Assembly: GCA_002869895.2 (NCBI GenBank)
Contig: NEWP02000001.1
Span: forward strand, 53,792 to 109,512
Origin: Nitrospira sp. CG24E
GTDB taxonomy: Bacteria > Nitrospirota > Nitrospiria > Nitrospirales > Nitrospiraceae
Length of the DNA stretch: 55,721 bases
Direction: 5' to 3'
Under the pieces are notes generated by a model, which saw nothing but the letters and a program-made list of their open reading frames with translations, was not told where the DNA came from and ran no database searches. Within the stretch, counting starts at the first letter, position 1; every line of letters starts with the position of its first letter. Positions 1-55,721 of the stretch are shown piece by piece. The translations under genes and the position numbers were made by a program.

Positions 1-770
1 AGTTCTATCTGCTCGGGACCGATTACGTCTATCCCCGCACCACCAACAAAATTCTGCGAGCGATGCTGCTGGCGAAAAAAGTTCCGGCGGACAGCATCAT
101 GGAAGAATATACCCCGTTCCACCATCAGGACTATCAAACCATCTGCGGCAAACTGAAGAAATTCGCCGCCGGCGGAGGGGCTGCCGTGATCAGCACGATC
201 AACGGAGACAGCAACGTGCCCTTCTACAAAGAATTTGCGAACCAAGGCTTACGGGCCGAGGACGCTCCGATCATGGCCTTCAGCGTGGCGGAAGACGAGC
301 TGCGCGGCATGGATACCTCGGCGCTGGTCGGGCACTTGGCGGCGTGGAATTATTATCAAAGCGTCGATACGCCGCAGAATAAGAAGTTCGTGGCTGACTT
401 CAAAGCCTACTGCAAGAAGAACAATTTGCCGGATGGCGACAAGCGGGTTACGGACGATCCGATCGAAGCAGCCTACTTCGGCGTGTATATCTGGAAGCAA
501 GCGGTCGAGAAGGCTGCATCGACTGAGGTCGACAAGGTCCGAAAGGCGGTCTATGGCAGCACATTCATGGCGCCTGGCGGTGAAATCATGATGGATGCCG
601 CCAATCATCACACCTACCGACCGGTGCTCATCGGTGAGATCCTGGCGGATGGACAGTTCAAGGTCGTCTCCCGCTCGAAGGGGCTGGTGAAGCCGGAACC
701 CTGGAGCGAGTATACGAATCCCGACAAGGGCTGCGACTGGGTCGCTCATCAAGGGACTTATCAAAAATAG
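1..770 (+). CDS. urtA: Urea ABC transporter substrate-binding protein (3' part)
   Basis: The reading frame is open from the first bases of the window, so this is the C-terminal part (about 255 residues) of a longer protein whose start lies upstream. The residues (FYLLGTDYVYPRTTNKIL at the edge, later YFGVYIWKQAVEKA and the Trp-rich end) match the periplasmic urea-binding protein UrtA of the branched-chain amino-acid binding family. It would capture urea in the periplasm and deliver it to UrtB/UrtC. It is first in the urtABCDE order seen here. A strong stem-loop follows the stop codon before urtB, which could hold back transcription or protect the urtA message. Identity is well supported by sequence feel and by the four following genes. 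Confidence 0.95.
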   Translation, partial: FYLLGTDYVYPRTTNKILRAMLLAKKVPADSIMEEYTPFHHQDYQTICGKLKKFAAGGGAAVISTINGDSNVPFYKEFANQGLRAEDAPIMAFSVAEDELRGMDTSALVGHLAAWNYYQSVDTPQNKKFVADFKAYCKKNNLPDGDKRVTDDPIEAAYFGVYIWKQAVEKAASTEVDKVRKAVYGSTFMAPGGEIMMDAANHHTYRPVLIGEILADGQFKVVSRSKGLVKPEPWSEYTNPDKGCDWVAHQGTYQK

Positions 771-778
771 CAGGTCAT

Positions 779-811
779 CTTGGAGGGGGTTACTCAGTAG
801 CCCCCTCCAAG
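779..811 (+). terminator. Stem-loop between urtA and urtB
   Basis: An 11-bp perfect inverted repeat (CTTGGAGGGGG at 779-789 and its complement at 801-811) with an 11-nt loop lies 9 nt after the urtA stop. No U-run follows, so it is not a classical intrinsic terminator. By analogy with other ABC operons it may stabilise the mRNA of the highly expressed binding protein or attenuate transcription into urtB. Confidence 0.6.
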
Positions 812-885
812 AGGGCGAGAAGTTCGGTTGACGGGACAAGAAGTCTACGTCATTCGTGTGTCTTATGGAGGGATAGATCACCATC

Positions 886-2442
886 ATGATGCTTTCTCTT
901 GGTCGCATGGTTGCCGCGCTCAGTATGGTGGGACTGGTGATGTTCTGTGGGCAGGCCTGGGCGGTCACAGCGGATCGGCCTGCTGATGCGCCCCCCATGT
1001 CTCCTGTCGAGCTGGCGCTCACCCAGCTCACTAGCGAGGACGAATCGGTTCGCGACGCAGCCATTCGTACGCTGGTTGAACAGGGCGACGTCAGCCTGCT
1101 TCCGCAGTTAGAGGCGATCCGGGCCAATGCAGACCGCAGCATCCGGCAAGCCATCAAGCCGCTCATGGACTCTCTCAAGAACCGCGCGAATCTGAAGAGC
1201 CCCAGTACCGACGTACGTCGATCGGCGGCGACGGATCTCGGGTCAGCCGGAAGAGCCTGGGCGATCCCATGGCTGGAGGCTGCCGCAGCGAACGAACCGA
1301 ATAAGTGGGTGCGCTATACGATGGAAGAGTCGGCGGCGTTGCTCAAGCTCGCATCGGACGATCAGACGATCAAAGCCGCTGCAGCGGAGAAACTCGGCGA
1401 ACTCTACAGTCAGAACGGGGTGCCGGCTATGAAAAAACTGGTCGCGGTCGGCGAGAGCGCCGAGGCGACCGAACCGCAGAAGATCGTCGCGAAAGCTGCC
1501 GCCGACTCCATTCACCGCATTGAAACCTGGGGCGCCTGGTCGAACGCAATTGAAACGTTCTTTCGCGCCATGAGCCTCAGTTCAGTGCTGCTGATCATGT
1601 CGTTGGGATTGGCGATCGTCTTCGGTTTGATGGGTGTGATCAATATGGCCCATGGCGAGCTGATGATGGTCGGCGCCTATGCGACGTTCGTCACCCAAGA
1701 AATCTTCAAAGCCTACCTGCCTCCCTCCATGTTCGAATCCTATTTTCTGACCGCGATGCCCGTGGCATTTCTGACCGCCGCCGCCTTCGGACTGGCGCTT
1801 GAGGCCACCGTCATCCGGTTTCTCTATGGTCGTCCGCTGGAGACCATGTTGGCAACCTGGGGTGTCAGCCTGGTCTTGATGCAAGCGGCGCGGGTCTATT
1901 TCGGCGACTTGACCGCCGTGATCGCGCCGACCTGGCTGAGCGGCGGCGCACAGGTCATGGTCGGGGTCTATCTCCCTTTCAACCGCATCTTCATCATCGG
2001 CCTGTCCATCATCTGCGTCCTGGCGATCTATCTCTTACTGTTTCGTTCGAGCTTAGGCCTGCGTGTGCGGGCGGTGATGCAGAATCGCAATATGAGTTCA
2101 TGCCTGGGCATTCCCACGAGAAAAGTCGATGCCTATACCTTTGCGTTCGGATCCGGTCTCGCCGGCGTTGCCGGATGGGCCCTCACGCTGGTCGGCAATG
2201 TGGATCCCGGTCTCGGACAGAACTATATCGTCGATGCCTTCATGGTGGTGGTGACCGGTGGGGTCGGGAAATTGGCCGGTACGATCGTGGCTTCGCTGGG
2301 GATCGGCGGGCTGAACAAACTGATCGAGCCGAGTTTCGGCGCCGTCTACGGTAAGGTCTTCATTCTTGTGCTGGTGATTCTGTTCCTGCAGTGGCGGCCG
2401 TCCGGGTTGTTTGCGATGAAGGGGCGGAATGCCGATTCTTAG
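886..2442 (+). CDS. urtB: Urea ABC transporter permease UrtB
   Basis: 518 residues. A signal peptide (about 1-26, ending QAWA) is followed by about 190 residues of helical, HEAT-like sequence (repeats such as VRDAAIRTLVEQGD and VRRSAATDLG). The LivH-type permease begins near residue 215, with many membrane helices and the motif GLMGVINMAHGELMMVGAY that is typical of branched-chain/urea permeases. The extra N-terminal domain is usual for UrtB and distinguishes it from LivH. It forms the membrane channel with UrtC. The start is one of two adjacent ATGs (886 or 889), preceded by GGAGGG. It lies in the urt operon, 115 nt after urtA. Confidence 0.95.
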   Translation: MMLSLGRMVAALSMVGLVMFCGQAWAVTADRPADAPPMSPVELALTQLTSEDESVRDAAIRTLVEQGDVSLLPQLEAIRANADRSIRQAIKPLMDSLKNRANLKSPSTDVRRSAATDLGSAGRAWAIPWLEAAAANEPNKWVRYTMEESAALLKLASDDQTIKAAAAEKLGELYSQNGVPAMKKLVAVGESAEATEPQKIVAKAAADSIHRIETWGAWSNAIETFFRAMSLSSVLLIMSLGLAIVFGLMGVINMAHGELMMVGAYATFVTQEIFKAYLPPSMFESYFLTAMPVAFLTAAAFGLALEATVIRFLYGRPLETMLATWGVSLVLMQAARVYFGDLTAVIAPTWLSGGAQVMVGVYLPFNRIFIIGLSIICVLAIYLLLFRSSLGLRVRAVMQNRNMSSCLGIPTRKVDAYTFAFGSGLAGVAGWALTLVGNVDPGLGQNYIVDAFMVVVTGGVGKLAGTIVASLGIGGLNKLIEPSFGAVYGKVFILVLVILFLQWRPSGLFAMKGRNADS

Positions 2443-2448
2443 TTGGGG

Positions 2449-2528
2449 GGAAGGTTGAGGCTAAGGTTAAGGTTAAGGTTGAGATGAAGAACGTCAGCTC
2501 TTCGCTCAACCTTAACCTCAGCCTGTCT
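2449..2528. repeat. Family A inverted repeat (AAGGTTGAG-type) between urtB and urtC
   Basis: Left arm made of reiterated AAGGTTGAGG/CTAAGGTTAAGG units, right arm CTCAACCTTAACCTCAGCC. The arms can form a long hairpin. The same family occurs near 6555-6632, 26435-26461 (one arm), 41945-42036 and 49846-49902, always between genes. Confidence 0.85.
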
Positions 2529-2555
2529 CCTAGTGAAATATAGGACGTAGACTTT

Positions 2556-3689
2556 ATGACTGCATCGAAAGAATCGGAGTCGCTGGCTCCAGGTGGCGGA
2601 GGCCTGGCCTTCTGGGTCGTCGGCTTCATTCTGCTCGTAGCCATGCCGCTCCTGAACGTCTTGCCGCCGGAAGATTCCTGGCTGCACCTCTCCGACTTCA
2701 GCCTCAATCGATTTGGAAAATTTCTCGCCTTTGCTATTCTAGCCCTGGGGCTCGATCTCATCTGGGGCTACACAGGCATTTTGAGCTTGGGGCAGGGAGT
2801 CTTTTTCGGATTGGGCGCCTACTGTATGGGCATGCACATGATGCTCACGATCGGAAAAGAGAGCGTTTATGGGAGCGATCTGCCGGACTTCATGGTGTGG
2901 AATCAAGTGAAAGAGCTGCCGTTTTTCTGGAAACCCTTCTACAGTTTTCCTGCTGCGGTCATCGGCGCGATGCTGGTGCCGATGTTGTTTGCCTTAGTAT
3001 TCGGATTTTTCGCCTTCCGCAGCCGCATCAAGGGTGTGTATTTCGCGATCATTACGCAGGCGCTGGCGCTTGCAGCCTGGCTGGTCTTTAACCGGAACGA
3101 CACCAATCTGGGCGGCACGAATGGATTGACCGATTTCAAACAGTTGATCGGGTATCGCCTCTCCGATCCCGGCACACAACGGGTATTGTATATCGTCACG
3201 GTGCTCTGTCTGGGCGGGGCCTATCTCTTGTGCCGTTGGATCATCCGTTCACGGGCCGGGCGGGTATTGGTCGCAGTGCGGGACAGCGAGCAGCGAGTGA
3301 CCTTTTCAGGGTACACTCCGGCCAACTATAAACTGTTCGTCTTTGTCGTGGCTGCGGCTCTGGCCGGATTGGCCGGGATGCTCTATGCGCCTCAGGTCGG
3401 TATCATCACGCCGGCGCAGATCGGGGTGCTGCCGTCGCTTGAAATGGTCATTTGGGTGGCGGTGGGAGGTCGTGCCAGTCTGGCGGGGGCTGTATTGGGG
3501 GCTGTGAGTGTGAATTACGGGCGCAGTATCCTCACGAACTATTTCCCCGAACTCTGGCCCTTCATTCTCGGCGGGCTCTTCGTGGTCGTCGTGCTGCTGT
3601 TTCCGGATGGGCTCATCGGGATCATGCGTAAGATGAAAGAGCGGATGAGGACGGGTAAAGCAGCGGCGGCTTCGGAAGGGAAACGGTAA
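2556..3689 (+). CDS. urtC: Urea ABC transporter permease UrtC
   Basis: 377 residues of LivM-type permease with about 9-10 hydrophobic helices. The conserved stretches LGLDLIWGYTGILSLGQGVFFGLGAY (helix 2 region, first 20 residues diagnostic) and NDTNLGGTNGLTDF mark the UrtC/LivM family. The C-terminal part contains the cytoplasmic EAA-like loop (GRASLAGAVLGA). It pairs with UrtB to form the transmembrane path for urea. It is followed after one base by urtD, implying translational coupling. A family A repeat sits just upstream, so the promoter is presumably that of urtA. Confidence 0.95.
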   Translation: MTASKESESLAPGGGGLAFWVVGFILLVAMPLLNVLPPEDSWLHLSDFSLNRFGKFLAFAILALGLDLIWGYTGILSLGQGVFFGLGAYCMGMHMMLTIGKESVYGSDLPDFMVWNQVKELPFFWKPFYSFPAAVIGAMLVPMLFALVFGFFAFRSRIKGVYFAIITQALALAAWLVFNRNDTNLGGTNGLTDFKQLIGYRLSDPGTQRVLYIVTVLCLGGAYLLCRWIIRSRAGRVLVAVRDSEQRVTFSGYTPANYKLFVFVVAAALAGLAGMLYAPQVGIITPAQIGVLPSLEMVIWVAVGGRASLAGAVLGAVSVNYGRSILTNYFPELWPFILGGLFVVVVLLFPDGLIGIMRKMKERMRTGKAAAASEGKR

Positions 3690-3690
3690 G

Positions 3691-4467
3691 ATGACCGAGC
3701 AAAAGTCCTTTCAAAACTCCATCATCTATCTCGATGCCGTGACTGTCGATTATGACGGGTTCAAGGCGTTGAACCAACTGACCTTCATGGTCAACTACAA
3801 AGAATTGCGCGTTGTCATCGGGCCGAATGGGGCGGGAAAGACGACGCTGTTGGATGTGATCTGCGGGAAGACGAAACCGGCGGCAGGCCGTGTCGTGTTC
3901 GGCCAGGATAAGGAACTGATCGGGAAACAGGCGGATGAAATCGTGAAGCTCGGCATCGGGCGAAAATTTCAAGCCCCCTCCATCTATGGCAATCTGACCG
4001 TGTGGGAAAATCTCGACCTGTCGTTGAAACGGAACAGTAAAGGGGTCTTCCCGACGCTGTTGGGAAAATCGACGGCGGAAGAACGGGAACGCATCGCGCA
4101 GAACCTCGAAACGATCAACCTGAAAGACTATGCCTATACCAGAGCCGGATCTCTGTCGCATGGGCAGAAGCAATGGCTTGAAATCGGCATGGTGATTTTG
4201 TTGGAGCCCTCGTTGCTGCTGGTCGACGAACCGGTCGCCGGGATGACCGATAAAGAAACGGAACAGACCGGGCAATTGCTCCAGTCCTTGGCGGAGCACC
4301 GGGCGATCGTCGTCATCGAGCACGATATGGATTTCGTCCGTCAGATCGCCCGCATTGTCACTGTGCTCCACGAAGGCACGGTCATTTGTGAAGGCACTGT
4401 CGAGAAGGTGCAGGCCGACGACAGGGTAAGGGAAATCTACCTGGGGCGCCAAAAAGTGGCGCATTAG
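3691..4467 (+). CDS. urtD: Urea ABC transporter ATP-binding protein UrtD
   Basis: 258 residues, LivG-type ATPase. Walker A is GPNGAGKTT (about residues 46-54), the signature is SLSHGQKQWLEIGM, Walker B is LLLVDEP, and the switch histidine is in IEHDM. The SHGQ form of the signature, rather than SGGQ, is characteristic of UrtD. It energises urea import together with UrtE. The start is 2 nt after the urtC stop. A long family E repeat separates it from urtE. Confidence 0.95.
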   Translation: MTEQKSFQNSIIYLDAVTVDYDGFKALNQLTFMVNYKELRVVIGPNGAGKTTLLDVICGKTKPAAGRVVFGQDKELIGKQADEIVKLGIGRKFQAPSIYGNLTVWENLDLSLKRNSKGVFPTLLGKSTAEERERIAQNLETINLKDYAYTRAGSLSHGQKQWLEIGMVILLEPSLLLVDEPVAGMTDKETEQTGQLLQSLAEHRAIVVIEHDMDFVRQIARIVTVLHEGTVICEGTVEKVQADDRVREIYLGRQKVAH

Positions 4468-4471
4468 CAGA

Positions 4472-4600
4472 ATGTTGAAACGTGCCTCCAGCTTCGTTCT
4501 CGGCTCGACAAGATCCTCAACGTACCCAGAGGGTACGCCTCCGGTCTTCTCTCGCCTGCGGCCTTGCTGGAAGCCCGTTTGAACATTCTGCAACGGCAAC
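4472..4600. repeat. Family E repeat (CTTCGTTCTCG...GGGTACGCCTCCGGT)
   Basis: About 125 nt that begins with a CTGGAAGCC-like end and contains ATCCTCAACGTACCCAGAGGGTACG, whose core GTACCC/GGGTAC is palindromic, then CTGCGGCCTTGCTGGA. Closely similar copies are at 8888-9010, 11690-11790 (opposite orientation) and, more distantly, 16165-16295. It lies inside the urt operon. Confidence 0.8.
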
Positions 4601-4617
4601 CGAAGCGACGCTGAACG

Positions 4618-5328
4618 ATGCTTGAGCTGAAGAACATCAATGCCTACTACGGTGAAAGCCACATTCTCAGGAACGTGGCCTTTACCATCGACCCCGGAGA
4701 GGTCGTGTGTCTCATGGGCCGGAACGGTGTCGGCAAGACGACCACGTTGAAAGTGTTGACCGGTCTGCTGCCTGCGAGGTCGGGACAGATCACGTTCAAC
4801 GGAGCCGATATCACGAAGGAACCGACCGACCGGCGGGCGCGCCGGGGGGTAGCCTACGTGCCGCAGGGCCGGGAGATCATTCCCCATCTGACGGTGCGAC
4901 AAAACCTGCAGCTCGGGTTTTGGGCAAGGTCGGACAGGCCGAATGGATCGGTGGAGAAGACTGCGTTCGACGAAGTCTATCAGCTCTTTCCCAAACTCAC
5001 GCAAATTCTCAATCGTCCTGGCGGGGTGTTGAGCGGGGGAGAACAGCAGCAGTTGGCGATCGGCCGCGCCATTCTATCGAATCCCAAGCTGCTCCTGCTC
5101 GATGAGCCGACGGAAGGGATTCAGCCTTCGATCGTGGATCAGATCGAAGACGTGATTATCGGATTCAAGCAGCAGCGCCGGTTTGCGATTTTGCTGGTTG
5201 AGCAGGGGCTCCATTTTGCCGCCCGCCTGGCGGAGAAGTATGTGGTGATGGCCAAAGGGGCGGTGGTGGTGGCGGGCAAAAGTACTGAGTTGACAGCGGA
5301 ACAGGTGAAGCAGTACTTGACGGTGTGA
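4618..5328 (+). CDS. urtE: Urea ABC transporter ATP-binding protein UrtE
   Basis: 236 residues, LivF-type ATPase. Walker A is GRNGVGKTTT (about residues 36-45), the signature is LSGGEQQQLAIGRA, Walker B is LLLLDEPTEGIQPS, and the switch region is ILLVEQGL. The TEGIQPS run after Walker B is typical of UrtE. Fifth and last gene of the urea transporter operon, with repeats on both sides. Start ATG at 4618 gives the usual MLELKNINAYYGESHIL beginning. Confidence 0.95.
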   Translation: MLELKNINAYYGESHILRNVAFTIDPGEVVCLMGRNGVGKTTTLKVLTGLLPARSGQITFNGADITKEPTDRRARRGVAYVPQGREIIPHLTVRQNLQLGFWARSDRPNGSVEKTAFDEVYQLFPKLTQILNRPGGVLSGGEQQQLAIGRAILSNPKLLLLDEPTEGIQPSIVDQIEDVIIGFKQQRRFAILLVEQGLHFAARLAEKYVVMAKGAVVVAGKSTELTAEQVKQYLTV

Positions 5329-5339
5329 TTTGAGGCCAG

Positions 5340-5695
5340 GGGACAGGAGCGTTCTCCTGCTCGCGCAACGCGCGGTCTCGGAAGACCCTCGTTGGACGCG
5401 CGCAATCGAGACCACTCCCGCCCCCTGGCCCTCCAGCCTCCAGTCCGCCGTCTGGGAGGAGAGAGAAAAGAAGAGTGGGGTGGCCAGACGGGACTCCTTG
5501 CTCGCGCAACGCGCGGCCTCTGAAGGGTGCGAGGGAGTAGGCAGACCGTTCTTCTTGCTCGCAGAACGCGCACGATGTGACAGTGCTCGTTCGATGCGCG
5601 CAGTGAAGAACCATCTGCCTACTCGCTCTGGGGAGGTTCAGAAGTCGCTGGCACTTGTTGGACGCGCGCAGGAGAGTCCCATCTGGCCACCCCAC
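5340..5695. repeat. Family D repeat cluster (TTGCTCGCAGAACGCGC / TCGTTCGATGCGCGCAG)
   Basis: A 330-nt gap with no gene. It is built of two or three copies of a mosaic unit: CTTGCTCGCGCAACGCGCG, TCGGAAGACCCTCGTTGGACG and TGCTCGTTCGATGCGCGCAGT. Related copies occur near 15215, 15590, 36722, 44636, 48896, 49390 and 50650. The arms (AACGCGC and GCGCGTT-like) can pair. Confidence 0.8.
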
Positions 5696-5753
5696 TGAAA
5701 TGACCTCCTTACGTGCCGCCTGGGGGAATAAAAGACAGGGAGGGTGGAGCCTG

Positions 5754-6212
5754 TTGAGGGGGTCAGACATAATCGTTGTCGGCCTGCGTGCGATGGCGGT
5801 GGTCATCGTGTTGGCTGGCTCTGCGGTTGCAGCGGAGCTTTCTACCGGAAGACTGGTGCCCGTTCAGGAGCTGCGCGAGCGGACTAGTTCGTTTGTCGGG
5901 CGCGATGTGGTGATCGCGGGAGTTGTCGAGGGGGTGGAGTCGATCACCACGGAAAATTTTGAGGACTGGAGGCTGGTAACGCCCTGCGTGGGGAGCTACT
6001 ATGTCGCCCTCAAAGACAAAACTGGAATCCTTGATGTTCTCGTGAAGGGGAATTGCCTATTGAAGGGGCAAGCCGTGACTGGGCCGCGAATTGTGGTGGG
6101 GGAGAAGGTGTGGATGAAAGTGACGATCTTTGTGCCCGGTCTCAACCCATCTGCACTCAACCCCCTGATTCGTGCCGTGGCGAAGGATTTCGGGCCTCTG
6201 CCATCTGAATGA
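5754..6212 (+). CDS. Small secreted protein of unknown function, OB-fold-like
   Basis: About 152 residues. From TTG 5754 (preceded by GGAG) the protein starts [22 protein letters not shown] and has a signal peptide ending near AVAAE; an alternative ATG is at 5793 without a ribosome site. The mature part ([20 protein letters not shown], later [18 protein letters not shown]) looks beta-rich and resembles OB-fold nucleic-acid/ligand-binding domains, but I do not recognise a family. It lies between the urea transporter and ureA, with its stop 7 nt before ureA, so it is probably co-transcribed with urease. Function unknown. Confidence 0.6.
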
Positions 6213-6219
6213 GGATCTT

Positions 6220-6522
6220 ATGCATCTGACACCGAGGGAACAGGAAAAGCTGCTCATCTATGTCGCGGCGAATTTGGCGAAGGAACGCAAGGCGCGCGGG
6301 TTGAAGTTGAATCATCCTGAAGCGGTGGCATTTGTGACTGCCGCAATTCTGGAAGGGATTCGTGATGGCCGTTCGGTGTCGGATCTCATGAGCTATGGCG
6401 CGACGCTGCTCAAGAAGAAGGATGTCATGCCCGGTGTGGCGGAGATGATTCCGGAGTTACAGGTCGAAGGTACGTTTCTGGATGGGACGAAGTTGGTCAC
6501 AGTTCATGAGCCGATTCGATAG
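6220..6522 (+). CDS. ureA: Urease subunit gamma
   Basis: 100 residues, the normal length of UreA. The start [20 protein letters not shown] is standard, and GAGG lies 5 nt upstream; an upstream in-frame start at 6172 would overlap the preceding gene and is not needed. Conserved LNHPEAVA and [19 protein letters not shown] motifs are present. UreA, UreB and UreC form the nickel urease that hydrolyses urea to ammonia and carbamate in the cytoplasm. First gene of the urease operon. Confidence 0.97.
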
Positions 6523-6552
6523 CATGATGCTGAAAAAGTCCGCCAGCGGTGT

Positions 6553-6632
6553 TGGAAGGTTAAGGTTGAGGTCAAGGCTGAGGAAGCAAGAATTTGATCT
6601 TCGCTCAACCTTGACCTCAACCTCAGCCTACT
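6553..6632. repeat. Family A inverted repeat between ureA and ureB
   Basis: GAAGGTTAAGGTTGAGGTC in the left arm and CTCAACCTTGACCTCAACC in the right arm, ending 4 nt before the ureB start at 6637. The preceding bases (CTGAAAAAGTCCGCCAGCG, 6530-6548) belong to the end of a family E-type element. Confidence 0.85.
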
Positions 6633-6636
6633 TCAG

Positions 6637-7110
6637 ATGGGTGAATCGATGAAAAAGAAAATCAAAACTAAGCAGAAGGTGGCGACGGGGAGGGGCGTGA
6701 GTCGCAATACCAAGAAACTGTCGACTCAGTCTGCGGCGATAATTCCCGGTGAAATCATCCTGGGTGATGGCGACATTGTGGCGTTCAAAGGACGTCAGAC
6801 AGTTGATCTCCTGGTGGCCAATACCGGTGATCGGCCGATTCAGGTCGGGTCTCATTGTCATTTTTTCGAGTCGAATCGCGCGCTGCGATTCGATAGGGAG
6901 AAGGCTTATGGGTTTCGGCTGCAAGTGCCGGCTGGAACCGCGGTGCGGTTCGAGCCTGGTGAAGACAAGCGGGTGACGTTGGTTTCGATAGGCGGCAATC
7001 GTGTGGCCTATGGGATCAATGGACTTACGCATGGGCGGCTCGACGATCCCCAAGTGAAAGCCAAGACACTTGTTGCGGCGCGGGAACAGGGATTTATCGT
7101 TAAACGTTAA
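6637..7110 (+). CDS. ureB: Urease subunit beta
   Basis: 157 residues (145 if the start is ATG 6649). The UreB core begins near residue 36 with [13 protein letters not shown] and contains [13 protein letters not shown] and [18 protein letters not shown], all diagnostic. The first 35 residues are a Lys/Arg/Thr-rich extension not present in the usual ~101-105 residue UreB; some other bacteria carry UreB extensions. The repeat immediately upstream leaves no clear ribosome site for 6637, whereas GGGTGA precedes 6649. Structural subunit of urease. Confidence 0.95.
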
Positions 7111-7159
7111 CCGTTAAACGCGATTGACGATTCACGACTAATGATTAACGGAGGACTTC

Positions 7160-8887
7160 ATGAAGCTCTCGCGACGCCAATACGCCGACCTCTATGGCCC
7201 GACAGCCGGCGATCGGATTCGCCTGGCCGATACGGATTTGCTGATCGAGATCACGCGCGATCTGACTGTGCCCGGTGAAGAGGCCAAGTTCGGCGGCGGC
7301 AAGGTCATCCGTGACGGCATGGGCCAGTCGCCTGCTGCCACCCGCGCGAAGGGCGCGCTGGACCTTGTGATTACGAATGCGATCATCATCGATTGGTGGG
7401 GCATCGTCAAGGCCGACATCGGCATCCGCGATGGCCGTATCGTCGGTATCGGCAAGGCCGGCAATCCCGATCTGATGGATGGTGTCACGAAGGGGCTGGA
7501 AGTCGGCGCCTGCACCGAAGTGCTTTCGGCGGAAGGCAAGATCGTGACGGCGGGCGGTATCGATTCGCACATCCATTTCATCTGTCCGCAGATTATTACG
7601 GAAGCGATTGCGAACGGATTGACCACGTTGATCGGCGGTGGGACCGGCCCAGCCACCGGTACGAACGCCACGACCTGCACGCCCGGCTCATGGAATATCC
7701 ATCGCATGCTGGAAGCGGCGGAGGGATTTCCGATCAATCTCGGGTTTCTCGGAAAGGGCAATTCTTCATTACCGGACGGTTTGCGCGAGCAGGTAGCAGC
7801 AGGCGCGATCGGTCTCAAGTTGCATGAAGACTGGGGGACGACCCCGGCGGCGATTTCGACCTGCCTCGACGTGGCGGAAGAATTCGATGTCCAAGTCGCC
7901 ATCCATACCGATACCTTGAACGAAGCAGGGTTTGTCGAAGATACCATCAAGGCTTTCAAGGGACGGACGATCCACTCGTTTCATACAGAAGGCGCTGGCG
8001 GTGGGCACGCTCCCGATATCATTAAAGTGTGCGGCGAGGCCAATGTGCTGCCGTCGTCCACGAATCCCACGATGCCCTTCACGGTCAATACCATGGACGA
8101 GCATCTGGACATGCTCATGGTCTGTCACCACTTGAACCCTCGCGTGCCGGAGGACATCGCCTTTGCCGAGTCGCGCATCAGACGTGAAACGATCGCAGCA
8201 GAAGACATTCTGCACGACATGGGCGCCATCAGCATCATGTCGTCCGACTCGCAGGCGATGGGACGGGTGGGGGAGGTCATCATTCGTACCTGGCAGACGG
8301 CGCATAAGATGAAAGTGCAGCGGGGGCACCTGTCTCAGGCGGCGGTTGAACCGTCGCCCGGCTCGAACGACAACTTTCGTGCGCAGCGCTACATTTCAAA
8401 GTACACGATCAATCCGGCGATCGCGCATGGCATCGGGCATGAGGTTGGGTCGATTGAGGTCGGCAAGTTAGCGGATCTCGTGTTGTGGAAACCGGCCTTC
8501 TTCGGTGTGAAGCCGGAGATTGTGATCAAAGGTGGCTTTCCCATGTCCGCTGCCATGGGAGATCCGAACGCTTCTATTCCAACACCGCAGCCGGTTTTCA
8601 CCAGACCCATGTTCGGAAGCTTTGGCCGCGCCCCTTTTTCCACCAGCCTCACCTTTCTCTCTCAAACCGCCCTAGACCACGAGGTGCATAAATCGCTCGG
8701 CCTACAGAAGCGTGTTGCGGCGGTTAAGCAATGCCGCAGCATCGGCAAGCGCGATATGAAGCTGAATGATGCGCTGCCGCATATCGAAGTCGATCCTGAG
8801 ACCTATGTTGTGAAGGCGGATGGTCAGATTTTAACTTGTAATCCTATGGCCGTACTTCCAATGGCTCAACGGTATTTCCTATTCTGA
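7160..8887 (+). CDS. ureC: Urease subunit alpha
   Basis: 575 residues, standard length. Nickel ligands and catalytic residues are all visible: H137 and H139 (DSHIHF), the carbamylated lysine K220 (GLKLHEDWG), H249 (AIHTDTLNE), H275 (HTEGAGGGH), the mobile-flap cysteine/histidine C322-H323 (MVCHHL) and D363 (SSDSQAMGR). Strong GGAGGA ribosome site before ATG 7160. Catalytic subunit: urea plus water to ammonia and carbamate, probably supplying ammonia for oxidation and assimilation. A repeat with GTTAAACG/ATTAACG motifs (7095-7150) lies upstream. Confidence 0.98.
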
Positions 8888-9010
8888 CGGCTGCTGAAAA
8901 CGCTGCCCAGCTTCGTTCTCGCCTTGAACGCATCCTCAACGTACCCCAGAGGGTACGCCTCCGGTGCGTTCGTCGGCTCGGCCTTGCTGGACAACGTTTT
9001 GAGCAGCCTA
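8888..9010. repeat. Family E repeat between ureC and ureF
   Basis: Contains CCAGCTTCGTTCTCGCCTTG, ATCCTCAACGTACCCCAGAG and GGTACGCCTCCGGT, nearly identical to 4472-4600; the flanking CTGCTGAAAACG and CGTTTTGAGCAGC are inverted ends. No gene in this gap. Confidence 0.85.
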
Positions 9011-9027
9011 GCGGTTAGGGATAATCT

Positions 9028-9741
9028 ATGGAGAGGGGCTCACCGCGTAATACGATGAATACTTTTGCGCTTCTGAACGGTCTTCGGTTTATTGATAGTT
9101 TCTTTCCCTCCGGCGGGTATGCCTTCTCTTCTGGGCTGGAGGCGGCGGTGCAGGGTGGGGCGGTTCGGAATGCGGAAGAGTTATCCCGTTATGTGGTCGA
9201 GTCGCTCACGATTGGGATGGGAGAACGCGAAGCAGTAGCGGTCGGATTGGCGCATGATGCTGTTGTTTCCGGCAGCTTGGAAATTGCGTTCAAGGCGGAT
9301 CTTGAACTGGAAGCGATGAAGTTGGGCCGTGAATCTCGGATTGCCAGCCGTCAAATGGGCCGCCAGGTGATTCGGTTGGCAGCGGAACAGCATCCCGGAC
9401 ATCCATTACTCGAAGATTATTTAGCCGCGGTCGAAGCCGGGCGGAGTCCCGGGCACATGGCCGTCTGCTTGGGGCTTACTCTGTCGGCGGCCGGTTGGTC
9501 CAAAGAGGACAGCATTGCGTCGTTCCTCTATCAAGCGGCGACGGGTTTTGTCGCGGCAGCCATGAAGTTGTTGCCGATCGGGCAGCGTGAAGGACAGAAG
9601 CTATTGGAAGGCTGGATCGAAGTCCTTGAGCGGGTGAGCAAGCAGGCAGCCCAGCAGAGAGAACTGCGCTCCTGGTCGCCGATTCAAGATATCTATGCGA
9701 TGAAGCATAGCCGGTTGGAATCGCGGCTGTTTAGATCGTGA
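9028..9741 (+). CDS. ureF: Urease accessory protein UreF
   Basis: 237 residues. Diagnostic UreF sequence near the start (FIDSFFPSGGYAFSSGLEAAV) and a helical body with the GHMAVCLGL motif. UreF binds the apo-urease with UreD and acts as a gate in the UreDFG nickel-insertion complex. Start ATG 9028 has TAGGG 7 nt upstream; an internal ATG at 9055 would give the more usual N-terminus MNTFALLNGL. It lies between ureC and ureG. Confidence 0.95.
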   Translation: MERGSPRNTMNTFALLNGLRFIDSFFPSGGYAFSSGLEAAVQGGAVRNAEELSRYVVESLTIGMGEREAVAVGLAHDAVVSGSLEIAFKADLELEAMKLGRESRIASRQMGRQVIRLAAEQHPGHPLLEDYLAAVEAGRSPGHMAVCLGLTLSAAGWSKEDSIASFLYQAATGFVAAAMKLLPIGQREGQKLLEGWIEVLERVSKQAAQQRELRSWSPIQDIYAMKHSRLESRLFRS

Positions 9742-9831
9742 AGCGGTGAGCCTGCCGAACCGTGAAGTAAGATCTATGATCGCCTTTCGGGTACGAAATA
9801 CGAGATACGCTTCACGAGGGACGGCTTACTG

Positions 9832-10488
9832 ATGCATCGAGCCGATGAACATATGGTTGGCAGCGGTCGTGTCACGGAGGCGCGGGCGCGGCATATTCCT
9901 GTGATCGGGGTCGGCGGGCCGGTGGGGTCTGGAAAGACCGCGCTGGTCGAAGCGCTCTGCCTTCGCCTGCGCGAGCACGTGAGTTTGGCGGTGGTCACGA
10001 ACGACATCTTTACCAAAGAGGATGCCGAGTTTCTCACGCGCCGGGGTGCGCTGCCTCAAGACCGCATTCTGGGCGTCGAGACAGGAGGCTGCCCCCATAC
10101 AGCAATTCGTGAAGATGCTTCGCACAATCAGGAGGCCTTGGACGATTTGCTCAAACGCCATCCCGATGTCGAGCTGATGTTTGTCGAGAGCGGCGGAGAC
10201 AATCTGGCCGCGACATTCAGTCCTGAACTGGCGGATAAAGTGATCTACGTCATTGACGTCGCTGCCGGCGATAAGATTCCGCGCAAAGGCGGTCCTGGCA
10301 TTACCCGCTCCGATCTACTCGTCATCAACAAGATCGATCTGGCGCCGCATGTCGGAGCCGATGTATCTGTGATGGATCGGGACAGTAAGCGCATGAGGGG
10401 CGACCTACCCTTTCTCTTTACCAATCTTAAGACAGGACAGGGGCTCGACCAGGTGGTGGTTTGGGTGGAGCAGCTCTTGTCTCGTTGA
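9832..10488 (+). CDS. ureG: Urease accessory GTPase UreG
   Basis: 218 residues. P-loop [11 protein letters not shown] at about 26-36, the metal-binding CPH-type site ([13 protein letters not shown]), [18 protein letters not shown] and the guanine-recognition NKIDLA are all present. It couples GTP hydrolysis to nickel delivery. No histidine-rich tail is visible and no ureE is found in the window, so nickel would have to come from another donor such as HypA/HypB or from UreG itself. The 90-nt gap before it holds a family F-like repeat (GAGATACGCTTCACG). Confidence 0.97.
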
Positions 10489-10562
10489 TTTGGTTTTTTT
10501 GGTTTGTTTTGTTTATTTGGTTAAACCAGACCAACCAAACAAACCAAATGAACCAAACAAAC
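10489..10562. repeat. Family C repeat (TTTGTTTGGTTT...AACCAAACAAACC)
   Basis: T/G-rich left arm and A/C-rich right arm form a hairpin. The right arm ends in AACCAAATGAACCAAAC and supplies the ATG and the first codons (MNQT) of ureD. The same family is at 11532-11612, 26503-26665 and 31995-32122. Confidence 0.85.
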
Positions 10563-11513
10563 GAGTCCACCCTCGACGCAGTCGGTCGCCGTGGGGCGTT
10601 GAGCTATGAATTCGAGCGGCAAGGCTCGCGTACGGTCCTTGCCCGCTCATCCTGTTCAAGTCCCTGGCATCACTTCCCTCCTTCGTATCTCGACGACAGC
10701 GGGTGTGCCTACACCTGGCTCGTAAATCCATCCGGCGGCCTGGTCGGCGGCGATCATGTCTCGATAGAGGCGCAGCTTCATACAGGGACGCATGTGCTGA
10801 TGACGAGTCCCTCCGCCAATCGTGTCTATCGAAGCCTGGCTGAGCCGGCCGTGCAAGAGGTTCGACTGTCGGTCGGTCCTGACGCTCGGCTGGAATGGGT
10901 GCCTGAGGTTACGATCCCTTTTGCCGGCTCTCGCTTTCGCCAGTCGATCCATGTGGACCTTGCGCCAGGCGCGACAGCGGTGTTGTGGGATACGATGGCA
11001 TCAGGCCGAGTGGCTAAGCAGGAACGCTGGGCATTCGCATCGGTCGAAAACGAAATCTGCATTAGGGGACTGGCTCCGCCGTCTTCGGCGGTGCCTGTCC
11101 CCTTTCTTCCAGTACGTGTCCCCTTTCTTCCAGCACGGGGACAGCCGAGCAGAAGGGCGCCAGTCCCCGGTTCTGTCCCCTGGTCGGTCGTCGAACGATA
11201 TTGCCTGGTTCCCGGTTCACTGCCGGCACCGCTAGGCCTCGTCGAGAACTGGGACTATGTCGCATCGTTCTTTGTCATCGGCGATGCGGTCGGCGCCGAA
11301 GTCTGGAAACATCTCGATGAGGTATTGGCTGCGATAATGGAGCAACGTTCCGGCCCGGTGCTGGGAGGGGTTTCAACTTTAGCCGCTCCGGGTCTGGTCG
11401 TGAAACTTGTCGCGCGCTCGGCCCCAGACCTGACTGAAATGTTGGAGGCGATCTGGGGAGCAGTCCGGGCAAATCTGTGGAACCTGCCGCTGCCGAATCT
11501 GCGACGATACTAG
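10548..11513 (+). CDS. ureD: Urease accessory protein UreD (UreH)
   Basis: 321 residues from ATG 10548, longer than the usual 270-290. The core is recognisable: VGRRGALSYEF, RTVLARSSCSSPWHHFPP, VNPSGGLVGGD, TSPSANRVYRS and ATAVLWDTMASGR. It scaffolds UreF and UreG on urease. The start codon and codons 2-5 lie inside a family C repeat and no ribosome site is visible; an open frame extends further upstream into ureG but encodes only repeat. Around 11068-11190 the frame runs through a Pro-rich, repeat-derived insert (PVPFLPVRVPFLPARG) that interrupts normal UreD sequence and explains the extra length. Whether the insert is tolerated is unknown. Confidence 0.9.
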   Translation: MNQTNESTLDAVGRRGALSYEFERQGSRTVLARSSCSSPWHHFPPSYLDDSGCAYTWLVNPSGGLVGGDHVSIEAQLHTGTHVLMTSPSANRVYRSLAEPAVQEVRLSVGPDARLEWVPEVTIPFAGSRFRQSIHVDLAPGATAVLWDTMASGRVAKQERWAFASVENEICIRGLAPPSSAVPVPFLPVRVPFLPARGQPSRRAPVPGSVPWSVVERYCLVPGSLPAPLGLVENWDYVASFFVIGDAVGAEVWKHLDEVLAAIMEQRSGPVLGGVSTLAAPGLVVKLVARSAPDLTEMLEAIWGAVRANLWNLPLPNLRRY

Positions 11514-11531
11514 CCGGCGCGACGCCGGCTG

Positions 11532-11612
11532 GTTTCTCTTGTTTATTTGGTTTGTTTGGTTTATCTGGTTGAACGAGACTTGCCCGATGAACCAGACAAG
11601 TCTGGCTTGTTC
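11532..11612. repeat. Family C repeat after ureD
   Basis: TTGTTTATTTGGTTTGTTTGG arm followed by a diverged right arm (GATGAACCAGACAAGTC). It closes the urease operon. No terminator with a U-run was seen here. Confidence 0.7.
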
Positions 11613-11689
11613 TTGTTGTGCAGGTAATTGAAGTTCAGATTCCGGTATCCTCGTCTCCAGTAAGTTGTGTGATTTCCAGTTGGGCAAAA

Positions 11690-11790
11690 TGACATTCCAA
11701 CGAGGCCGCAGGCGACGCAAGTACCGCAGGCGTACCCTCAGGGGTACGTTGAGGACGCTTGCGAGCCGAGAACGAAGTTGGATGTCATTT
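11690..11790. repeat. Family E repeat, inverted, before nadE
   Basis: ATTCCAACGAGGCCGCAGG, CCTCAGGGGTACGTTGAGG and GAGAACGAAGTTGGATG are the reverse complement of the 4472-4600 family. It ends about 20 nt before the nadE start. Confidence 0.8.
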
Positions 11791-11810
11791 TCACCAACCT
11801 GGTGGTAACT

Positions 11811-13598
11811 ATGCGTACCTTTCGAATCGCGATCGCCCAAATGAATCCGACGGTCGGTGATATCGACGGGAACGTCCGCCGGATTAGGGCTTGGTTGCGC
11901 GAGGCCAGGAAGGCGAAGGCCGATTTAGTCGCCTTCCCGGAGCTGGCGATCACCGGCTATCCACCAGAAGATCTCCTGCTCAAACCACGTTTTGTCGCAG
12001 ACAACCGCCGCGCGCTTCAAGAAATCGTCCGCCACTGCCGGGGTCTTGCGGCGATCGTGGGCTATGTCAGCCAGAGCGACGGCGTCGATCCGAAACAAGC
12101 TCGCTCCTCGGTGGTGTCCGCCGGCGCGCATGAGCTCTACAATGCGGCGGCGGTCATCGTGGATCGACGGCTCATTGCCACCTACTGCAAGTGGTACTTG
12201 CCCAACTACGGCGTATTCGACGAAAGCCGCTATTTCCATCCTGGCCGGAGACTGCCCCTCATTCGGCTGCGCGGCACGATGGTCGGGGTCAACATCTGTG
12301 AGGATATCTGGTTGCCCGATGGTCCGACGGGTTTCCAGGCTGCAGCAGGCGCCGAAGTCATCGTGAATATCAGCGCGTCGCCGTTTCATCTTGGCAAGGG
12401 CCTGGTACGGGAACGGATGTTGGCGACCCGCGCGAGGGAACATGGAGTGTTGCTCGCCTACAGCAATGCGGTCGGCGGTCAGGACGAACTGGTTTTCGAC
12501 GGGAACAGTGTGATTCTCGATCACCAGGGCGAGGTCATCGCGCGAGGGAAAGTCTTTGAAGAAGATCTGATCGTCGCCGATCTCAATATGGAGGCGGTTG
12601 CACGGGCGAGGCGCACCGGCAGGAAAAAACCCTTGCCGCGACGGATCGCCTCTGCCGTGGAGATCTATGCTGCATCGCTGCCTTCCGTGAAAAAAAATCC
12701 GGTGCGCGCTATTCCCGATGTGGCGGCGGTCCCGGATCAGCTGGAGGAAGTCTATCTGGCCCTCACGCTGGGGGTGCGCGACTATGTGCGGAAAAACGGA
12801 TTTACGCGCGTCGTCATCGGCTTGAGCGGCGGCATAGACTCGGCGCTGACCGTTGTGCTGGCCGTCGATGCGCTCGGCGCCGGGAACGTGTCAGGTCTTT
12901 TCATGCCGTCGCCCTATACCTCGCAAGAGAGCCATGAGGATGTCGCCGAGTTGGGGGCAACACTCGGGATCTCCGTCCGCACGATTCCTATCACGACGCT
13001 GTTCGACCACTATCGGCAGGCGCTGGCGGAGACCTTTGCGGGGCGCGCGCCGGATACGACGGAAGAGAATCTCCAGGCCCGCATCCGCGGCAATTTCCTG
13101 ATGGCCTTCTCCAATAAGTTCGGCCACCTGGTGCTCACGACCGGCAACAAGAGCGAGATGAGTGTCGGCTATGCCACTCTGTATGGCGACATGGCCGGTG
13201 GTTTCGCCGTGATCAAAGATGTGCCCAAGACGATGGTGTATGACCTGGCCAGGCTCCGCAACCTGCGCGGGACAGTCCCGGTGATTCCCAAACGGACGTT
13301 AGATCGGCCACCGACCGCCGAGCTGAGGCCCGATCAAAAGGATGAAGATTCCTTGCCCCCCTACGAGATTCTGGATCCCATTCTGCAGGCCTATGTGGAA
13401 GAGGACCGGTCTCTAGAAGAGATCGTCGAAGCTGGGTACGACAGAGCCACGGTTGCGCGCGTGATGAGGCTGGTGGATGGCAGCGAGTACAAGCGCCGGC
13501 AGGCGCCGATCGGCATCAAGATCACGCACCGGGCCTTAGGAAAGGACCGGCGGATGCCGATTACGAACGGGTATGGAAGAAGGCCGGGGCTAGGCTGA
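11811..13598 (+). CDS. nadE: Glutamine-dependent NAD+ synthetase
   Basis: 595 residues from ATG 11811 (MRTFRIAIAQMNPTVGDIDG, the usual beginning). The N-terminal nitrilase-type glutaminase domain has the E44-K127-C163 triad (FPELAITGY, TYCKWYLPNYG, VNICEDIW). The C-terminal synthetase domain has the PP-loop SGGIDS starting near residue 339 and the TTGNKSEMSVGYATLYGD stretch. It amidates deamido-NAD+ with ammonia released from glutamine and channelled between domains. Probably monocistronic, with repeats on both sides. An upstream in-frame ATG at 11778 lies in the repeat and is less likely. Confidence 0.96.
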   Translation: MRTFRIAIAQMNPTVGDIDGNVRRIRAWLREARKAKADLVAFPELAITGYPPEDLLLKPRFVADNRRALQEIVRHCRGLAAIVGYVSQSDGVDPKQARSSVVSAGAHELYNAAAVIVDRRLIATYCKWYLPNYGVFDESRYFHPGRRLPLIRLRGTMVGVNICEDIWLPDGPTGFQAAAGAEVIVNISASPFHLGKGLVRERMLATRAREHGVLLAYSNAVGGQDELVFDGNSVILDHQGEVIARGKVFEEDLIVADLNMEAVARARRTGRKKPLPRRIASAVEIYAASLPSVKKNPVRAIPDVAAVPDQLEEVYLALTLGVRDYVRKNGFTRVVIGLSGGIDSALTVVLAVDALGAGNVSGLFMPSPYTSQESHEDVAELGATLGISVRTIPITTLFDHYRQALAETFAGRAPDTTEENLQARIRGNFLMAFSNKFGHLVLTTGNKSEMSVGYATLYGDMAGGFAVIKDVPKTMVYDLARLRNLRGTVPVIPKRTLDRPPTAELRPDQKDEDSLPPYEILDPILQAYVEEDRSLEEIVEAGYDRATVARVMRLVDGSEYKRRQAPIGIKITHRALGKDRRMPITNGYGRRPGLG

Positions 13599-13690
13599 AG
13601 GTTGATAGGCTGAAGGTCTGGACGAGGCTGAAGGCTGAAGTTCGGATTCGAGGTCCGGCGCTCCGAAAGCTTCAGCCTTTCAGCCTTCTG
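13595..13690. repeat. Family B inverted repeat (AGGCTGAAGG...CTTCAGCCTTT)
   Basis: AGGCTGAAGGTTGATAGGC arm, centre TTCGGATTCGAGGTCCGGCG, right arm GAAAGCTTCAGCCTTTCAG. Related copies are at 15860-15915, 16674-16770 and 17812-17935. It lies between nadE and the convergent fic gene and might act as a bidirectional hairpin, although no U-run is present. Confidence 0.8.
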
Positions 13691-13740
13691 AGCGGTGAGA
13701 AGTCGGGGTCAGTCTGACCCTCGCAACGTCACCTAAGAAA

Positions 13741-14895
13741 CTAATTGCTCTTTCCCTTCAACTCGATTGTTTCCATGATCGGTTTTGCGAGATACAGTTT
13801 CCCCCATGTCCGTCCTGTAATTTCTTCCAGCATCCCTTTCCGCTGAAGGAGCATCACTGTCTGCCGAGCTGTTGGATTGGAGACCTTCAAGACTTGCTCA
13901 GCTCGTGCTACCGACATGTAGGGATTGAGAAAGAGTTCGTCGAGAAGAGCCAGCGCCTTGGCCTTCTCACGCAGACGGGCGCGGAACTTTTCACGAAGGT
14001 CCATGAGACGACCAGCTTGTCCTACGGCCCCAAGAGCAATTTCTGTAACTCCGGTGAGGAAGAACCGAATCCAGCTCATCCAGTCTCCGTGTGTTCTGAC
14101 TCGTTGGAGAAGGTCGTAGTAGTCTAGGCGGTGGGCTTCAATATAGGCAGAGAGGTAGAGTAAGGGCTGTGTTAACCGACCCCTCTCCATGAGAAAGAGC
14201 GTAATCAGGAGTCGTCCGATTCGACCATTGCCATCAAGAAAAGGATGAATGGCTTCAAACTGCTCGTGCATGATCGCGCACTGAATCAGATCAGGCAATA
14301 TCCTGCGTTCGTGAAGAAAGCGTTCCCAGTCTGCCAGAAGGTCGTCCATGTGGTGTGGTGGGGGAGGGACGTAAGGGGCGGTTTCGATGGTGCTGCCTGG
14401 CGGACCAATCCAATTCTGGCTGCGGCGAAATTCCCCCGGAGTTGCACGACCGCCGCGGACATTCTTCATGAGCCGTGCATGAATGTCCCGAACGAGCCTG
14501 AGGGAAAGAGGCAGCTTGTGTAACAGTTCGAGCCCGTACCCCATGGCCGCTACGTAATTCCGCACCTCCTTCACGTCGTCATCTTCTGGGCGCTGATTCG
14601 CCTGCTCCATTTCATTGATCAAGACATCGGCCAAGCTGGCTTTCGTGCCTTCAATGCGCGACGACAAGACCGCTTCGCGCCGGACATAGGGAGCGATCAG
14701 GAGATGGGGGTTGGGCAGATATCGGCCTAGGCCTGAGAGTTCACTGAGGGCTGCATCGGCACGTGAAAGTGAGAGAACGAGCTGATTGTCATATTCGAGT
14801 GCCGGCGGAAGTTTTGCCGGGATGAAAGCCGCATAGCCGGTCGGAGTCCGGATTACCTTGCCTGCGCTCGCGGCGCGGAAATCGTTTGGGTTCAT
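13741..14895 (-). CDS. Fic family protein, predicted AMP transferase
   Basis: 384 residues. A Fic/DOC N-terminal region carries the inhibitory helix motif SSRIEG (78-83, fits S/T-x3-E-G/N of class II Fic proteins). The catalytic motif HPFLDGNGRIGR is at 217-228. A C-terminal winged-helix segment (VSNPTARQTVMLLQRKGMLEEI) follows. Such proteins transfer AMP from ATP to a target hydroxyl and are self-inhibited until needed; the target is unknown. It stands alone on the minus strand, and a perfect 12-bp inverted repeat lies 45 nt upstream. The presence of both motifs suggests an active and regulated enzyme. Confidence 0.93.
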   Translation of the reverse strand: MNPNDFRAASAGKVIRTPTGYAAFIPAKLPPALEYDNQLVLSLSRADAALSELSGLGRYLPNPHLLIAPYVRREAVLSSRIEGTKASLADVLINEMEQANQRPEDDDVKEVRNYVAAMGYGLELLHKLPLSLRLVRDIHARLMKNVRGGRATPGEFRRSQNWIGPPGSTIETAPYVPPPPHHMDDLLADWERFLHERRILPDLIQCAIMHEQFEAIHPFLDGNGRIGRLLITLFLMERGRLTQPLLYLSAYIEAHRLDYYDLLQRVRTHGDWMSWIRFFLTGVTEIALGAVGQAGRLMDLREKFRARLREKAKALALLDELFLNPYMSVARAEQVLKVSNPTARQTVMLLQRKGMLEEITGRTWGKLYLAKPIMETIELKGKSN

Positions 14896-14939
14896 CGTCC
14901 GGATACTCAGAATGCAAGGCGACTTTCAAAGGTAAGATG

Positions 14940-14973
14940 GCTTTGAAAGAAACTACAACCATTCTTTCAAAGC
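14940..14973. promoter_or_regulatory. 12-bp inverted repeat upstream of fic
   Basis: GCTTTGAAAGAA (14940-14951) and its exact complement TTCTTTCAAAGC (14962-14973) are separated by 10 nt. A third half-site CTTTCAAAG is at 14923-14931. The spacing and position 45-78 nt upstream of the fic ATG suit an operator for a dimeric regulator, perhaps the winged-helix of Fic itself. That is inference from symmetry only. Confidence 0.45.
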
Positions 14974-15007
14974 TAGCCGAGCATTGCAAGAACTCTTTTA
15001 GTAGGGC

Positions 15008-15092
15008 GTTGACAAATTACTTGAGCATGACAGACACGCGAGGTCTGGATACTCACAGTCCCGTTCAGAAGCCATCGCAGGCTGTTCACAAA
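15008..15092. repeat. Family I repeat, copy 1
   Basis: TTGACAAATTACTTGAGCATG, GGATACTCACAG and TTCAGAAGCCATCGCAGGC are shared with 16095-16175. The copies differ by a few bases. Nothing coding is recognised between the fic promoter and here. Confidence 0.75.
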
Positions 15093-15214
15093 GGCCAGCT
15101 TCTTACCCACCCACCCCGGCAACTACTTCACCCGCCCGCCCACTGGTACGCCGAGACGTGCCAGTAGCCCTGGCGAGGGTCGCTTGCTTCCTTTTCTGCA
15201 CCATCACACCGTCT

Positions 15215-15305
15215 CGCCCAAGGGAGTTGCCGGACTGTTCTTCACTGCGCGCATCGGACGAGCACAGTTCCATCGTGCGCGTTCTGCGAGCAAGAAGGAT
15301 GGTCC
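15215..15305. repeat. Family D repeat
   Basis: ACTGCGCGCATCGGACGAGC, GTGCGCGTTCTGCGAGCAAG and AAGGATGGTCCC are in the reverse orientation to the copy at 5340-5695. It abuts the 3' end of the small membrane-protein gene on the minus strand. Confidence 0.75.
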
Positions 15306-15307
15306 CC

Positions 15308-15532
15308 CTACGGCTCGTTCTGAGCCGAGGATCGATAGGTGAAATAGAGCACCAGGCTTCCGATCAGAGCGATAAGCAGGGCTGCGATAAATTGGGTGGC
15401 AAAACTCAGTGGCCCGATGTAGCGATGGTAGAGGAGGGGCAGCAGGATGGGGGAGACCACAGCCAGAGTGAGACCCAGCATGTGACGCTTGAGATAGATC
15501 GGCTCGCCTGGCTTACGCCCCGCGCGTTGCAC
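15308..15532 (-). CDS. Small two-helix membrane protein, function unknown
   Basis: 74 residues, GTG start preceded by a strong GGAGGA about 6 nt away, which argues that it is a real gene. After a basic N-terminus it has two hydrophobic segments (LGLTLAVVSPILLPLLY and TQFIAALLIALIGSLVLYF). No family is recognised. Repeats lie on both sides, so it appears to be transcribed on its own. Function cannot be inferred. Confidence 0.65.
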   Translation of the reverse strand: MQRAGRKPGEPIYLKRHMLGLTLAVVSPILLPLLYHRYIGPLSFATQFIAALLIALIGSLVLYFTYRSSAQNEP

Positions 15533-15584
15533 TAGAATCCTCCAATTTTCCCTGCTTCATTTTGTTGGAACGGCTCAGGTTACC

Positions 15585-15905
15585 ATTCATTACGCGCATC
15601 GAACGACCGCTACGCTTTCACCTTCTCCCTGAGGGCGGGCGAGGGTCCGCTGTTTTTTCTCAGCGCATAGGCTCTGCCCAGGGGAGTTACCAGACTGTCC
15701 TTCACTGCGCGCATCGGACGAGCACAGTTTCATCGTGCGCGTTCTGCGAGCAAGAAGGATGGTCCGGCGGCTCCCTTCACATTCTTCGGAGACCGCGTGT
15801 TGCGCGAGCACAGGGGACTCACCGGGCCATCCCTCCCCTGCTGGCTAACTTTTTCAACAGGTCGGATTCTAGGTCCGACCGTCCGAAAGCTTCGGCCTTT
15901 CACCC
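15585..15905. repeat. Family D and B repeat mosaic, no gene
   Basis: ATTACGCGCATCGAACGACC, ACTGCGCGCATCGGACGAGC, GTGCGCGTTCTGCGAGCAAG and GACCGCGTGTTGCGCGAGCA are followed by the right half of a family B element (CGAAAGCTTCGGCCTTTCAC). Family B sequence supplies the stop codon of the toxin remnant at 15907. Confidence 0.75.
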
Positions 15906-15906
15906 T

Positions 15907-16089
15907 TTAGCCTTCCGTTCCTTCCACGTGGCGTATGTTGTGCGTGACCAGGACTCGGCTGTGTGCGGCGGCATGTTGCAAGAGCGCGGCGTCGGTCCAA
16001 CCCTGTTGTTGGAGATCGTAGACGTTGTGGGCATCGATGCCATGCTGTCGCAACTGTGCTGCGAGGGCGGCATGCATGTTTTCGTCCAA
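15907..16089 (-). pseudogene. Truncated DUF5615-like PIN toxin
   Basis: About 60 residues in frame: LDENMHAALAAQLRQHGIDA then SRVLVTHNIRHVEG. LLDEN near the start and VLVTH match DUF5615 (PIN-like RNase toxins), which normally have about 110-120 residues. The 5' end runs into a family I repeat where the frame meets a TAG and only a TTG without ribosome site remains. The 3' end stops inside a family B repeat. Both ends are therefore lost and the protein is probably inactive. The upstream partner is the DUF433 antitoxin at 16302-16586. Confidence 0.65.
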
Positions 16090-16092
16090 CAG

Positions 16093-16295
16093 GGTGTTGA
16101 CAAACTACTTGAGCATGACAGTAACGCAAGGCAGGGATACTCACAGACTCGTTCAGAAGCCATCGCAGGCTGTTCAGAAAGGCCGTCCAGCAAGGCCGCA
16201 GCAAGCGAAGAGGCGAAGCGTACACTCTGCGGTACGTTGAGTCTCTGAGCGCCGCGAGAACGCCGCTGGCGGACTTTATCAACAGCCTGCTAATA
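16093..16295. repeat. Family I plus family E repeats between antitoxin and toxin remnant
   Basis: GTTGACAAACTACTTGAGCA to GAAGCCATCGCAGGCTGTTC repeats copy 1 at 15008. It is joined to a family E-type unit (CCAGCAAGGCCGCAGCAAG, GTACACTCTGCGGTACGTTG, GGCGGACTTTATCAACAGCC). Confidence 0.75.
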
Positions 16296-16301
16296 AGAAG
16301 A

Positions 16302-16586
16302 TCAGCGGGATGGGACTGTCTTTCCATGCTGGTATGCCTGGTCTTCCCGCTGGATTTCGTCCTCAATTTCGGCGAGGTGATCATAGGCATAGCTGAGCGC
16401 ATCGTGGATCTGCGCCGGGGTGAGGTGCGGATAGGCCTGGCGAATGGTCTCAACTGTGTCTCCGGCATGAGCGCGCTGATAAATGAGGCGAACCGGAATG
16501 CGGGTTCCCACAATGATGGGATCGCCCCCGCAGATCGCGCGATCTCTCTGTACATAACAGTGCTCAGTTTTGACCGCATGCGCCAT
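16302..16586 (-). CDS. DUF433 family antitoxin
   Basis: 94 residues from ATG 16586 (MAHAVKTEHCY), chosen because AGGA lies 8 nt upstream; an upstream ATG at 16619 is also open. The conserved DUF433 features are ICGGDPIIVGTRIPVRLIY and the helix-turn-helix-like YPHLTPAQIHDALSYAYDH. DUF433 proteins pair with DUF5615 PIN-like toxins and usually repress their own promoter. Here the toxin gene downstream on the same strand is truncated and separated by a repeat, so the antitoxin is probably orphaned. Confidence 0.85.
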   Translation of the reverse strand: MAHAVKTEHCYVQRDRAICGGDPIIVGTRIPVRLIYQRAHAGDTVETIRQAYPHLTPAQIHDALSYAYDHLAEIEDEIQREDQAYQHGKTVPSR

Positions 16587-16673
16587 ATCTGGTTCCTGCG
16601 TATCGTGAACTGTCCCCACAGTACCAGCCAGTCTAGAATCGTCAAGCCAGGCGGCCTCTCTGTGTGGTGGTGG

Positions 16674-16770
16674 AAGAAGGCTGAAGGTGGAAAGGCTGAA
16701 GTTCGGATTCGAGGTCCGATGCCCGAAAGTTTCAGCCTTCGGACTATCAACCTTCAGCCTCGAATTTCCC
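16674..16770. repeat. Family B inverted repeat
   Basis: AAGGCTGAAGGTGGAAAGGC, TTCGGATTCGAGGTCCGATG and TTTCAGCCTTCGGACTATC. It begins just after the 3' end of the minus-strand lipoprotein gene and may serve as its hairpin end. Confidence 0.75.
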
Positions 16771-16773
16771 CCT

Positions 16774-17763
16774 TCATTTTTTCTGCGGCGTGGGTTTCCG
16801 CTTTAGGCTATCCGGTTTGGTTGGTTGGCTGCCGAGTTGTTCTTGAACGGACCTCAGTTCCTTCCTGAGCGTTTCCACCTCTTGAGCCAGGGCCTCTGTG
16901 GTAGAGGATGTCGCTTCGGACGCCTTGGTTCCTGCTTGAGAGCTGGGTATCGGAGCAGCCCGTTCCACTTGAGGCACGGTCTGGTAGGTGGCGGTCGGCG
17001 TCTGTTGCAACAGTTCATAATCGACGGCGACAAACCGATCGGTTGGTTTTGCCCTTGCCGGCGGGTCGAAACTATCCGATCGCTGCGCTACTTTCGGTGT
17101 AAAAAAGAGGATACGGTCCCGGAGACCTGTAAAATCAGGTGGATTGGGCCTGCTTGTGCCCCTGCCCAGATTCTGGTTCGCCCTGGCCAGACTGGATCGA
17201 TATTGTGAGAGCGTCACATAGAGCTGTCTGCCATAGGCATAGAGGGACCCAGAGGTGGTCTCTGTGCTGGATGATTCGAATAGAGAGCCATCGTAGGCGG
17301 TTCGGACGAGAAACTGGACAGACTCATCCGGCGTCGCCCTCCGCAGACCCTCTGCTAGCAGAGGAGCGAGGAATCGGATTTGATCGTCCGAGAAGGCTGG
17401 AGTAGAGCCTGTTGGTCCTGCGACCAGGTTCTGGATGCCAAATGCCTCCTTCTCCTGAACTTCTAACCCCTGCAACACCTTGGCAAGCAGAGTTGGGTCC
17501 AAATTGACCGGGTGGTTAGCCTGAATCGACTGATCGGACATTGTTTGCAGCGACAGGGTTCCGTGCGGATCATCAAAGAAGACTTTTCCGGTCGGTGCAG
17601 TCGTGCTGCAGGCAGTGGCGACAAAGCAGAGCAGGGCCAGCAGGATGCTGTTCAGAGGAACCGTGAAGCGTGAAGCGTGAAGCGTCCCTCGACTTGGCTC
17701 GGGACGGTGAGCCTGTCGAACCGTGAAACGGGGGTCAGCCTGATGGTGCGGTGAATGAGCCAT
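16774..17763 (-). CDS. Predicted lipoprotein, function unknown
   Basis: About 329 residues from ATG 17763. The lipoprotein signal LALLCFVATAC is followed by SSTAP-type Ser/Thr residues, so the mature protein should be membrane-anchored through Cys. The body has no recognised family. The C-terminus is Ser/Pro-rich, with a short coiled coil (EALAQEVETLRKELRSVQEQL) and a basic tail. The true start is uncertain because the DNA coding for residues before the signal peptide is a family F repeat (GTGAAGCGTGAAGCG), and no start codon with a ribosome site is seen near the hydrophobic segment. A repeat may have displaced the original start. Confidence 0.7.
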   Translation of the reverse strand: MAHSPHHQADPRFTVRQAHRPEPSRGTLHASRFTVPLNSILLALLCFVATACSTTAPTGKVFFDDPHGTLSLQTMSDQSIQANHPVNLDPTLLAKVLQGLEVQEKEAFGIQNLVAGPTGSTPAFSDDQIRFLAPLLAEGLRRATPDESVQFLVRTAYDGSLFESSSTETTSGSLYAYGRQLYVTLSQYRSSLARANQNLGRGTSRPNPPDFTGLRDRILFFTPKVAQRSDSFDPPARAKPTDRFVAVDYELLQQTPTATYQTVPQVERAAPIPSSQAGTKASEATSSTTEALAQEVETLRKELRSVQEQLGSQPTKPDSLKRKPTPQKK

Positions 17764-17940
17764 AGATGGGAGGGAATCTAGCACAGGCAGAGGAGGAAAG
17801 GCGAGACGGGAAAGGCTGAAGGTAGATAGGCTGAAGGTAGATAGGCTGAAGGCTGAAGGTTCGGAATGCCGGATCTCGAACTTCAGCCTTCCCACCTTCG
17901 GGCTGAACCCCTTCAGCCTAACCCCAGCCTATCCCCTCCC
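17656..17940. repeat. Family F and family B repeats upstream of the lipoprotein gene
   Basis: CGTGAAGCGTGAAGCGTGAAG (17660-17680, family F), then GCTGAAGGTAGATAGGCTGA repeated in tandem (17815-17850) with CTTCAGCCTTCCCACCTTC as the opposite arm (family B). Confidence 0.75.
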
Positions 17941-17958
17941 GTTCCTCGTTAAAAACCA

Positions 17959-17987
17959 TTGACAGACCTGCATCGGCCATGTATAAA
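17959..17987 (+). promoter_or_regulatory. Strong sigma70 promoter
   Basis: TTGACA (17959-17964), 17-nt spacer, TATAAA (17982-17987). It is near-perfect consensus. Transcription would start about 17994 and read towards the intrinsic terminator at 18127. Confidence 0.75.
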
Positions 17988-17993
17988 ACGCCG

Positions 17994-18127
17994 GGCAGAG
18001 GGTTTCCTAATGGGTGCCCTTCGGATGAGAATAGGGGAACAACGGCGTTTCCCACCGGCCTTCAGAGATAGAAAACGGCATGGACAATGGCGTCCTTTGG
18101 TCCCGGATGGGCTAAAGGACGTTTTTT
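17994..18127 (+). ncRNA. Candidate structured small RNA or leader RNA
   Basis: About 135 nt lie between a consensus promoter and an intrinsic terminator. No ORF has a ribosome site; the open frame at 17959-18180 overlaps the promoter and the terminator and looks accidental. Paired elements can be drawn: ACGCCG (17988) with CGGCGT (18042-18047), and GGGCA (17993) with TGCCC (18016). It could be a free small RNA or the leader of the porin gene 300 nt downstream. I do not recognise a known riboswitch; TPP, FMN, cobalamin, c-di-GMP and ykkC consensus elements were looked for by eye and not seen. Confidence 0.5.
18091..18127 (+). terminator. Intrinsic terminator
   Basis: CGTCCTTT (18091-18098) pairs with AAAGGACG (18114-18121) and is followed by six T residues (18122-18127). 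Classical Rho-independent form on the plus strand. Confidence 0.8.
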
Positions 18128-18271
18128 ATTTGTCCCCCATTTCGAGCAGGCGCATTGCATTGGCGCAGAACGCTAAATAATGGGAAACGCTGGACAGTAA
18201 CCATGATTTGGGCGCTCAATGGCGCTGAGGTGCGGTTTGTTGGAGCGTCTGGTGGGAATCGAGGTGGATGT

Positions 18272-18322
18272 GGGAAGTAAGTGGTAAGTAGGGAGTGGTA
18301 AGTGGTGAGTAGCAAGTAGTAG
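18272..18322. repeat. GTAAGTGGTAAGTAG short tandem repeat
   Basis: Units of AGTAAGTGGTAAGTAGGGAG and AGTGGTGAGTAGCAAGTAG are degenerate 7-8-mers. It lies in the leader of the porin gene, and nothing else is recognised between 18130 and the ribosome site. Confidence 0.6.
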
Positions 18323-18426
18323 GGGAGGGGCCGGCGGTGACGCACAATGGCGTGCGTGTCGACAAGGATGTCGAGATGAGAGAGGTAAGGGAGTAACCGA
18401 ATTACCAATCGACGAGGAGGACGATT

Positions 18427-19758
18427 ATGTCAGTTCGTAGTCGAATCGGATTAGGATTAGGTATGTGTGCGATGGTTTCGCTGCTTGGCGGTACCACGGT
18501 ATTCGCTCAAGCGCCTGAAACTTCGAAGGAGGCTGAATCCCTCTTTAAGTCCATGGGCTTTAAAATCTATGGAGCCGTGGATGCGTCCTATACCCATAAT
18601 TTCAATAATCCCAATACCAACATCAATCAACTGAGGATTTTCGACACCCAGGCGAATTCATTTTCGCCGAACGTGGCGCAGATCGTCTTCGAAAAGACGG
18701 CAGTCGCGTCAGGCAGTGCCATGGATCGGGTGGGCTTTCGGGCACGCACCAGTTTTGGCCCCAATTCCAGGTTTTCGCGGGCCAGGACGAATTACCAACC
18801 AGGCCAGGACAGCTCTGAACTCGATATCCAGGAACTCTATGCAGAGTATATCGCCCCGATCGGCAATGGGTTGAAGATTCAAGCAGGAAAGATCCATACC
18901 TTGATCGGGTTTGAGCAGATCAATAGTTGGGAGAATCCCAACTTCTCGCGCACCAATATGTTCGGTCTGTCACAAGCCTTCACGACGACCGGTATCCGGT
19001 TTACTTATACCTGGCATCCCATGGTGACGACCACCATCGGACTCATCAACGGGTGGGACAATATCGAAGACAACAACCGGGGTAAATCCTTCGAGTACCT
19101 CGTGGCCTTGACGCCGCATGAGCGGTTCGGACTCAGTGTCTACGGGTCTTACGGACCTGAACAGTCGAATGGCAATGCGATAGCCGGCAATGCAGCTACC
19201 GGTGTCTGTATAAACGGTAACGCTGGGTGCGATCCTACGGGCAAGCGCACGGTGGTGGGGGCGATCATTACGGGAAAGGTCACCAACAGCGACACGATCA
19301 TCATCGAGCCCTACTACGGGAACGAGGGCAATGCCAGAGCTGCCGGGTCCCAGAATGCCCGTTGGAACGGGATCGGCGTCTACCATATTCATGATTTCAA
19401 CGATGCCTGGAGCACCAGGATTCGTGGATCGATCTGGGAAGATGCCGGTGGTGTCCGTAGCTGCGTCGGAGGCAACAATTTCAACGGCGGCACCAATGCT
19501 TGCGCAAGTGCGGCTATTGGTGGCTTTATCCCTGCTGTTGGCCCAGGTGGTGGAACTGGTTTTAATGGTCAAACCGGTGGAGGAACTGAGCAGACTGTCT
19601 GGGATGTCACTCTGACACTCCAGTACAAGCCGGCTCCTTCCCTCCTCACGAGGGTGGAATATCGGCATGACCACTCGAACAAGAACGTGTTCTTGTATGG
19701 TCAACAGCCTGTGAATAATCAAAATACCTTGGCCTTCCAAGTCGTGTACATGTTCTAA
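18427..19758 (+). CDS. Outer-membrane porin, BBP2-like beta-barrel
   Basis: 443 residues. ATG 18427 is preceded by GAGGAGGA. Signal peptide to about residue 27 (TVFAQA), then an extended beta-rich body with YGAVDASYTHNFNNPNTN, KIQAGKIHTLIGFEQI and terminal LAFQVVYMF, ending in an aromatic residue as outer-membrane barrels do. This pattern fits the BBP2 (PF07642-type) porins common in Nitrospira. Gly/Asn-rich loops (CVGGNNFNGGTNACAS) would be surface-exposed. It precedes the amtB-glnK block, so a role in passage of small nitrogen compounds across the outer membrane is plausible but is inference. Confidence 0.85.
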   Translation: MSVRSRIGLGLGMCAMVSLLGGTTVFAQAPETSKEAESLFKSMGFKIYGAVDASYTHNFNNPNTNINQLRIFDTQANSFSPNVAQIVFEKTAVASGSAMDRVGFRARTSFGPNSRFSRARTNYQPGQDSSELDIQELYAEYIAPIGNGLKIQAGKIHTLIGFEQINSWENPNFSRTNMFGLSQAFTTTGIRFTYTWHPMVTTTIGLINGWDNIEDNNRGKSFEYLVALTPHERFGLSVYGSYGPEQSNGNAIAGNAATGVCINGNAGCDPTGKRTVVGAIITGKVTNSDTIIIEPYYGNEGNARAAGSQNARWNGIGVYHIHDFNDAWSTRIRGSIWEDAGGVRSCVGGNNFNGGTNACASAAIGGFIPAVGPGGGTGFNGQTGGGTEQTVWDVTLTLQYKPAPSLLTRVEYRHDHSNKNVFLYGQQPVNNQNTLAFQVVYMF

Positions 19759-19889
19759 GTCAGGGTATAGAGAAGTCGGTTGAACGTTGACGTATTGTTC
19801 CTGTGTTGATCCCGGTTGAAGCGCCTCCGTGGCATAGGCTGCGGAGGCGCTCACAATAGAAGCCACTCGCTTCTTATGCGGACCCGCCT

Positions 19890-20210
19890 GCAGGGTGCCT
19901 GTCTGTACGGGGCAGGCAGACAGGCGGGCAGGCAGGCACAGGCAGGCCTGTGCGGGATTGAGGTGATCTCGTGCAAGGAACAACTGGTAGGGCCGCTGCT
20001 TCGGTAGTCCACTTTGGTAGGCCGATCCTTCGACAGGTTCAGAAGAGAGTTGCGGATATGGGGTCAGGAACCATTTGCGCGCAGCCAGGGGTCTGGTCCC
20101 CTTCTTCGCGTTTCGCGTGGGACCTGACCCCTTTCTGTAAGGGGTCAGACACCGCTGTGGCAGCAAGAAGGGTGTCTGACCCCGACAAATGGTTCCTGAC
20201 CCCCCTTGAG
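19890..20210. repeat. GCAGGCAGACAGG tandem and nested GGGGTCAGGAACC inverted repeats
   Basis: 19910-19955 holds tandem CAGGCAGGC/AGACAGGCGGG units. 20058-20205 holds nested inverted repeats: GGGGTCAGGAACCATTTG near 20058 with its complement near 20185, and within them GGGGTCTGGTCCC, GGGACCTGACCCC and GGGGTCAGACACC with GGGTGTCTGACCCC. It fills most of the 566-nt gap before amtB. No gene is seen. Confidence 0.75.
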
Positions 20211-20324
20211 GGGGAGCCTTATCCCGATTTCAGTCGAATGGGCCGCGTGAGACAGTCTTGGGGAGTCCTGTAGAACCTATTGACGAACATCATGACAACC
20301 TCGTCCTGACCAGGGGATGAAAGG

Positions 20325-21698
20325 ATGAAACCTATGCTATCGGCTATGAGTCACATGAAAAAGATTTTGCCGGTCTTCCTGATTTGCCTTGTCGTCTTGG
20401 CAGGATGGACGGCGCTCAATGTACAAGACGTCGCTGCACAGGAGGCAGCAGCTGAGGCTCCAGCCGCGCTGAAGGCCGATACGGGCGATACGGCCTGGAT
20501 TATCGTCTCTTCGGCGCTGGTCATGCTGATGACCCTCCCTGGTTTGGCGCTCTTCTACGGAGGACTCACCAGGCAAAAAAATATCCTGAGCACACTCTTG
20601 CATAGTTTTATCTGTCTTTGCCTGGGCAGTATGGCTTGGGTGGTGTTCGGGTACAGTCTGTCCTTCGGCCCGGATGTGGGAGGAGTGATTGGAAATCTCG
20701 ATTGGTTCATGTTGAAGGGGGTAGGCGCCGATCCCAGTCCGACCTACGGCACCACTATTCCACATGAACTCTTCATGGTGTTCCAGCTCATGTTCGCCGC
20801 GATCACCCCGGCTCTGATCACGGGAGCCCTTGCGGAACGTATCAGATTTTCCTCAATGCTGTGGTTTCTCGGCATCTGGTCCGTGGTGGTGTACTACCCT
20901 GTGGCCCATTGGGTCTGGGGCGGTGGATGGCTGGGAGCGATGGGCGCCCTAGACTTTGCCGGAGGCACGGTCGTGCACGTGACCTGCGGCATGGCAGCGC
21001 TGGTTGCCTGCATTATGCTCGGCAAACGTAAAGGCTATCCGAATACCCCCATGCCTCCCCATAACCTTCCACTCACGGTACTGGGGGCTGGGCTCCTCTG
21101 GTTCGGCTGGTTCGGGTTCAACGCCGGCAGCTCGCTGGGCGCCAATGGCCAGGCGATCGGCGCGTTCGTCGCGACCCATATCGCCGCCTCGACTGCGACG
21201 GTGTTGTGGATGCTGATCGAATGGGCCCATCGCGGCAAGCCCACGGCGCTCGGTGTGGCCACCGGAACGATTGCGGGGCTGGCCACCATTACCCCTGTGG
21301 CCGGGTTTGTCTCCCTGTTTCCGGCGTTTATCGTCGGTGCTGCCGGCGCGATTATCTGTTATATCTGCGTGGTCTTCGTGAAGAGCGCGCTTGGTTACGA
21401 TGATGCGCTCGATGTCGTGGGGGTCCACGGTGTCGGTGGAGCAACCGGCTGTATCCTCGGAGGGTTATTCAATTCAAAGGTGATGGGTTCCCCGGCCGAC
21501 GGGCTGCTCTACGGGGGCGGCTTCTCTCTCATGGGATCTCAGATCGTCATGGTCGCCGCTGTGGGGGCCTATACTGCGATCGCCACCTGGATCATCCTCA
21601 AGATCATCGATGTGATCATCGGCATTCGCGTGACGCAAGATGAAGAACAAGAAGGCTTGGATGTGAGCCAGCACGGTGAGAAAGCCTATCACGTGTAA
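20325..21698 (+). CDS. amtB: Ammonium transporter
   Basis: 457 residues. A signal peptide (to about DVAAQ, residue 38) and 11 transmembrane helices are typical of Amt. Conserved elements are GLALFYGGLTRQKN (start of helix 1-2), FQLMFAAITPALITGALAER, HCW-type VYYPVAHWVWGGGW, the pore histidine in VVHVTCGMAALV and the second in VVGVHGVGGATG. It imports ammonium and is normally gated by GlnK-type PII, whose gene follows 101 nt downstream. Start 20325 has GGGGA about 9 nt upstream; internal ATG at 20346 is an alternative. Confidence 0.97.
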   Translation: MKPMLSAMSHMKKILPVFLICLVVLAGWTALNVQDVAAQEAAAEAPAALKADTGDTAWIIVSSALVMLMTLPGLALFYGGLTRQKNILSTLLHSFICLCLGSMAWVVFGYSLSFGPDVGGVIGNLDWFMLKGVGADPSPTYGTTIPHELFMVFQLMFAAITPALITGALAERIRFSSMLWFLGIWSVVVYYPVAHWVWGGGWLGAMGALDFAGGTVVHVTCGMAALVACIMLGKRKGYPNTPMPPHNLPLTVLGAGLLWFGWFGFNAGSSLGANGQAIGAFVATHIAASTATVLWMLIEWAHRGKPTALGVATGTIAGLATITPVAGFVSLFPAFIVGAAGAIICYICVVFVKSALGYDDALDVVGVHGVGGATGCILGGLFNSKVMGSPADGLLYGGGFSLMGSQIVMVAAVGAYTAIATWIILKIIDVIIGIRVTQDEEQEGLDVSQHGEKAYHV

Positions 21699-21724
21699 TA
21701 GACAGGCCATGAGACTATCGATGA

Positions 21725-22138
<414 letters not shown>

Positions 22139-22183
22139 TCAGGGACAGGCACCCGCCAGAGGCGTGAGCCAGTCCCTGGTTTT

Positions 22184-24985
22184 GTGCCTATCCTTGATTT
22201 TGCGCAGGCGAGAGGGGATGCCCGCGTTGTGACGACGGCATCGGACAACGGGTTTCAGTCTGGGCTTTTGCGCGGGGTGGAGGTTGCACCGGCCTCCACC
22301 CTGGCAGGGCATCGGCTCGCCCTCCGGCAGAAATTGATGGAGGGGGTCCCGGCGGCTATGGCGATGGCGGCCTTGACGGAGTTCGTGGACGGGCTGATCA
22401 TCGGTAAATACAAGCATGCCATGCGGCAAGCTGGTGAGCCGTCGCAGGTTGCAGGGGACCAGTATTGCTGTCTGGTGGCGCTGGGAGGGTACGGCCATCG
22501 TGAGTTAGCTCCCTATTCAGACATCGACATCATGTTTCTGTTCCGCGAGGAGGCTGGGGAAGCAGCGCCGGCTCTGTTCCGTGAAGTGCTCCACTATCTC
22601 TGGGATCTCGGGCTGCAGGTCGGCCACAGTATGAGGACGATGCAGGATTGTGTCGAGCTGGCCGCGAAGGACCTGACGATTCGCACCGCCATGATGTCCT
22701 CCAGATTTTTGACCGGCAGCCCCTACCTGTTCCAGGAATTCAGCCGCCGATATGCGCAGGAGGTGGTCGGTCAGGGGATCGAGAGCTTTATCGAACAAAA
22801 AGTAGAGGAGCGCCGGCGTGAATATGTCAAGTTCGGACAGACAGTCTATCTTTTGGAGCCGAACGTCAAGAAGAGCAAAGGAGGGGTGCGGGACTTCCAT
22901 CTGCTCCGGTGGGCTGGCATGGCCAGATTCAATGCCACGTCGTTACAAGATTTGGCGGATCGCGGGTTCCTCTCAAGGCCGGACTTGCACTCCTTGACGG
23001 AGGCCCGTGATTTTCTGTGGAGTGTGCGGGCCTTTCTGCATCTTCAAGCAGGGAGGGCGGAGGAAATTTTGTCGTTCGACGAGCAGGTCCGTCTGGCGTC
23101 ATTGTATGGATTCCATGATCAGCCTAATCTTCTGGGGGTGGAGCAGTTCATGCAGCGGTACTACCGGCTGACGACGGGACTCCATGAAACCATGCTCCGG
23201 TGTGTGGACCGATGTCTGGCGCCCCCTGAAAAGCGCCGTCCGATCGGTTCCTCGCCCGCTGCTACGGTGGACGGCTATTTCGTGGTGGATGGCCAGGAAT
23301 TGACCGTTCCCTCCGAGCTGCGGGTTCGTGTTCTGGATGGGCCTGGCCTGCTGCTTCAGCTGTTCGAGACGGCAAGGTCCCGCAGCCTCAAGATCGACAG
23401 CGACCTATTGGACGAGATCCGCAGCCAGATGGATAGCATGTCGAGCGAGGCCTTTCGGACCCCTGAGGTCAGCCGGATGTTTCTGAAGATTCTTGCAGGG
23501 TCCGGGGGGGTAGCAGGCACGCTTGAAGCGATGCATCGTGTCCACCTGCTGGAAAAGATTATCCCGACCTTTGCGACCCTTCGCGGGCTGATGCAGTTCA
23601 ATCAATATCACAAGTATACGGTGGACGAACATTCCATTCTGGCTGTGGCGAAGGCGGAGGCATTTGCCCTGGAACCAGGCGTTCTTGGGAAGGTCTGCCA
23701 GGAAATGAAGCGGAAGGATCTGTTGCATCTGGCGATTCTGTTGCACGATTTGGGAAAGGGGCGGAAGGAAGATCACTGCGAAGTGGGCAAGGCGATTGCG
23801 GAAGAGACGGCGGCGCGGCTGGACTGTGACGAGCAAGAAACGAGGACACTGGCCTTTCTAGTGCACAAACATCTGCTTATGGCCCACACGGCTTTTCGAC
23901 GCGATCCTTACGATCAGAAGGTGATTGGATCCTTTGCCAAGGCCATGGGGACGCCGGATGTGCTTCGTAAGATGCTGGTCCTGACGGCAGCCGATATTGC
24001 GGCTGTGGGACCAGGGGTCTTGACCAAATGGAAAGAATCCCTGCTCGTCGAACTCTATCTGCGCACCCTCCCGGTCGTATCGGGTGAGAGGGATGAGGTT
24101 GCCGCGCCTGAGCGATTCAAGCAATTGATCGGCGATGTGGCGCGCGAGTTCCCGGATGCCGCGTCGGTAGGGCTGGATTGGATCGAGTCGCAACTGGGCC
24201 AGTTTCCTTTGCGCTATCTCTATGGGGTTCATCCGAAGCAGATCGCGACCCATCTGGTGGCGATCAAAAGGCTGCAGGCAGGCGATGTGCTGGTCGAGAA
24301 TCGCTTCAATGAGGAACTGGGTATCTGCGAATATACGGTGATTACCCACGATACCCTTACCAGAGGCATCGTATCGAAAATTGCCGGTGTGATGGCATCC
24401 CAGGGACTGGAGATTGTGGATGCTCAGATCACGACCCGGGCGGACGGAGTCGTCGTCAATACGTTCCAGGCAGCCGATCCGGACTTTGTCGGTGCTCCCC
24501 CACCTGAGCGCGGGGCCGACATCGCCGAGATGATTATCCAAGTACTGAAGGGGAAAGAAGCAGTCGAGCGGCTGATGAGCCGCTACACCAGACTGTCTCC
24601 TGCAAGCCGGCTGCCGGCCCCTCGTCAGGCGACCGAGGTGCAGATCGATAACGAAACCTGCGACCGGTCCACCATTGTCGATGTGTTTGCTGAAGATACG
24701 CAAGGACTGTTGTATGCTATTACTCACAGTATCTTTAACCTCGGTCTGTCGGTCCAAGCGGCTCGGATTTCGACCAGGCTGGATGACGACGTACAGCAGT
24801 CTCTGCGTACCGGCGGCAGACATCAAGTAGCGGACGTGTTCTATGTGACCGACCAGCAGGGAGCCAAGCTTGAGGATCCTGCTCGATTAGAGGCCATCCG
24901 GGCGACCGTCAAGCAGGACATCGATCTATTCATGGATCGGCAGGTTGGCACAGCGGACGGCATCGTGATAGGGTCAGCATCATAA
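22184..24985 (+). CDS. glnD: PII uridylyltransferase/uridylyl-removing enzyme
   Basis: 933 residues. Domains in order: nucleotidyltransferase with GGYGHRELAPYSDIDIMF (about 101-118; catalytic D113 and D115), a GlnD helical region, HD phosphohydrolase (LLHDLGKGRKEDHCEVG near residue 520) and two C-terminal ACT domains (about 745-810 and 850-915). All four are expected for GlnD, so both uridylylation and deuridylylation of PII should work, controlled by glutamine binding at the ACT domains. Start GTG 22184 is the longest frame but has no clear ribosome site; GTG 22229 with GAGAGGGG upstream is an alternative. It lies in the order amtB-glnK-glnD-glnA. Confidence 0.94.
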   Translation: MPILDFAQARGDARVVTTASDNGFQSGLLRGVEVAPASTLAGHRLALRQKLMEGVPAAMAMAALTEFVDGLIIGKYKHAMRQAGEPSQVAGDQYCCLVALGGYGHRELAPYSDIDIMFLFREEAGEAAPALFREVLHYLWDLGLQVGHSMRTMQDCVELAAKDLTIRTAMMSSRFLTGSPYLFQEFSRRYAQEVVGQGIESFIEQKVEERRREYVKFGQTVYLLEPNVKKSKGGVRDFHLLRWAGMARFNATSLQDLADRGFLSRPDLHSLTEARDFLWSVRAFLHLQAGRAEEILSFDEQVRLASLYGFHDQPNLLGVEQFMQRYYRLTTGLHETMLRCVDRCLAPPEKRRPIGSSPAATVDGYFVVDGQELTVPSELRVRVLDGPGLLLQLFETARSRSLKIDSDLLDEIRSQMDSMSSEAFRTPEVSRMFLKILAGSGGVAGTLEAMHRVHLLEKIIPTFATLRGLMQFNQYHKYTVDEHSILAVAKAEAFALEPGVLGKVCQEMKRKDLLHLAILLHDLGKGRKEDHCEVGKAIAEETAARLDCDEQETRTLAFLVHKHLLMAHTAFRRDPYDQKVIGSFAKAMGTPDVLRKMLVLTAADIAAVGPGVLTKWKESLLVELYLRTLPVVSGERDEVAAPERFKQLIGDVAREFPDAASVGLDWIESQLGQFPLRYLYGVHPKQIATHLVAIKRLQAGDVLVENRFNEELGICEYTVITHDTLTRGIVSKIAGVMASQGLEIVDAQITTRADGVVVNTFQAADPDFVGAPPPERGADIAEMIIQVLKGKEAVERLMSRYTRLSPASRLPAPRQATEVQIDNETCDRSTIVDVFAEDTQGLLYAITHSIFNLGLSVQAARISTRLDDDVQQSLRTGGRHQVADVFYVTDQQGAKLEDPARLEAIRATVKQDIDLFMDRQVGTADGIVIGSAS

Positions 24986-25014
24986 ATCGTAATTGATAAG
25001 GAGGCTTGGTTGGA

Positions 25015-26424
25015 ATGAATCCCCGCGAGGTATCGGAGTTTGCAAAGAAGCACAAAGTCGAAGTCGTGGACTTGAAGTTCGTGGATCTGCTCGGCACGTG
25101 GCAGCACTTTTCTATTCCAGTCGAAGAGCTGACCGAAGGGCTGTTCAAGGACGGATCCGGGTTGGACGGTTCGTCGATCCGGGGTTGGAAAGCGATCAAC
25201 GACAGCGACCTGCTGATGGTGCCGGATCCGAACACAGCCTCGCTGGATCCGTTCTGCGCCGTTCCGACGCTGAGCCTCATCGGCAATGTGCTCGATCCGA
25301 TTACCCGCGAGCCCTACGATCGCGATCCGCGGTTCGTCGCGCAGAAGGCGGAGAAATATCTCCAGAGCACGAAGATCGGCGATACCTCCTACTGGGGGCC
25401 GGAGGCGGAATTCTTCATCTTCGATCAGGTCCGCTACGATCAGACAGGCCACAGCGGCTTCTACCATATCGATTCCGAAGAAGGCGCCTGGAATATCGGG
25501 CAGGAAGGCCATAACTTGGGCGGGAAGATCCGTCACAAGGAAGGTTATTTCCCCGTCCCGCCGACCGATACGCAACAGGACATCCGCAGTGAGATGGTCT
25601 TGGAGATGCAGAAGGCCGGGATCTACATTGAGAAGCATCACCACGAGACTGCGACCGCGGGCCAGGCCGAAATCGACATGCGGTTCGATTCGCTGGTCAA
25701 GACGGCGGACAAATTGATGATGTACAAGTACATCGTGAAGAACGTGGCCCGCCGGCATGGTAAAACCGTGACCTTCATGCCCAAGCCGATCTTCGGGGAC
25801 AACGGCACCGGCATGCATACGCATCAGAGCATCTGGAAGGATGGGAAGCCCCTGTTCGCCGGGAAAGAATATGCCGGTATCTCGCAACTCTGTCTCTACT
25901 ACATCGGAGGCATCCTGAAACACGCCCCGGCCCTGGCGGCCTTTACGAATCCGACGACCAATTCCTACAAGCGATTGACTCCCGGCTTCGAGGCGCCGGT
26001 TCTACTGGCCTATTCCAGCCGGAACCGATCGGCGGGCGTCAGGATTCCCATGTATTCACCGAGCCCAAAAGCCAAGCGAATCGAAGTGCGTTTCCCCGAC
26101 CCGACTGCGAATCCGTACTTGGCCTTTCCGGCCATGCTGATGGCGGGGCTGGACGGGATCGAGAACAAGATCAATCCCGGTGAACCGGCTGAAAAGGATC
26201 TGTACGATCTCGAGCCGGAGGAAGCAGCGAAGATTCGCACGATGCCAGGCAGTCTGGATGAAGCCCTACGCAGCCTCGAACAGGACCATCAGTTTCTGCT
26301 CAAGGGAGGGGTCTTCAGCAAGGACCTGATCGAGGCCTGGATCAACTACAAACGCACCAGGGAAGTCGATCCCATGCGGTTGCGGCCGCACCCCTACGAG
26401 TATGTGCTGTATTATGATGCGTAG
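25015..26424 (+). CDS. glnA: Glutamine synthetase, type I
   Basis: 469 residues. ATG 25015 is chosen because AAGGAGG lies 10 nt upstream, and it puts the adenylylation tyrosine of KDLYDLEP at residue 397, the number used for E. coli GlnA. Signature sequences [35 protein letters not shown] and [17 protein letters not shown] are present. It makes glutamine from glutamate, ammonium and ATP. The adenylylation site fits the two GlnE-like proteins 6-10 kb downstream. It begins 29 nt after glnD and ends at a good intrinsic terminator. Confidence 0.98.
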
Positions 26425-26466
26425 GAGTCTGATGTAGGTTGAGGTCAAGGTTAAGGTTGAGCGGGG

Positions 26467-26502
26467 CGTCCGTCTCTCGAACTGAGGGGCGGACGTTTTT
26501 TT
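26467..26502 (+). terminator. Intrinsic terminator of glnA
   Basis: CGTCCG (26467-26472) pairs with CGGACG (26490-26495), with further paired bases inside (CTC/GAG), followed by seven T residues (26496-26502). The stem is preceded by one arm of a family A repeat. Confidence 0.85.
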
Positions 26503-26665
26503 GTTTGGCTCAACTGGTTTGTTTGGTTCATCTGGTTTGTTTTGTTTGGTTAGTTGATTTGGTTCAAAAACGAGAGAAGCCATTCGCACCAAATAAACAA
26601 AATAAACCAAACAAGCCAAATCAACCAGAGAGACCAAATGAACCAAACAGACCAAACAACTGCTT
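26503..26665. repeat. Family C repeat before the APC permease
   Basis: GGTTTGTTTGGTTCATCTGG left arm, central AAAACGAGAGAAGCCATTCG and right arm AACAAAATAAACCAAACAAG. The centre is shared, inverted, with the copy at 31995-32122. The right arm contains the permease start codon. Confidence 0.85.
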
Positions 26666-28062
26666 CTGAGACACTCAACCGGAGTCTGAGTCTCTGGAAT
26701 AGCCTGACCATTGGGTTTGCAGTCGTGTCGCCGGTGGTGGGGCTCTACGCCATCATCGGTGTACAGACGGCAGTGACGGGGGGAGGTTGGTTCGCCGCGC
26801 TGGCCCTTTGCCTGGCGATGCAGCTGCTGGTAGCCACGGTCTATGCTGAGCTCTCCTCGCAGTTTCCCATTGCTGGAGGGGCCTACAAGTGGGCGCGCCA
26901 ACTTGGCGGGGGCGTCACAGGACAATTCGCCGGAGTCATTTATATCAGTTCGACGATTTCCATGCTGACCACTACCGCCTATACCGGGGGTATCTGGCTG
27001 GCTATTTTTTTTGGATCGGCTGGTGGCAGCGGACTTACGCTTGTGCTGTGGGGCGTCGTGTTTTTATCGATCTGTACGCTCCTCAACCTGGCTCCTGTCA
27101 ACCTGTTCAAGCTGGTCATTACGCTGGGCGTCTATGCGGAGATAGTCGGCTCCTTTGGCGTGGCGTTGCTGCTCTTTCTCTTTTTCCGGCAACATTCATT
27201 TTCAGAACTATTCCAGCATCTCGGCACGGGAACTGCCCCCAGCCAGACGGCTGCTTTTTTAGCGGCGTTGGCCATTGCCGGCTGGGCTTTCATCGGTTTC
27301 GATGCCTGCTCCACCATCGCCGAGGAAACCCATGAGCCCAAGCGGATGGTCCCGCGCGCGATCTTTTTTTCTCTCTGCATGGTGGGTACTGTCGTACTTT
27401 TCAATTCAGCCGCCCTGACCTTGAGCATCGACCGTGACAATCTGGCGCAGGCGAGTGCCTCGTCCGATCCCATTACCCCTATCATAGCCGGCAGCTTCGG
27501 CGCCTGGGCGGAAAAGCCTTTTCTGGCAATTGTTATGGTTGCGTTTTTGGCTTGCGGAGCATCTGTGGTGCAATATACCTCGCGCATTGTCTATTCCATG
27601 GCCCGCGAGGGCAATATGCCGGCTGTACTCAGTCGCGTAACGGAGGCGAAAACTCCGCGCAATGCGGTGATCTGCGTGGTGCTGCTTGCGGGACTCGGTT
27701 TGCTGTTCGGTCTGAACGACGGAGCTGTGGCGACTGTATTGGCGTTCGGCACAGGAGGGCTATATGCCATGTTCGTCATGACCACCGGGGTTGGTCTCTA
27801 TACTCGCCTCACGGGCCGCTGGAACCCGGCGCTGGGTGAATTAAGATTGGGTGTCTGGGGGCTGGTGATCAATACGATAGCCTTTCTCTGGTCGGTATTT
27901 GAATTCGTCAATATCGCCTGGCCGCGCGCCTACGCCGTCTCACTGACAGCGCCCTGGTGGCAGCTCTGGGCCGTACCTCTGGTACTGGGCAGTATTTTAG
28001 GCGCGACCACGGTGAATGTTCTCATCAATAAGATCCGCCGGAACCGCACACCGCGGCGGTAA
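26638..28062 (+). CDS. APC family permease (amino acid/amine type)
   Basis: About 474 residues from ATG 26638 (MNQTDQTTASETLNRSLSLW). Twelve or so membrane helices; the sequences GFAVVSPVVGLYAIIGV, FPIAGGAYKWARQLGG and GWAFIGFDACSTIAEETHEP are typical of the eukaryote-like amino acid/choline/GABA branch of APC transporters. The first codons lie in a family C repeat; GAGAG is a weak ribosome site 6 nt upstream. Substrate unknown. Since the neighbouring block handles nitrogen and includes a guanidinase-like gene 4 kb away, uptake of guanidine or amines is possible but is only inference. Confidence 0.88.
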   Translation: MNQTDQTTASETLNRSLSLWNSLTIGFAVVSPVVGLYAIIGVQTAVTGGGWFAALALCLAMQLLVATVYAELSSQFPIAGGAYKWARQLGGGVTGQFAGVIYISSTISMLTTTAYTGGIWLAIFFGSAGGSGLTLVLWGVVFLSICTLLNLAPVNLFKLVITLGVYAEIVGSFGVALLLFLFFRQHSFSELFQHLGTGTAPSQTAAFLAALAIAGWAFIGFDACSTIAEETHEPKRMVPRAIFFSLCMVGTVVLFNSAALTLSIDRDNLAQASASSDPITPIIAGSFGAWAEKPFLAIVMVAFLACGASVVQYTSRIVYSMAREGNMPAVLSRVTEAKTPRNAVICVVLLAGLGLLFGLNDGAVATVLAFGTGGLYAMFVMTTGVGLYTRLTGRWNPALGELRLGVWGLVINTIAFLWSVFEFVNIAWPRAYAVSLTAPWWQLWAVPLVLGSILGATTVNVLINKIRRNRTPRR

Positions 28063-28077
28063 TCACGGCAGCGTCTG

Positions 28078-28141
28078 TCATTCCCGCGAAAGCGGGAAAC
28101 CAGAGCAGGCCTGGATTCCGGGTCAAGCCCGGAATGACGAA
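28078..28141. repeat. CATTCCCGCGAAAGCGGGAA palindromic repeat
   Basis: TTCCCGCGAAAGCGGGAA and ATTCCGGGTCAAGCCCGGAA hairpins occur in tandem, a widespread REP-like unit. It follows the permease stop. 28142-28268 holds nothing recognised. Confidence 0.8.
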
Positions 28142-28269
28142 GAGAACAGGACGTATGTCGTCATGTACAATTGAATGAATTATTCTACTTCACCGAATAT
28201 CCGGTAGCGTGCATTCAGAAATGCGCATTGCCGATAGGGCGCTCGGTGGTATATCGTTGATGCGATTCA

Positions 28270-28926
28270 ATGAGAAGATTATCTAACAAGAGCGAGGAAT
28301 GGCTGCGAACATACATCCGGCGATTTCTATCCCATGCTGCTTTGGCAATTGGCAGTATCATACTGGCGATGACGCTGCCATCTCACGCGGTCGCCGCAGA
28401 GTCGATTCCAGAGCTTTTTCCACTTCGTCCTTTTAATTTCGACGTTTCGTTTAATCAGCGGACATTTGCGCCACAGACCAGAGTCATTGCCGCCCAGGCT
28501 GGACTCACCGCGTTTCGCTACGGCAACCTTGAGGTGAGAACAGTCTATCAATACTATAGTCAGCATACCCCCACATTTACCACCGACCAAAATTCTTTGT
28601 ATCTGAATCCCCGCTGGAATAATTTTATTGATATATTGGATTTCCCAAAAGATTACCCGATCAATCGGATGATTCGACATGTTCTCTTTGGACCGCTGGA
28701 GGACCGGGCGGTGCCATATCTTGGAGCACTCGTTGGAGGAACGATCCCAGGCCGAGATGCTGATTCTCCAGGCTATCTCTACGGAGGCCAGGTGGGAGTG
28801 CGATTCCCTGTGGCTAGAGGATTTTCTGTCGATATGGGGCTCCAATACATACGACTTGAAATTGACTTCAAGAATAAGTCCGACTTATCAGAACAATGGC
28901 TCTTTACAACCGGAGTTCGATTCTAA
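28270..28926 (+). CDS. Predicted outer-membrane beta-barrel protein
   Basis: 218 residues. A signal peptide (to about HAVAAES, residue 45, with a long basic n-region) is followed by alternating hydrophobic segments and a C-terminal TTGVRF, consistent with a small outer-membrane barrel. It somewhat resembles PagL/acyloxyacyl hydrolase-like barrels (GNLEVRTVYQYYSQHTP, GYLYGGQVGVRF), but I cannot see their catalytic residues. It begins a three-gene cluster with the following binding protein (26-nt gap) and haem protein. No function assigned. Confidence 0.75.
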   Translation: MRRLSNKSEEWLRTYIRRFLSHAALAIGSIILAMTLPSHAVAAESIPELFPLRPFNFDVSFNQRTFAPQTRVIAAQAGLTAFRYGNLEVRTVYQYYSQHTPTFTTDQNSLYLNPRWNNFIDILDFPKDYPINRMIRHVLFGPLEDRAVPYLGALVGGTIPGRDADSPGYLYGGQVGVRFPVARGFSVDMGLQYIRLEIDFKNKSDLSEQWLFTTGVRF

Positions 28927-28952
28927 ACAGTCCGATTGTTGGTAGATCGATC

Positions 28953-29897
28953 ATGAGCGTACTGTCGATGATACGGAGGATCTGGAGCCTGAAGGAATTG
29001 GGCTCACAAGGCATTGTCCCGTCTCTAATCGCGTTCGGATTATTTCTGCAAGGATGCGGACTTGTCTTCGATGCTGTGGAACTGGTGCAGCCTCTTGCAC
29101 GCGATGAAATGTCTGCGATCTGCTCGCGAGGGCAGTTGCGTGTTGGAATTTCCGTCGAACCGTTTCGTCCCTTTGTATTTCCAGCTGTGTTCACCGATGA
29201 AGGGGTTCGTGTCACAGGCCTCGATGTGGAGCTGATCCGTGAGGTGGCCGACGCTCTGACCATATATTGTGGCGGTCAGAAACCCATCGTTCCTACATTG
29301 CGCCTCACCCGGTTCCGTGATCTCTTCATCGAGATGAATGAAGGGCACCTCGATCTTTTTGTCTCATCTATCGGTGGGAATGTTCCTGGCGCAAGACCCG
29401 ATACGCTTGCGGCAATCCAAGCAGGGTTTTCTGGCTTGACCGTTGCCGCTCAGAAGGGCACAGCCTCTTACCTCTACGCAGAAGCCAATCTGAAGAATAT
29501 CCGGTTGCTCATATGCGATTCGCTTCCAGCCGCCGTGGAGACGAAGGATCCGAGCATCGATGTGATTTTGACCAACCACTCCATCCTCGATTATGTGACG
29601 AAGCGCGTGTGGCCGGGCTGGCGCCTCCTCACACGGAATGATGGAACGCCCTTGATCCTGACGCAGGAATATTTCTCCATCGTCACAGTTGAAGAACACA
29701 GGCGTCTGCAGTGGTTCCTCAACAACCTGCTGTATCGGATAGCGGAATCAGGGCGGTTGGAACGTATGCGCAGGCGTTGGCTGGAAGAAGACTATGCGCC
29801 GACTCGACGGGCAACCACAGAAGGCCTGCCGTTTGAAGTTTCAAAAGTGCCGGAACATTACGACCAGGGACAGTGCCGTTTCGCAACCGGAAGGTGA
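28953..29897 (+). CDS. Periplasmic solute-binding protein, family 3-like
   Basis: 314 residues from ATG 28953 (MSVLSMIRRIW). A membrane anchor or lipoprotein-like segment (LIAFGLFLQGCG, Cys near residue 35) is followed by a bi-lobed binding-protein fold: LRVGISVEPFRPF, GLDVELIREVADAL, DLFVSSIGGN and NNLLYRIAESGRLERMRRRW. These mark the polar amino-acid type SBP_bac_3 family. No ABC permease is nearby, so it may act as a sensor or scavenging protein rather than a transporter part. The C-terminal 40 residues are unusual and basic. The gene is 17 nt upstream of the haem protein start used here. Confidence 0.8.
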   Translation: MSVLSMIRRIWSLKELGSQGIVPSLIAFGLFLQGCGLVFDAVELVQPLARDEMSAICSRGQLRVGISVEPFRPFVFPAVFTDEGVRVTGLDVELIREVADALTIYCGGQKPIVPTLRLTRFRDLFIEMNEGHLDLFVSSIGGNVPGARPDTLAAIQAGFSGLTVAAQKGTASYLYAEANLKNIRLLICDSLPAAVETKDPSIDVILTNHSILDYVTKRVWPGWRLLTRNDGTPLILTQEYFSIVTVEEHRRLQWFLNNLLYRIAESGRLERMRRRWLEEDYAPTRRATTEGLPFEVSKVPEHYDQGQCRFATGR

Positions 29898-29914
29898 GCA
29901 AGAAGGACATGCTG

Positions 29915-30661
29915 ATGAAATCCCGCTGGTTGCCGCTCATATCCCTGAGCCTTGTATTCTCTCTCGCGTGGTCAGGCATCGGCTGGGCCCAGGCCTCTCG
30001 TGAAGAAACCGAATACACCGCCCGATATTTAGCCACGCTGCTAGAGGCGGGACGTCTCGTCGTCGAACACAACCAAACACTGATTAATGATGCACGGAAA
30101 GGCGATAAGGGATTTACTCCGGAAGTGTTTGAACATGAGGTTGTCGATGAGTTCATCCGTCAGACCCAGATCGATCTGAAGCATCTCCCCTCACCTCTTC
30201 CCTCTCTTGCGAAAGAATTACTGCCGGTATTGCTTCGGTCAAGCAAGGAGGTGGTGGCTGATGCGCAATTCGTGATCAATCAACGAGGCATCGGGTATAA
30301 GAATTTTATTCCGGCCACTTTTGGCAGCCAAGCCGCCCAAAAGTTCTCCAATCGCTCTCACGCGAAAATAAAACAAACCACACTCAATCCAAGGAATTTG
30401 AAAAACACGCCTGATGCGTACGAAGAAATTGTGTTGAAACGGCTGGCTGCGCAATCGGCCTCAGACACGTTCATCGCCGAATGGATCGACAATGACACGA
30501 CCCTGAGAGCGTTGACCCCGATATATTATTCGCAAGATTGTCTGGCCTGTCATGGCAATCCCAAAGGCATCCTGGATATTTCTGGTTATCCACGTGAGGG
30601 CGCCCAGGAAGGCGATCTTGCCGGAGCGATCAGTATTCAGATTCCATTGAACAGCCGGTAG
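29915..30661 (+). CDS. Tll0287-like (DUF3365) haem protein
   Basis: 248 residues from ATG 29915 (AAGAAGG about 8 nt upstream; ATG 29909 and 29873 are alternatives). A signal peptide ends near IGWAQA. The c-type haem site CLACH (near residue 210) with GNPKGILDISGYPREG is the classic Tll0287/DUF3365 signature. These secreted domains are c-type haem sensors in signalling proteins, but here no kinase or cyclase follows. Alone with a binding protein it may bind haem or sense redox or NO in the periplasm; this is inference. Confidence 0.85.
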   Translation: MKSRWLPLISLSLVFSLAWSGIGWAQASREETEYTARYLATLLEAGRLVVEHNQTLINDARKGDKGFTPEVFEHEVVDEFIRQTQIDLKHLPSPLPSLAKELLPVLLRSSKEVVADAQFVINQRGIGYKNFIPATFGSQAAQKFSNRSHAKIKQTTLNPRNLKNTPDAYEEIVLKRLAAQSASDTFIAEWIDNDTTLRALTPIYYSQDCLACHGNPKGILDISGYPREGAQEGDLAGAISIQIPLNSR

Positions 30662-30721
30662 CAAGCTGTCCGCCCGCTGTATTCATGAACATTTCTGCTG
30701 CAGTGGCCGATCTGCTGCGAT

Positions 30722-30815
30722 TCCACGTGAAGCGTCGTTCGTGAAGCGTGAAGCGCAGGACGTAAAGAGTGTGTCTGTATTGTCGCTTGCGAGATACGCT
30801 TCACGTGGAACGCGG
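30722..30815. repeat. Family F repeat (CACGTGAAGCGT...ACGCTTCACGTG)
   Basis: TTCCACGTGAAGCGTCGTTC and TACGCTTCACGTGGAACGCG are inverted arms, with AAGCGTGAAGCGCAGG in between. It separates the haem protein and the convergent minus-strand guanidinase-like gene. Confidence 0.75.
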
Positions 30816-30816
30816 C

Positions 30817-31965
30817 TTAGGGCTTTCTCCGGTTCGGTAGATGGCCTGAGCGCACCTGGCAGGCCAGGACGTCGCAGATCACACGAGTGGACATGAGGGC
30901 GGTGATCTCTGCTGAGTCGTAGGGGGGAGCGCATTCCACAATCTCGATTCCGGCTAACGGCTTGTAGTCCGCGATAATTTGCAGGAACTTCAGCACTTCA
31001 CGCGGTAGGAACCCGCCCGGTTCCGGCCAGCCTGTTCCAGGCACGAAGGCCGCGTCCAGACAATCGACATCGAAGCTCAACCAGACCGCATCGACTCCGT
31101 CCCACGCCACTTCGAGCGCTTGTTTGGCGGCATTCTCAATGCCCATCTCCACACAGTCTGTGACGGTCATGATCGTGGTTTGGCGTTCACGGCCTGCCTT
31201 CACACCGGGCCTCGGCGCCTGCCAGCCGCCGATCCCGATCTGCACGAGATTTTTTGCCGGCACGTTGGGAATGTTCGTCGCATGAAACCAGGGTGTCGTG
31301 TGCATGCGCTCATCGAGGTCTGTGTCCTGAGTGTCCACATGCCGATCGAAATGGATGATGCCGAGCTTGCCTCCATTCAGATTCTTGGCGACTCCCCGCA
31401 CAGTTGCGAAGCCGAGGGAATGGTCGCCGCCGAGCACCACGGGAAACGCCCCGCTGGCATAGACATGCGAAACGCCCTTGCTGACTTGATCGAAGGTCTT
31501 TTCGATGTTGGCGGGAATGGTAAACACATCGCCGAGATCGCACATGGAAACAGATTCCCGCAGGTCCACGCCGAGCTCGAAACTGTAGGATCCATACAGA
31601 GCCGAGATCTTGCGAATACCCTGAGGACCGAATCTTGTCCCGGATCGATAGGTCGTGCCGCCGTCGAAGGGCGCTCCAAGAATGGCCACGTCGTACTGTC
31701 CGCACTTGCGGACGTCTTCTACATAGGGCGCTTTGGCAAAGGTGTTGATCCCTGCGAAGTGAGGGAGCTCTCCCCGGCTGAAGGTGGGAATCCGGCGATC
31801 TATAATGGAGTCGGCGCCTGGTAGGCCTAATTCAAGACCCCTGGCTATTTCCTCCTCATGTTTCGTGGTCGGGAGCAGCGCCTCCGCTTCGACGGCAAAT
31901 TTCGCTTCCGGGCCATACTTATCATGTAGGGGAACCTTGCCCTTGTATTTCGACTTCTCAGCCAC
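30817..31965 (-). CDS. Ureohydrolase, probable guanidine hydrolase (guanidinase)
   Basis: 382 residues. An N-terminal extension of about 85 residues precedes the ureohydrolase core. Metal ligands are H182 (VLGGDHS), D207, H209 and D211 (FDRHVDTQ), and D299 and D301 (SFDVDCLD). The DRH rather than DAH form, DERMHTTPWFHATNI, GIGGWQAPRPGV and PGTGWPEPGG resemble, from memory, the nickel-dependent guanidine hydrolase GdmH of Synechocystis and the Nitrospira inopinata guanidinase more than classical agmatinase. The reaction would be guanidine plus water to urea plus ammonia, feeding the urease encoded here. Other options are agmatinase or guanidinobutyrase. GGAGGAG ribosome site. Confidence 0.8.
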   Translation of the reverse strand: MAEKSKYKGKVPLHDKYGPEAKFAVEAEALLPTTKHEEEIARGLELGLPGADSIIDRRIPTFSRGELPHFAGINTFAKAPYVEDVRKCGQYDVAILGAPFDGGTTYRSGTRFGPQGIRKISALYGSYSFELGVDLRESVSMCDLGDVFTIPANIEKTFDQVSKGVSHVYASGAFPVVLGGDHSLGFATVRGVAKNLNGGKLGIIHFDRHVDTQDTDLDERMHTTPWFHATNIPNVPAKNLVQIGIGGWQAPRPGVKAGRERQTTIMTVTDCVEMGIENAAKQALEVAWDGVDAVWLSFDVDCLDAAFVPGTGWPEPGGFLPREVLKFLQIIADYKPLAGIEIVECAPPYDSAEITALMSTRVICDVLACQVRSGHLPNRRKP

Positions 31966-31994
31966 GATGCTCTCCTCCTTGCGCCCATCCAGGG

Positions 31995-32122
31995 TTCTTG
32001 TTTATTTGGTTTATTTAGTTTGTCTTGTTCATTTGGTTTGTTTGGTTTATTTCGTTTATTTGGTGCGCAGGACCGCTCTCGTTTTTGAACCAAACCAACC
32101 AAATGAACCAACCAAACCAGTT
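31995..32122. repeat. Family C repeat between the two minus-strand genes
   Basis: TGTTTATTTGGTTTATTTAG, GGACCGCTCTCGTTTTTGAA and CCAAACCAACCAAATGAAC. It is the inverted form of the 26503-26665 element, including the GAGAG-containing centre. It lies between the GlnE-like gene and the guanidinase-like gene. Confidence 0.85.
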
Positions 32123-34394
32123 ACAGACCGCCGAACCGCTGTGAGAAAAAATCTTGGGATGCCTGCATGTGATGAGCGATGTCGGCCTGTAAATGGCGCG
32201 CGCAGGCCCGCCAGTCGTCCGTCGTATAACCGACACGGCGGGCGAGGCTGACAAACTCTTCAGAGTCGGGCGGGGGGAGGACCAGATCCTTGGTGTTCCC
32301 ACGGACCATGCGCAATCCGTCAACCAGGATACGGATGAAGATGTAGGCTTTCCGGAGACCCTCTCCATCGGTTTGCGAGACCAACCCCTCTTTGACCAGC
32401 GCGGCGAGGGCCTGCAGTGTATTCGGCGTGCGCAGGTTCGGGTGGTCGTGCCCATGCATCACTTGCAGATACTGCACGGCATATTCGATGTCGATCAATC
32501 CTCCGACGCCATACTTCACGTTGATCTGCCCCGGCTTGACGAATTGTTTGTGCTGCTGTCTTCGGAGTTCTACCGCTGCGGGAATGTCCCAGGGATCCTT
32601 GGCATAGACGAAAGAGTCCCGGTGGGCTTCCATCTGCCGGCCCAATGAGGCGTCGCCGACAATATGCCGGAGCTTGATGAGGGCTTGCCGCTCGAATGGC
32701 GCGGCGGATCCGGTCGGACTGCAGTAGTCGCGGCCAGCCTCGAACACGTTGGCCAGCGAGCTCTTGCCTCCATGCGGGCGCAGCCGCACGTCGACACGAA
32801 AGATGCCTTCCTGTTTGGCTTCGATCCATTGCAGCAGCTCTTGTACGAGCCGTTCGAAGTATTCCGAGTTCTCCAGTTTCGTCTTGCCGCTCGTAGCGCC
32901 TTCCCCTCCATAGACGAACAAGAGTTCGATGTCCGACGCATAGCCAAGTTCACGGCCGCCGAACTTTCCAAGGCCCAGCACCGCAAAGGGACAGGGCTTT
33001 CCGTTCTGGAGCAGGGGGCGGCCATAGAGCCGGCTCAATTTCGTCTGGCAATCGATGACGCTGCGGGCCATGATGACTTCGGCGAGTTGCGTGAGGGCCA
33101 GGGAGAAGTTGGTCAGGCTGGGCGACACGTCGACGATATGTTTCATGTCGATCCGGAACAGCTCATTGTCTTTGAACCGATTCAAGGCGTCTTTTCGCGC
33201 TGCGTCCGTTTTGGCTCGCGCCACTGCGCGGTCGAGCTCTTTCCTGAGGGTCTCCTGCGGTTTGATCAGAGGCGCATCCCGGTATTCCGTGAGCAGGGGA
33301 AGGAGATTGTTATGTTGGCGTCGTAAAAAATCTTCCCACAAGAAATCGCTGGCGCCGAGCAGCCGGGCAAGCAAGGGGAATGTTTTTTTGTCGCTGATAA
33401 AATCGAGCGCCTTATTTTTTCCCTTCTTGCCCGTTTCCGCCACGATAAGATCGAGAAAGTGGTCGAACGATGCCAGCGCCTTGGCCGGGTCGGATGCCCA
33501 GGTCAAGGCATGGGTGAATTGTTTGATGAGCACGGTGGTCAGCCGCAGTTGCTGTTGATCGGCGGGATCGAGCAGTTTCTGCCCATCGCGATTTCTCACA
33601 AAGAACCGGTCGTGTAGTTTGGATCCATCGCATTCGATCTGGGCCTTGGTGATGTAGATATTGCGCATGGCCAAGGCATTCGCCAGCGCGTAGAGGAAGG
33701 CCGGCGTATCGTCCGATGTGATGTCCATAATCGTATCGCTCGGCGACTGGCTATTGTCGAAGGTAATTTTTACTGTATCCAGCAGGCCGGTGAAGGCGCT
33801 TCGATGTTTGTCCAGTCGTTCGACGAGCCGGCGGTTGACGTACTGGCGGGCCTCGTCGAAACGACCGGCGTCCAGCAGTTGCACGATCTCTGTGACCGTC
33901 TGTCGGAGGGCATTGTGTTGTGAAGCGGGAAAGCCTGTGCGTTCCAGGGGGTGCACTAAAAACACATCGACGATTTTCTTGCGGCTCAGGCCGGGCCGGC
34001 CTTTAGGCCGGCGGATCGTAGCGGGAGTTTCCCTGCGCAACGGTGGAGAGGGTGCGGCTTCTACGAAGGTATAGACCCGCCCTTCTTCGATATTGAGTCC
34101 GAAGGCCGAGAGGACGCCGCAAATGGCGGCGAATTCCGAGAAGTAATCGTAGGCGACGATGCTGATCTCATATCGCCCTTCTTGCTTGTCGAGCACCGAT
34201 AATTCGCAGGGGTGGTCCGGTGTGAGGCGGCTGGCAAGCTGAATATGCTGTGCGACTGTGTCCGGTTGGAATCGTTCGAAGTACTCCGGATCCATCCGGG
34301 AGGCGAAGTCCTTGAGCACCTCATCATCGACATCCGGACAAAGGGAGGTGAGAGTCTTGGTGATCGACTCGCGTGATCCAAGCCCGTCCGTCAT
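32121..34394 (-). CDS. GlnE-like adenylyltransferase with N-terminal ACT domains
   Basis: 757 residues from ATG 34394 (MTDGLGSRESITK). The N-terminal half carries two predicted ACT domains (about 85-130, YEISIVAYDYFSEFAAIC; and about 210-290, ITSDDTPAFLYALANAL) like those of GlnD. The C-terminal half is a GlnE nucleotidyltransferase (GKFGGRELGYASDIE near residue 475, then FRVDVRLRPHGGK) and ends with GlnE helical sequence. The motif form GRELGYASD matches the C-terminal, adenylylating domain of E. coli GlnE. It would adenylylate GlnA Tyr397, perhaps under direct control of glutamine through the ACT domains. Full-length GlnE has about 946 residues and two such catalytic domains. The ORF can be extended upstream but would overlap the divergent gene. 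Confidence 0.88.
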   Translation of the reverse strand: MTDGLGSRESITKTLTSLCPDVDDEVLKDFASRMDPEYFERFQPDTVAQHIQLASRLTPDHPCELSVLDKQEGRYEISIVAYDYFSEFAAICGVLSAFGLNIEEGRVYTFVEAAPSPPLRRETPATIRRPKGRPGLSRKKIVDVFLVHPLERTGFPASQHNALRQTVTEIVQLLDAGRFDEARQYVNRRLVERLDKHRSAFTGLLDTVKITFDNSQSPSDTIMDITSDDTPAFLYALANALAMRNIYITKAQIECDGSKLHDRFFVRNRDGQKLLDPADQQQLRLTTVLIKQFTHALTWASDPAKALASFDHFLDLIVAETGKKGKNKALDFISDKKTFPLLARLLGASDFLWEDFLRRQHNNLLPLLTEYRDAPLIKPQETLRKELDRAVARAKTDAARKDALNRFKDNELFRIDMKHIVDVSPSLTNFSLALTQLAEVIMARSVIDCQTKLSRLYGRPLLQNGKPCPFAVLGLGKFGGRELGYASDIELLFVYGGEGATSGKTKLENSEYFERLVQELLQWIEAKQEGIFRVDVRLRPHGGKSSLANVFEAGRDYCSPTGSAAPFERQALIKLRHIVGDASLGRQMEAHRDSFVYAKDPWDIPAAVELRRQQHKQFVKPGQINVKYGVGGLIDIEYAVQYLQVMHGHDHPNLRTPNTLQALAALVKEGLVSQTDGEGLRKAYIFIRILVDGLRMVRGNTKDLVLPPPDSEEFVSLARRVGYTTDDWRACARHLQADIAHHMQASQDFFSQRFGGL

Positions 34395-34460
34395 GTTCGG
34401 AGTATACCCGAACTGGGGTTCATTGTGCGAGCGCCGATCTATCAGTATAATGCCTGCCCA
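34394..34460. promoter_or_regulatory. Divergent overlapping promoters, leaderless start sites
   Basis: Plus strand: TTGTGC (34423-34428), 17-nt spacer, TATAAT (34446-34451), then ATG at 34460, so the transcript should begin at or next to the start codon. Minus strand: TATACT ends six bases before the ATG at 34394, with a weak CGCACA -35 box overlapping the plus -35. No ribosome sites precede either ATG. This suggests leaderless mRNAs. Confidence 0.55.
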
Positions 34461-36202
34461 TGACAGACCATCCCAAGAAGGAAGTCCCGCGCTATTGTGC
34501 CCTTCCAAAACTCGAATGGGCGTCTCGACCGGACCCAACCCCCGTTCTCTTAGCGTCGGGATTGGGGCCGGAACAGCTTGCCACAATTCTTCAGCCCTAT
34601 GGACTCCGCCGGATCCAGGATGCCTATACCAACCTGCAGTCGATGGCGGGGGATACAGACCAGCGACGCCAGTTGGCGGAAATTCTTCCGTCGTTGCTTG
34701 AGATCATCGGTCGGACCGCTGATCCGGACCAGGCCTTAAATCACTGGGAGCGTTGGCTTGCGAGCGGAGTCAGCCGGTCGGCTGTATTGGAATATCTGCG
34801 CAGCGCTCCCCGCATGTTGGATCTGGTGTGCAGGATCTTCGGAAATAGCGATTCGCTGGCCTTCACTCTCGTCCGCGATCCCCTGCTTCTCTACTGGCTG
34901 GCCGAGCAGAATGTATTGTCCACCGCGCCGACCAGGGCAGGGATGGAACGGACGATCCGGAAGAGTTTGGCGGCTGTCAGTGCTACCGAGCTGAGGCTGG
35001 ATCTGCTCAGGCGATTTCGACATCGAGAGATGCTGCGTATCGGCGTGCGGGATCTCGTGCGGTTAGCCGACGTGGTAGAAACCACCGCGTCTCTTTCGGA
35101 TCTGGCGTCGGTCCTTATCGATGCAGCCTATCGCATTGTGGATGCAGATTTACGAGCTCGCCACGGCATTCCCATGCACCAGAATCGAACCGGGCAGTGG
35201 GTGGAGACCGGTTTCACGGTCATTGCGATGGGGAAACTGGGCGGACATGAACTCAATTACAGCTCGGATGTCGACGTGTTGTATGTTTGTGAGTCCCATG
35301 AAGGGACAACCAGGCCGACTGCCTCCGGCCGCACGAAGGCCAAGGGCCCTCAGCAGCGCAAACTGTCCAATGAAGAATACTTTGAAATTCTTGCGCGGGA
35401 ACTCACAAAGGCGCTGACGGAACAGACTCATGAGGGCTATGTCTATCGCGTGGATCTCCGCTTGCGCGCAGAAGGCACGGTCGGACAGCTCGCTCGGTCG
35501 CTCGATGACTACGCTAAGTACTATCGGACGAGAGGACAGGTCTGGGAGAGGTTGGCTTTGCTCAAGGCCTGGCCCGTTGCCGGGTCGAAGGAAGTCGGGA
35601 AATCGTTCATCAAGATGGTGCGGCCATTTGTGTTGGCGCCGGCCTCAAAAGAGTTGAATGCAGAGCAGGGGCTTGCGATCGTGGAGGAGGTCCGATCGGT
35701 CAAGGAGCGAATCGATGCGAAGATGGCGGAGCGAGGGCATGAGCAACGCAACGTAAAGCTGGGTGTCGGTGGAATCAGGGAAATCGAATTTCTCGTCCAG
35801 ACCATCCAGGTGCTGGCCGGCCGGCGGTTGCCGGGGATTCTTGGCCGGGGAACCATCGGTTCATTGGCGCGGCTTCAGAAGGCCGGTATTTTATCGGGAA
35901 AACACCAGACTGCTTTGACACGCGCCTATCAATTTCTCCGTGACGTGGAGCACAAACTCCAGATGGTGCATGATCTGCAGACCCATGCGCTTCCGGATCA
36001 ACAGAAGGAGTTGGAGCGTTGCGCCATTCGCATGGGCTATGACAGAGCTGATCGGCCCATCGCGCTCAAACAATTTCAAGCTGATCTTGCCGTTCATACG
36101 ACTATCGTGCATGACATCTTTCGGTCGTTCTTCGACAGTCCAAACACGTCGGCGATCCTCAAGAAAACGTTCCGGCTCATCGGACTTGAGCAGGCAAAGT
36201 AG
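34460..36202 (+). CDS. GlnE-like protein, single catalytic domain (N-terminal-half type)
   Basis: 580 residues. An N-terminal helical region is followed by the nucleotidyltransferase motif GMGKLGGHELNYSSDVDV (near 256-273), YRVDLRLRAEGTVGQLARS and VKLGVGGIREIEFLVQ, then a C-terminal helical domain (GLU-type REIEFLVQTIQVL, FLRDVEHKLQMV). The form GELNFSSD-like is that of the N-terminal, adenylyl-removing half of E. coli GlnE. It would remove AMP from GlnA Tyr397. Together with the divergent 32121-34394 gene it appears to form a split GlnE. Start ATG 34460 has no leader. It is followed by a short gap and a DUF1272 gene. Confidence 0.88.
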   Translation: MTDHPKKEVPRYCALPKLEWASRPDPTPVLLASGLGPEQLATILQPYGLRRIQDAYTNLQSMAGDTDQRRQLAEILPSLLEIIGRTADPDQALNHWERWLASGVSRSAVLEYLRSAPRMLDLVCRIFGNSDSLAFTLVRDPLLLYWLAEQNVLSTAPTRAGMERTIRKSLAAVSATELRLDLLRRFRHREMLRIGVRDLVRLADVVETTASLSDLASVLIDAAYRIVDADLRARHGIPMHQNRTGQWVETGFTVIAMGKLGGHELNYSSDVDVLYVCESHEGTTRPTASGRTKAKGPQQRKLSNEEYFEILARELTKALTEQTHEGYVYRVDLRLRAEGTVGQLARSLDDYAKYYRTRGQVWERLALLKAWPVAGSKEVGKSFIKMVRPFVLAPASKELNAEQGLAIVEEVRSVKERIDAKMAERGHEQRNVKLGVGGIREIEFLVQTIQVLAGRRLPGILGRGTIGSLARLQKAGILSGKHQTALTRAYQFLRDVEHKLQMVHDLQTHALPDQQKELERCAIRMGYDRADRPIALKQFQADLAVHTTIVHDIFRSFFDSPNTSAILKKTFRLIGLEQAK

Positions 36203-36327
36203 TGAATGCTTGACCTCCAGGTTCTGTCTCCCGGCCTCATCTACTTCTTCCTGTTTTCCGCGCTCTCATAATAAACCGCACGGTACATCGCAGCTGACTA
36301 TGAGCGGATCGTCGAAAAGGGGAAACG

Positions 36328-36636
36328 ATGCTTGAGCTGAGGCCGACCTGCGAACAGTGCAACGTGGCGCTGCCGCCTGATTCGCTGGACGCGCGGATCT
36401 GTTCGTTTGAATGCACATTCTGCGCGACATGTGTGGGAACGATCTTGGGGAATGTTTGTCCGAACTGCGGAGGCGGGTTTGTTCCGAGACCAATAAGACC
36501 GATGCAGAACTGGAAAGACGGCAACTTTCTCGGCGTCTATCCGGCTAGTTCCAAGATGAAGCACAAGCTGATCGATCCGAAGGCCCACGCACAATTTACA
36601 GCAGAGATCAAAGCCATCCCGCCGGAGAAACGATAG
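36328..36636 (+). CDS. DUF1272 protein, Cys-rich, zinc-binding predicted
   Basis: 102 residues, AAGGGGAA ribosome site. The start MLELRPTCEQCNVALPPDS and the eight cysteines (residues 8, 11, 25, 29, 32, 35, 44 and 47) match DUF1272, a small family of predicted zinc-ribbon proteins of unknown function. Beyond the Cys core there is a 50-residue tail (PMQNWKDGNFLGVYPAS). Stand-alone gene 125 nt after the GlnE-like gene. No role can be assigned. Confidence 0.85.
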   Translation: MLELRPTCEQCNVALPPDSLDARICSFECTFCATCVGTILGNVCPNCGGGFVPRPIRPMQNWKDGNFLGVYPASSKMKHKLIDPKAHAQFTAEIKAIPPEKR

Positions 36637-36721
36637 CGGATCCTACCCCGCGAATGAGCCAGTCAGAAAAGACTCCCGACCCCTTTGATTTCGCGACCCC
36701 TTTGATTTCGCCCCTTTGATT

Positions 36722-36882
36722 CAGTCCGACTCTGCGCGCATCGAACGAGCACCGCTTCATCGTGCGCGTTCTGCGAGCAAGAAGGATGGTCTGGCGACTC
36801 CCTGTCCCACCCTTCGAAGGCCGCGCGTTGCGCGAGCACAGAAGATCATCAGGCACCATCCCTCCCATCTTCCTGGAGGCCC
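36722..36882. repeat. Family D repeat, no gene
   Basis: ACTCTGCGCGCATCGAACGA, GTGCGCGTTCTGCGAGCAAG and GGCCGCGCGTTGCGCGAGCA. It is preceded by a short repeated CCCTTTGATTTCGC (36680-36720). Confidence 0.75.
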
Positions 36883-37425
36883 CTACTCCTCGTATCGTAA
36901 ATCACGGTCACTCGACAGCGACAGATAGGCTTCTCCCCATTGATGAGGACTGTCGAGATCCCACGATTCCTCGACATTGATCGGCTTGAACCGCAGGCCG
37001 TAGAGTCCTCCATAGACCAGATGGGTCAGACCCGAGCCTGAGTCTTCAACCAACTGGGCATAGGCGTGGCATGTCTGCGTCTGTGCGTCGTCGCTCCAGC
37101 CGGTGATCCAGTACCATTCCCCGGCAGGGTTCCGGTCAAAGAGCTTTACTTGAACGACCGGTCGAGCAAGGCCGACCTCCTTGAACCGCGCGAACAGACT
37201 CGCCTCACAATTATCGTTCGATTCGACTTCTACGATCACGGAAGGCCTCCGGTATGTTCCGAGCAGATCGATTGTATCGTGCGCAAAGGGAAAACACGAT
37301 AGCTCCTTGCGCAGATCCCATATTGGCTTGACTTGCCCCCAGCTTGAATTAAGCTTGCCGAAACAGTCTGGAAGAGGACCGAGTGCTTCGCCAGGAGCGA
37401 ATATATGCGAGACGGTGTACGACAT
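36883..37425 (-). CDS. Hypothetical protein
   Basis: 180 residues, MSYTVSHIFAPGEALGPLPD. It is a soluble, acidic protein with several aromatic patches (GEWYWITGWSDD, GLYGLRFKPINVEE). No signal peptide, membrane segment or recognised domain. The long frame and codon use like the neighbours suggest it is real, but the start is uncertain: ATG 37425 has no ribosome site and overlaps the divergent gene by 21 nt. No family or function recognised. Confidence 0.6.
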   Translation of the reverse strand: MSYTVSHIFAPGEALGPLPDCFGKLNSSWGQVKPIWDLRKELSCFPFAHDTIDLLGTYRRPSVIVEVESNDNCEASLFARFKEVGLARPVVQVKLFDRNPAGEWYWITGWSDDAQTQTCHAYAQLVEDSGSGLTHLVYGGLYGLRFKPINVEESWDLDSPHQWGEAYLSLSSDRDLRYEE

Positions 37426-38424
37426 GCCGGGGCGATCATGATGGCTGTAGGGATGGTCTTATCTTCTGCGTTGCTGGCTATGGGAGCGAACCGGCCATTT
37501 TGGACGGAGCAGGCGATGTTTCGATTCGGAGAGGATCTGTTTTTCGTGGGCCGGTCGACATGCGCTCCTACTGCGGAAGTGGGAAGACAGCGTGCCTACC
37601 ATGCTGCAATTCAGGAAGTTCAGAATTACACCAGGGCGGCGGAAGTAGGCAATGTGCGGATTGAAACACAAATGATCTATGAAGAACCAAATCCTGAATC
37701 CTGCCGCGAGGGGCAGACGTCGGTATGGAGATTGCTGCGTGCTCCAGCCCACCGGCTGGACAAATTGAATCGCATAGCATTGCAACAGTCGGATCCACAG
37801 GAAATGAAGAGGATTGGGACGGGGTTTTACCAGAAAGTGCGAGATCTGACCCCAAAAGTCGGCATGCACAAAGATGAGGTCTTTGAGTTGTTTGGACAGC
37901 CGAAATCCATCACGATGCTTCAGGCCGGCACCGTCATCCGGTGGGAGTATCCTCGGTTCGGATTTACTCTCTCGTTCGACGGGAATGGATATGTAACCGG
38001 TTGGAAACACGCCGGTCCAGTCTCCAGCGCGAAGGCCGGTTCTTTTTCGCCCGCAGCATCTCAGGAGTTGAGTGCCGGCGTCGATCAACCGAAGCAAATA
38101 CGTCAGTCGGAAGAACCTGCTATCGATCTGACGAAGCAGCTGGAAAAACTTCAGATACAAAATAAGGGGCTTGCTGAAGCAAAGGAAGCCAGAAGGCATT
38201 GTGAGAGGATCTATTCCCACGATAGTTCGCTCCAGGAATCCTGTACGAAATATGAAGTGAGCAAGAGGGAGCGCCTGCAGGCTTCAGGAGATATTGGTTT
38301 GGATGCGAGTCGAGCGGCAAAAGTTATTTGTAACAGCCGGTGGCCGAATGACGATGAGCTGAGACAGTCTTGTCAAGGTTTTGAGCGAGACCGTATTCTC
38401 GATCTCCAGAAACGAAGATACTAG
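37405..38424 (+). CDS. Secreted protein with SmpA/OmlA-like segment
   Basis: 339 residues from ATG 37405 (GGAGCG ribosome site, 8 nt) or 328-329 from ATG 37438/37441. An N-terminal hydrophobic segment (IMMAVGMVLSSALLAMGA) suggests a signal peptide. The middle (VGMHKDEVFELFGQPKSI then IRWEYPRFGFTLSF) resembles the SmpA/OmlA two-strand/two-helix repeat found in envelope lipoproteins. The C-terminal half is Cys-containing and helical (CERIYSHDSSLQESCTKY). No precise function. It reads towards the groEL terminator region. Confidence 0.7.
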   Translation: MRDGVRHAGAIMMAVGMVLSSALLAMGANRPFWTEQAMFRFGEDLFFVGRSTCAPTAEVGRQRAYHAAIQEVQNYTRAAEVGNVRIETQMIYEEPNPESCREGQTSVWRLLRAPAHRLDKLNRIALQQSDPQEMKRIGTGFYQKVRDLTPKVGMHKDEVFELFGQPKSITMLQAGTVIRWEYPRFGFTLSFDGNGYVTGWKHAGPVSSAKAGSFSPAASQELSAGVDQPKQIRQSEEPAIDLTKQLEKLQIQNKGLAEAKEARRHCERIYSHDSSLQESCTKYEVSKRERLQASGDIGLDASRAAKVICNSRWPNDDELRQSCQGFERDRILDLQKRRY

Positions 38425-38509
38425 CTCTCATCTGTCGAATCATTCCCTCTCTCCTAACAAGGCTGCTTCCGATTCTTTTCGGCGCGCATTCGTTCAGTAG
38501 AAACACGAA

Positions 38510-38535
38510 GGGCCCGGCGGTTTCCCGCCGGGCCC
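38510..38535 (-). terminator. Hairpin downstream of groEL
   Basis: GGGCCCGGCGG (38510-38520) pairs with CCGCCGGGCCC (38525-38535) with a 4-nt loop; on the minus strand it is followed by a T-poor stretch (TTCGTGTTT). Probable end of groES-groEL, also serving the convergent 37405 gene. Confidence 0.6.
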
Positions 38536-38587
38536 TCCATGATGGCTGTTAGCTGGCCTGCCCTGAGCCTGCCGAAGGATCGAAGGG

Positions 38588-40240
<1,653 letters not shown>

Positions 40241-40273
40241 TTAATTTTCGTCGTAGTGTGTGTAAGTTGATGA

Positions 40274-40582
40274 TTAGCTGGCGAAGACCCCGAGGATATC
40301 TTCTTCCTTGAGGATCAAGCATTCTTCGTCTTCGATCCGGAGCTTGCTGCCGGAATATTTGTCGAACAGGACTTGATCGCCGATTTTGACATTCTCCACC
40401 TTCTTGCCGATAGCCTGGACGATACCTCGTTGCGGCTTCTCTTTCGCGCTGTCCGGCACGTAGATCCCGCCGGATGTCCGGTCCAACTCTTCGGTATAGG
40501 TGACGAACACCCGGTCACCCAGAGGCTGGAACCCCTTGGCTACATTCTTCTTCTCTGTCTTTTCCTTGGCTGCAGTGCTCAT
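40274..40582 (-). CDS. groES: Co-chaperonin GroES
   Basis: 102 residues. The mobile loop and domain signature FQPLGDRVFV, YTEELDRTSGGIYVPD and GDQVLFDKYSGSKLRI are normal. A 15-residue Lys-rich N-terminus (MSTAAKEKTEKKNVAK) is a little longer than in E. coli. It caps the GroEL ring. GGGAGGGTG precedes the ATG. groEL follows after 45 nt. Confidence 0.97.
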   Translation of the reverse strand: MSTAAKEKTEKKNVAKGFQPLGDRVFVTYTEELDRTSGGIYVPDSAKEKPQRGIVQAIGKKVENVKIGDQVLFDKYSGSKLRIEDEECLILKEEDILGVFAS

Positions 40583-40705
40583 AACAACACCCTCCCGTGA
40601 AGTTAAATCGGTGAATATCGACGATGTAGAACAGGTTCGAACTCGATGGCGTAATCGTAGTACTCCAGAACGAGCAGAAGTCCTGATCCGCTGGACACGG
40701 GGGTA

Positions 40706-40733
40706 GAGATAGCCTCGTGTTCGTCCAAGTCAA
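40706..40733 (-). promoter_or_regulatory. Candidate promoter of groES-groEL
   Basis: On the minus strand TTGACT (complement of 40728-40733), 16-nt spacer and TATCTC (complement of 40706-40711) lie about 125 nt before groES. No CIRCE element (TTAGCACTC-N9-GAGTGCTAA) was found in the gap. It could alternatively be read by an RpoH-type sigma factor such as the one encoded upstream. Confidence 0.45.
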
Positions 40734-40847
40734 GGGGCAAAAATGGGGAAATCTTTCTCAGCCCTCACGACCGGGACATAGGGAACCATAACCGATTGAA
40801 ACATGGGTTTTCTAGAAGTTTTTTTTCAAATGGTGAGATAGGTGAAA

Positions 40848-41864
40848 TTATATTCGTAAGTAGTCGAAATCTTTGATGTCTTTCTTGATGTAGTCACGCA
40901 ATCGCTTGATAATGCGAGCTTCCAGTTGTCTGGTCCTTTCTTTGGTGACGGAGTATTTGCTGCCGAGGTCATCCAGGGTGAGAGGGGTTTCCGAGAGAAT
41001 CCTGTTCCGTAGGATATCTTCATCTCGCTCATCGAGTGTCTTCACGAACTCGGCGAGCTTGGCGCGGAAGAGACTCTGTAATTGGGTTTGTGCGAGTTGC
41101 TCGTCGGCCGGAACCTGCTGGGAGGGAAGGACGTCCAGGAGACTCCCTTCCTGATCCTCGCCGATCGGTTGGTCCAGGGATAGTTCCCAGTTGCCCAACC
41201 GCTGGCCCATCTCGATGACATCCCGTTCCCTTACGTTTAAACGGTCTGCGAGTAACTTCGTGTCCGGAGCGAACCCCTCCCGTTCGAGCTTGGCCTTTTC
41301 CTTTTTAAGATTATAGAACAGCTTTCGTTGATCCTGAGTCGTTCCGATCTTGACGAGGCGATAGTTGTTCAGCAAATAGCGAAGAATATAGGCCCGGGAC
41401 CACCAGGCAGCGTAGGCATAGAATCGCACGTTCTTCGAGGGGTCGAACTTCTTAATGGCATGCATCAATCCGACATTGCCCTCTTGAATGAGGTCCATGT
41501 GGTCGGCGCCTGTATGCAGATACTCAGCGGCTATTGAAATGGATACACGCAGGTTGGCCATGATGAGTTTTACCGCTGCGTCGCGATTCCCTTGTATTCG
41601 ATATTCATGAAACAGTTGTAGTTCTTCCTCCTTGGAGAGGTAGGGATAGCGCCGGACTTCGGCCAGATATTGCTGGAGCGCTGTAACCGGCACCACAGCC
41701 GTGATGTCTGTGGCATGGTGATCTTCCTGAGCTGGACGGTAGGATGCTTCGGGAGGCGGACCGATCTCGGCGATTTCATCCTCGGAGGGGTCCAAGACCT
41801 CCGGTTCGATCGGTTCTTCGTCGAGATCCTTGTTGCGCGGACTCATAACGGTCGAGAATATCAT
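40848..41864 (-). CDS. rpoH: RNA polymerase sigma-32-type factor (RpoH family)
   Basis: About 338 residues (332 if it starts at ATG 41846). A 60-residue acidic N-terminal extension precedes sigma region 2 (NLRVSISIAAEYLHTGADHMDLIQEGNVGLMHAI and VRFYAYAAWWSRAYI, cited in part), then the RpoH-box-like QRKLFYNLKKEKAKLE and sigma region 4 (TLDERDEDILRNRIL and YSVTKERTRQLEARI). The QRKLFYNL box points to the sigma-32 group rather than the housekeeping RpoD. It would direct RNA polymerase to heat-shock genes, and groES-groEL lies just downstream. No ribosome site is obvious at either start. Confidence 0.82.
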   Translation of the reverse strand: MIFSTVMSPRNKDLDEEPIEPEVLDPSEDEIAEIGPPPEASYRPAQEDHHATDITAVVPVTALQQYLAEVRRYPYLSKEEELQLFHEYRIQGNRDAAVKLIMANLRVSISIAAEYLHTGADHMDLIQEGNVGLMHAIKKFDPSKNVRFYAYAAWWSRAYILRYLLNNYRLVKIGTTQDQRKLFYNLKKEKAKLEREGFAPDTKLLADRLNVRERDVIEMGQRLGNWELSLDQPIGEDQEGSLLDVLPSQQVPADEQLAQTQLQSLFRAKLAEFVKTLDERDEDILRNRILSETPLTLDDLGSKYSVTKERTRQLEARIIKRLRDYIKKDIKDFDYLRI

Positions 41865-41944
41865 AAGAGCGAGGAGCCTGGGTGTTGAAAAAGTCCGCCA
41901 CGCGCTGTGGCGCGTGACAGGCCGGACGTGCGAGACTGGCGGGA

Positions 41945-42036
41945 CCGGGGTAGGCTGAGGTCAAGGCTAAGGTTGAGCGAAAGTCTAGTGTTCTTCATTT
42001 CGGCCTTAACCTTAGCCTCAACCTCAACCTTCCGTA
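41945..42036. repeat. Family A inverted repeat
   Basis: GGGTAGGCTGAGGTCAAGGC, TAAGGTTGAGCGAAAG and TTAACCTTAGCCTCAACCTC arms. The bases before it (GTTGAAAAAGTCCGCCACGC, 41883-41902) belong to another family E end. It lies between rpoH and the divergent NarK-like gene. Confidence 0.8.
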
Positions 42037-42081
42037 GGGCCGGTGGACGGTTTAGCTTCCTGGTGCGATGAGGAGAATGGG

Positions 42082-43308
42082 ATGACGGATATGTTCCTGG
42101 CCCTGAAGCGCGGGCATTGGCCCAGCGTGATCGGCGCCTGGCTCCATCTCACGGTCAGTTTTATGGTCTGGTTGCTGATGGGGGCGCTGAGTTTGACCCT
42201 TGCGCAGGACCTCCATCTTAGCCCGGCTGACACGGCTCTTATAGTGGCGCTTCCGCTACTGAGCGGTGCGTTTCTGCGTGTCGTTGCTGGGTGGAGCAGC
42301 GATTGGTATGGGGCGAAACCAACTGGTGTGCTGATTCTGATAGGCGAATTGGCAGTCGCCTTATGGGGATGGTTGGGCGCCCATAGTTATGCCGAGTTGC
42401 TCGTTGTTGCCGTCTTACTCGGTATCGGCGGGGCCAGTTTTGCCGTGACCTTGCCCTTGGCTGGTCGCACCTATCCAGCGGCCCATCAGGGATTGGTGTT
42501 GGGAGTTGTCGCCTCGGGTAATATCGGCACCGTGCTGATTCTCTTTATCGCGCCACGTATCGCGACCACAGGCGGATGGCACGCCGTGTTTGGATGGATG
42601 ATTCTCCCGATCCTGCTGGCGTTCGCGTCCTTTGTGTTTCTTGTTCGTGACGATCGACAGAGCCGGCGGAACGAACGCGATGCGCAGTGGTGGCATAATG
42701 TGGCAACGTTGATTCGACATCCGAAAGCCTATTGGCTTTGCGGGCTCTATGGCGTGACATTCGGCGGGTTCGTCGGTTTCTGCAGCATCCTTCCGCTCTT
42801 CTTTCACGAACAGTATCGGGTTGACGCGGTGGTCGCCGGCTCGCTTGTTGCCTTGTGCGGGTTGCTGGGCAGTCTGATCCGTCCCTTTGGAGGGTACGTG
42901 GCGGACAGGATCGGCGGTCTGCGTGCCTTGATGCTGGCATTGCCTCCTATTATGGGGATTATCTCGCTGCTCGGTGAAGTTACAGGAGTTGCCGCCGCGG
43001 TGGTATTGATGGTGGCGGCGGTGGGGGCCATGGGGGTTGGAAACGGTGTGATTCTTCAGTTGGCTTCGGAGTGGTTCCCTAAACAGATCGGCTTCGCGTC
43101 TGGCATCGTAGGGGCAGCCGGTGGGATCGGCGGTTTTCTCTTGCCGGTTTGGCTGGGGACTTTGAAAGAAGTAACCGGTTCCTATCGGGCCGGATTATGG
43201 ATGTTTGCCGTGGCGGCAAGCATTGCCTGGGGATCCGTGCTGGTGGCAGAACGACGATCGCGCCGAATACTCGATCCCATCGAAGCGGCCGGCCGGTTCC
43301 CCCGTTGA
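42082..43308 (+). CDS. MFS nitrate/nitrite porter, NarK/NNP family
   Basis: 408 residues from ATG 42082 (AGGAG 6 nt upstream); an open frame from 42043 is less likely. Twelve membrane helices. The NNP signatures GIGGASFAVTLPLAGRTYP (after helix 4) and GVGNGVILQLASEWFP plus GFASGIVGAAGGIGGF (the second signature in helices 10-11) are clear. This would move nitrate or nitrite across the cytoplasmic membrane, consistent with a nitrite oxidiser. Direction and exact substrate cannot be read from the sequence. It ends in a hairpin at its stop codon. Confidence 0.87.
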   Translation: MTDMFLALKRGHWPSVIGAWLHLTVSFMVWLLMGALSLTLAQDLHLSPADTALIVALPLLSGAFLRVVAGWSSDWYGAKPTGVLILIGELAVALWGWLGAHSYAELLVVAVLLGIGGASFAVTLPLAGRTYPAAHQGLVLGVVASGNIGTVLILFIAPRIATTGGWHAVFGWMILPILLAFASFVFLVRDDRQSRRNERDAQWWHNVATLIRHPKAYWLCGLYGVTFGGFVGFCSILPLFFHEQYRVDAVVAGSLVALCGLLGSLIRPFGGYVADRIGGLRALMLALPPIMGIISLLGEVTGVAAAVVLMVAAVGAMGVGNGVILQLASEWFPKQIGFASGIVGAAGGIGGFLLPVWLGTLKEVTGSYRAGLWMFAVAASIAWGSVLVAERRSRRILDPIEAAGRFPR

Positions 43309-43319
43309 CAACCGGCCGG
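43289..43319 (+). terminator. Hairpin overlapping the end of the NarK-like gene
   Basis: CCGGCCGGTT (43289-43298) and AACCGGCCGG (43310-43319) form a 10-bp stem around the stop codon. Seven A residues, not T, follow, so it is a poor intrinsic terminator on the plus strand. Confidence 0.45.
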
Positions 43320-43406
43320 TCAAAAAAACGATGTTAAATCTTCAATGGTAGATGATAGATTGATTGCCCATTGAACATTCACCGTTAAACGTTCGCTATT
43401 GAAACT

Positions 43407-44615
43407 ATGCCCACTCCTTTTCACACCATCGAAGAGGCGATTAAGGACATCAAGAAGGGGAAATTCATCATCCTCGTCGATGATGAAGATCGTGAGAATG
43501 AAGGCGACCTCGTCATGGCGGCTGAACATGTGACGCCTCAGGCCGTCAATTTCATGGCTCGCCATGCCCGTGGGTTGATCTGCCTGGCCCTCACGCCCCA
43601 ACGGGTGGACGAACTCCATCTCCCGCAGCAGGCGGTGGAGAACACGGCGACTTTTGGCACGGCCTTTACCGTATCCATCGATGCGAGGCATGACATTACG
43701 ACTGGCATCTCGGCGGCGGATCGGGCCACGACGATCCAGGTGGCGATCGATCCCAAGTCCAAGCCGGGCGACTTGGCGCGGCCCGGCCACATTTTTCCTT
43801 TAAAGGCGCAGCAGGGCGGCGTGTTGAAGCGCGCAGGACAGACCGAGGGATCGGTCGATCTGGCCAGGTTGGCCGGGCTTACACCAGCCGGCGTGATTTG
43901 CGAAATCATGAACGAGGACGGCACCATGGCGCGGGTGCCGGAACTGACGAAGTTCGCCAGGGCTCACAAGCTGAAGATGGTTACGATCAAGGCCTTGATC
44001 GAGTACCGCATGCAGCGCGAGACCTATGTGCGGCGAATGGCCAGCGCACGGCTACCGACCATGTTCGGAGATTTTGAGGCGGTCGCGTTCGAGAGTGAAA
44101 TCGACGGTATCACGCACATTGCTTTGGTGAAAGGGAGAGTCGATGGCGGCGATCCTACCCTGGTGCGGGTGCACTCGGGCTGTTTGACTGCCGATGCCCT
44201 AGGGTCCTTGCGGTGTGACTGCCGTGACCAACTCCATAGGGCGATGGAAGTGATCGATAAGGAAGGGCGCGGGGTGCTGCTCTATCTCAATCAAGAAGGG
44301 CGCGGCATCGGCCTGCTCAACAAGATTCGGGCCTATGGGTTGCAGGATCAGGGGAGCGATACGGTGGAGGCCAATCTGAAGCTGGGGTTTAAAGCCGATC
44401 TGCGTGATTACGGAGTCGGGGCGCAGATTCTCGTCAATCTTGGGCTGCACCAGATCAGGCTCATCACGAACAATCCGCGCAAGATCGTCGGTATTGAAGG
44501 CTATGGGTTGCGAGTCGTCGAGCGTGTATCGATCGAGATTCAGCCCCGTGCGGCGAATGTGAAGTATCTGCGCACAAAAAAGAATAAGATGGGGCACATT
44601 CTCAAGAAGGTGTAA
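43407..44615 (+). CDS. ribBA: Bifunctional DHBP synthase/GTP cyclohydrolase II
   Basis: 402 residues. N-terminal DHBP synthase (1-205): [28 protein letters not shown] and [17 protein letters not shown]-terminal GTP cyclohydrolase II: zinc site [40 protein letters not shown] and [16 protein letters not shown]. It makes both riboflavin precursors, from ribulose 5-phosphate and GTP. It heads the group ribBA-ribH-nusB. No FMN riboswitch was seen in the 98-nt leader, which instead has a GTTAAACG repeat. Start ATG 43407. Confidence 0.97.
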
Positions 44616-44635
44616 GAAGGGAACGGCCCGCCCGC

Positions 44636-44720
44636 CCTTCTTTGCTCGCAGAACGCGCACGATAAGAATGTGCTCGTTCGATGCGCGCAGTTGAAGGGCC
44701 AGCTGGCCCTTCCCTTGTTC
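44636..44720. repeat. Family D repeat between ribBA and ribH
   Basis: TTTGCTCGCAGAACGCGCAC, TGTGCTCGTTCGATGCGCGC and GAAGGGCCAGCTGGCCCTTC (perfect palindrome near 44694-44713). It lies inside the rib operon. Confidence 0.8.
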
Positions 44721-44754
44721 GTGGCGAACGTGCTGGAGGAAATGAAACAAAAAG

Positions 44755-45312
44755 ATGAAACTGCGGAAGGGTTCTCAGGATGCGACGGGGTTGCGGGTTG
44801 GGATTGTCGTTGCGAAGTTCAACAAGTTCGTGACGAGTAAGCTGTTGAGCGCCTGTGTCGAGGAATTGACGAAACAGGGGGTCAAGGCAGACGACGTCGA
44901 GGTGGTGCGGGTGCCGGGGGCATTCGAGATTCCGCTTGTGGCTCGAACGATGGCACGGACGAAGCAGTTCGATGCCGTGATTTGTCTCGGCGCGGTCATC
45001 CGTGGCGATACGCCGCATTTCGATTACATCTGTGCGGAGGTCAGCCGCGGGGTCGGGCAGGTGTCGCTGGATACCGACGTGCCGATCATCTTCGGGGTGC
45101 TCACGACGCATACGGTCGCGCAGGCAATCGAACGGGCTGGGTCGGCCAAGTTCGATCGTGGCGCTGAAGCGGCGAGGTCTGCGATCGAAATGGCGACGGT
45201 CATGCGTCAATTACGGGCAGGCGAGGAGACCCCGGTGAGCGTGAAGCGTGAAACGCTAAACGTGAGACGTGGAGCGTTTCATAAAACGCGGGCGCCGCGA
45301 AAGCGCAAGTAG
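44755..45312 (+). CDS. ribH: 6,7-dimethyl-8-ribityllumazine synthase
   Basis: 185 residues, about 30 longer than usual. The canonical enzyme ([64 protein letters not shown] and [15 protein letters not shown]) ends near residue 158. Residues 161-185 ([20 protein letters not shown] and on) are coded by a family F repeat (GTGAAGCGTGAAACGC) running through the end of the gene. It joins ribulose-derived DHBP and the pyrimidine intermediate in riboflavin synthesis and assembles as an icosahedral or pentameric shell. The tail may be surface-exposed and harmless. Confidence 0.95.
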
Positions 45313-45314
45313 CC

Positions 45315-45758
45315 ATGGGATCCCGCCATCAAGCCCGTGAACGCGCGCTCCAGATTCTGTTTCAGTACGATATTCACGGGAGGCCGGGCCTGTGGCTGGA
45401 TCTGTTTTGGAAGGAGAACGAGGCGACGGATGAGGTAAAGGCCTTTGCTGAACGACTTGTCGCAGGAGTGTTGGAGAAGAAGAAAGAGCTGGATGTTCTC
45501 ATCGGGAAATATGCCACCAATTGGAAAGTCAGTCGCATGCCGATCGTGGACCGCAGTATCCTTCGCGCCGGTGTCTATGAATTGATGTGGATGGATGAAG
45601 TGCCGGCCAAAGTCACGGTGAACGAGGCTATTGAGTTGGCTAAGAGTTTCGGCGACGATGATGCATCCAAATTTGTCAATGGGATTCTCGATCAGGTGTT
45701 GAATAAGGAGCTGACGCTGGCCGCTAAAAGACGTGGGGCGTCAGGCGTGAAAGGTTAA
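45315..45758 (+). CDS. nusB: Transcription antitermination factor NusB
   Basis: 147 residues, 2 nt after rib[41 protein letters not shown] and [17 protein letters not shown]-type motifs with FVNGILD are those of NusB, an RNA-binding helical protein acting with NusE/S10 in antitermination and rRNA synthesis. Coupling with ribH is common. The C-terminal RRGASGVKG is extended by a family F repeat. Confidence 0.96.
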
Positions 45759-45840
45759 ACGTGAAAGGTGGGGTATTGAAATTCAAGGCAAGTAGCTCTT
45801 TCTCTTGCGTTTCACGCTTCACGTTTCACGTTTCACGAGG
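45746..45840. repeat. Family F inverted repeat between nusB and purB
   Basis: GTGAAAGGTTAAACGTGAAA arm and TTTCACGCTTCACGTTTCAC arm. It includes the nusB stop codon and ends six nt before purB, replacing a normal ribosome site. Confidence 0.8.
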
Positions 45841-45845
45841 CCGCC

Positions 45846-47174
45846 ATGATTGACAGATACACTCGTCCCGAGATGCAGTCCATCTGGGAGTTGAAGCGTA
45901 AGTACGAGATCTGGCTCACCGTCGAGCTGGCTGCCTGCGAGGCGTTCGAACGGGCGGGGCAGGTTCCGCGCGGCACCGCGGCTCGTATTGGGAAGAAGGC
46001 TACAATCGATGTGAAGCGCATCGCCAGGATCGAGAAGGTGACGAAACACGATGTGATCGCCTTTCTCGAATCGCTCGTGGAATCGGTCGGCCCTGAACAT
46101 CGGTTTCTCCACATGGGGCTGACCTCGTCGGATATTGTGGATACGTCGTTGGCCGTGCAGATGACCGAGGCGCTCGACCTCATTCTTGACGATCTCGACG
46201 AATTGGTCGCGGTGTTGAAGCGGCAGGCGCTGAAGTACAAACATACCGTGATGGTCGGCCGCTCGCATGGTATTCATGGCGAGCCGATCTCATTCGGTTT
46301 CAAGTTGGCCATTTGGTACGAAGAGGTCTGCCGGCATCGGGAGCGGCTGACGCATGTGCGGCAGGAGATTGCAGTCGGGAAACTGTCCGGCGCGATGGGC
46401 ACCTTTGCCCATCAAGGACCTGAGATAGAAGAGTATGTCTGCGCCAAGCTGGGACTGACGCCGGACCCTGTCTCGAATCAAATCGTGCAGCGCGATCGCC
46501 ATGCCTCCTATGCTTCGGCGTTGGCGTTGCTCGCTGCCAGCATCGAAAAGTTTGCGACGGAGATTCGCCATCTGCAACGGACCGAAGTGCTCGAAGCGGA
46601 AGAGTATTTTTCGGAAGGACAGAAGGGATCTTCGGCGATGCCGCACAAGCGGAATCCGATCGCTTCGGAGAATCTCTGCGGGCTGGCGCGCGTTGTGCGG
46701 GGCAATAGCCTTGCGGCAATGGAGAATGTCGCTCTGTGGCATGAGCGCGATATCAGCCATTCGTCCGTTGAGCGCGTGATCATGCCGGACAGCACGATTC
46801 TGATCGACTATATGCTGGCGCGGATCACGGATGTCATCGAACATCTGGTGGTCTACCCGGTCAACATGAAGCGCAACCTGGATCTTACCGGGGGGCTGGT
46901 CTACTCGCAGCGGCTGCTGCTGCGGCTCATCGAGAAGGGCGCCCAGCGCAAGGAGTCCTATGAGGCTGTCCAGCGCAATGCCATGGCCTCCTGGAAAGGC
47001 GAGGGGGGATTACAAGAATTAGTCGGCCGGGACCCCTTCGTGACGAAACATCTCACGGCAACGGAGATTCGTTCCTGTTTCGACCCGAAGTATTATCTGC
47101 GCCATCTCGATAAAATTTTCAGACGGGTATTCGGATCGGGAGCGCGTAAACCAGTGAAAGGAAGAAAACGATGA
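45846..47174 (+). CDS. purB: Adenylosuccinate lyase
   Basis: 442 residues. Signature SSAMPHKRNPIASENL (about residues 263-278) and other lyase motifs (MGLTSSDIVDTSLA, VGRSHGIHGEPISFG). It cleaves SAICAR and adenylosuccinate in purine synthesis. Its stop overlaps the start of the chlorite dismutase gene by four bases (ATGA), so the two are probably translated together. Confidence 0.98.
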   Translation: MIDRYTRPEMQSIWELKRKYEIWLTVELAACEAFERAGQVPRGTAARIGKKATIDVKRIARIEKVTKHDVIAFLESLVESVGPEHRFLHMGLTSSDIVDTSLAVQMTEALDLILDDLDELVAVLKRQALKYKHTVMVGRSHGIHGEPISFGFKLAIWYEEVCRHRERLTHVRQEIAVGKLSGAMGTFAHQGPEIEEYVCAKLGLTPDPVSNQIVQRDRHASYASALALLAASIEKFATEIRHLQRTEVLEAEEYFSEGQKGSSAMPHKRNPIASENLCGLARVVRGNSLAAMENVALWHERDISHSSVERVIMPDSTILIDYMLARITDVIEHLVVYPVNMKRNLDLTGGLVYSQRLLLRLIEKGAQRKESYEAVQRNAMASWKGEGGLQELVGRDPFVTKHLTATEIRSCFDPKYYLRHLDKIFRRVFGSGARKPVKGRKR

Positions 47175-47968
47175 GATCTGCTATTTCTGTGCTCATGCGT
47201 GTTGCTGTGCTGGTGTTGGCCGGTTCGGTGGCGGTGTCCACTGTCGAGGCAGCCGACCGCGAGAAGCTGCTGAGTGAGCCGGGCGTCTATGGCACCTTTG
47301 CCGCCTTCCATCTCGATGCGGACTGGGCGAAAGAGGGGCAGGCAATGCGTATCACGCAATTACTCACGTTGAAGGGAGTGGTTGAGCAGCATCGGGAGAA
47401 AGTGGCGATCGATGTCTATCTTCTGCGTGGACTCTCCGATCGCGCCGATGTGCTGTTTCGCATCCACGCGGCCGAGCTGCGCGAGACTCAGCAGTTTCTG
47501 CTGGATCTTCAGGCCAGCCAATTCGGGAGACACTTGACCGACAGCACCATCTTTTCCGGCCTGACGAAGAAAGCCAACTATGTGCCGGGCATGCCGGACA
47601 ACCTCAAGACCGAGCTGAAACTCCCCAGCGATCCAGGATCCAAACCCTATGTGATTGTGATTCCAATACGGAAGGATGCGGACTGGTGGTCCCTGCCGCA
47701 AGCGCAACGCGCGGCGATGATGCAGGAACATACGGAGGCCTCGTTGCCCTACAGCAAGACGGTCAAACGGAAGCTCTACCATGCGACCGGTCTCGACGAT
47801 TTGGACTTCATTACCTATTTCGAAACCTCGCAGCTGGAAGACTTTCAGAGTTTGATTTTGGCTCTGGAGAAGGTGAAAGAGTTTCGGCATAATCGGCGAT
47901 TCGGCCATCCGACCCTGCTGGGAACGGTCAGATCGCTGGATGAAGTCATTGAAGTGCTGGCTCAGTAA
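47171..47968 (+). CDS. cld: Chlorite dismutase, secreted, Nitrospira type
   Basis: 265 residues. Signal peptide about 1-28 (ending VEAADR). The haem-binding histidine H187 (MMQEHTEA) and the catalytic distal arginine R200 (KTVKRKLYH), 13 residues apart, are the equivalents of H160/R173 in the Nitrospira defluvii enzyme as I recall it. GVYGTFAAFHLD, SKPYVIVIPIRKDADWW and EFRHNRRFGHPTLLGT also match that enzyme closely. It converts chlorite to chloride and dioxygen in the periplasm. It overlaps purB by four bases, an unexpected partner. Confidence 0.93.
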   Translation: MRSAISVLMRVAVLVLAGSVAVSTVEAADREKLLSEPGVYGTFAAFHLDADWAKEGQAMRITQLLTLKGVVEQHREKVAIDVYLLRGLSDRADVLFRIHAAELRETQQFLLDLQASQFGRHLTDSTIFSGLTKKANYVPGMPDNLKTELKLPSDPGSKPYVIVIPIRKDADWWSLPQAQRAAMMQEHTEASLPYSKTVKRKLYHATGLDDLDFITYFETSQLEDFQSLILALEKVKEFRHNRRFGHPTLLGTVRSLDEVIEVLAQ

Positions 47969-47974
47969 GTAGCC

Positions 47975-48115
47975 CGCGTTACTCGTGAAGCGTTTCATGT
48001 TTCGAGTTTCTAGTTTCATGTTCCAAATTTCAGGTTCGAGACTGGGATTTCAGCAATCCGAAACGAGCAACTCCACTCCTGGACGAACGACGCTTCACGA
48101 ACGACGAGGAACGCA
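47975..48115. repeat. Family F-like repeats before purC
   Basis: ACTCGTGAAGCGTTTCATGT, AGTTTCTAGTTTCATGTTCC and ACGACGCTTCACGAACGACG. No gene; only this repeat cluster is seen between cld and purC. Confidence 0.65.
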
Positions 48116-48171
48116 GCAGCGGATAGGCGATTGCAGCAGAAGTGTTCAGTAATGCAGGTTAAGGAACGATT

Positions 48172-48876
48172 ATGACGACAGGTGCACTTCTCTACGAAGG
48201 TAAAGCCAAGAAGGTCTTTGCGACCGACAAGCCGGATCTGGTCGTCCAGTATTTCAAGGACGATGCGACGGCCTTCAACGCGCAGAAGCGCGGGACGATC
48301 GTCGAGAAGGGCGTGATCAACAACAAAGTGTCGGAGCGGCTCTTTCGGCTGCTGGAACAGGCCGGAGTCCCGACGCATTTTGTCGAGCGGTTGAGCGACC
48401 GGGAACTACTTGCGAAGAAGGTGGCGATCGTGCCGGTCGAAGTGGTGGTCCGCAATGTGGTGGCAGGCAGTTTGGCGAAGCGTCTGGGGTTGAAAGAAGG
48501 CGATCCCATCGAGCCTGCCATCGTGGAGTGGTACTACAAGAACGACGGGCTGGGCGATCCGCTTATCGCCGATGAACATATTCGGCTGATGAAGCTGGCG
48601 ACAGTGGAACAGATGGCCGAGATCAAGCGCCTGGCGCTGAAAGTAAACAGCGTCCTTCAGCCATTTTTTGTGGAACGGAAGATGATCCTCGTCGATTTCA
48701 AATTGGAGTTTGGGCTGTACAACGGCACGCTGATTCTGGCCGATGAGATTTCGCCGGATACCTGCCGCTTTTGGGATCAGACGACGAAAGAATCGATGGA
48801 TAAGGATAGGTTTCGGAAGGATTTGGGGAAGATTGAAGAGGCGTATCGGGAAGTGTTGAAAAGAGTGTGCGGATAG
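48172..48876 (+). CDS. purC: SAICAR synthase
   Basis: 234 residues. LYEGKAKKVF, FKDDATAFNAQKRG, EVVVRNVVAGSLAKRLG and LVDFKLEFGL, with DEISPDTCRFWD, are PurC signatures. It condenses CAIR with aspartate using ATP. Probably transcribed with purS and purQ, although a repeat and a small membrane-protein gene lie between. Confidence 0.98.
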   Translation: MTTGALLYEGKAKKVFATDKPDLVVQYFKDDATAFNAQKRGTIVEKGVINNKVSERLFRLLEQAGVPTHFVERLSDRELLAKKVAIVPVEVVVRNVVAGSLAKRLGLKEGDPIEPAIVEWYYKNDGLGDPLIADEHIRLMKLATVEQMAEIKRLALKVNSVLQPFFVERKMILVDFKLEFGLYNGTLILADEISPDTCRFWDQTTKESMDKDRFRKDLGKIEEAYREVLKRVCG

Positions 48877-48892
48877 GAGAGTAAGGGCGCCA

Positions 48893-49080
48893 TGGTGACT
48901 TCCTTGCTCGCAGAACGCGCACGATGGGACAGTGCTCGTTCGATGCGCGCAGTAGAAGTCAGCCATAGCGCCCTTACAAAAAATACTCCCGATTCTTATG
49001 GGGTGAGGGTGGAGGATATAGACGGAGGGACTGTCCTCCTTGCTCGCGCAACGCGCAGTTGAGGACAACCTCACCATCCC
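48893..49080. repeat. Family D repeat after purC
   Basis: TTCCTTGCTCGCAGAACGCG, CAGTGCTCGTTCGATGCGCG and TCCTTGCTCGCGCAACGCGC. The pair GGGCGCCATGGTGACTTC and GAAGTCAGCCATAGCGCCC forms imperfect outer arms. Confidence 0.8.
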
Positions 49081-49149
49081 CTTCGAAGACTACTCCACAT
49101 CTTTTGGCGAAGGGGAGAGAAGGGAAGGGGAAGTGAAGGGGGAGATGTG

Positions 49150-49371
49150 ATGGGGTTTCGGCGGCTGTTCATGATGTATGGGTTGGTGGGCTCCATTTTG
49201 GGGGTCATGGCGGTGGTCGGTATGTTGACCTATCGTCTGCAGGAGTCACCATGGCGCTGGCCGCTTCTGGCGATTATCGTGGCCGGGTTCGGGACGATCG
49301 CGGGGATTTTTTGGATCAGGAGATATGTGGACAGACAGACCAAAGAGTCTGAGCAGCGAGATCAACGGTGA
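49150..49371 (+). CDS. Small membrane protein, two helices
   Basis: 73 residues from ATG 49150 (GGGGGAGA upstream). Two hydrophobic segments (MMYGLVGSILGVMAVVGML and PLLAIIVAGFGTIAGIFWI) separated by a short basic turn, with a charged tail (DRQTKESEQRDQR). It sits between purC and purS. No family is recognised. It might belong to the purine group only by position. Confidence 0.65.
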   Translation: MGFRRLFMMYGLVGSILGVMAVVGMLTYRLQESPWRWPLLAIIVAGFGTIAGIFWIRRYVDRQTKESEQRDQR

Positions 49372-49384
49372 CGGGAGAAGGAGA

Positions 49385-49475
49385 TGGAGGCTGATGCTCT
49401 TCTGTGCTCGCGCAACGCGCGGTCTCGGAAGACCCTCGTTGGACGCGCGCAGTGGAAGATCAATCAGCCTCCATC
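49385..49475. repeat. Family D repeat before purS
   Basis: TCTGTGCTCGCGCAACGCGC, GGTCTCGGAAGACCCTCGTT and GGACGCGCGCAGTGGAAGAT. GGTCTCGGAAGACC is itself partly palindromic. 49476-49601 holds only a TTAGGATGACG-type sequence and the purS ribosome site. Confidence 0.75.
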
Positions 49476-49601
49476 CCTGAGCAGTAACGAGCGAGCTTAG
49501 AGGGATCACTTAGTTAGGATGACGGCCGTTCGATGCGCCTGGGTGAGAGCGTTCGTGCTGCCCTTTGTTGAGGGGTGTGAAGAAGAACTAAGGAGGGGGT
49601 A

Positions 49602-49844
49602 GTGAAGGCGAAGATTCATGTGACGTTGAAGCAGGGCATTTTGGACCCTCAGGGGAAGGCGATTGAGCATGCGCTCGATTCGCTGGGGTTCAAGAATGCG
49701 GGCAATGTACGGGTCGGGAAGTATATGGAAGTGGATGTGAATGAAACGGACAAGGCGAAGGCTGAGGCCCAGGTGAAGCAGATGTGCGAAAAGCTGTTGG
49801 CCAATACCATTGTCGAAGAATATCGGTACGAACTAGCAGGGTGA
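49602..49844 (+). CDS. purS: Phosphoribosylformylglycinamidine synthase subunit PurS
   Basis: 80 residues, GTG start with AAGGAGGGG upstream. MKAKIHVTLKQGILDPQGKA, then LGFKNAGNVRVGKYMEVDV and ANTIVEEYRYEL are typical PurS. It forms the FGAM synthase complex with PurL and PurQ. purQ follows after a family A repeat. purL was not seen in the window. Confidence 0.96.
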   Translation: MKAKIHVTLKQGILDPQGKAIEHALDSLGFKNAGNVRVGKYMEVDVNETDKAKAEAQVKQMCEKLLANTIVEEYRYELAG

Positions 49845-49845
49845 G

Positions 49846-49902
49846 GTTAAGGTCGAGGCTGAAGAAGTGTTCGCTCAACCTCAACCTTAGCCTTAACCTT
49901 CT
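49846..49902. repeat. Family A inverted repeat between purS and purQ
   Basis: GTTAAGGTCGAGGCTGAAG and GCTCAACCTCAACCTTAGCC arms; a short, complete hairpin of the family. Confidence 0.8.
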
Positions 49903-49910
49903 GAGGAATT

Positions 49911-50633
49911 ATGAAGATCGGAGTGGTGGTATTCCCCGGCAGTAATTGCGATCACGACTGTCAGCATATCTTTAAGGATGTGCTGGGGCAGTATGTGGAG
50001 ATGATTTGGCACAAGGAGACCCTGCTTGCGGGGCTGGATGCGATCGTCCTGCCGGGCGGGTTTTCCTACGGCGACTATTTGCGGACTGGCGCGATCGCGC
50101 GGTTTTCGCCGGTGATGGGGGCGGTGAAGGAGTTTGCGAAGAAGGGCGGGTTGGTGCTCGGCATCTGCAACGGGTTTCAGATTCTGCTGGAAGCCGGGTT
50201 GTTGCCAGGCGCGATGCTACGCAACCGTTCGCTCCACTTCATCTGCAAGGATGTCTATGTGAAGGTTGAGAATGCGGCGACAGCCTTCACGGGAAGTTAT
50301 GAGTCCGGACGGGTGTTAAAGATTCCGATCGCCCATGCAGACGGGAACTACTACACCGATCCGGTCACACTCGCGGCGATGCAGGCGAATGCCCAGATTG
50401 TGCTGCGCTATTGCACGCCGGGTGGCAAGGTGACGCAGGAGGCGAATCCGAACGGTTCACTCGATAATATCGCGGGGATCATCAATGCCGAGGGCAATGT
50501 GCTGGGCATGATGCCGCATCCGGAGCGCTGTGCTGAAGAAGTCTTGGGCAATGACGACGGGAAGTTGATTTTTTTGTCGATGCTGGAGTCGCTGAAGGGG
50601 AATAAGAAGCAGCTGAAGATGGTAGGAGCGTGA
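49911..50633 (+). CDS. purQ: Phosphoribosylformylglycinamidine synthase subunit PurQ
   Basis: 240 residues. Glutamine amidotransferase class [34 protein letters not shown], the nucleophile in [21 protein letters not shown] (Cys in GICNG) and the His/Glu pair in [11 protein letters not shown]. It supplies ammonia from glutamine for FGAM synthesis with PurS and PurL. Last gene of the purine group here. The zone following it changes to accessory content. Confidence 0.97.
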
Positions 50634-50639
50634 CCGGGG

Positions 50640-50930
50640 GTCCTGCCGCTGACCAGTCCGTCTGTCCTCGCGCAACGCGCGGCCTCAGAAGGATGCAAGG
50701 GAGCAGGCAGACCGTTCTTCTTGCTCGCAGAGCCCCCACGATAAAGCGGTGGTCGCTCGATGCGCGCAGTGAAGAACAATCTGCCCACTCCCTCTGGGGA
50801 TGTTGGGGAATCAGAAGGCCCTCGCCCGGGTAAATGGCACGTCTCGACGTGCCAGTGGGTGGGCGGGTGAGAAAGTCGCCCGCAGTGGGAGATCATTCAG
50901 CCTTCATCCCTGAGAGATTGTGAACTTATT
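50640..50930. repeat. Family D repeat mosaic after purQ, no gene
   Basis: TCCTCGCGCAACGCGCGGCC, TCTTGCTCGCAGAGCCCCCA and TGGTCGCTCGATGCGCGCAG, then CACGTCTCGACGTGCCAGTG and GGGCGGGTGAGAAAG. It marks the boundary between the core genes and the cassette-like region. GTTAGGC at 50941-50947 follows. Confidence 0.7.
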
Positions 50931-50961
50931 TAAGGAAGCGTGTTAGGCGTTCAGGAAAGAG

Positions 50962-51430
50962 ATGAGTGGCCAAACAAGTACATGGAAGTCTGGGCTAGCT
51001 TGGGTCCTTCTGAGTCCGCTTGTTCTGCTGATGGCGCTTATCGCAACTCCCCCCCCCAGCGGTTGAGTCGCTGACCGGCTACTATGTTCAAGTTGCGGTG
51101 GCTGGGGCGTGGGCAGCTTGCGGGGTTGTCGCTGGCATTGCGAGAATGGCTTCGGTTCCTTGGGCCTGGCGTCTGCAGGGCGTCCTGCGGTGGATCGCCT
51201 TCGCGTTCGTTTATGCGTGGGTGGTCCTGATTGCGGTTTACTCGATCTTGTTGTTCTTCAAGCTGGAGACAGGGGCTTGGGGGTTGGGGTTATCCATCGT
51301 AGTTGGGGTTTTTCTAACGGGCGTACCGCTTCTCTACCTCGCAAGAAGGCGAAAGATGCGTGAAGCCCACGGACTGCCTAGACAGGGTGAGAAGCCACCA
51401 CATGCGGGGGATGAAAAGGGGACAGGCTGA
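50962..51430 (+). pseudogene. Membrane protein interrupted by a frameshift in a C9 tract
   Basis: From ATG 50962 (GAAAGAG upstream) the frame reads MSGQTSTWKSGLAWVLLSPL and reaches a run of nine C near 51048-51056, then stops at TGA (PPPSGstop). Removing one C joins it to the frame ending at 51430, giving a protein of about 155 residues with four hydrophobic segments (ALIATPPPAVESLTGYY then YAWVVLIAVYSILLFF). The frame ending at 51430 alone has no start of its own that fits. Either a real frameshift, a phase-variable tract or a sequencing error. Function unknown. Confidence 0.6.
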
Positions 51431-51741
51431 TTTATTTTCGTTGGCTGCGGCGTAGGGGGGGCGAGGCTTAGCGTGACGGCAAGGCACGACTAACATTTGC
51501 GCATACTAAACGGGAGCCGTGCCTCAAGGGAAAGTAGTCGGTCCTCACTTTTGCATTCAAGCAGAGCGCTAGATAAACACTGGACTTTTCAGTAGACTTA
51601 TCTGCGACGAACTGTGGGGTTGTTTTCTTTTCGCCCATATAATGGACTTGTCGTCCGCATAGGCTTCTACGTCAGCCAGAAGTTGCCGGCCCTTGCAGTG
51701 GTTCTTATGTGAAGGGGTATCGAAGAATAAGAGGAGCCGCT
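51431..51741. other. Intergenic region without recognised gene
   Basis: 310 nt. It contains AAGGCACGACTAAC and ATACTAAACGGGAGCCGTGC, with a weak inverted pair (GGCACG/CGTGCC). No ORF with a ribosome site was seen on either strand. It may hold a degraded attC-like sequence, which I could not establish. Confidence 0.4.
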
Positions 51742-51948
51742 ATGAAGTTTACGATTACCATCACGCGCGATGAAGATGGAGTGTACATCGCTGAATGTCC
51801 GGCTATTCCGGGCTGTGTCAGTCAAGGCAAGACGGAAGCGGAGGCACAAGCCAACGTGCAGGATGCCATCAAGCATTGTCTTGAAGTGCGTGCTGAAATG
51901 GGGATACCTCTGACCGTCCTCACTCGCCAAGTGGAAGTCATCGCGTAA
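51742..51948 (+). CDS. hicB: HicB-type antitoxin
   Basis: 68 residues from ATG 51742 (GAGGAG 6-7 nt upstream). MKFTITITRDEDGVYIAECP then GCVSQGKTEAEAQANVQDAI is the HicB partial RNase H-fold domain. It normally neutralises HicA and represses the operon. No DNA-binding domain is attached. The following hicA overlaps it (stop TAA and ATG share bases) but is frameshifted. Confidence 0.92.
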   Translation: MKFTITITRDEDGVYIAECPAIPGCVSQGKTEAEAQANVQDAIKHCLEVRAEMGIPLTVLTRQVEVIA

Positions 51949-52174
51949 TGCCGCCGGTTCCCATTCTTTCTCCATCCGACGTCATTAAGATCCTCCAGCG
52001 TCTTGGCTGGCAAGTGGTTCGTCAGAAAGGCAGCCATATCATCATAACGAAACCAGGCCACATCGCCACTCTCTCGATACCCAATCACTCTGAAGTTGCA
52101 CGAGGCACGCTTGCAGTTTGATCGCAACAGCAGGACTGACAATCGAGCAGTTCCTCGAAGCCTCGAACAAGTAG
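51948..52174 (+). pseudogene. hicA: HicA toxin gene with a 1-nt deletion
   Basis: From ATG 51948, 57 residues: PILSPSDVIKILQRLGW, QKGSHIIITK and NHSEVARGTLAV then TGA at 52119. HicA normally continues with a conserved helix. Adding one base after GGCACGCTTG restores SLIATAGLTIEQFLEASNK up to TAG 52172-52174, which is the expected HicA end. The dsRBD-like fold with the catalytic His of GSHII is kept, but the terminal helix is lost. Probably inactive, leaving HicB as an orphan antitoxin. Confidence 0.8.
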
Positions 52175-52250
52175 GCCAGTGCCTAAAAATCGAGGGCAGA
52201 GAAACGGCAACGGCGATGGCATTATGCTCGGGACGTTCGGAGGTGTGCTA

Positions 52251-52306
52251 GACGGACAGAAATCACCAAGTCCGATTTTTGCGGATCGGCTTAAACGTTG
52301 TTGGGC
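52251..52306 (+). repeat. attC-like site a (integron recombination site)
   Basis: The right end CGGCTTAAACGTTGTTGGGC holds a GTTGGGC core (52300-52306) fitting GTTRRRY, preceded by GGCTTAA as in many attC sites. AAGTCCG and CGGATCGGCTT can pair. The left core (RYYYAAC) is not clear. Confidence 0.4.
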
Positions 52307-52335
52307 GTCCACACACGTCTTGTTCGTCGACAGTC

Positions 52336-52725
52336 ATGATTGAATTCCCAGACATCCCAGGTCTGAAGCTCGCTACGCGTACAGAGAGAGGAATCGATCT
52401 CGATGTCGCACCCGATACGCCTGCCTCTTCGTTCTTGCATTTGCTGTGGTGGCTGCCGCGTCGTTGTGAGCTATCGTTCTATGACCAGTTCTTTCCAAGC
52501 CCCAGCGACCCTGGCGCCTATGTCGATGTGCAACGCAAGAAGGATTGGTTCCAGTACCGAATGAGCAACCACGGCTGGTCCCAAACGTGGAACACCCAGA
52601 GTCCGGAACTCATTGCCGCCTGGTTGGTGTTAAACCTCAAAGCCAAATCGACGGTCAATGAACCACTGAGGAGAATGCGTGTCGATGAGAATGTCTCGCT
52701 TCCCGATGCGTTCAAGACTAAGTGA
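52336..52725 (+). CDS. Hypothetical cassette protein
   Basis: 129 residues from ATG 52336 (MIEFPDIPGLKLATRTERGI), lying 30 nt after the attC-like core at 52300-52306. A soluble, aromatic-rich protein (LLWWLPRRCELSFYDQFFP) with no recognised domain. Upstream in-frame start 52279 is inside the attC-like site. The position between two attC-like sites, with one gene per interval, is that of an integron cassette. Function unknown. Confidence 0.6.
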   Translation: MIEFPDIPGLKLATRTERGIDLDVAPDTPASSFLHLLWWLPRRCELSFYDQFFPSPSDPGAYVDVQRKKDWFQYRMSNHGWSQTWNTQSPELIAAWLVLNLKAKSTVNEPLRRMRVDENVSLPDAFKTK

Positions 52726-52766
52726 AACGTGCTATGCCTAGCAGCAGTCCACGGATTCAAGATGAT

Positions 52767-52829
52767 GCCCAGCCCGTCATTCCAGCGGACTTACCGCAAG
52801 CGGCGCGCCGTTGAGCGTCAGCGATAGGC
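52767..52829 (+). repeat. attC-like site b
   Basis: GCCCAGC (52767-52773, near RYYYAAC) and GATAGGC (52823-52829, one or two changes from GTTAGGC) flank TTCCAGCGGAC, CCGCAAGCGG and CCGTTGAGCG, the layout of environmental attC sites with paired L and R boxes. Degenerate, but overall shape convincing. Confidence 0.5.
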
Positions 52830-52834
52830 CGCTT

Positions 52835-53107
52835 ATGACACTTGCCGATGCGGTTGACAGTTTCACGGAATGGTCGGCTCCTTGGACTTTCCGGAAGAGC
52901 ATTCGCGAGAAGCTCGCATCTGAGCCCGAGCAGATCGCGCGCTTCGAGGCGCTCGTCTCAGAGGCATCGCGCTTTGAGCATTGGAATGCCGGCGACCTTG
53001 AGCTCGGATGCAAGATTGCGCACACCGCAACGAAAAAGAAGTTCCCGGACGTGGACGATCGAGTTATTGGTCCCATCGTTCGAGCGGCTTCATACGACTG
53101 GAAATGA
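52835..53107 (+). CDS. Hypothetical cassette protein
   Basis: 90 residues from ATG 52835 (MTLADAVDSFTEWSAPWTF), which is 6 nt after the right core of the preceding attC-like site, as usual for cassette ORFs. Soluble, helical, with WNAGDLELGCKIAHTATKKKF. No family recognised. It ends 8 nt before the next attC-like site. Confidence 0.6.
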   Translation: MTLADAVDSFTEWSAPWTFRKSIREKLASEPEQIARFEALVSEASRFEHWNAGDLELGCKIAHTATKKKFPDVDDRVIGPIVRAASYDWK

Positions 53108-53114
53108 CAATGCG

Positions 53115-53204
53115 GCCTAACCATGCGCTGTGCGAACGGCGGGAACGCGTCGCGGCTGCACCACGCGCTCCGTGGCCGCCATCGCTGAGCGTGGATCGTT
53201 ATGC
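53115..53204 (+). repeat. attC-like site c
   Basis: GCCTAAC (53115-53121) fits RYYYAAC exactly. GTTATGC (53198-53204) differs from GTTRRRY at one position. Between are GCGGC and GCCGC arms and a hairpin CCACG/CGTGG, ending CGCTGAGCGTGG. Length 90 nt fits an attC. Confidence 0.5.
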
Positions 53205-53232
53205 CTCCCAACAACTCACATGAGGAGCCGTC

Positions 53233-53742
53233 GTGAACCAAAACATTTCTCTTCTGCGATCGATGCTCGCATGCCTGTTGTCGGTGGTCGCGCTCTCAGG
53301 ATGTGCCTTTAATAAACCCCAAGGGCCGGTGTTCGTGCCGCATATGCTCTCGCAATCAGGTAGCGCATTAATTTATGTTTACCGGCCAAAGGGTGAACAC
53401 TTTGGGTCTGACCGTGCCTATTCGCTTGTTGCAAACGGAAAGATTGTTACGGACTTACTGTATGAAGGGTACTATCCATTTGAGGTTGGACCAGGCAAGT
53501 TGTCGCTTGCGGCTGACCTCAAGAAAACAGTGGGGCAGCAACTTAGGGTAGGGCTTCTCGATTTTTCTTTACGTCCAGACGCAGCGACAATGGATATTGA
53601 AACGAAAGCAGGATCTACCTACTTCATAAAGTTCCGTCCTGAAGCACATGCTTTTTCTTTTGAACCGCGGCTCTATCTCATTGCCAACGATGTTGGCGAT
53701 CGCGAGATACGCGATTGCAAGTTGATAGTGAATGAGAAGTGA
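53233..53742 (+). CDS. Predicted lipoprotein, DUF2846-like
   Basis: 169 residues, GTG start with GAGGAG nearby. Lipoprotein signal LLSVVALSGCA. Mature part ALIYVYRPKGEHFGSDRAY, VTDLLYEGYYPFEVGPG and GSTYFIKFRPEAHAF resembles DUF2846, small envelope lipoproteins with a beta-sandwich-like fold. Third apparent cassette gene. Its attC would lie after 53742, where GACCAAC is the only candidate left core. Confidence 0.8.
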   Translation: MNQNISLLRSMLACLLSVVALSGCAFNKPQGPVFVPHMLSQSGSALIYVYRPKGEHFGSDRAYSLVANGKIVTDLLYEGYYPFEVGPGKLSLAADLKKTVGQQLRVGLLDFSLRPDAATMDIETKAGSTYFIKFRPEAHAFSFEPRLYLIANDVGDREIRDCKLIVNEK

Positions 53743-54111
53743 AAACTGCGGACCAACCGCGGCTGCACGTCAGCGGGTGAGGTCGTTGCTTGACTTTGCA
53801 CTTCCGCATCGCTTGCTGTTGGTGCGGCGTGAGTGGCATGGCGTCGATCCCGGCTTGGCTTTCGAAATACGTGACGGCGAGACGCCAAAACGAATCGCGT
53901 AGGGATTGGATGGTGCAAAGTCAGGCAATGACCCCATAACGCGTTTTGACGAGATAGCTGTGTTGACGATTGATATACTCGAGTCTTCAGCCTAAGTGCC
54001 TGAGTCGTGACATCCATGGTGAGATCGAATTGCGGCTCGTCCGGCGGAACTATATGTTTGCTTGATGGTTGAGCAGAAGAGCGTTGATTCCTGCAGGAGC
54101 GTACGATAAGC
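53743..54111. other. Intergenic region without recognised gene
   Basis: About 370 nt. A short pairing region (CCGCGGCTG/CAGCGGG near 53757-53780) could be part of a degenerate attC. The long minus-strand frame across 53673-54134 has no family signal and overlaps the lipoprotein end. No gene supported. Confidence 0.45.
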
Positions 54112-54537
54112 ATGGTCCCACGCCTTTTCATCACCGCAATCTGCTGCCTGGCCGTGTTCTACTTCGTGTATTGGGTGCCGTTCTCTCTTATCATGCCCGA
54201 TCGAACGTCTGACTGGGCGCCATTCGTTGGGTCGGCCATTTGCGCGCTGGCAGTCGGATGGTACGTCTGGCGCAATTTGACGTCAGGATCAGCGGGGCTG
54301 GCCAGTTCTGTTCTCCTGGGTGCCGTCGTGGTGGGCGGAGTGAGTTTTGTCGCAGGCTTCTTCGGTCCAATGATCTTTGCTCCGGGGGCGAACCAGGGCC
54401 CGCTACTGGGGTTGTTCATTACTGGTCCTCTGGGCGCTGTCGCGGGCGCAGTCGGCGGAGGAGTGCTGTGGATGGCGCGAGGCAGAAGGGGCAATGGCCG
54501 GCCTCGTGAGGAGAGGCGCTATCCAACAAGCGGATGA
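54112..54537 (+). CDS. Hypothetical membrane protein
   Basis: 141 residues, ATG with AGGAG about 12 nt upstream. Four predicted helices (ITAICCLAVFYFVYWVPF, WAPFVGSAICALAVGWYV, ASSVLLGAVVVGGVSFVAG and LLGLFITGPLGAVAGAVGG) and a short basic tail. No family recognised. The stop is 8 nt after ATCCAAC (54521-54527), an exact RYYYAAC, as happens when cassette genes end in their attC. Confidence 0.65.
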   Translation: MVPRLFITAICCLAVFYFVYWVPFSLIMPDRTSDWAPFVGSAICALAVGWYVWRNLTSGSAGLASSVLLGAVVVGGVSFVAGFFGPMIFAPGANQGPLLGLFITGPLGAVAGAVGGGVLWMARGRRGNGRPREERRYPTSG

Positions 54538-54784
54538 GGCGGCCTCCCTCCTGCCCAGCCATGTCAGGAAATCCGTTCGGTCTGTCTCAACCTACAAGAT
54601 CGTCTGCTGGTTGCTGCCCGGTGCGGTGAGGTGTGAAAGAGCGCTCAGATATGCGACACGAAGTTGCGAGCCATGAACGCGGAGCCCAAAGGGAGAGTGA
54701 GGTAAAAGGTCGAGCAGTGACCCCATCTTCTTACGCTCGGCAGGGTCGTTACAGGGAGCGGCAACCATCGCTCTGTCGATCCCA

Positions 54785-54953
54785 TTACAACTTATTGGGG
54801 ATGCGCTCGGCGTAGCCGGTCAGCTCCATGTAGCCCTGTCCTTTGATTGGCTGTCCCTGTGTTGTGCCGCGGGCTTCCACTGCGCCTTCCCAGTGGGTGA
54901 CTTGAGTACTGCGTGTGCATAGCAGTGGGTCAGACCTCGTTGTTTTATACTCA
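54785..54953 (-). pseudogene. C-terminal fragment of an AttH/CrtC-like lipocalin-domain protein
   Basis: On the minus strand, VTHWEGAVEARGTTQGQPIK then GQGYMELTGYAERIPNKL and a TAA stop resemble the C-terminus of the AttH/CrtC-like family (YWEGAVDV...GYVELTGYA from memory). An in-frame stop lies just upstream and nothing recognisable continues. So about 50 residues survive of a protein usually near 350. No start or ribosome site. Decayed gene. Confidence 0.6.
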
Positions 54954-55214
54954 AGTTAGGCTGATTGGTTATGATCACCTCCGACCGGCCTGTTCTTGAG
55001 GAGTTGGTGGTTGGATGTGCGGCAGGTCAATATCAGCATACGCCACCAAGCTTCGCCGTCTAACCCGACGGTGGCGCCTTGACAAAAGCACACGGGAGAC
55101 ATATGGTTTAAGCGTTTCCCGCAGGAAAGGCATCGGAGCTGGAAGGGATATCCCGCGAGTTAACCGCAATATCCTAAGCGATTCATGTGAGGCGTTTTCT
55201 TTCGGGGTATTACT
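54954..55214. other. Intergenic region without recognised gene
   Basis: Holds a hairpin (CGCCACC at about 55041 with GGTGGCG at about 55068, containing GTCTAAC) and the hicB leader. No ORF supported. Confidence 0.4.
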
Positions 55215-55421
55215 ATGGAACTCACTGCTGTCCTTACGCCCGCCGAAGAAGGAGGGTATGTTGCGCTCAATCCCGAAACGGGGACTACCACGCAAGGTGA
55301 AACGGTCGAAGAGGCGGTCGCCAATCTGAAAGAGGCGACTGCACTCTATCTATCCGAGTTTCCTCTTCCCGCTCCAGGGCATCCAGTGGTCACCATGTTC
55401 AGCCTTCCAGCGCATGCCTAA
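55215..55421 (+). CDS. hicB: HicB-type antitoxin
   Basis: 68 residues. MELTAVLTPAEEGGYVALNPE then GTTTQGETVEEAVANLKEAT is the HicB domain, with a C-terminal end LPAPGHPVVTMF typical of the short HicB group. It pairs with the overlapping hicA and should neutralise it. This module differs in sequence from 51742-52174 and is not a duplicate of it. Confidence 0.92.
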   Translation: MELTAVLTPAEEGGYVALNPETGTTTQGETVEEAVANLKEATALYLSEFPLPAPGHPVVTMFSLPAHA

Positions 55422-55632
55422 GCTGCCTCGCACCTCCGGAACAGCAATTGTCAAAGCCCTTGAGCATCTCGGTTTCGTAAGGGTTCGCCAATCTGGTAGC
55501 CATGTCATCATGCGCCGCGGATCGAAAGGCTGTGTGGTGCCAATGCATAGCGAGGTCAAAATTGGAACGCTTGCGGGTGTCCTGCGGCAGGCAGAGGTTT
55601 CTACGGAAGAGTTCATGAATGCGCTGCGGTGA
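55414..55632 (+). CDS. hicA: HicA toxin
   Basis: 72 residues. MPKLPRTSGTAIVKALEHLG, VRQSGSHVIMRRG, VVPMHSEVKIGTLAGVLRQA and STEEFMNAL are the HicA (YcfA) domain with the catalytic His in GSHVI. It is an mRNA interferase-type toxin. It overlaps hicB by 8 nt, so translation is coupled. Complete, unlike the copy at 51948. The last 89 bases of the window hold nothing recognisable. Confidence 0.93.
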   Translation: MPKLPRTSGTAIVKALEHLGFVRVRQSGSHVIMRRGSKGCVVPMHSEVKIGTLAGVLRQAEVSTEEFMNALR

Positions 55633-55721
55633 AGGGAAGGGGCTCAGCGATTCATTCCTCCAGGCCGCCTCCATCGAAGTAGATCGATCTTTGCCATTCA
55701 CCAGAAAAGAATGATGGACTC

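Follow-up and report, generated by a model that had tools for sequence, protein, structure and literature searches.

Can the two opposing activities of GlnE on glutamine synthetase (GS) be encoded by separate genes, and could the adenylylating one sense glutamine through ACT domains of its own? The question is raised by a pair of neighbouring genes in Nitrospira sp. CG24E, which we analysed within a window, the whole 55,721-nucleotide stretch of contig NEWP02000001.1 that was under study.

Two divergent genes each encode a single GlnE-type unit

The minus-strand gene (32121-34394) encodes a 757-aa protein, here called ACT-GlnE, with a pair of ACT domains, a C-type GlnE nucleotidyltransferase (NTase) domain and PF08335, and the plus-strand gene (34460-36202) encodes a 580-aa protein that is a single N-type (adenylyl-removing type) GlnE unit. 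The ATG start codons at 34394(-) and 34460(+) are separated by a 65-bp gap (34395-34459), and no sigma-70 consensus was found in 34200-34600 around it. Open reading frames, strands, lengths and motifs agreed with the sequence-only reading, which had described two divergent neighbours with one GlnE motif each. The only domain matches of the plus gene were PF03710 (208 bits, residues 123-384) and PF08335 (97 bits, residues 414-558), and its NTase motif is GKLGGHELNYSSDVD. The minus gene matched PF03710 (145 bits, residues 342-589) and PF08335 (57 bits, residues 611-750); its NTase motif, GKFGGRELGYASDIE, is of the D-x-E type, which the sequence-only reading had not pointed out, and its catalytic acids are D488, E490 and D535. 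Against the equivalog models of bifunctional GlnE (NF008292, NF010706 and NF010707) the best scores were 198 for the minus gene and 334 for the plus gene versus a cut-off of 487, each protein having one NTase + PF08335 unit and not the two per chain of bifunctional GlnE. The genome (98% complete) contained no full-length GlnE that would undo the split; the third PF03710 match is GlnD, and there were no others. A broken GlnE or an assembly artefact was ruled out, because neither frame is interrupted and the pair is found again throughout the class.

Compared with E. coli GlnE (1v4a, 3k7d), each window protein carries a homologous NTase + PF08335 unit, and both N-type and C-type halves and the GlnA target tyrosine are present. 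The differences are that E. coli has one chain where the window has two separate genes, that the window proteins are without the central linker region, and that the C-type unit here has an ACT pair and a D-x-E instead of a D-x-D motif.

The plus gene groups with N halves and the minus gene with C halves

In E. coli GlnE, GS is deadenylylated by the N-terminal domain and adenylylated by the C-terminal domain (PMC12409994). An AlphaFold2 model of the 757-aa protein was built on an alignment of 37 ACT-GlnE proteins (pLDDT 85). Residues 297-755 of this model matched the E. coli N half (1v4a) with Z 40.6, and the model matched the C half (3k7d) with Z 38.7. Pairwise scores to the E. coli structures do not separate the adenylyl-removing from the adenylylating type for the minus gene, and the assignment was made by trees and signature residues. 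In a tree of 105 NTase + PF08335 units, ordinary N halves, the N-like parts of fused proteins and the short genes of Nitrospiria grouped together (98), and the ACT-linked units of all phyla formed a second group with support of 100 and a long branch. When a quick-method tree was rooted with GlnD as outgroup, the ordinary C halves and the ACT class made one clade (97). Three trees ruled out that both genes derive from the same GlnE half.

The signature residues pointed the same way. At the positions of E. coli N169, S171, R324 and Q385 the short genes have the equivalent residue and the ACT units do not, the plus gene carries the tested N-half signature (ELNxSSDxD, GGIRE, Gln385), and the equivalent of C-half R828 is present in all ACT units. 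These one-sided signatures were used because the strictly class-specific alignment columns, 5 in number, were too few alone; other signature columns, outside the active-site positions, were mixed. By clade and active-site signature, the plus gene thus belongs with the N (deadenylylating) halves, as had been proposed, and the minus gene falls in the C-half (adenylylating) clade when the tree is GlnD-rooted.

For the minus gene, the proposed equation with the adenylylating half holds for the rooted tree and the R828 equivalent, but does not extend to an identical active site. The motif is D-x-D in GlnD and in N and C halves alike, whereas it is D-x-E in every ACT-class unit inspected, and the minus gene lacks the D-x-D that defines the GlnE C half; the label "adenylylating" accordingly refers to phylogeny and signature residues. 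With D-x-E confined to the ACT class, the change appears to be derived and to define the class. The ACT alignments conserve D488, E490 and D535 throughout, and since active nucleotidyltransferases with D-x-E are known, ANT(4') among them, we read the site as active.

The N-terminal region of ACT-GlnE resembles the ACT region of GlnD

Two GlnD-like ACT domains had been proposed at the N-terminus of the minus-gene protein, and profiles and the predicted structure bear this out. Pfam PF24931 matched the second ACT domain (5e-8, residues 210-284), and the GlnD models NF003467 (residues 142-285, 8e-25) and TIGR01693 (model positions 614-843, residues 21-285, 2.5e-23) matched the stretch that in GlnD follows the HD domain, together with both ACT domains. 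The protein is not itself a GlnD by TIGR01693 (82 bits versus a cut-off of 519), and the profile search gave no HD match in it. In BLASTP against the GlnD of the window, residues 38-287 aligned with GlnD residues 678-909 (E 8e-9). In the AlphaFold2 model, the predicted ACT folds are present as a pair: by VIA-align, residues ~59-291 matched paired regulatory ACT domains, with Z 12.2 for aspartate kinase and Z 8.8-10.2 for threonine deaminase. The region is modelled with confidence as an ACT pair, which supports the ACT fold. In the first ACT domain the ligand loop (DYFSEF) does not have its usual Pro-Gly. ACT-GlnE shares with GlnD the post-HD segment and the two ACT domains, which are homologous to the N-terminal 290 residues of ACT-GlnE, but differs from it in having no HD domain and in placing after the ACT domains an NTase unit of the GlnE C-half type. 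In GlnD, the ACT domains are considered to be the part that senses glutamine (PMC3173338), and glutamine as the putative ligand of the ACT-GlnE pair is suggested by homology to the GlnD ACT domains only.

The pair is conserved in Nitrospiria and probably arose by replacement

ACT-GlnE was found in 55 of 68 Nitrospiria genomes. Among the matches listed for a sample of the phylum, Nitrospiria genomes have their best PF03710 match in a single-unit frame, and other Nitrospirota with GlnE mostly have one long frame of ~870-1310 aa, some shortened by contig ends. The pair runs across Nitrospiria, and an ordinary single GlnE occurs in most other Nitrospirota. An N-type gene and ACT-GlnE are neighbours in 81 loci (a few genomes counted twice), with 72 divergent, 7 convergent and 2 same-strand arrangements. 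Adjacent locus tags NITMOv2_1289 and NITMOv2_1290 of N. moscoviensis are named "GlnEB" in a 2018 metagenome study (PMC6131200), where GlnEB appears only among abundant annotated genes, with architecture, ACT domain and mechanism absent; two GlnE-named Nitrospira genes were therefore already visible in annotation, and they are possibly the same pair as that of the window. Fragments resembling the ACT-GlnE C-terminus (47-68% identical) lie within ~1.1 kb downstream of the intact gene at G077:C11:75899-76255, G088:C38:257830-258054 and G139:C1:1618123-1618278, as if from tandem duplication.

How the two genes came to be separate was addressed in a careful tree, in which ordinary GlnE from outside Nitrospirota was thinly sampled by E. 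coli and one uncultured bacterium. The short genes formed a group (99/98) with the Entotheonella partner and with the N halves of ordinary Nitrospirota GlnE, a group from which the N-like halves of fused proteins were excluded. The nearness of the short gene to ordinary Nitrospirota N halves suggests that the pair is not a simple fission and that an ACT-type protein, acting in trans, probably took the place of the ordinary C half. The earlier description of a GlnE split in two is therefore retained for the separate, class-wide N-type and C-type genes and revised for their origin. The simplest order of events would be the arrival of the ACT-type gene followed by loss of the C half from an ordinary GlnE; a Pelobacter genome with both forms (see below) indicates that the two can coexist. 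A simple split of a fused ACT-GlnE, with one of the parts then inverted, would account for a gene boundary that coincides with the N-half/ACT boundary of the fused forms and for genes that are still adjacent, but we consider it improbable in view of the 99/98 grouping that excludes the fused N-like halves. It concerns the origin only and would leave the proposed function unchanged.

ACT-GlnE forms a class across many phyla

A cross-phylum scan with one genome per species (84,980 species) gave counts that are lower bounds. Among the matches listed, the ACT class occurs at least in Entotheonella, Acidobacteria, Chloroflexi, Planctomycetes, Kuenenia, Verrucomicrobia, Fibrobacteres, Spirochaetes, Omnitrophota, Glassbacteria, Fraserbacteria and Deltaproteobacteria. 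The usual form outside Nitrospira is a fused [N-like]-[ACT-ACT]-[D-x-E unit] protein of ~1230 aa (at least ~25 loci), and a permuted [ACT-ACT-D-x-E unit]-[N-like] protein was found in at least 6 (L140, L153, L162, L163, L167, L173). The architecture is hence no peculiarity of Nitrospirota, a point that the first reading had missed. The fused protein of Anaerolinea thermolimosa (L141; at least ~24 similar loci) shares with the Nitrospira pair an N-type unit, the ACT pair and a D-x-E C-type unit of the same clade (100), but is one ~1230-aa chain whose N-like half is not closest to the Nitrospiria short gene. Stand-alone ACT-GlnE was found outside Nitrospira at least 8 times, with an adjoining N-type gene in 2 of these, Candidatus Entotheonella (L125) and a "Proteobacteria" MAG (L123), and with the N-type gene on another contig in 2 further ones. 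The two units of L125 and of L123 are closely related to their Nitrospiria counterparts, but the two genes lie on the same strand.

In the MAG Pelobacter sp. UBA6812 (G231; L152, L185) a stand-alone ACT-GlnE of 708 aa occurs alongside a complete ordinary GlnE with a frame of 1063 aa, and in three draft genomes (G226, G230, G233; L136, L147, L154) ACT-GlnE was found and no N-type unit was detected. Because of these cases some members may do something else; the three drafts possibly represent adenylylation without a deadenylylating partner, or incomplete assemblies. As a separate observation, one Omnitrophota MAG (G238) has very long stop-free frames of 5870 aa (C205) and 4245 aa (C27), with pieces of GlnD scattered in the former. 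A literature search of sources other than subscription journals returned no paper with both GlnE and "ACT domain", and the variant is conserved and apparently undescribed. The class across phyla is the more important finding, of which the Nitrospira split is a special case.

Nitrogen-control genes accompany the pair

At ~6-12 kb from the pair, the window encodes on the plus strand amtB for an ammonium transporter (20325-21698) and a PII protein of glnB/glnK type (21800-22138; T-loop RGAEYTTDF with a modifiable Tyr), both read from the sequence, glnD (22184-24985) with its own HD domain and C-terminal ACT region, and glnA (25006-26424), the presumed target, with the adenylylation-site tyrosine in the context DLYDLEPEE. 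With PII and GlnD encoded in the window, the suggestion that ACT-GlnE bypasses PII goes beyond the evidence for the source organism. Elsewhere, glnA directly precedes ACT-GlnE in three genomes from different phyla (G226, G227, G236), with both genes on one strand; the two converge in G229, and the short gene directly follows glnA in one Acidobacteria genome (G225). The GS tyrosine context was present in 14 of 17 genomes checked, including genomes without detectable GlnD, and the pattern had no match in the other 3. Of 16 ACT-GlnE genomes from outside Nitrospiria, mostly drafts, 6 had no detected GlnD. No GlnD over the cut-off was found in 81 sampled Chloroflexota genomes, among which ACT-GlnE at the threshold used was present only in Anaerolinea; Anaerolinea thus has the ACT form and no detected GlnD.

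Intergenic arrays of a 9-bp unit, AACCAAAYH, also occur in the window at 10484-10562, 11529-11570, 26500-26656 and 31996-32104 (17 matches versus 0.06 expected). Several are inverted pairs, minus-strand copies followed by plus-strand copies, that could form long hairpins, and more copies are present on many contigs of the genome, a result for which the reversed pattern did not serve as a fair control.

A candidate ACT-gated adenylyltransferase with a separate deadenylylase

The reading that we somewhat favour is that the 757-aa protein is an ACT-gated GS adenylyltransferase and the 580-aa protein a separate deadenylylase, because the two are placed with the C and N types by trees and signature residues; because the catalytic acids D, E and D are invariant in the ACT class; because the ACT pair aligns with the GlnD ACT region and is modelled as ACT folds; and because the genes are co-conserved, linked to glnA in several genomes, associated with a kept GS tyrosine and represented in genomes without detectable GlnD. 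When nitrogen is short, the 580-aa protein would remove AMP from GlnA, possibly under PII-UMP control. The ligand of the ACT pair would be an amino acid, in all likelihood the glutamine that GlnD senses, and at high glutamine the 757-aa protein would add AMP to the GlnA tyrosine; we infer the direction of each reaction and the sign of the glutamine effect. In most fused members the ACT pair sits between the halves, at the position of the central regulatory region of E. coli GlnE, and in Nitrospiria it is probable that the ACT protein took over the role of an ordinary C half that was lost. What speaks against this reading is the D-x-E motif, unlike every other GlnE half and GlnD, together with the first ACT domain's ligand loop without Pro-Gly and with the Pelobacter MAG and the three drafts, whose ACT-GlnE may have another role.

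That same change of one catalytic Asp to Glu in the whole ACT class, together with genes that remain neighbours through inversions, would suit a catalytically weak or inactive regulatory subunit that senses glutamine and docks on the 580-aa enzyme or GlnA, leaving catalysis, perhaps in both directions, to the N-type enzyme. However, the three acids and the surrounding NTase motifs are invariant, unlike those of pseudoenzymes, D-x-E is known from active nucleotidyltransferases, and ACT-GlnE occurs without any N-type unit in the three drafts; we judge a regulatory subunit the least likely account. Hardly more probable is that the ACT protein modifies another target, such as PII or a second GS-like protein, with GlnA adenylylation in Nitrospiria lost or done otherwise. 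A new specificity would be compatible with the D-x-E site and with the long branch on which the class lies, and in the Pelobacter MAG ACT-GlnE stands beside a complete ordinary GlnE, but the kept GS tyrosine, the position directly after glnA in three genomes of different phyla and the place of the ACT unit in fused proteins, in the C-half position beside an N half, point to GS. Broadened beyond Nitrospira, the ACT-gated adenylyltransferase and separate deadenylylase become the proposal that a second, cross-phylum class of GS adenylyltransferase reads glutamine directly through GlnD-type ACT domains, alongside GlnD in Nitrospiria or without it in Anaerolinea, and replaced the adenylylating half in Nitrospira; to this wider claim we give about equal weight for and against.

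Implications

GS adenylylation is controlled by a bicyclic cascade in which glutamine acts through GlnD, PII and GlnE on GS. This cascade could become shorter where the adenylyltransferase carries a GlnD-type ACT pair itself, and genomes without detectable GlnD offer natural test systems for this. Separate proteins of the adenylyl-removing and adenylylating types would allow each activity to be assayed with no truncated bifunctional enzyme. Major nitrite oxidisers and comammox bacteria belong to Nitrospira, and our literature search found no study of GS adenylylation in the genus. If the proposal is true, the "off" and "on" enzymes of GS in Nitrospira could be expressed and regulated independently.
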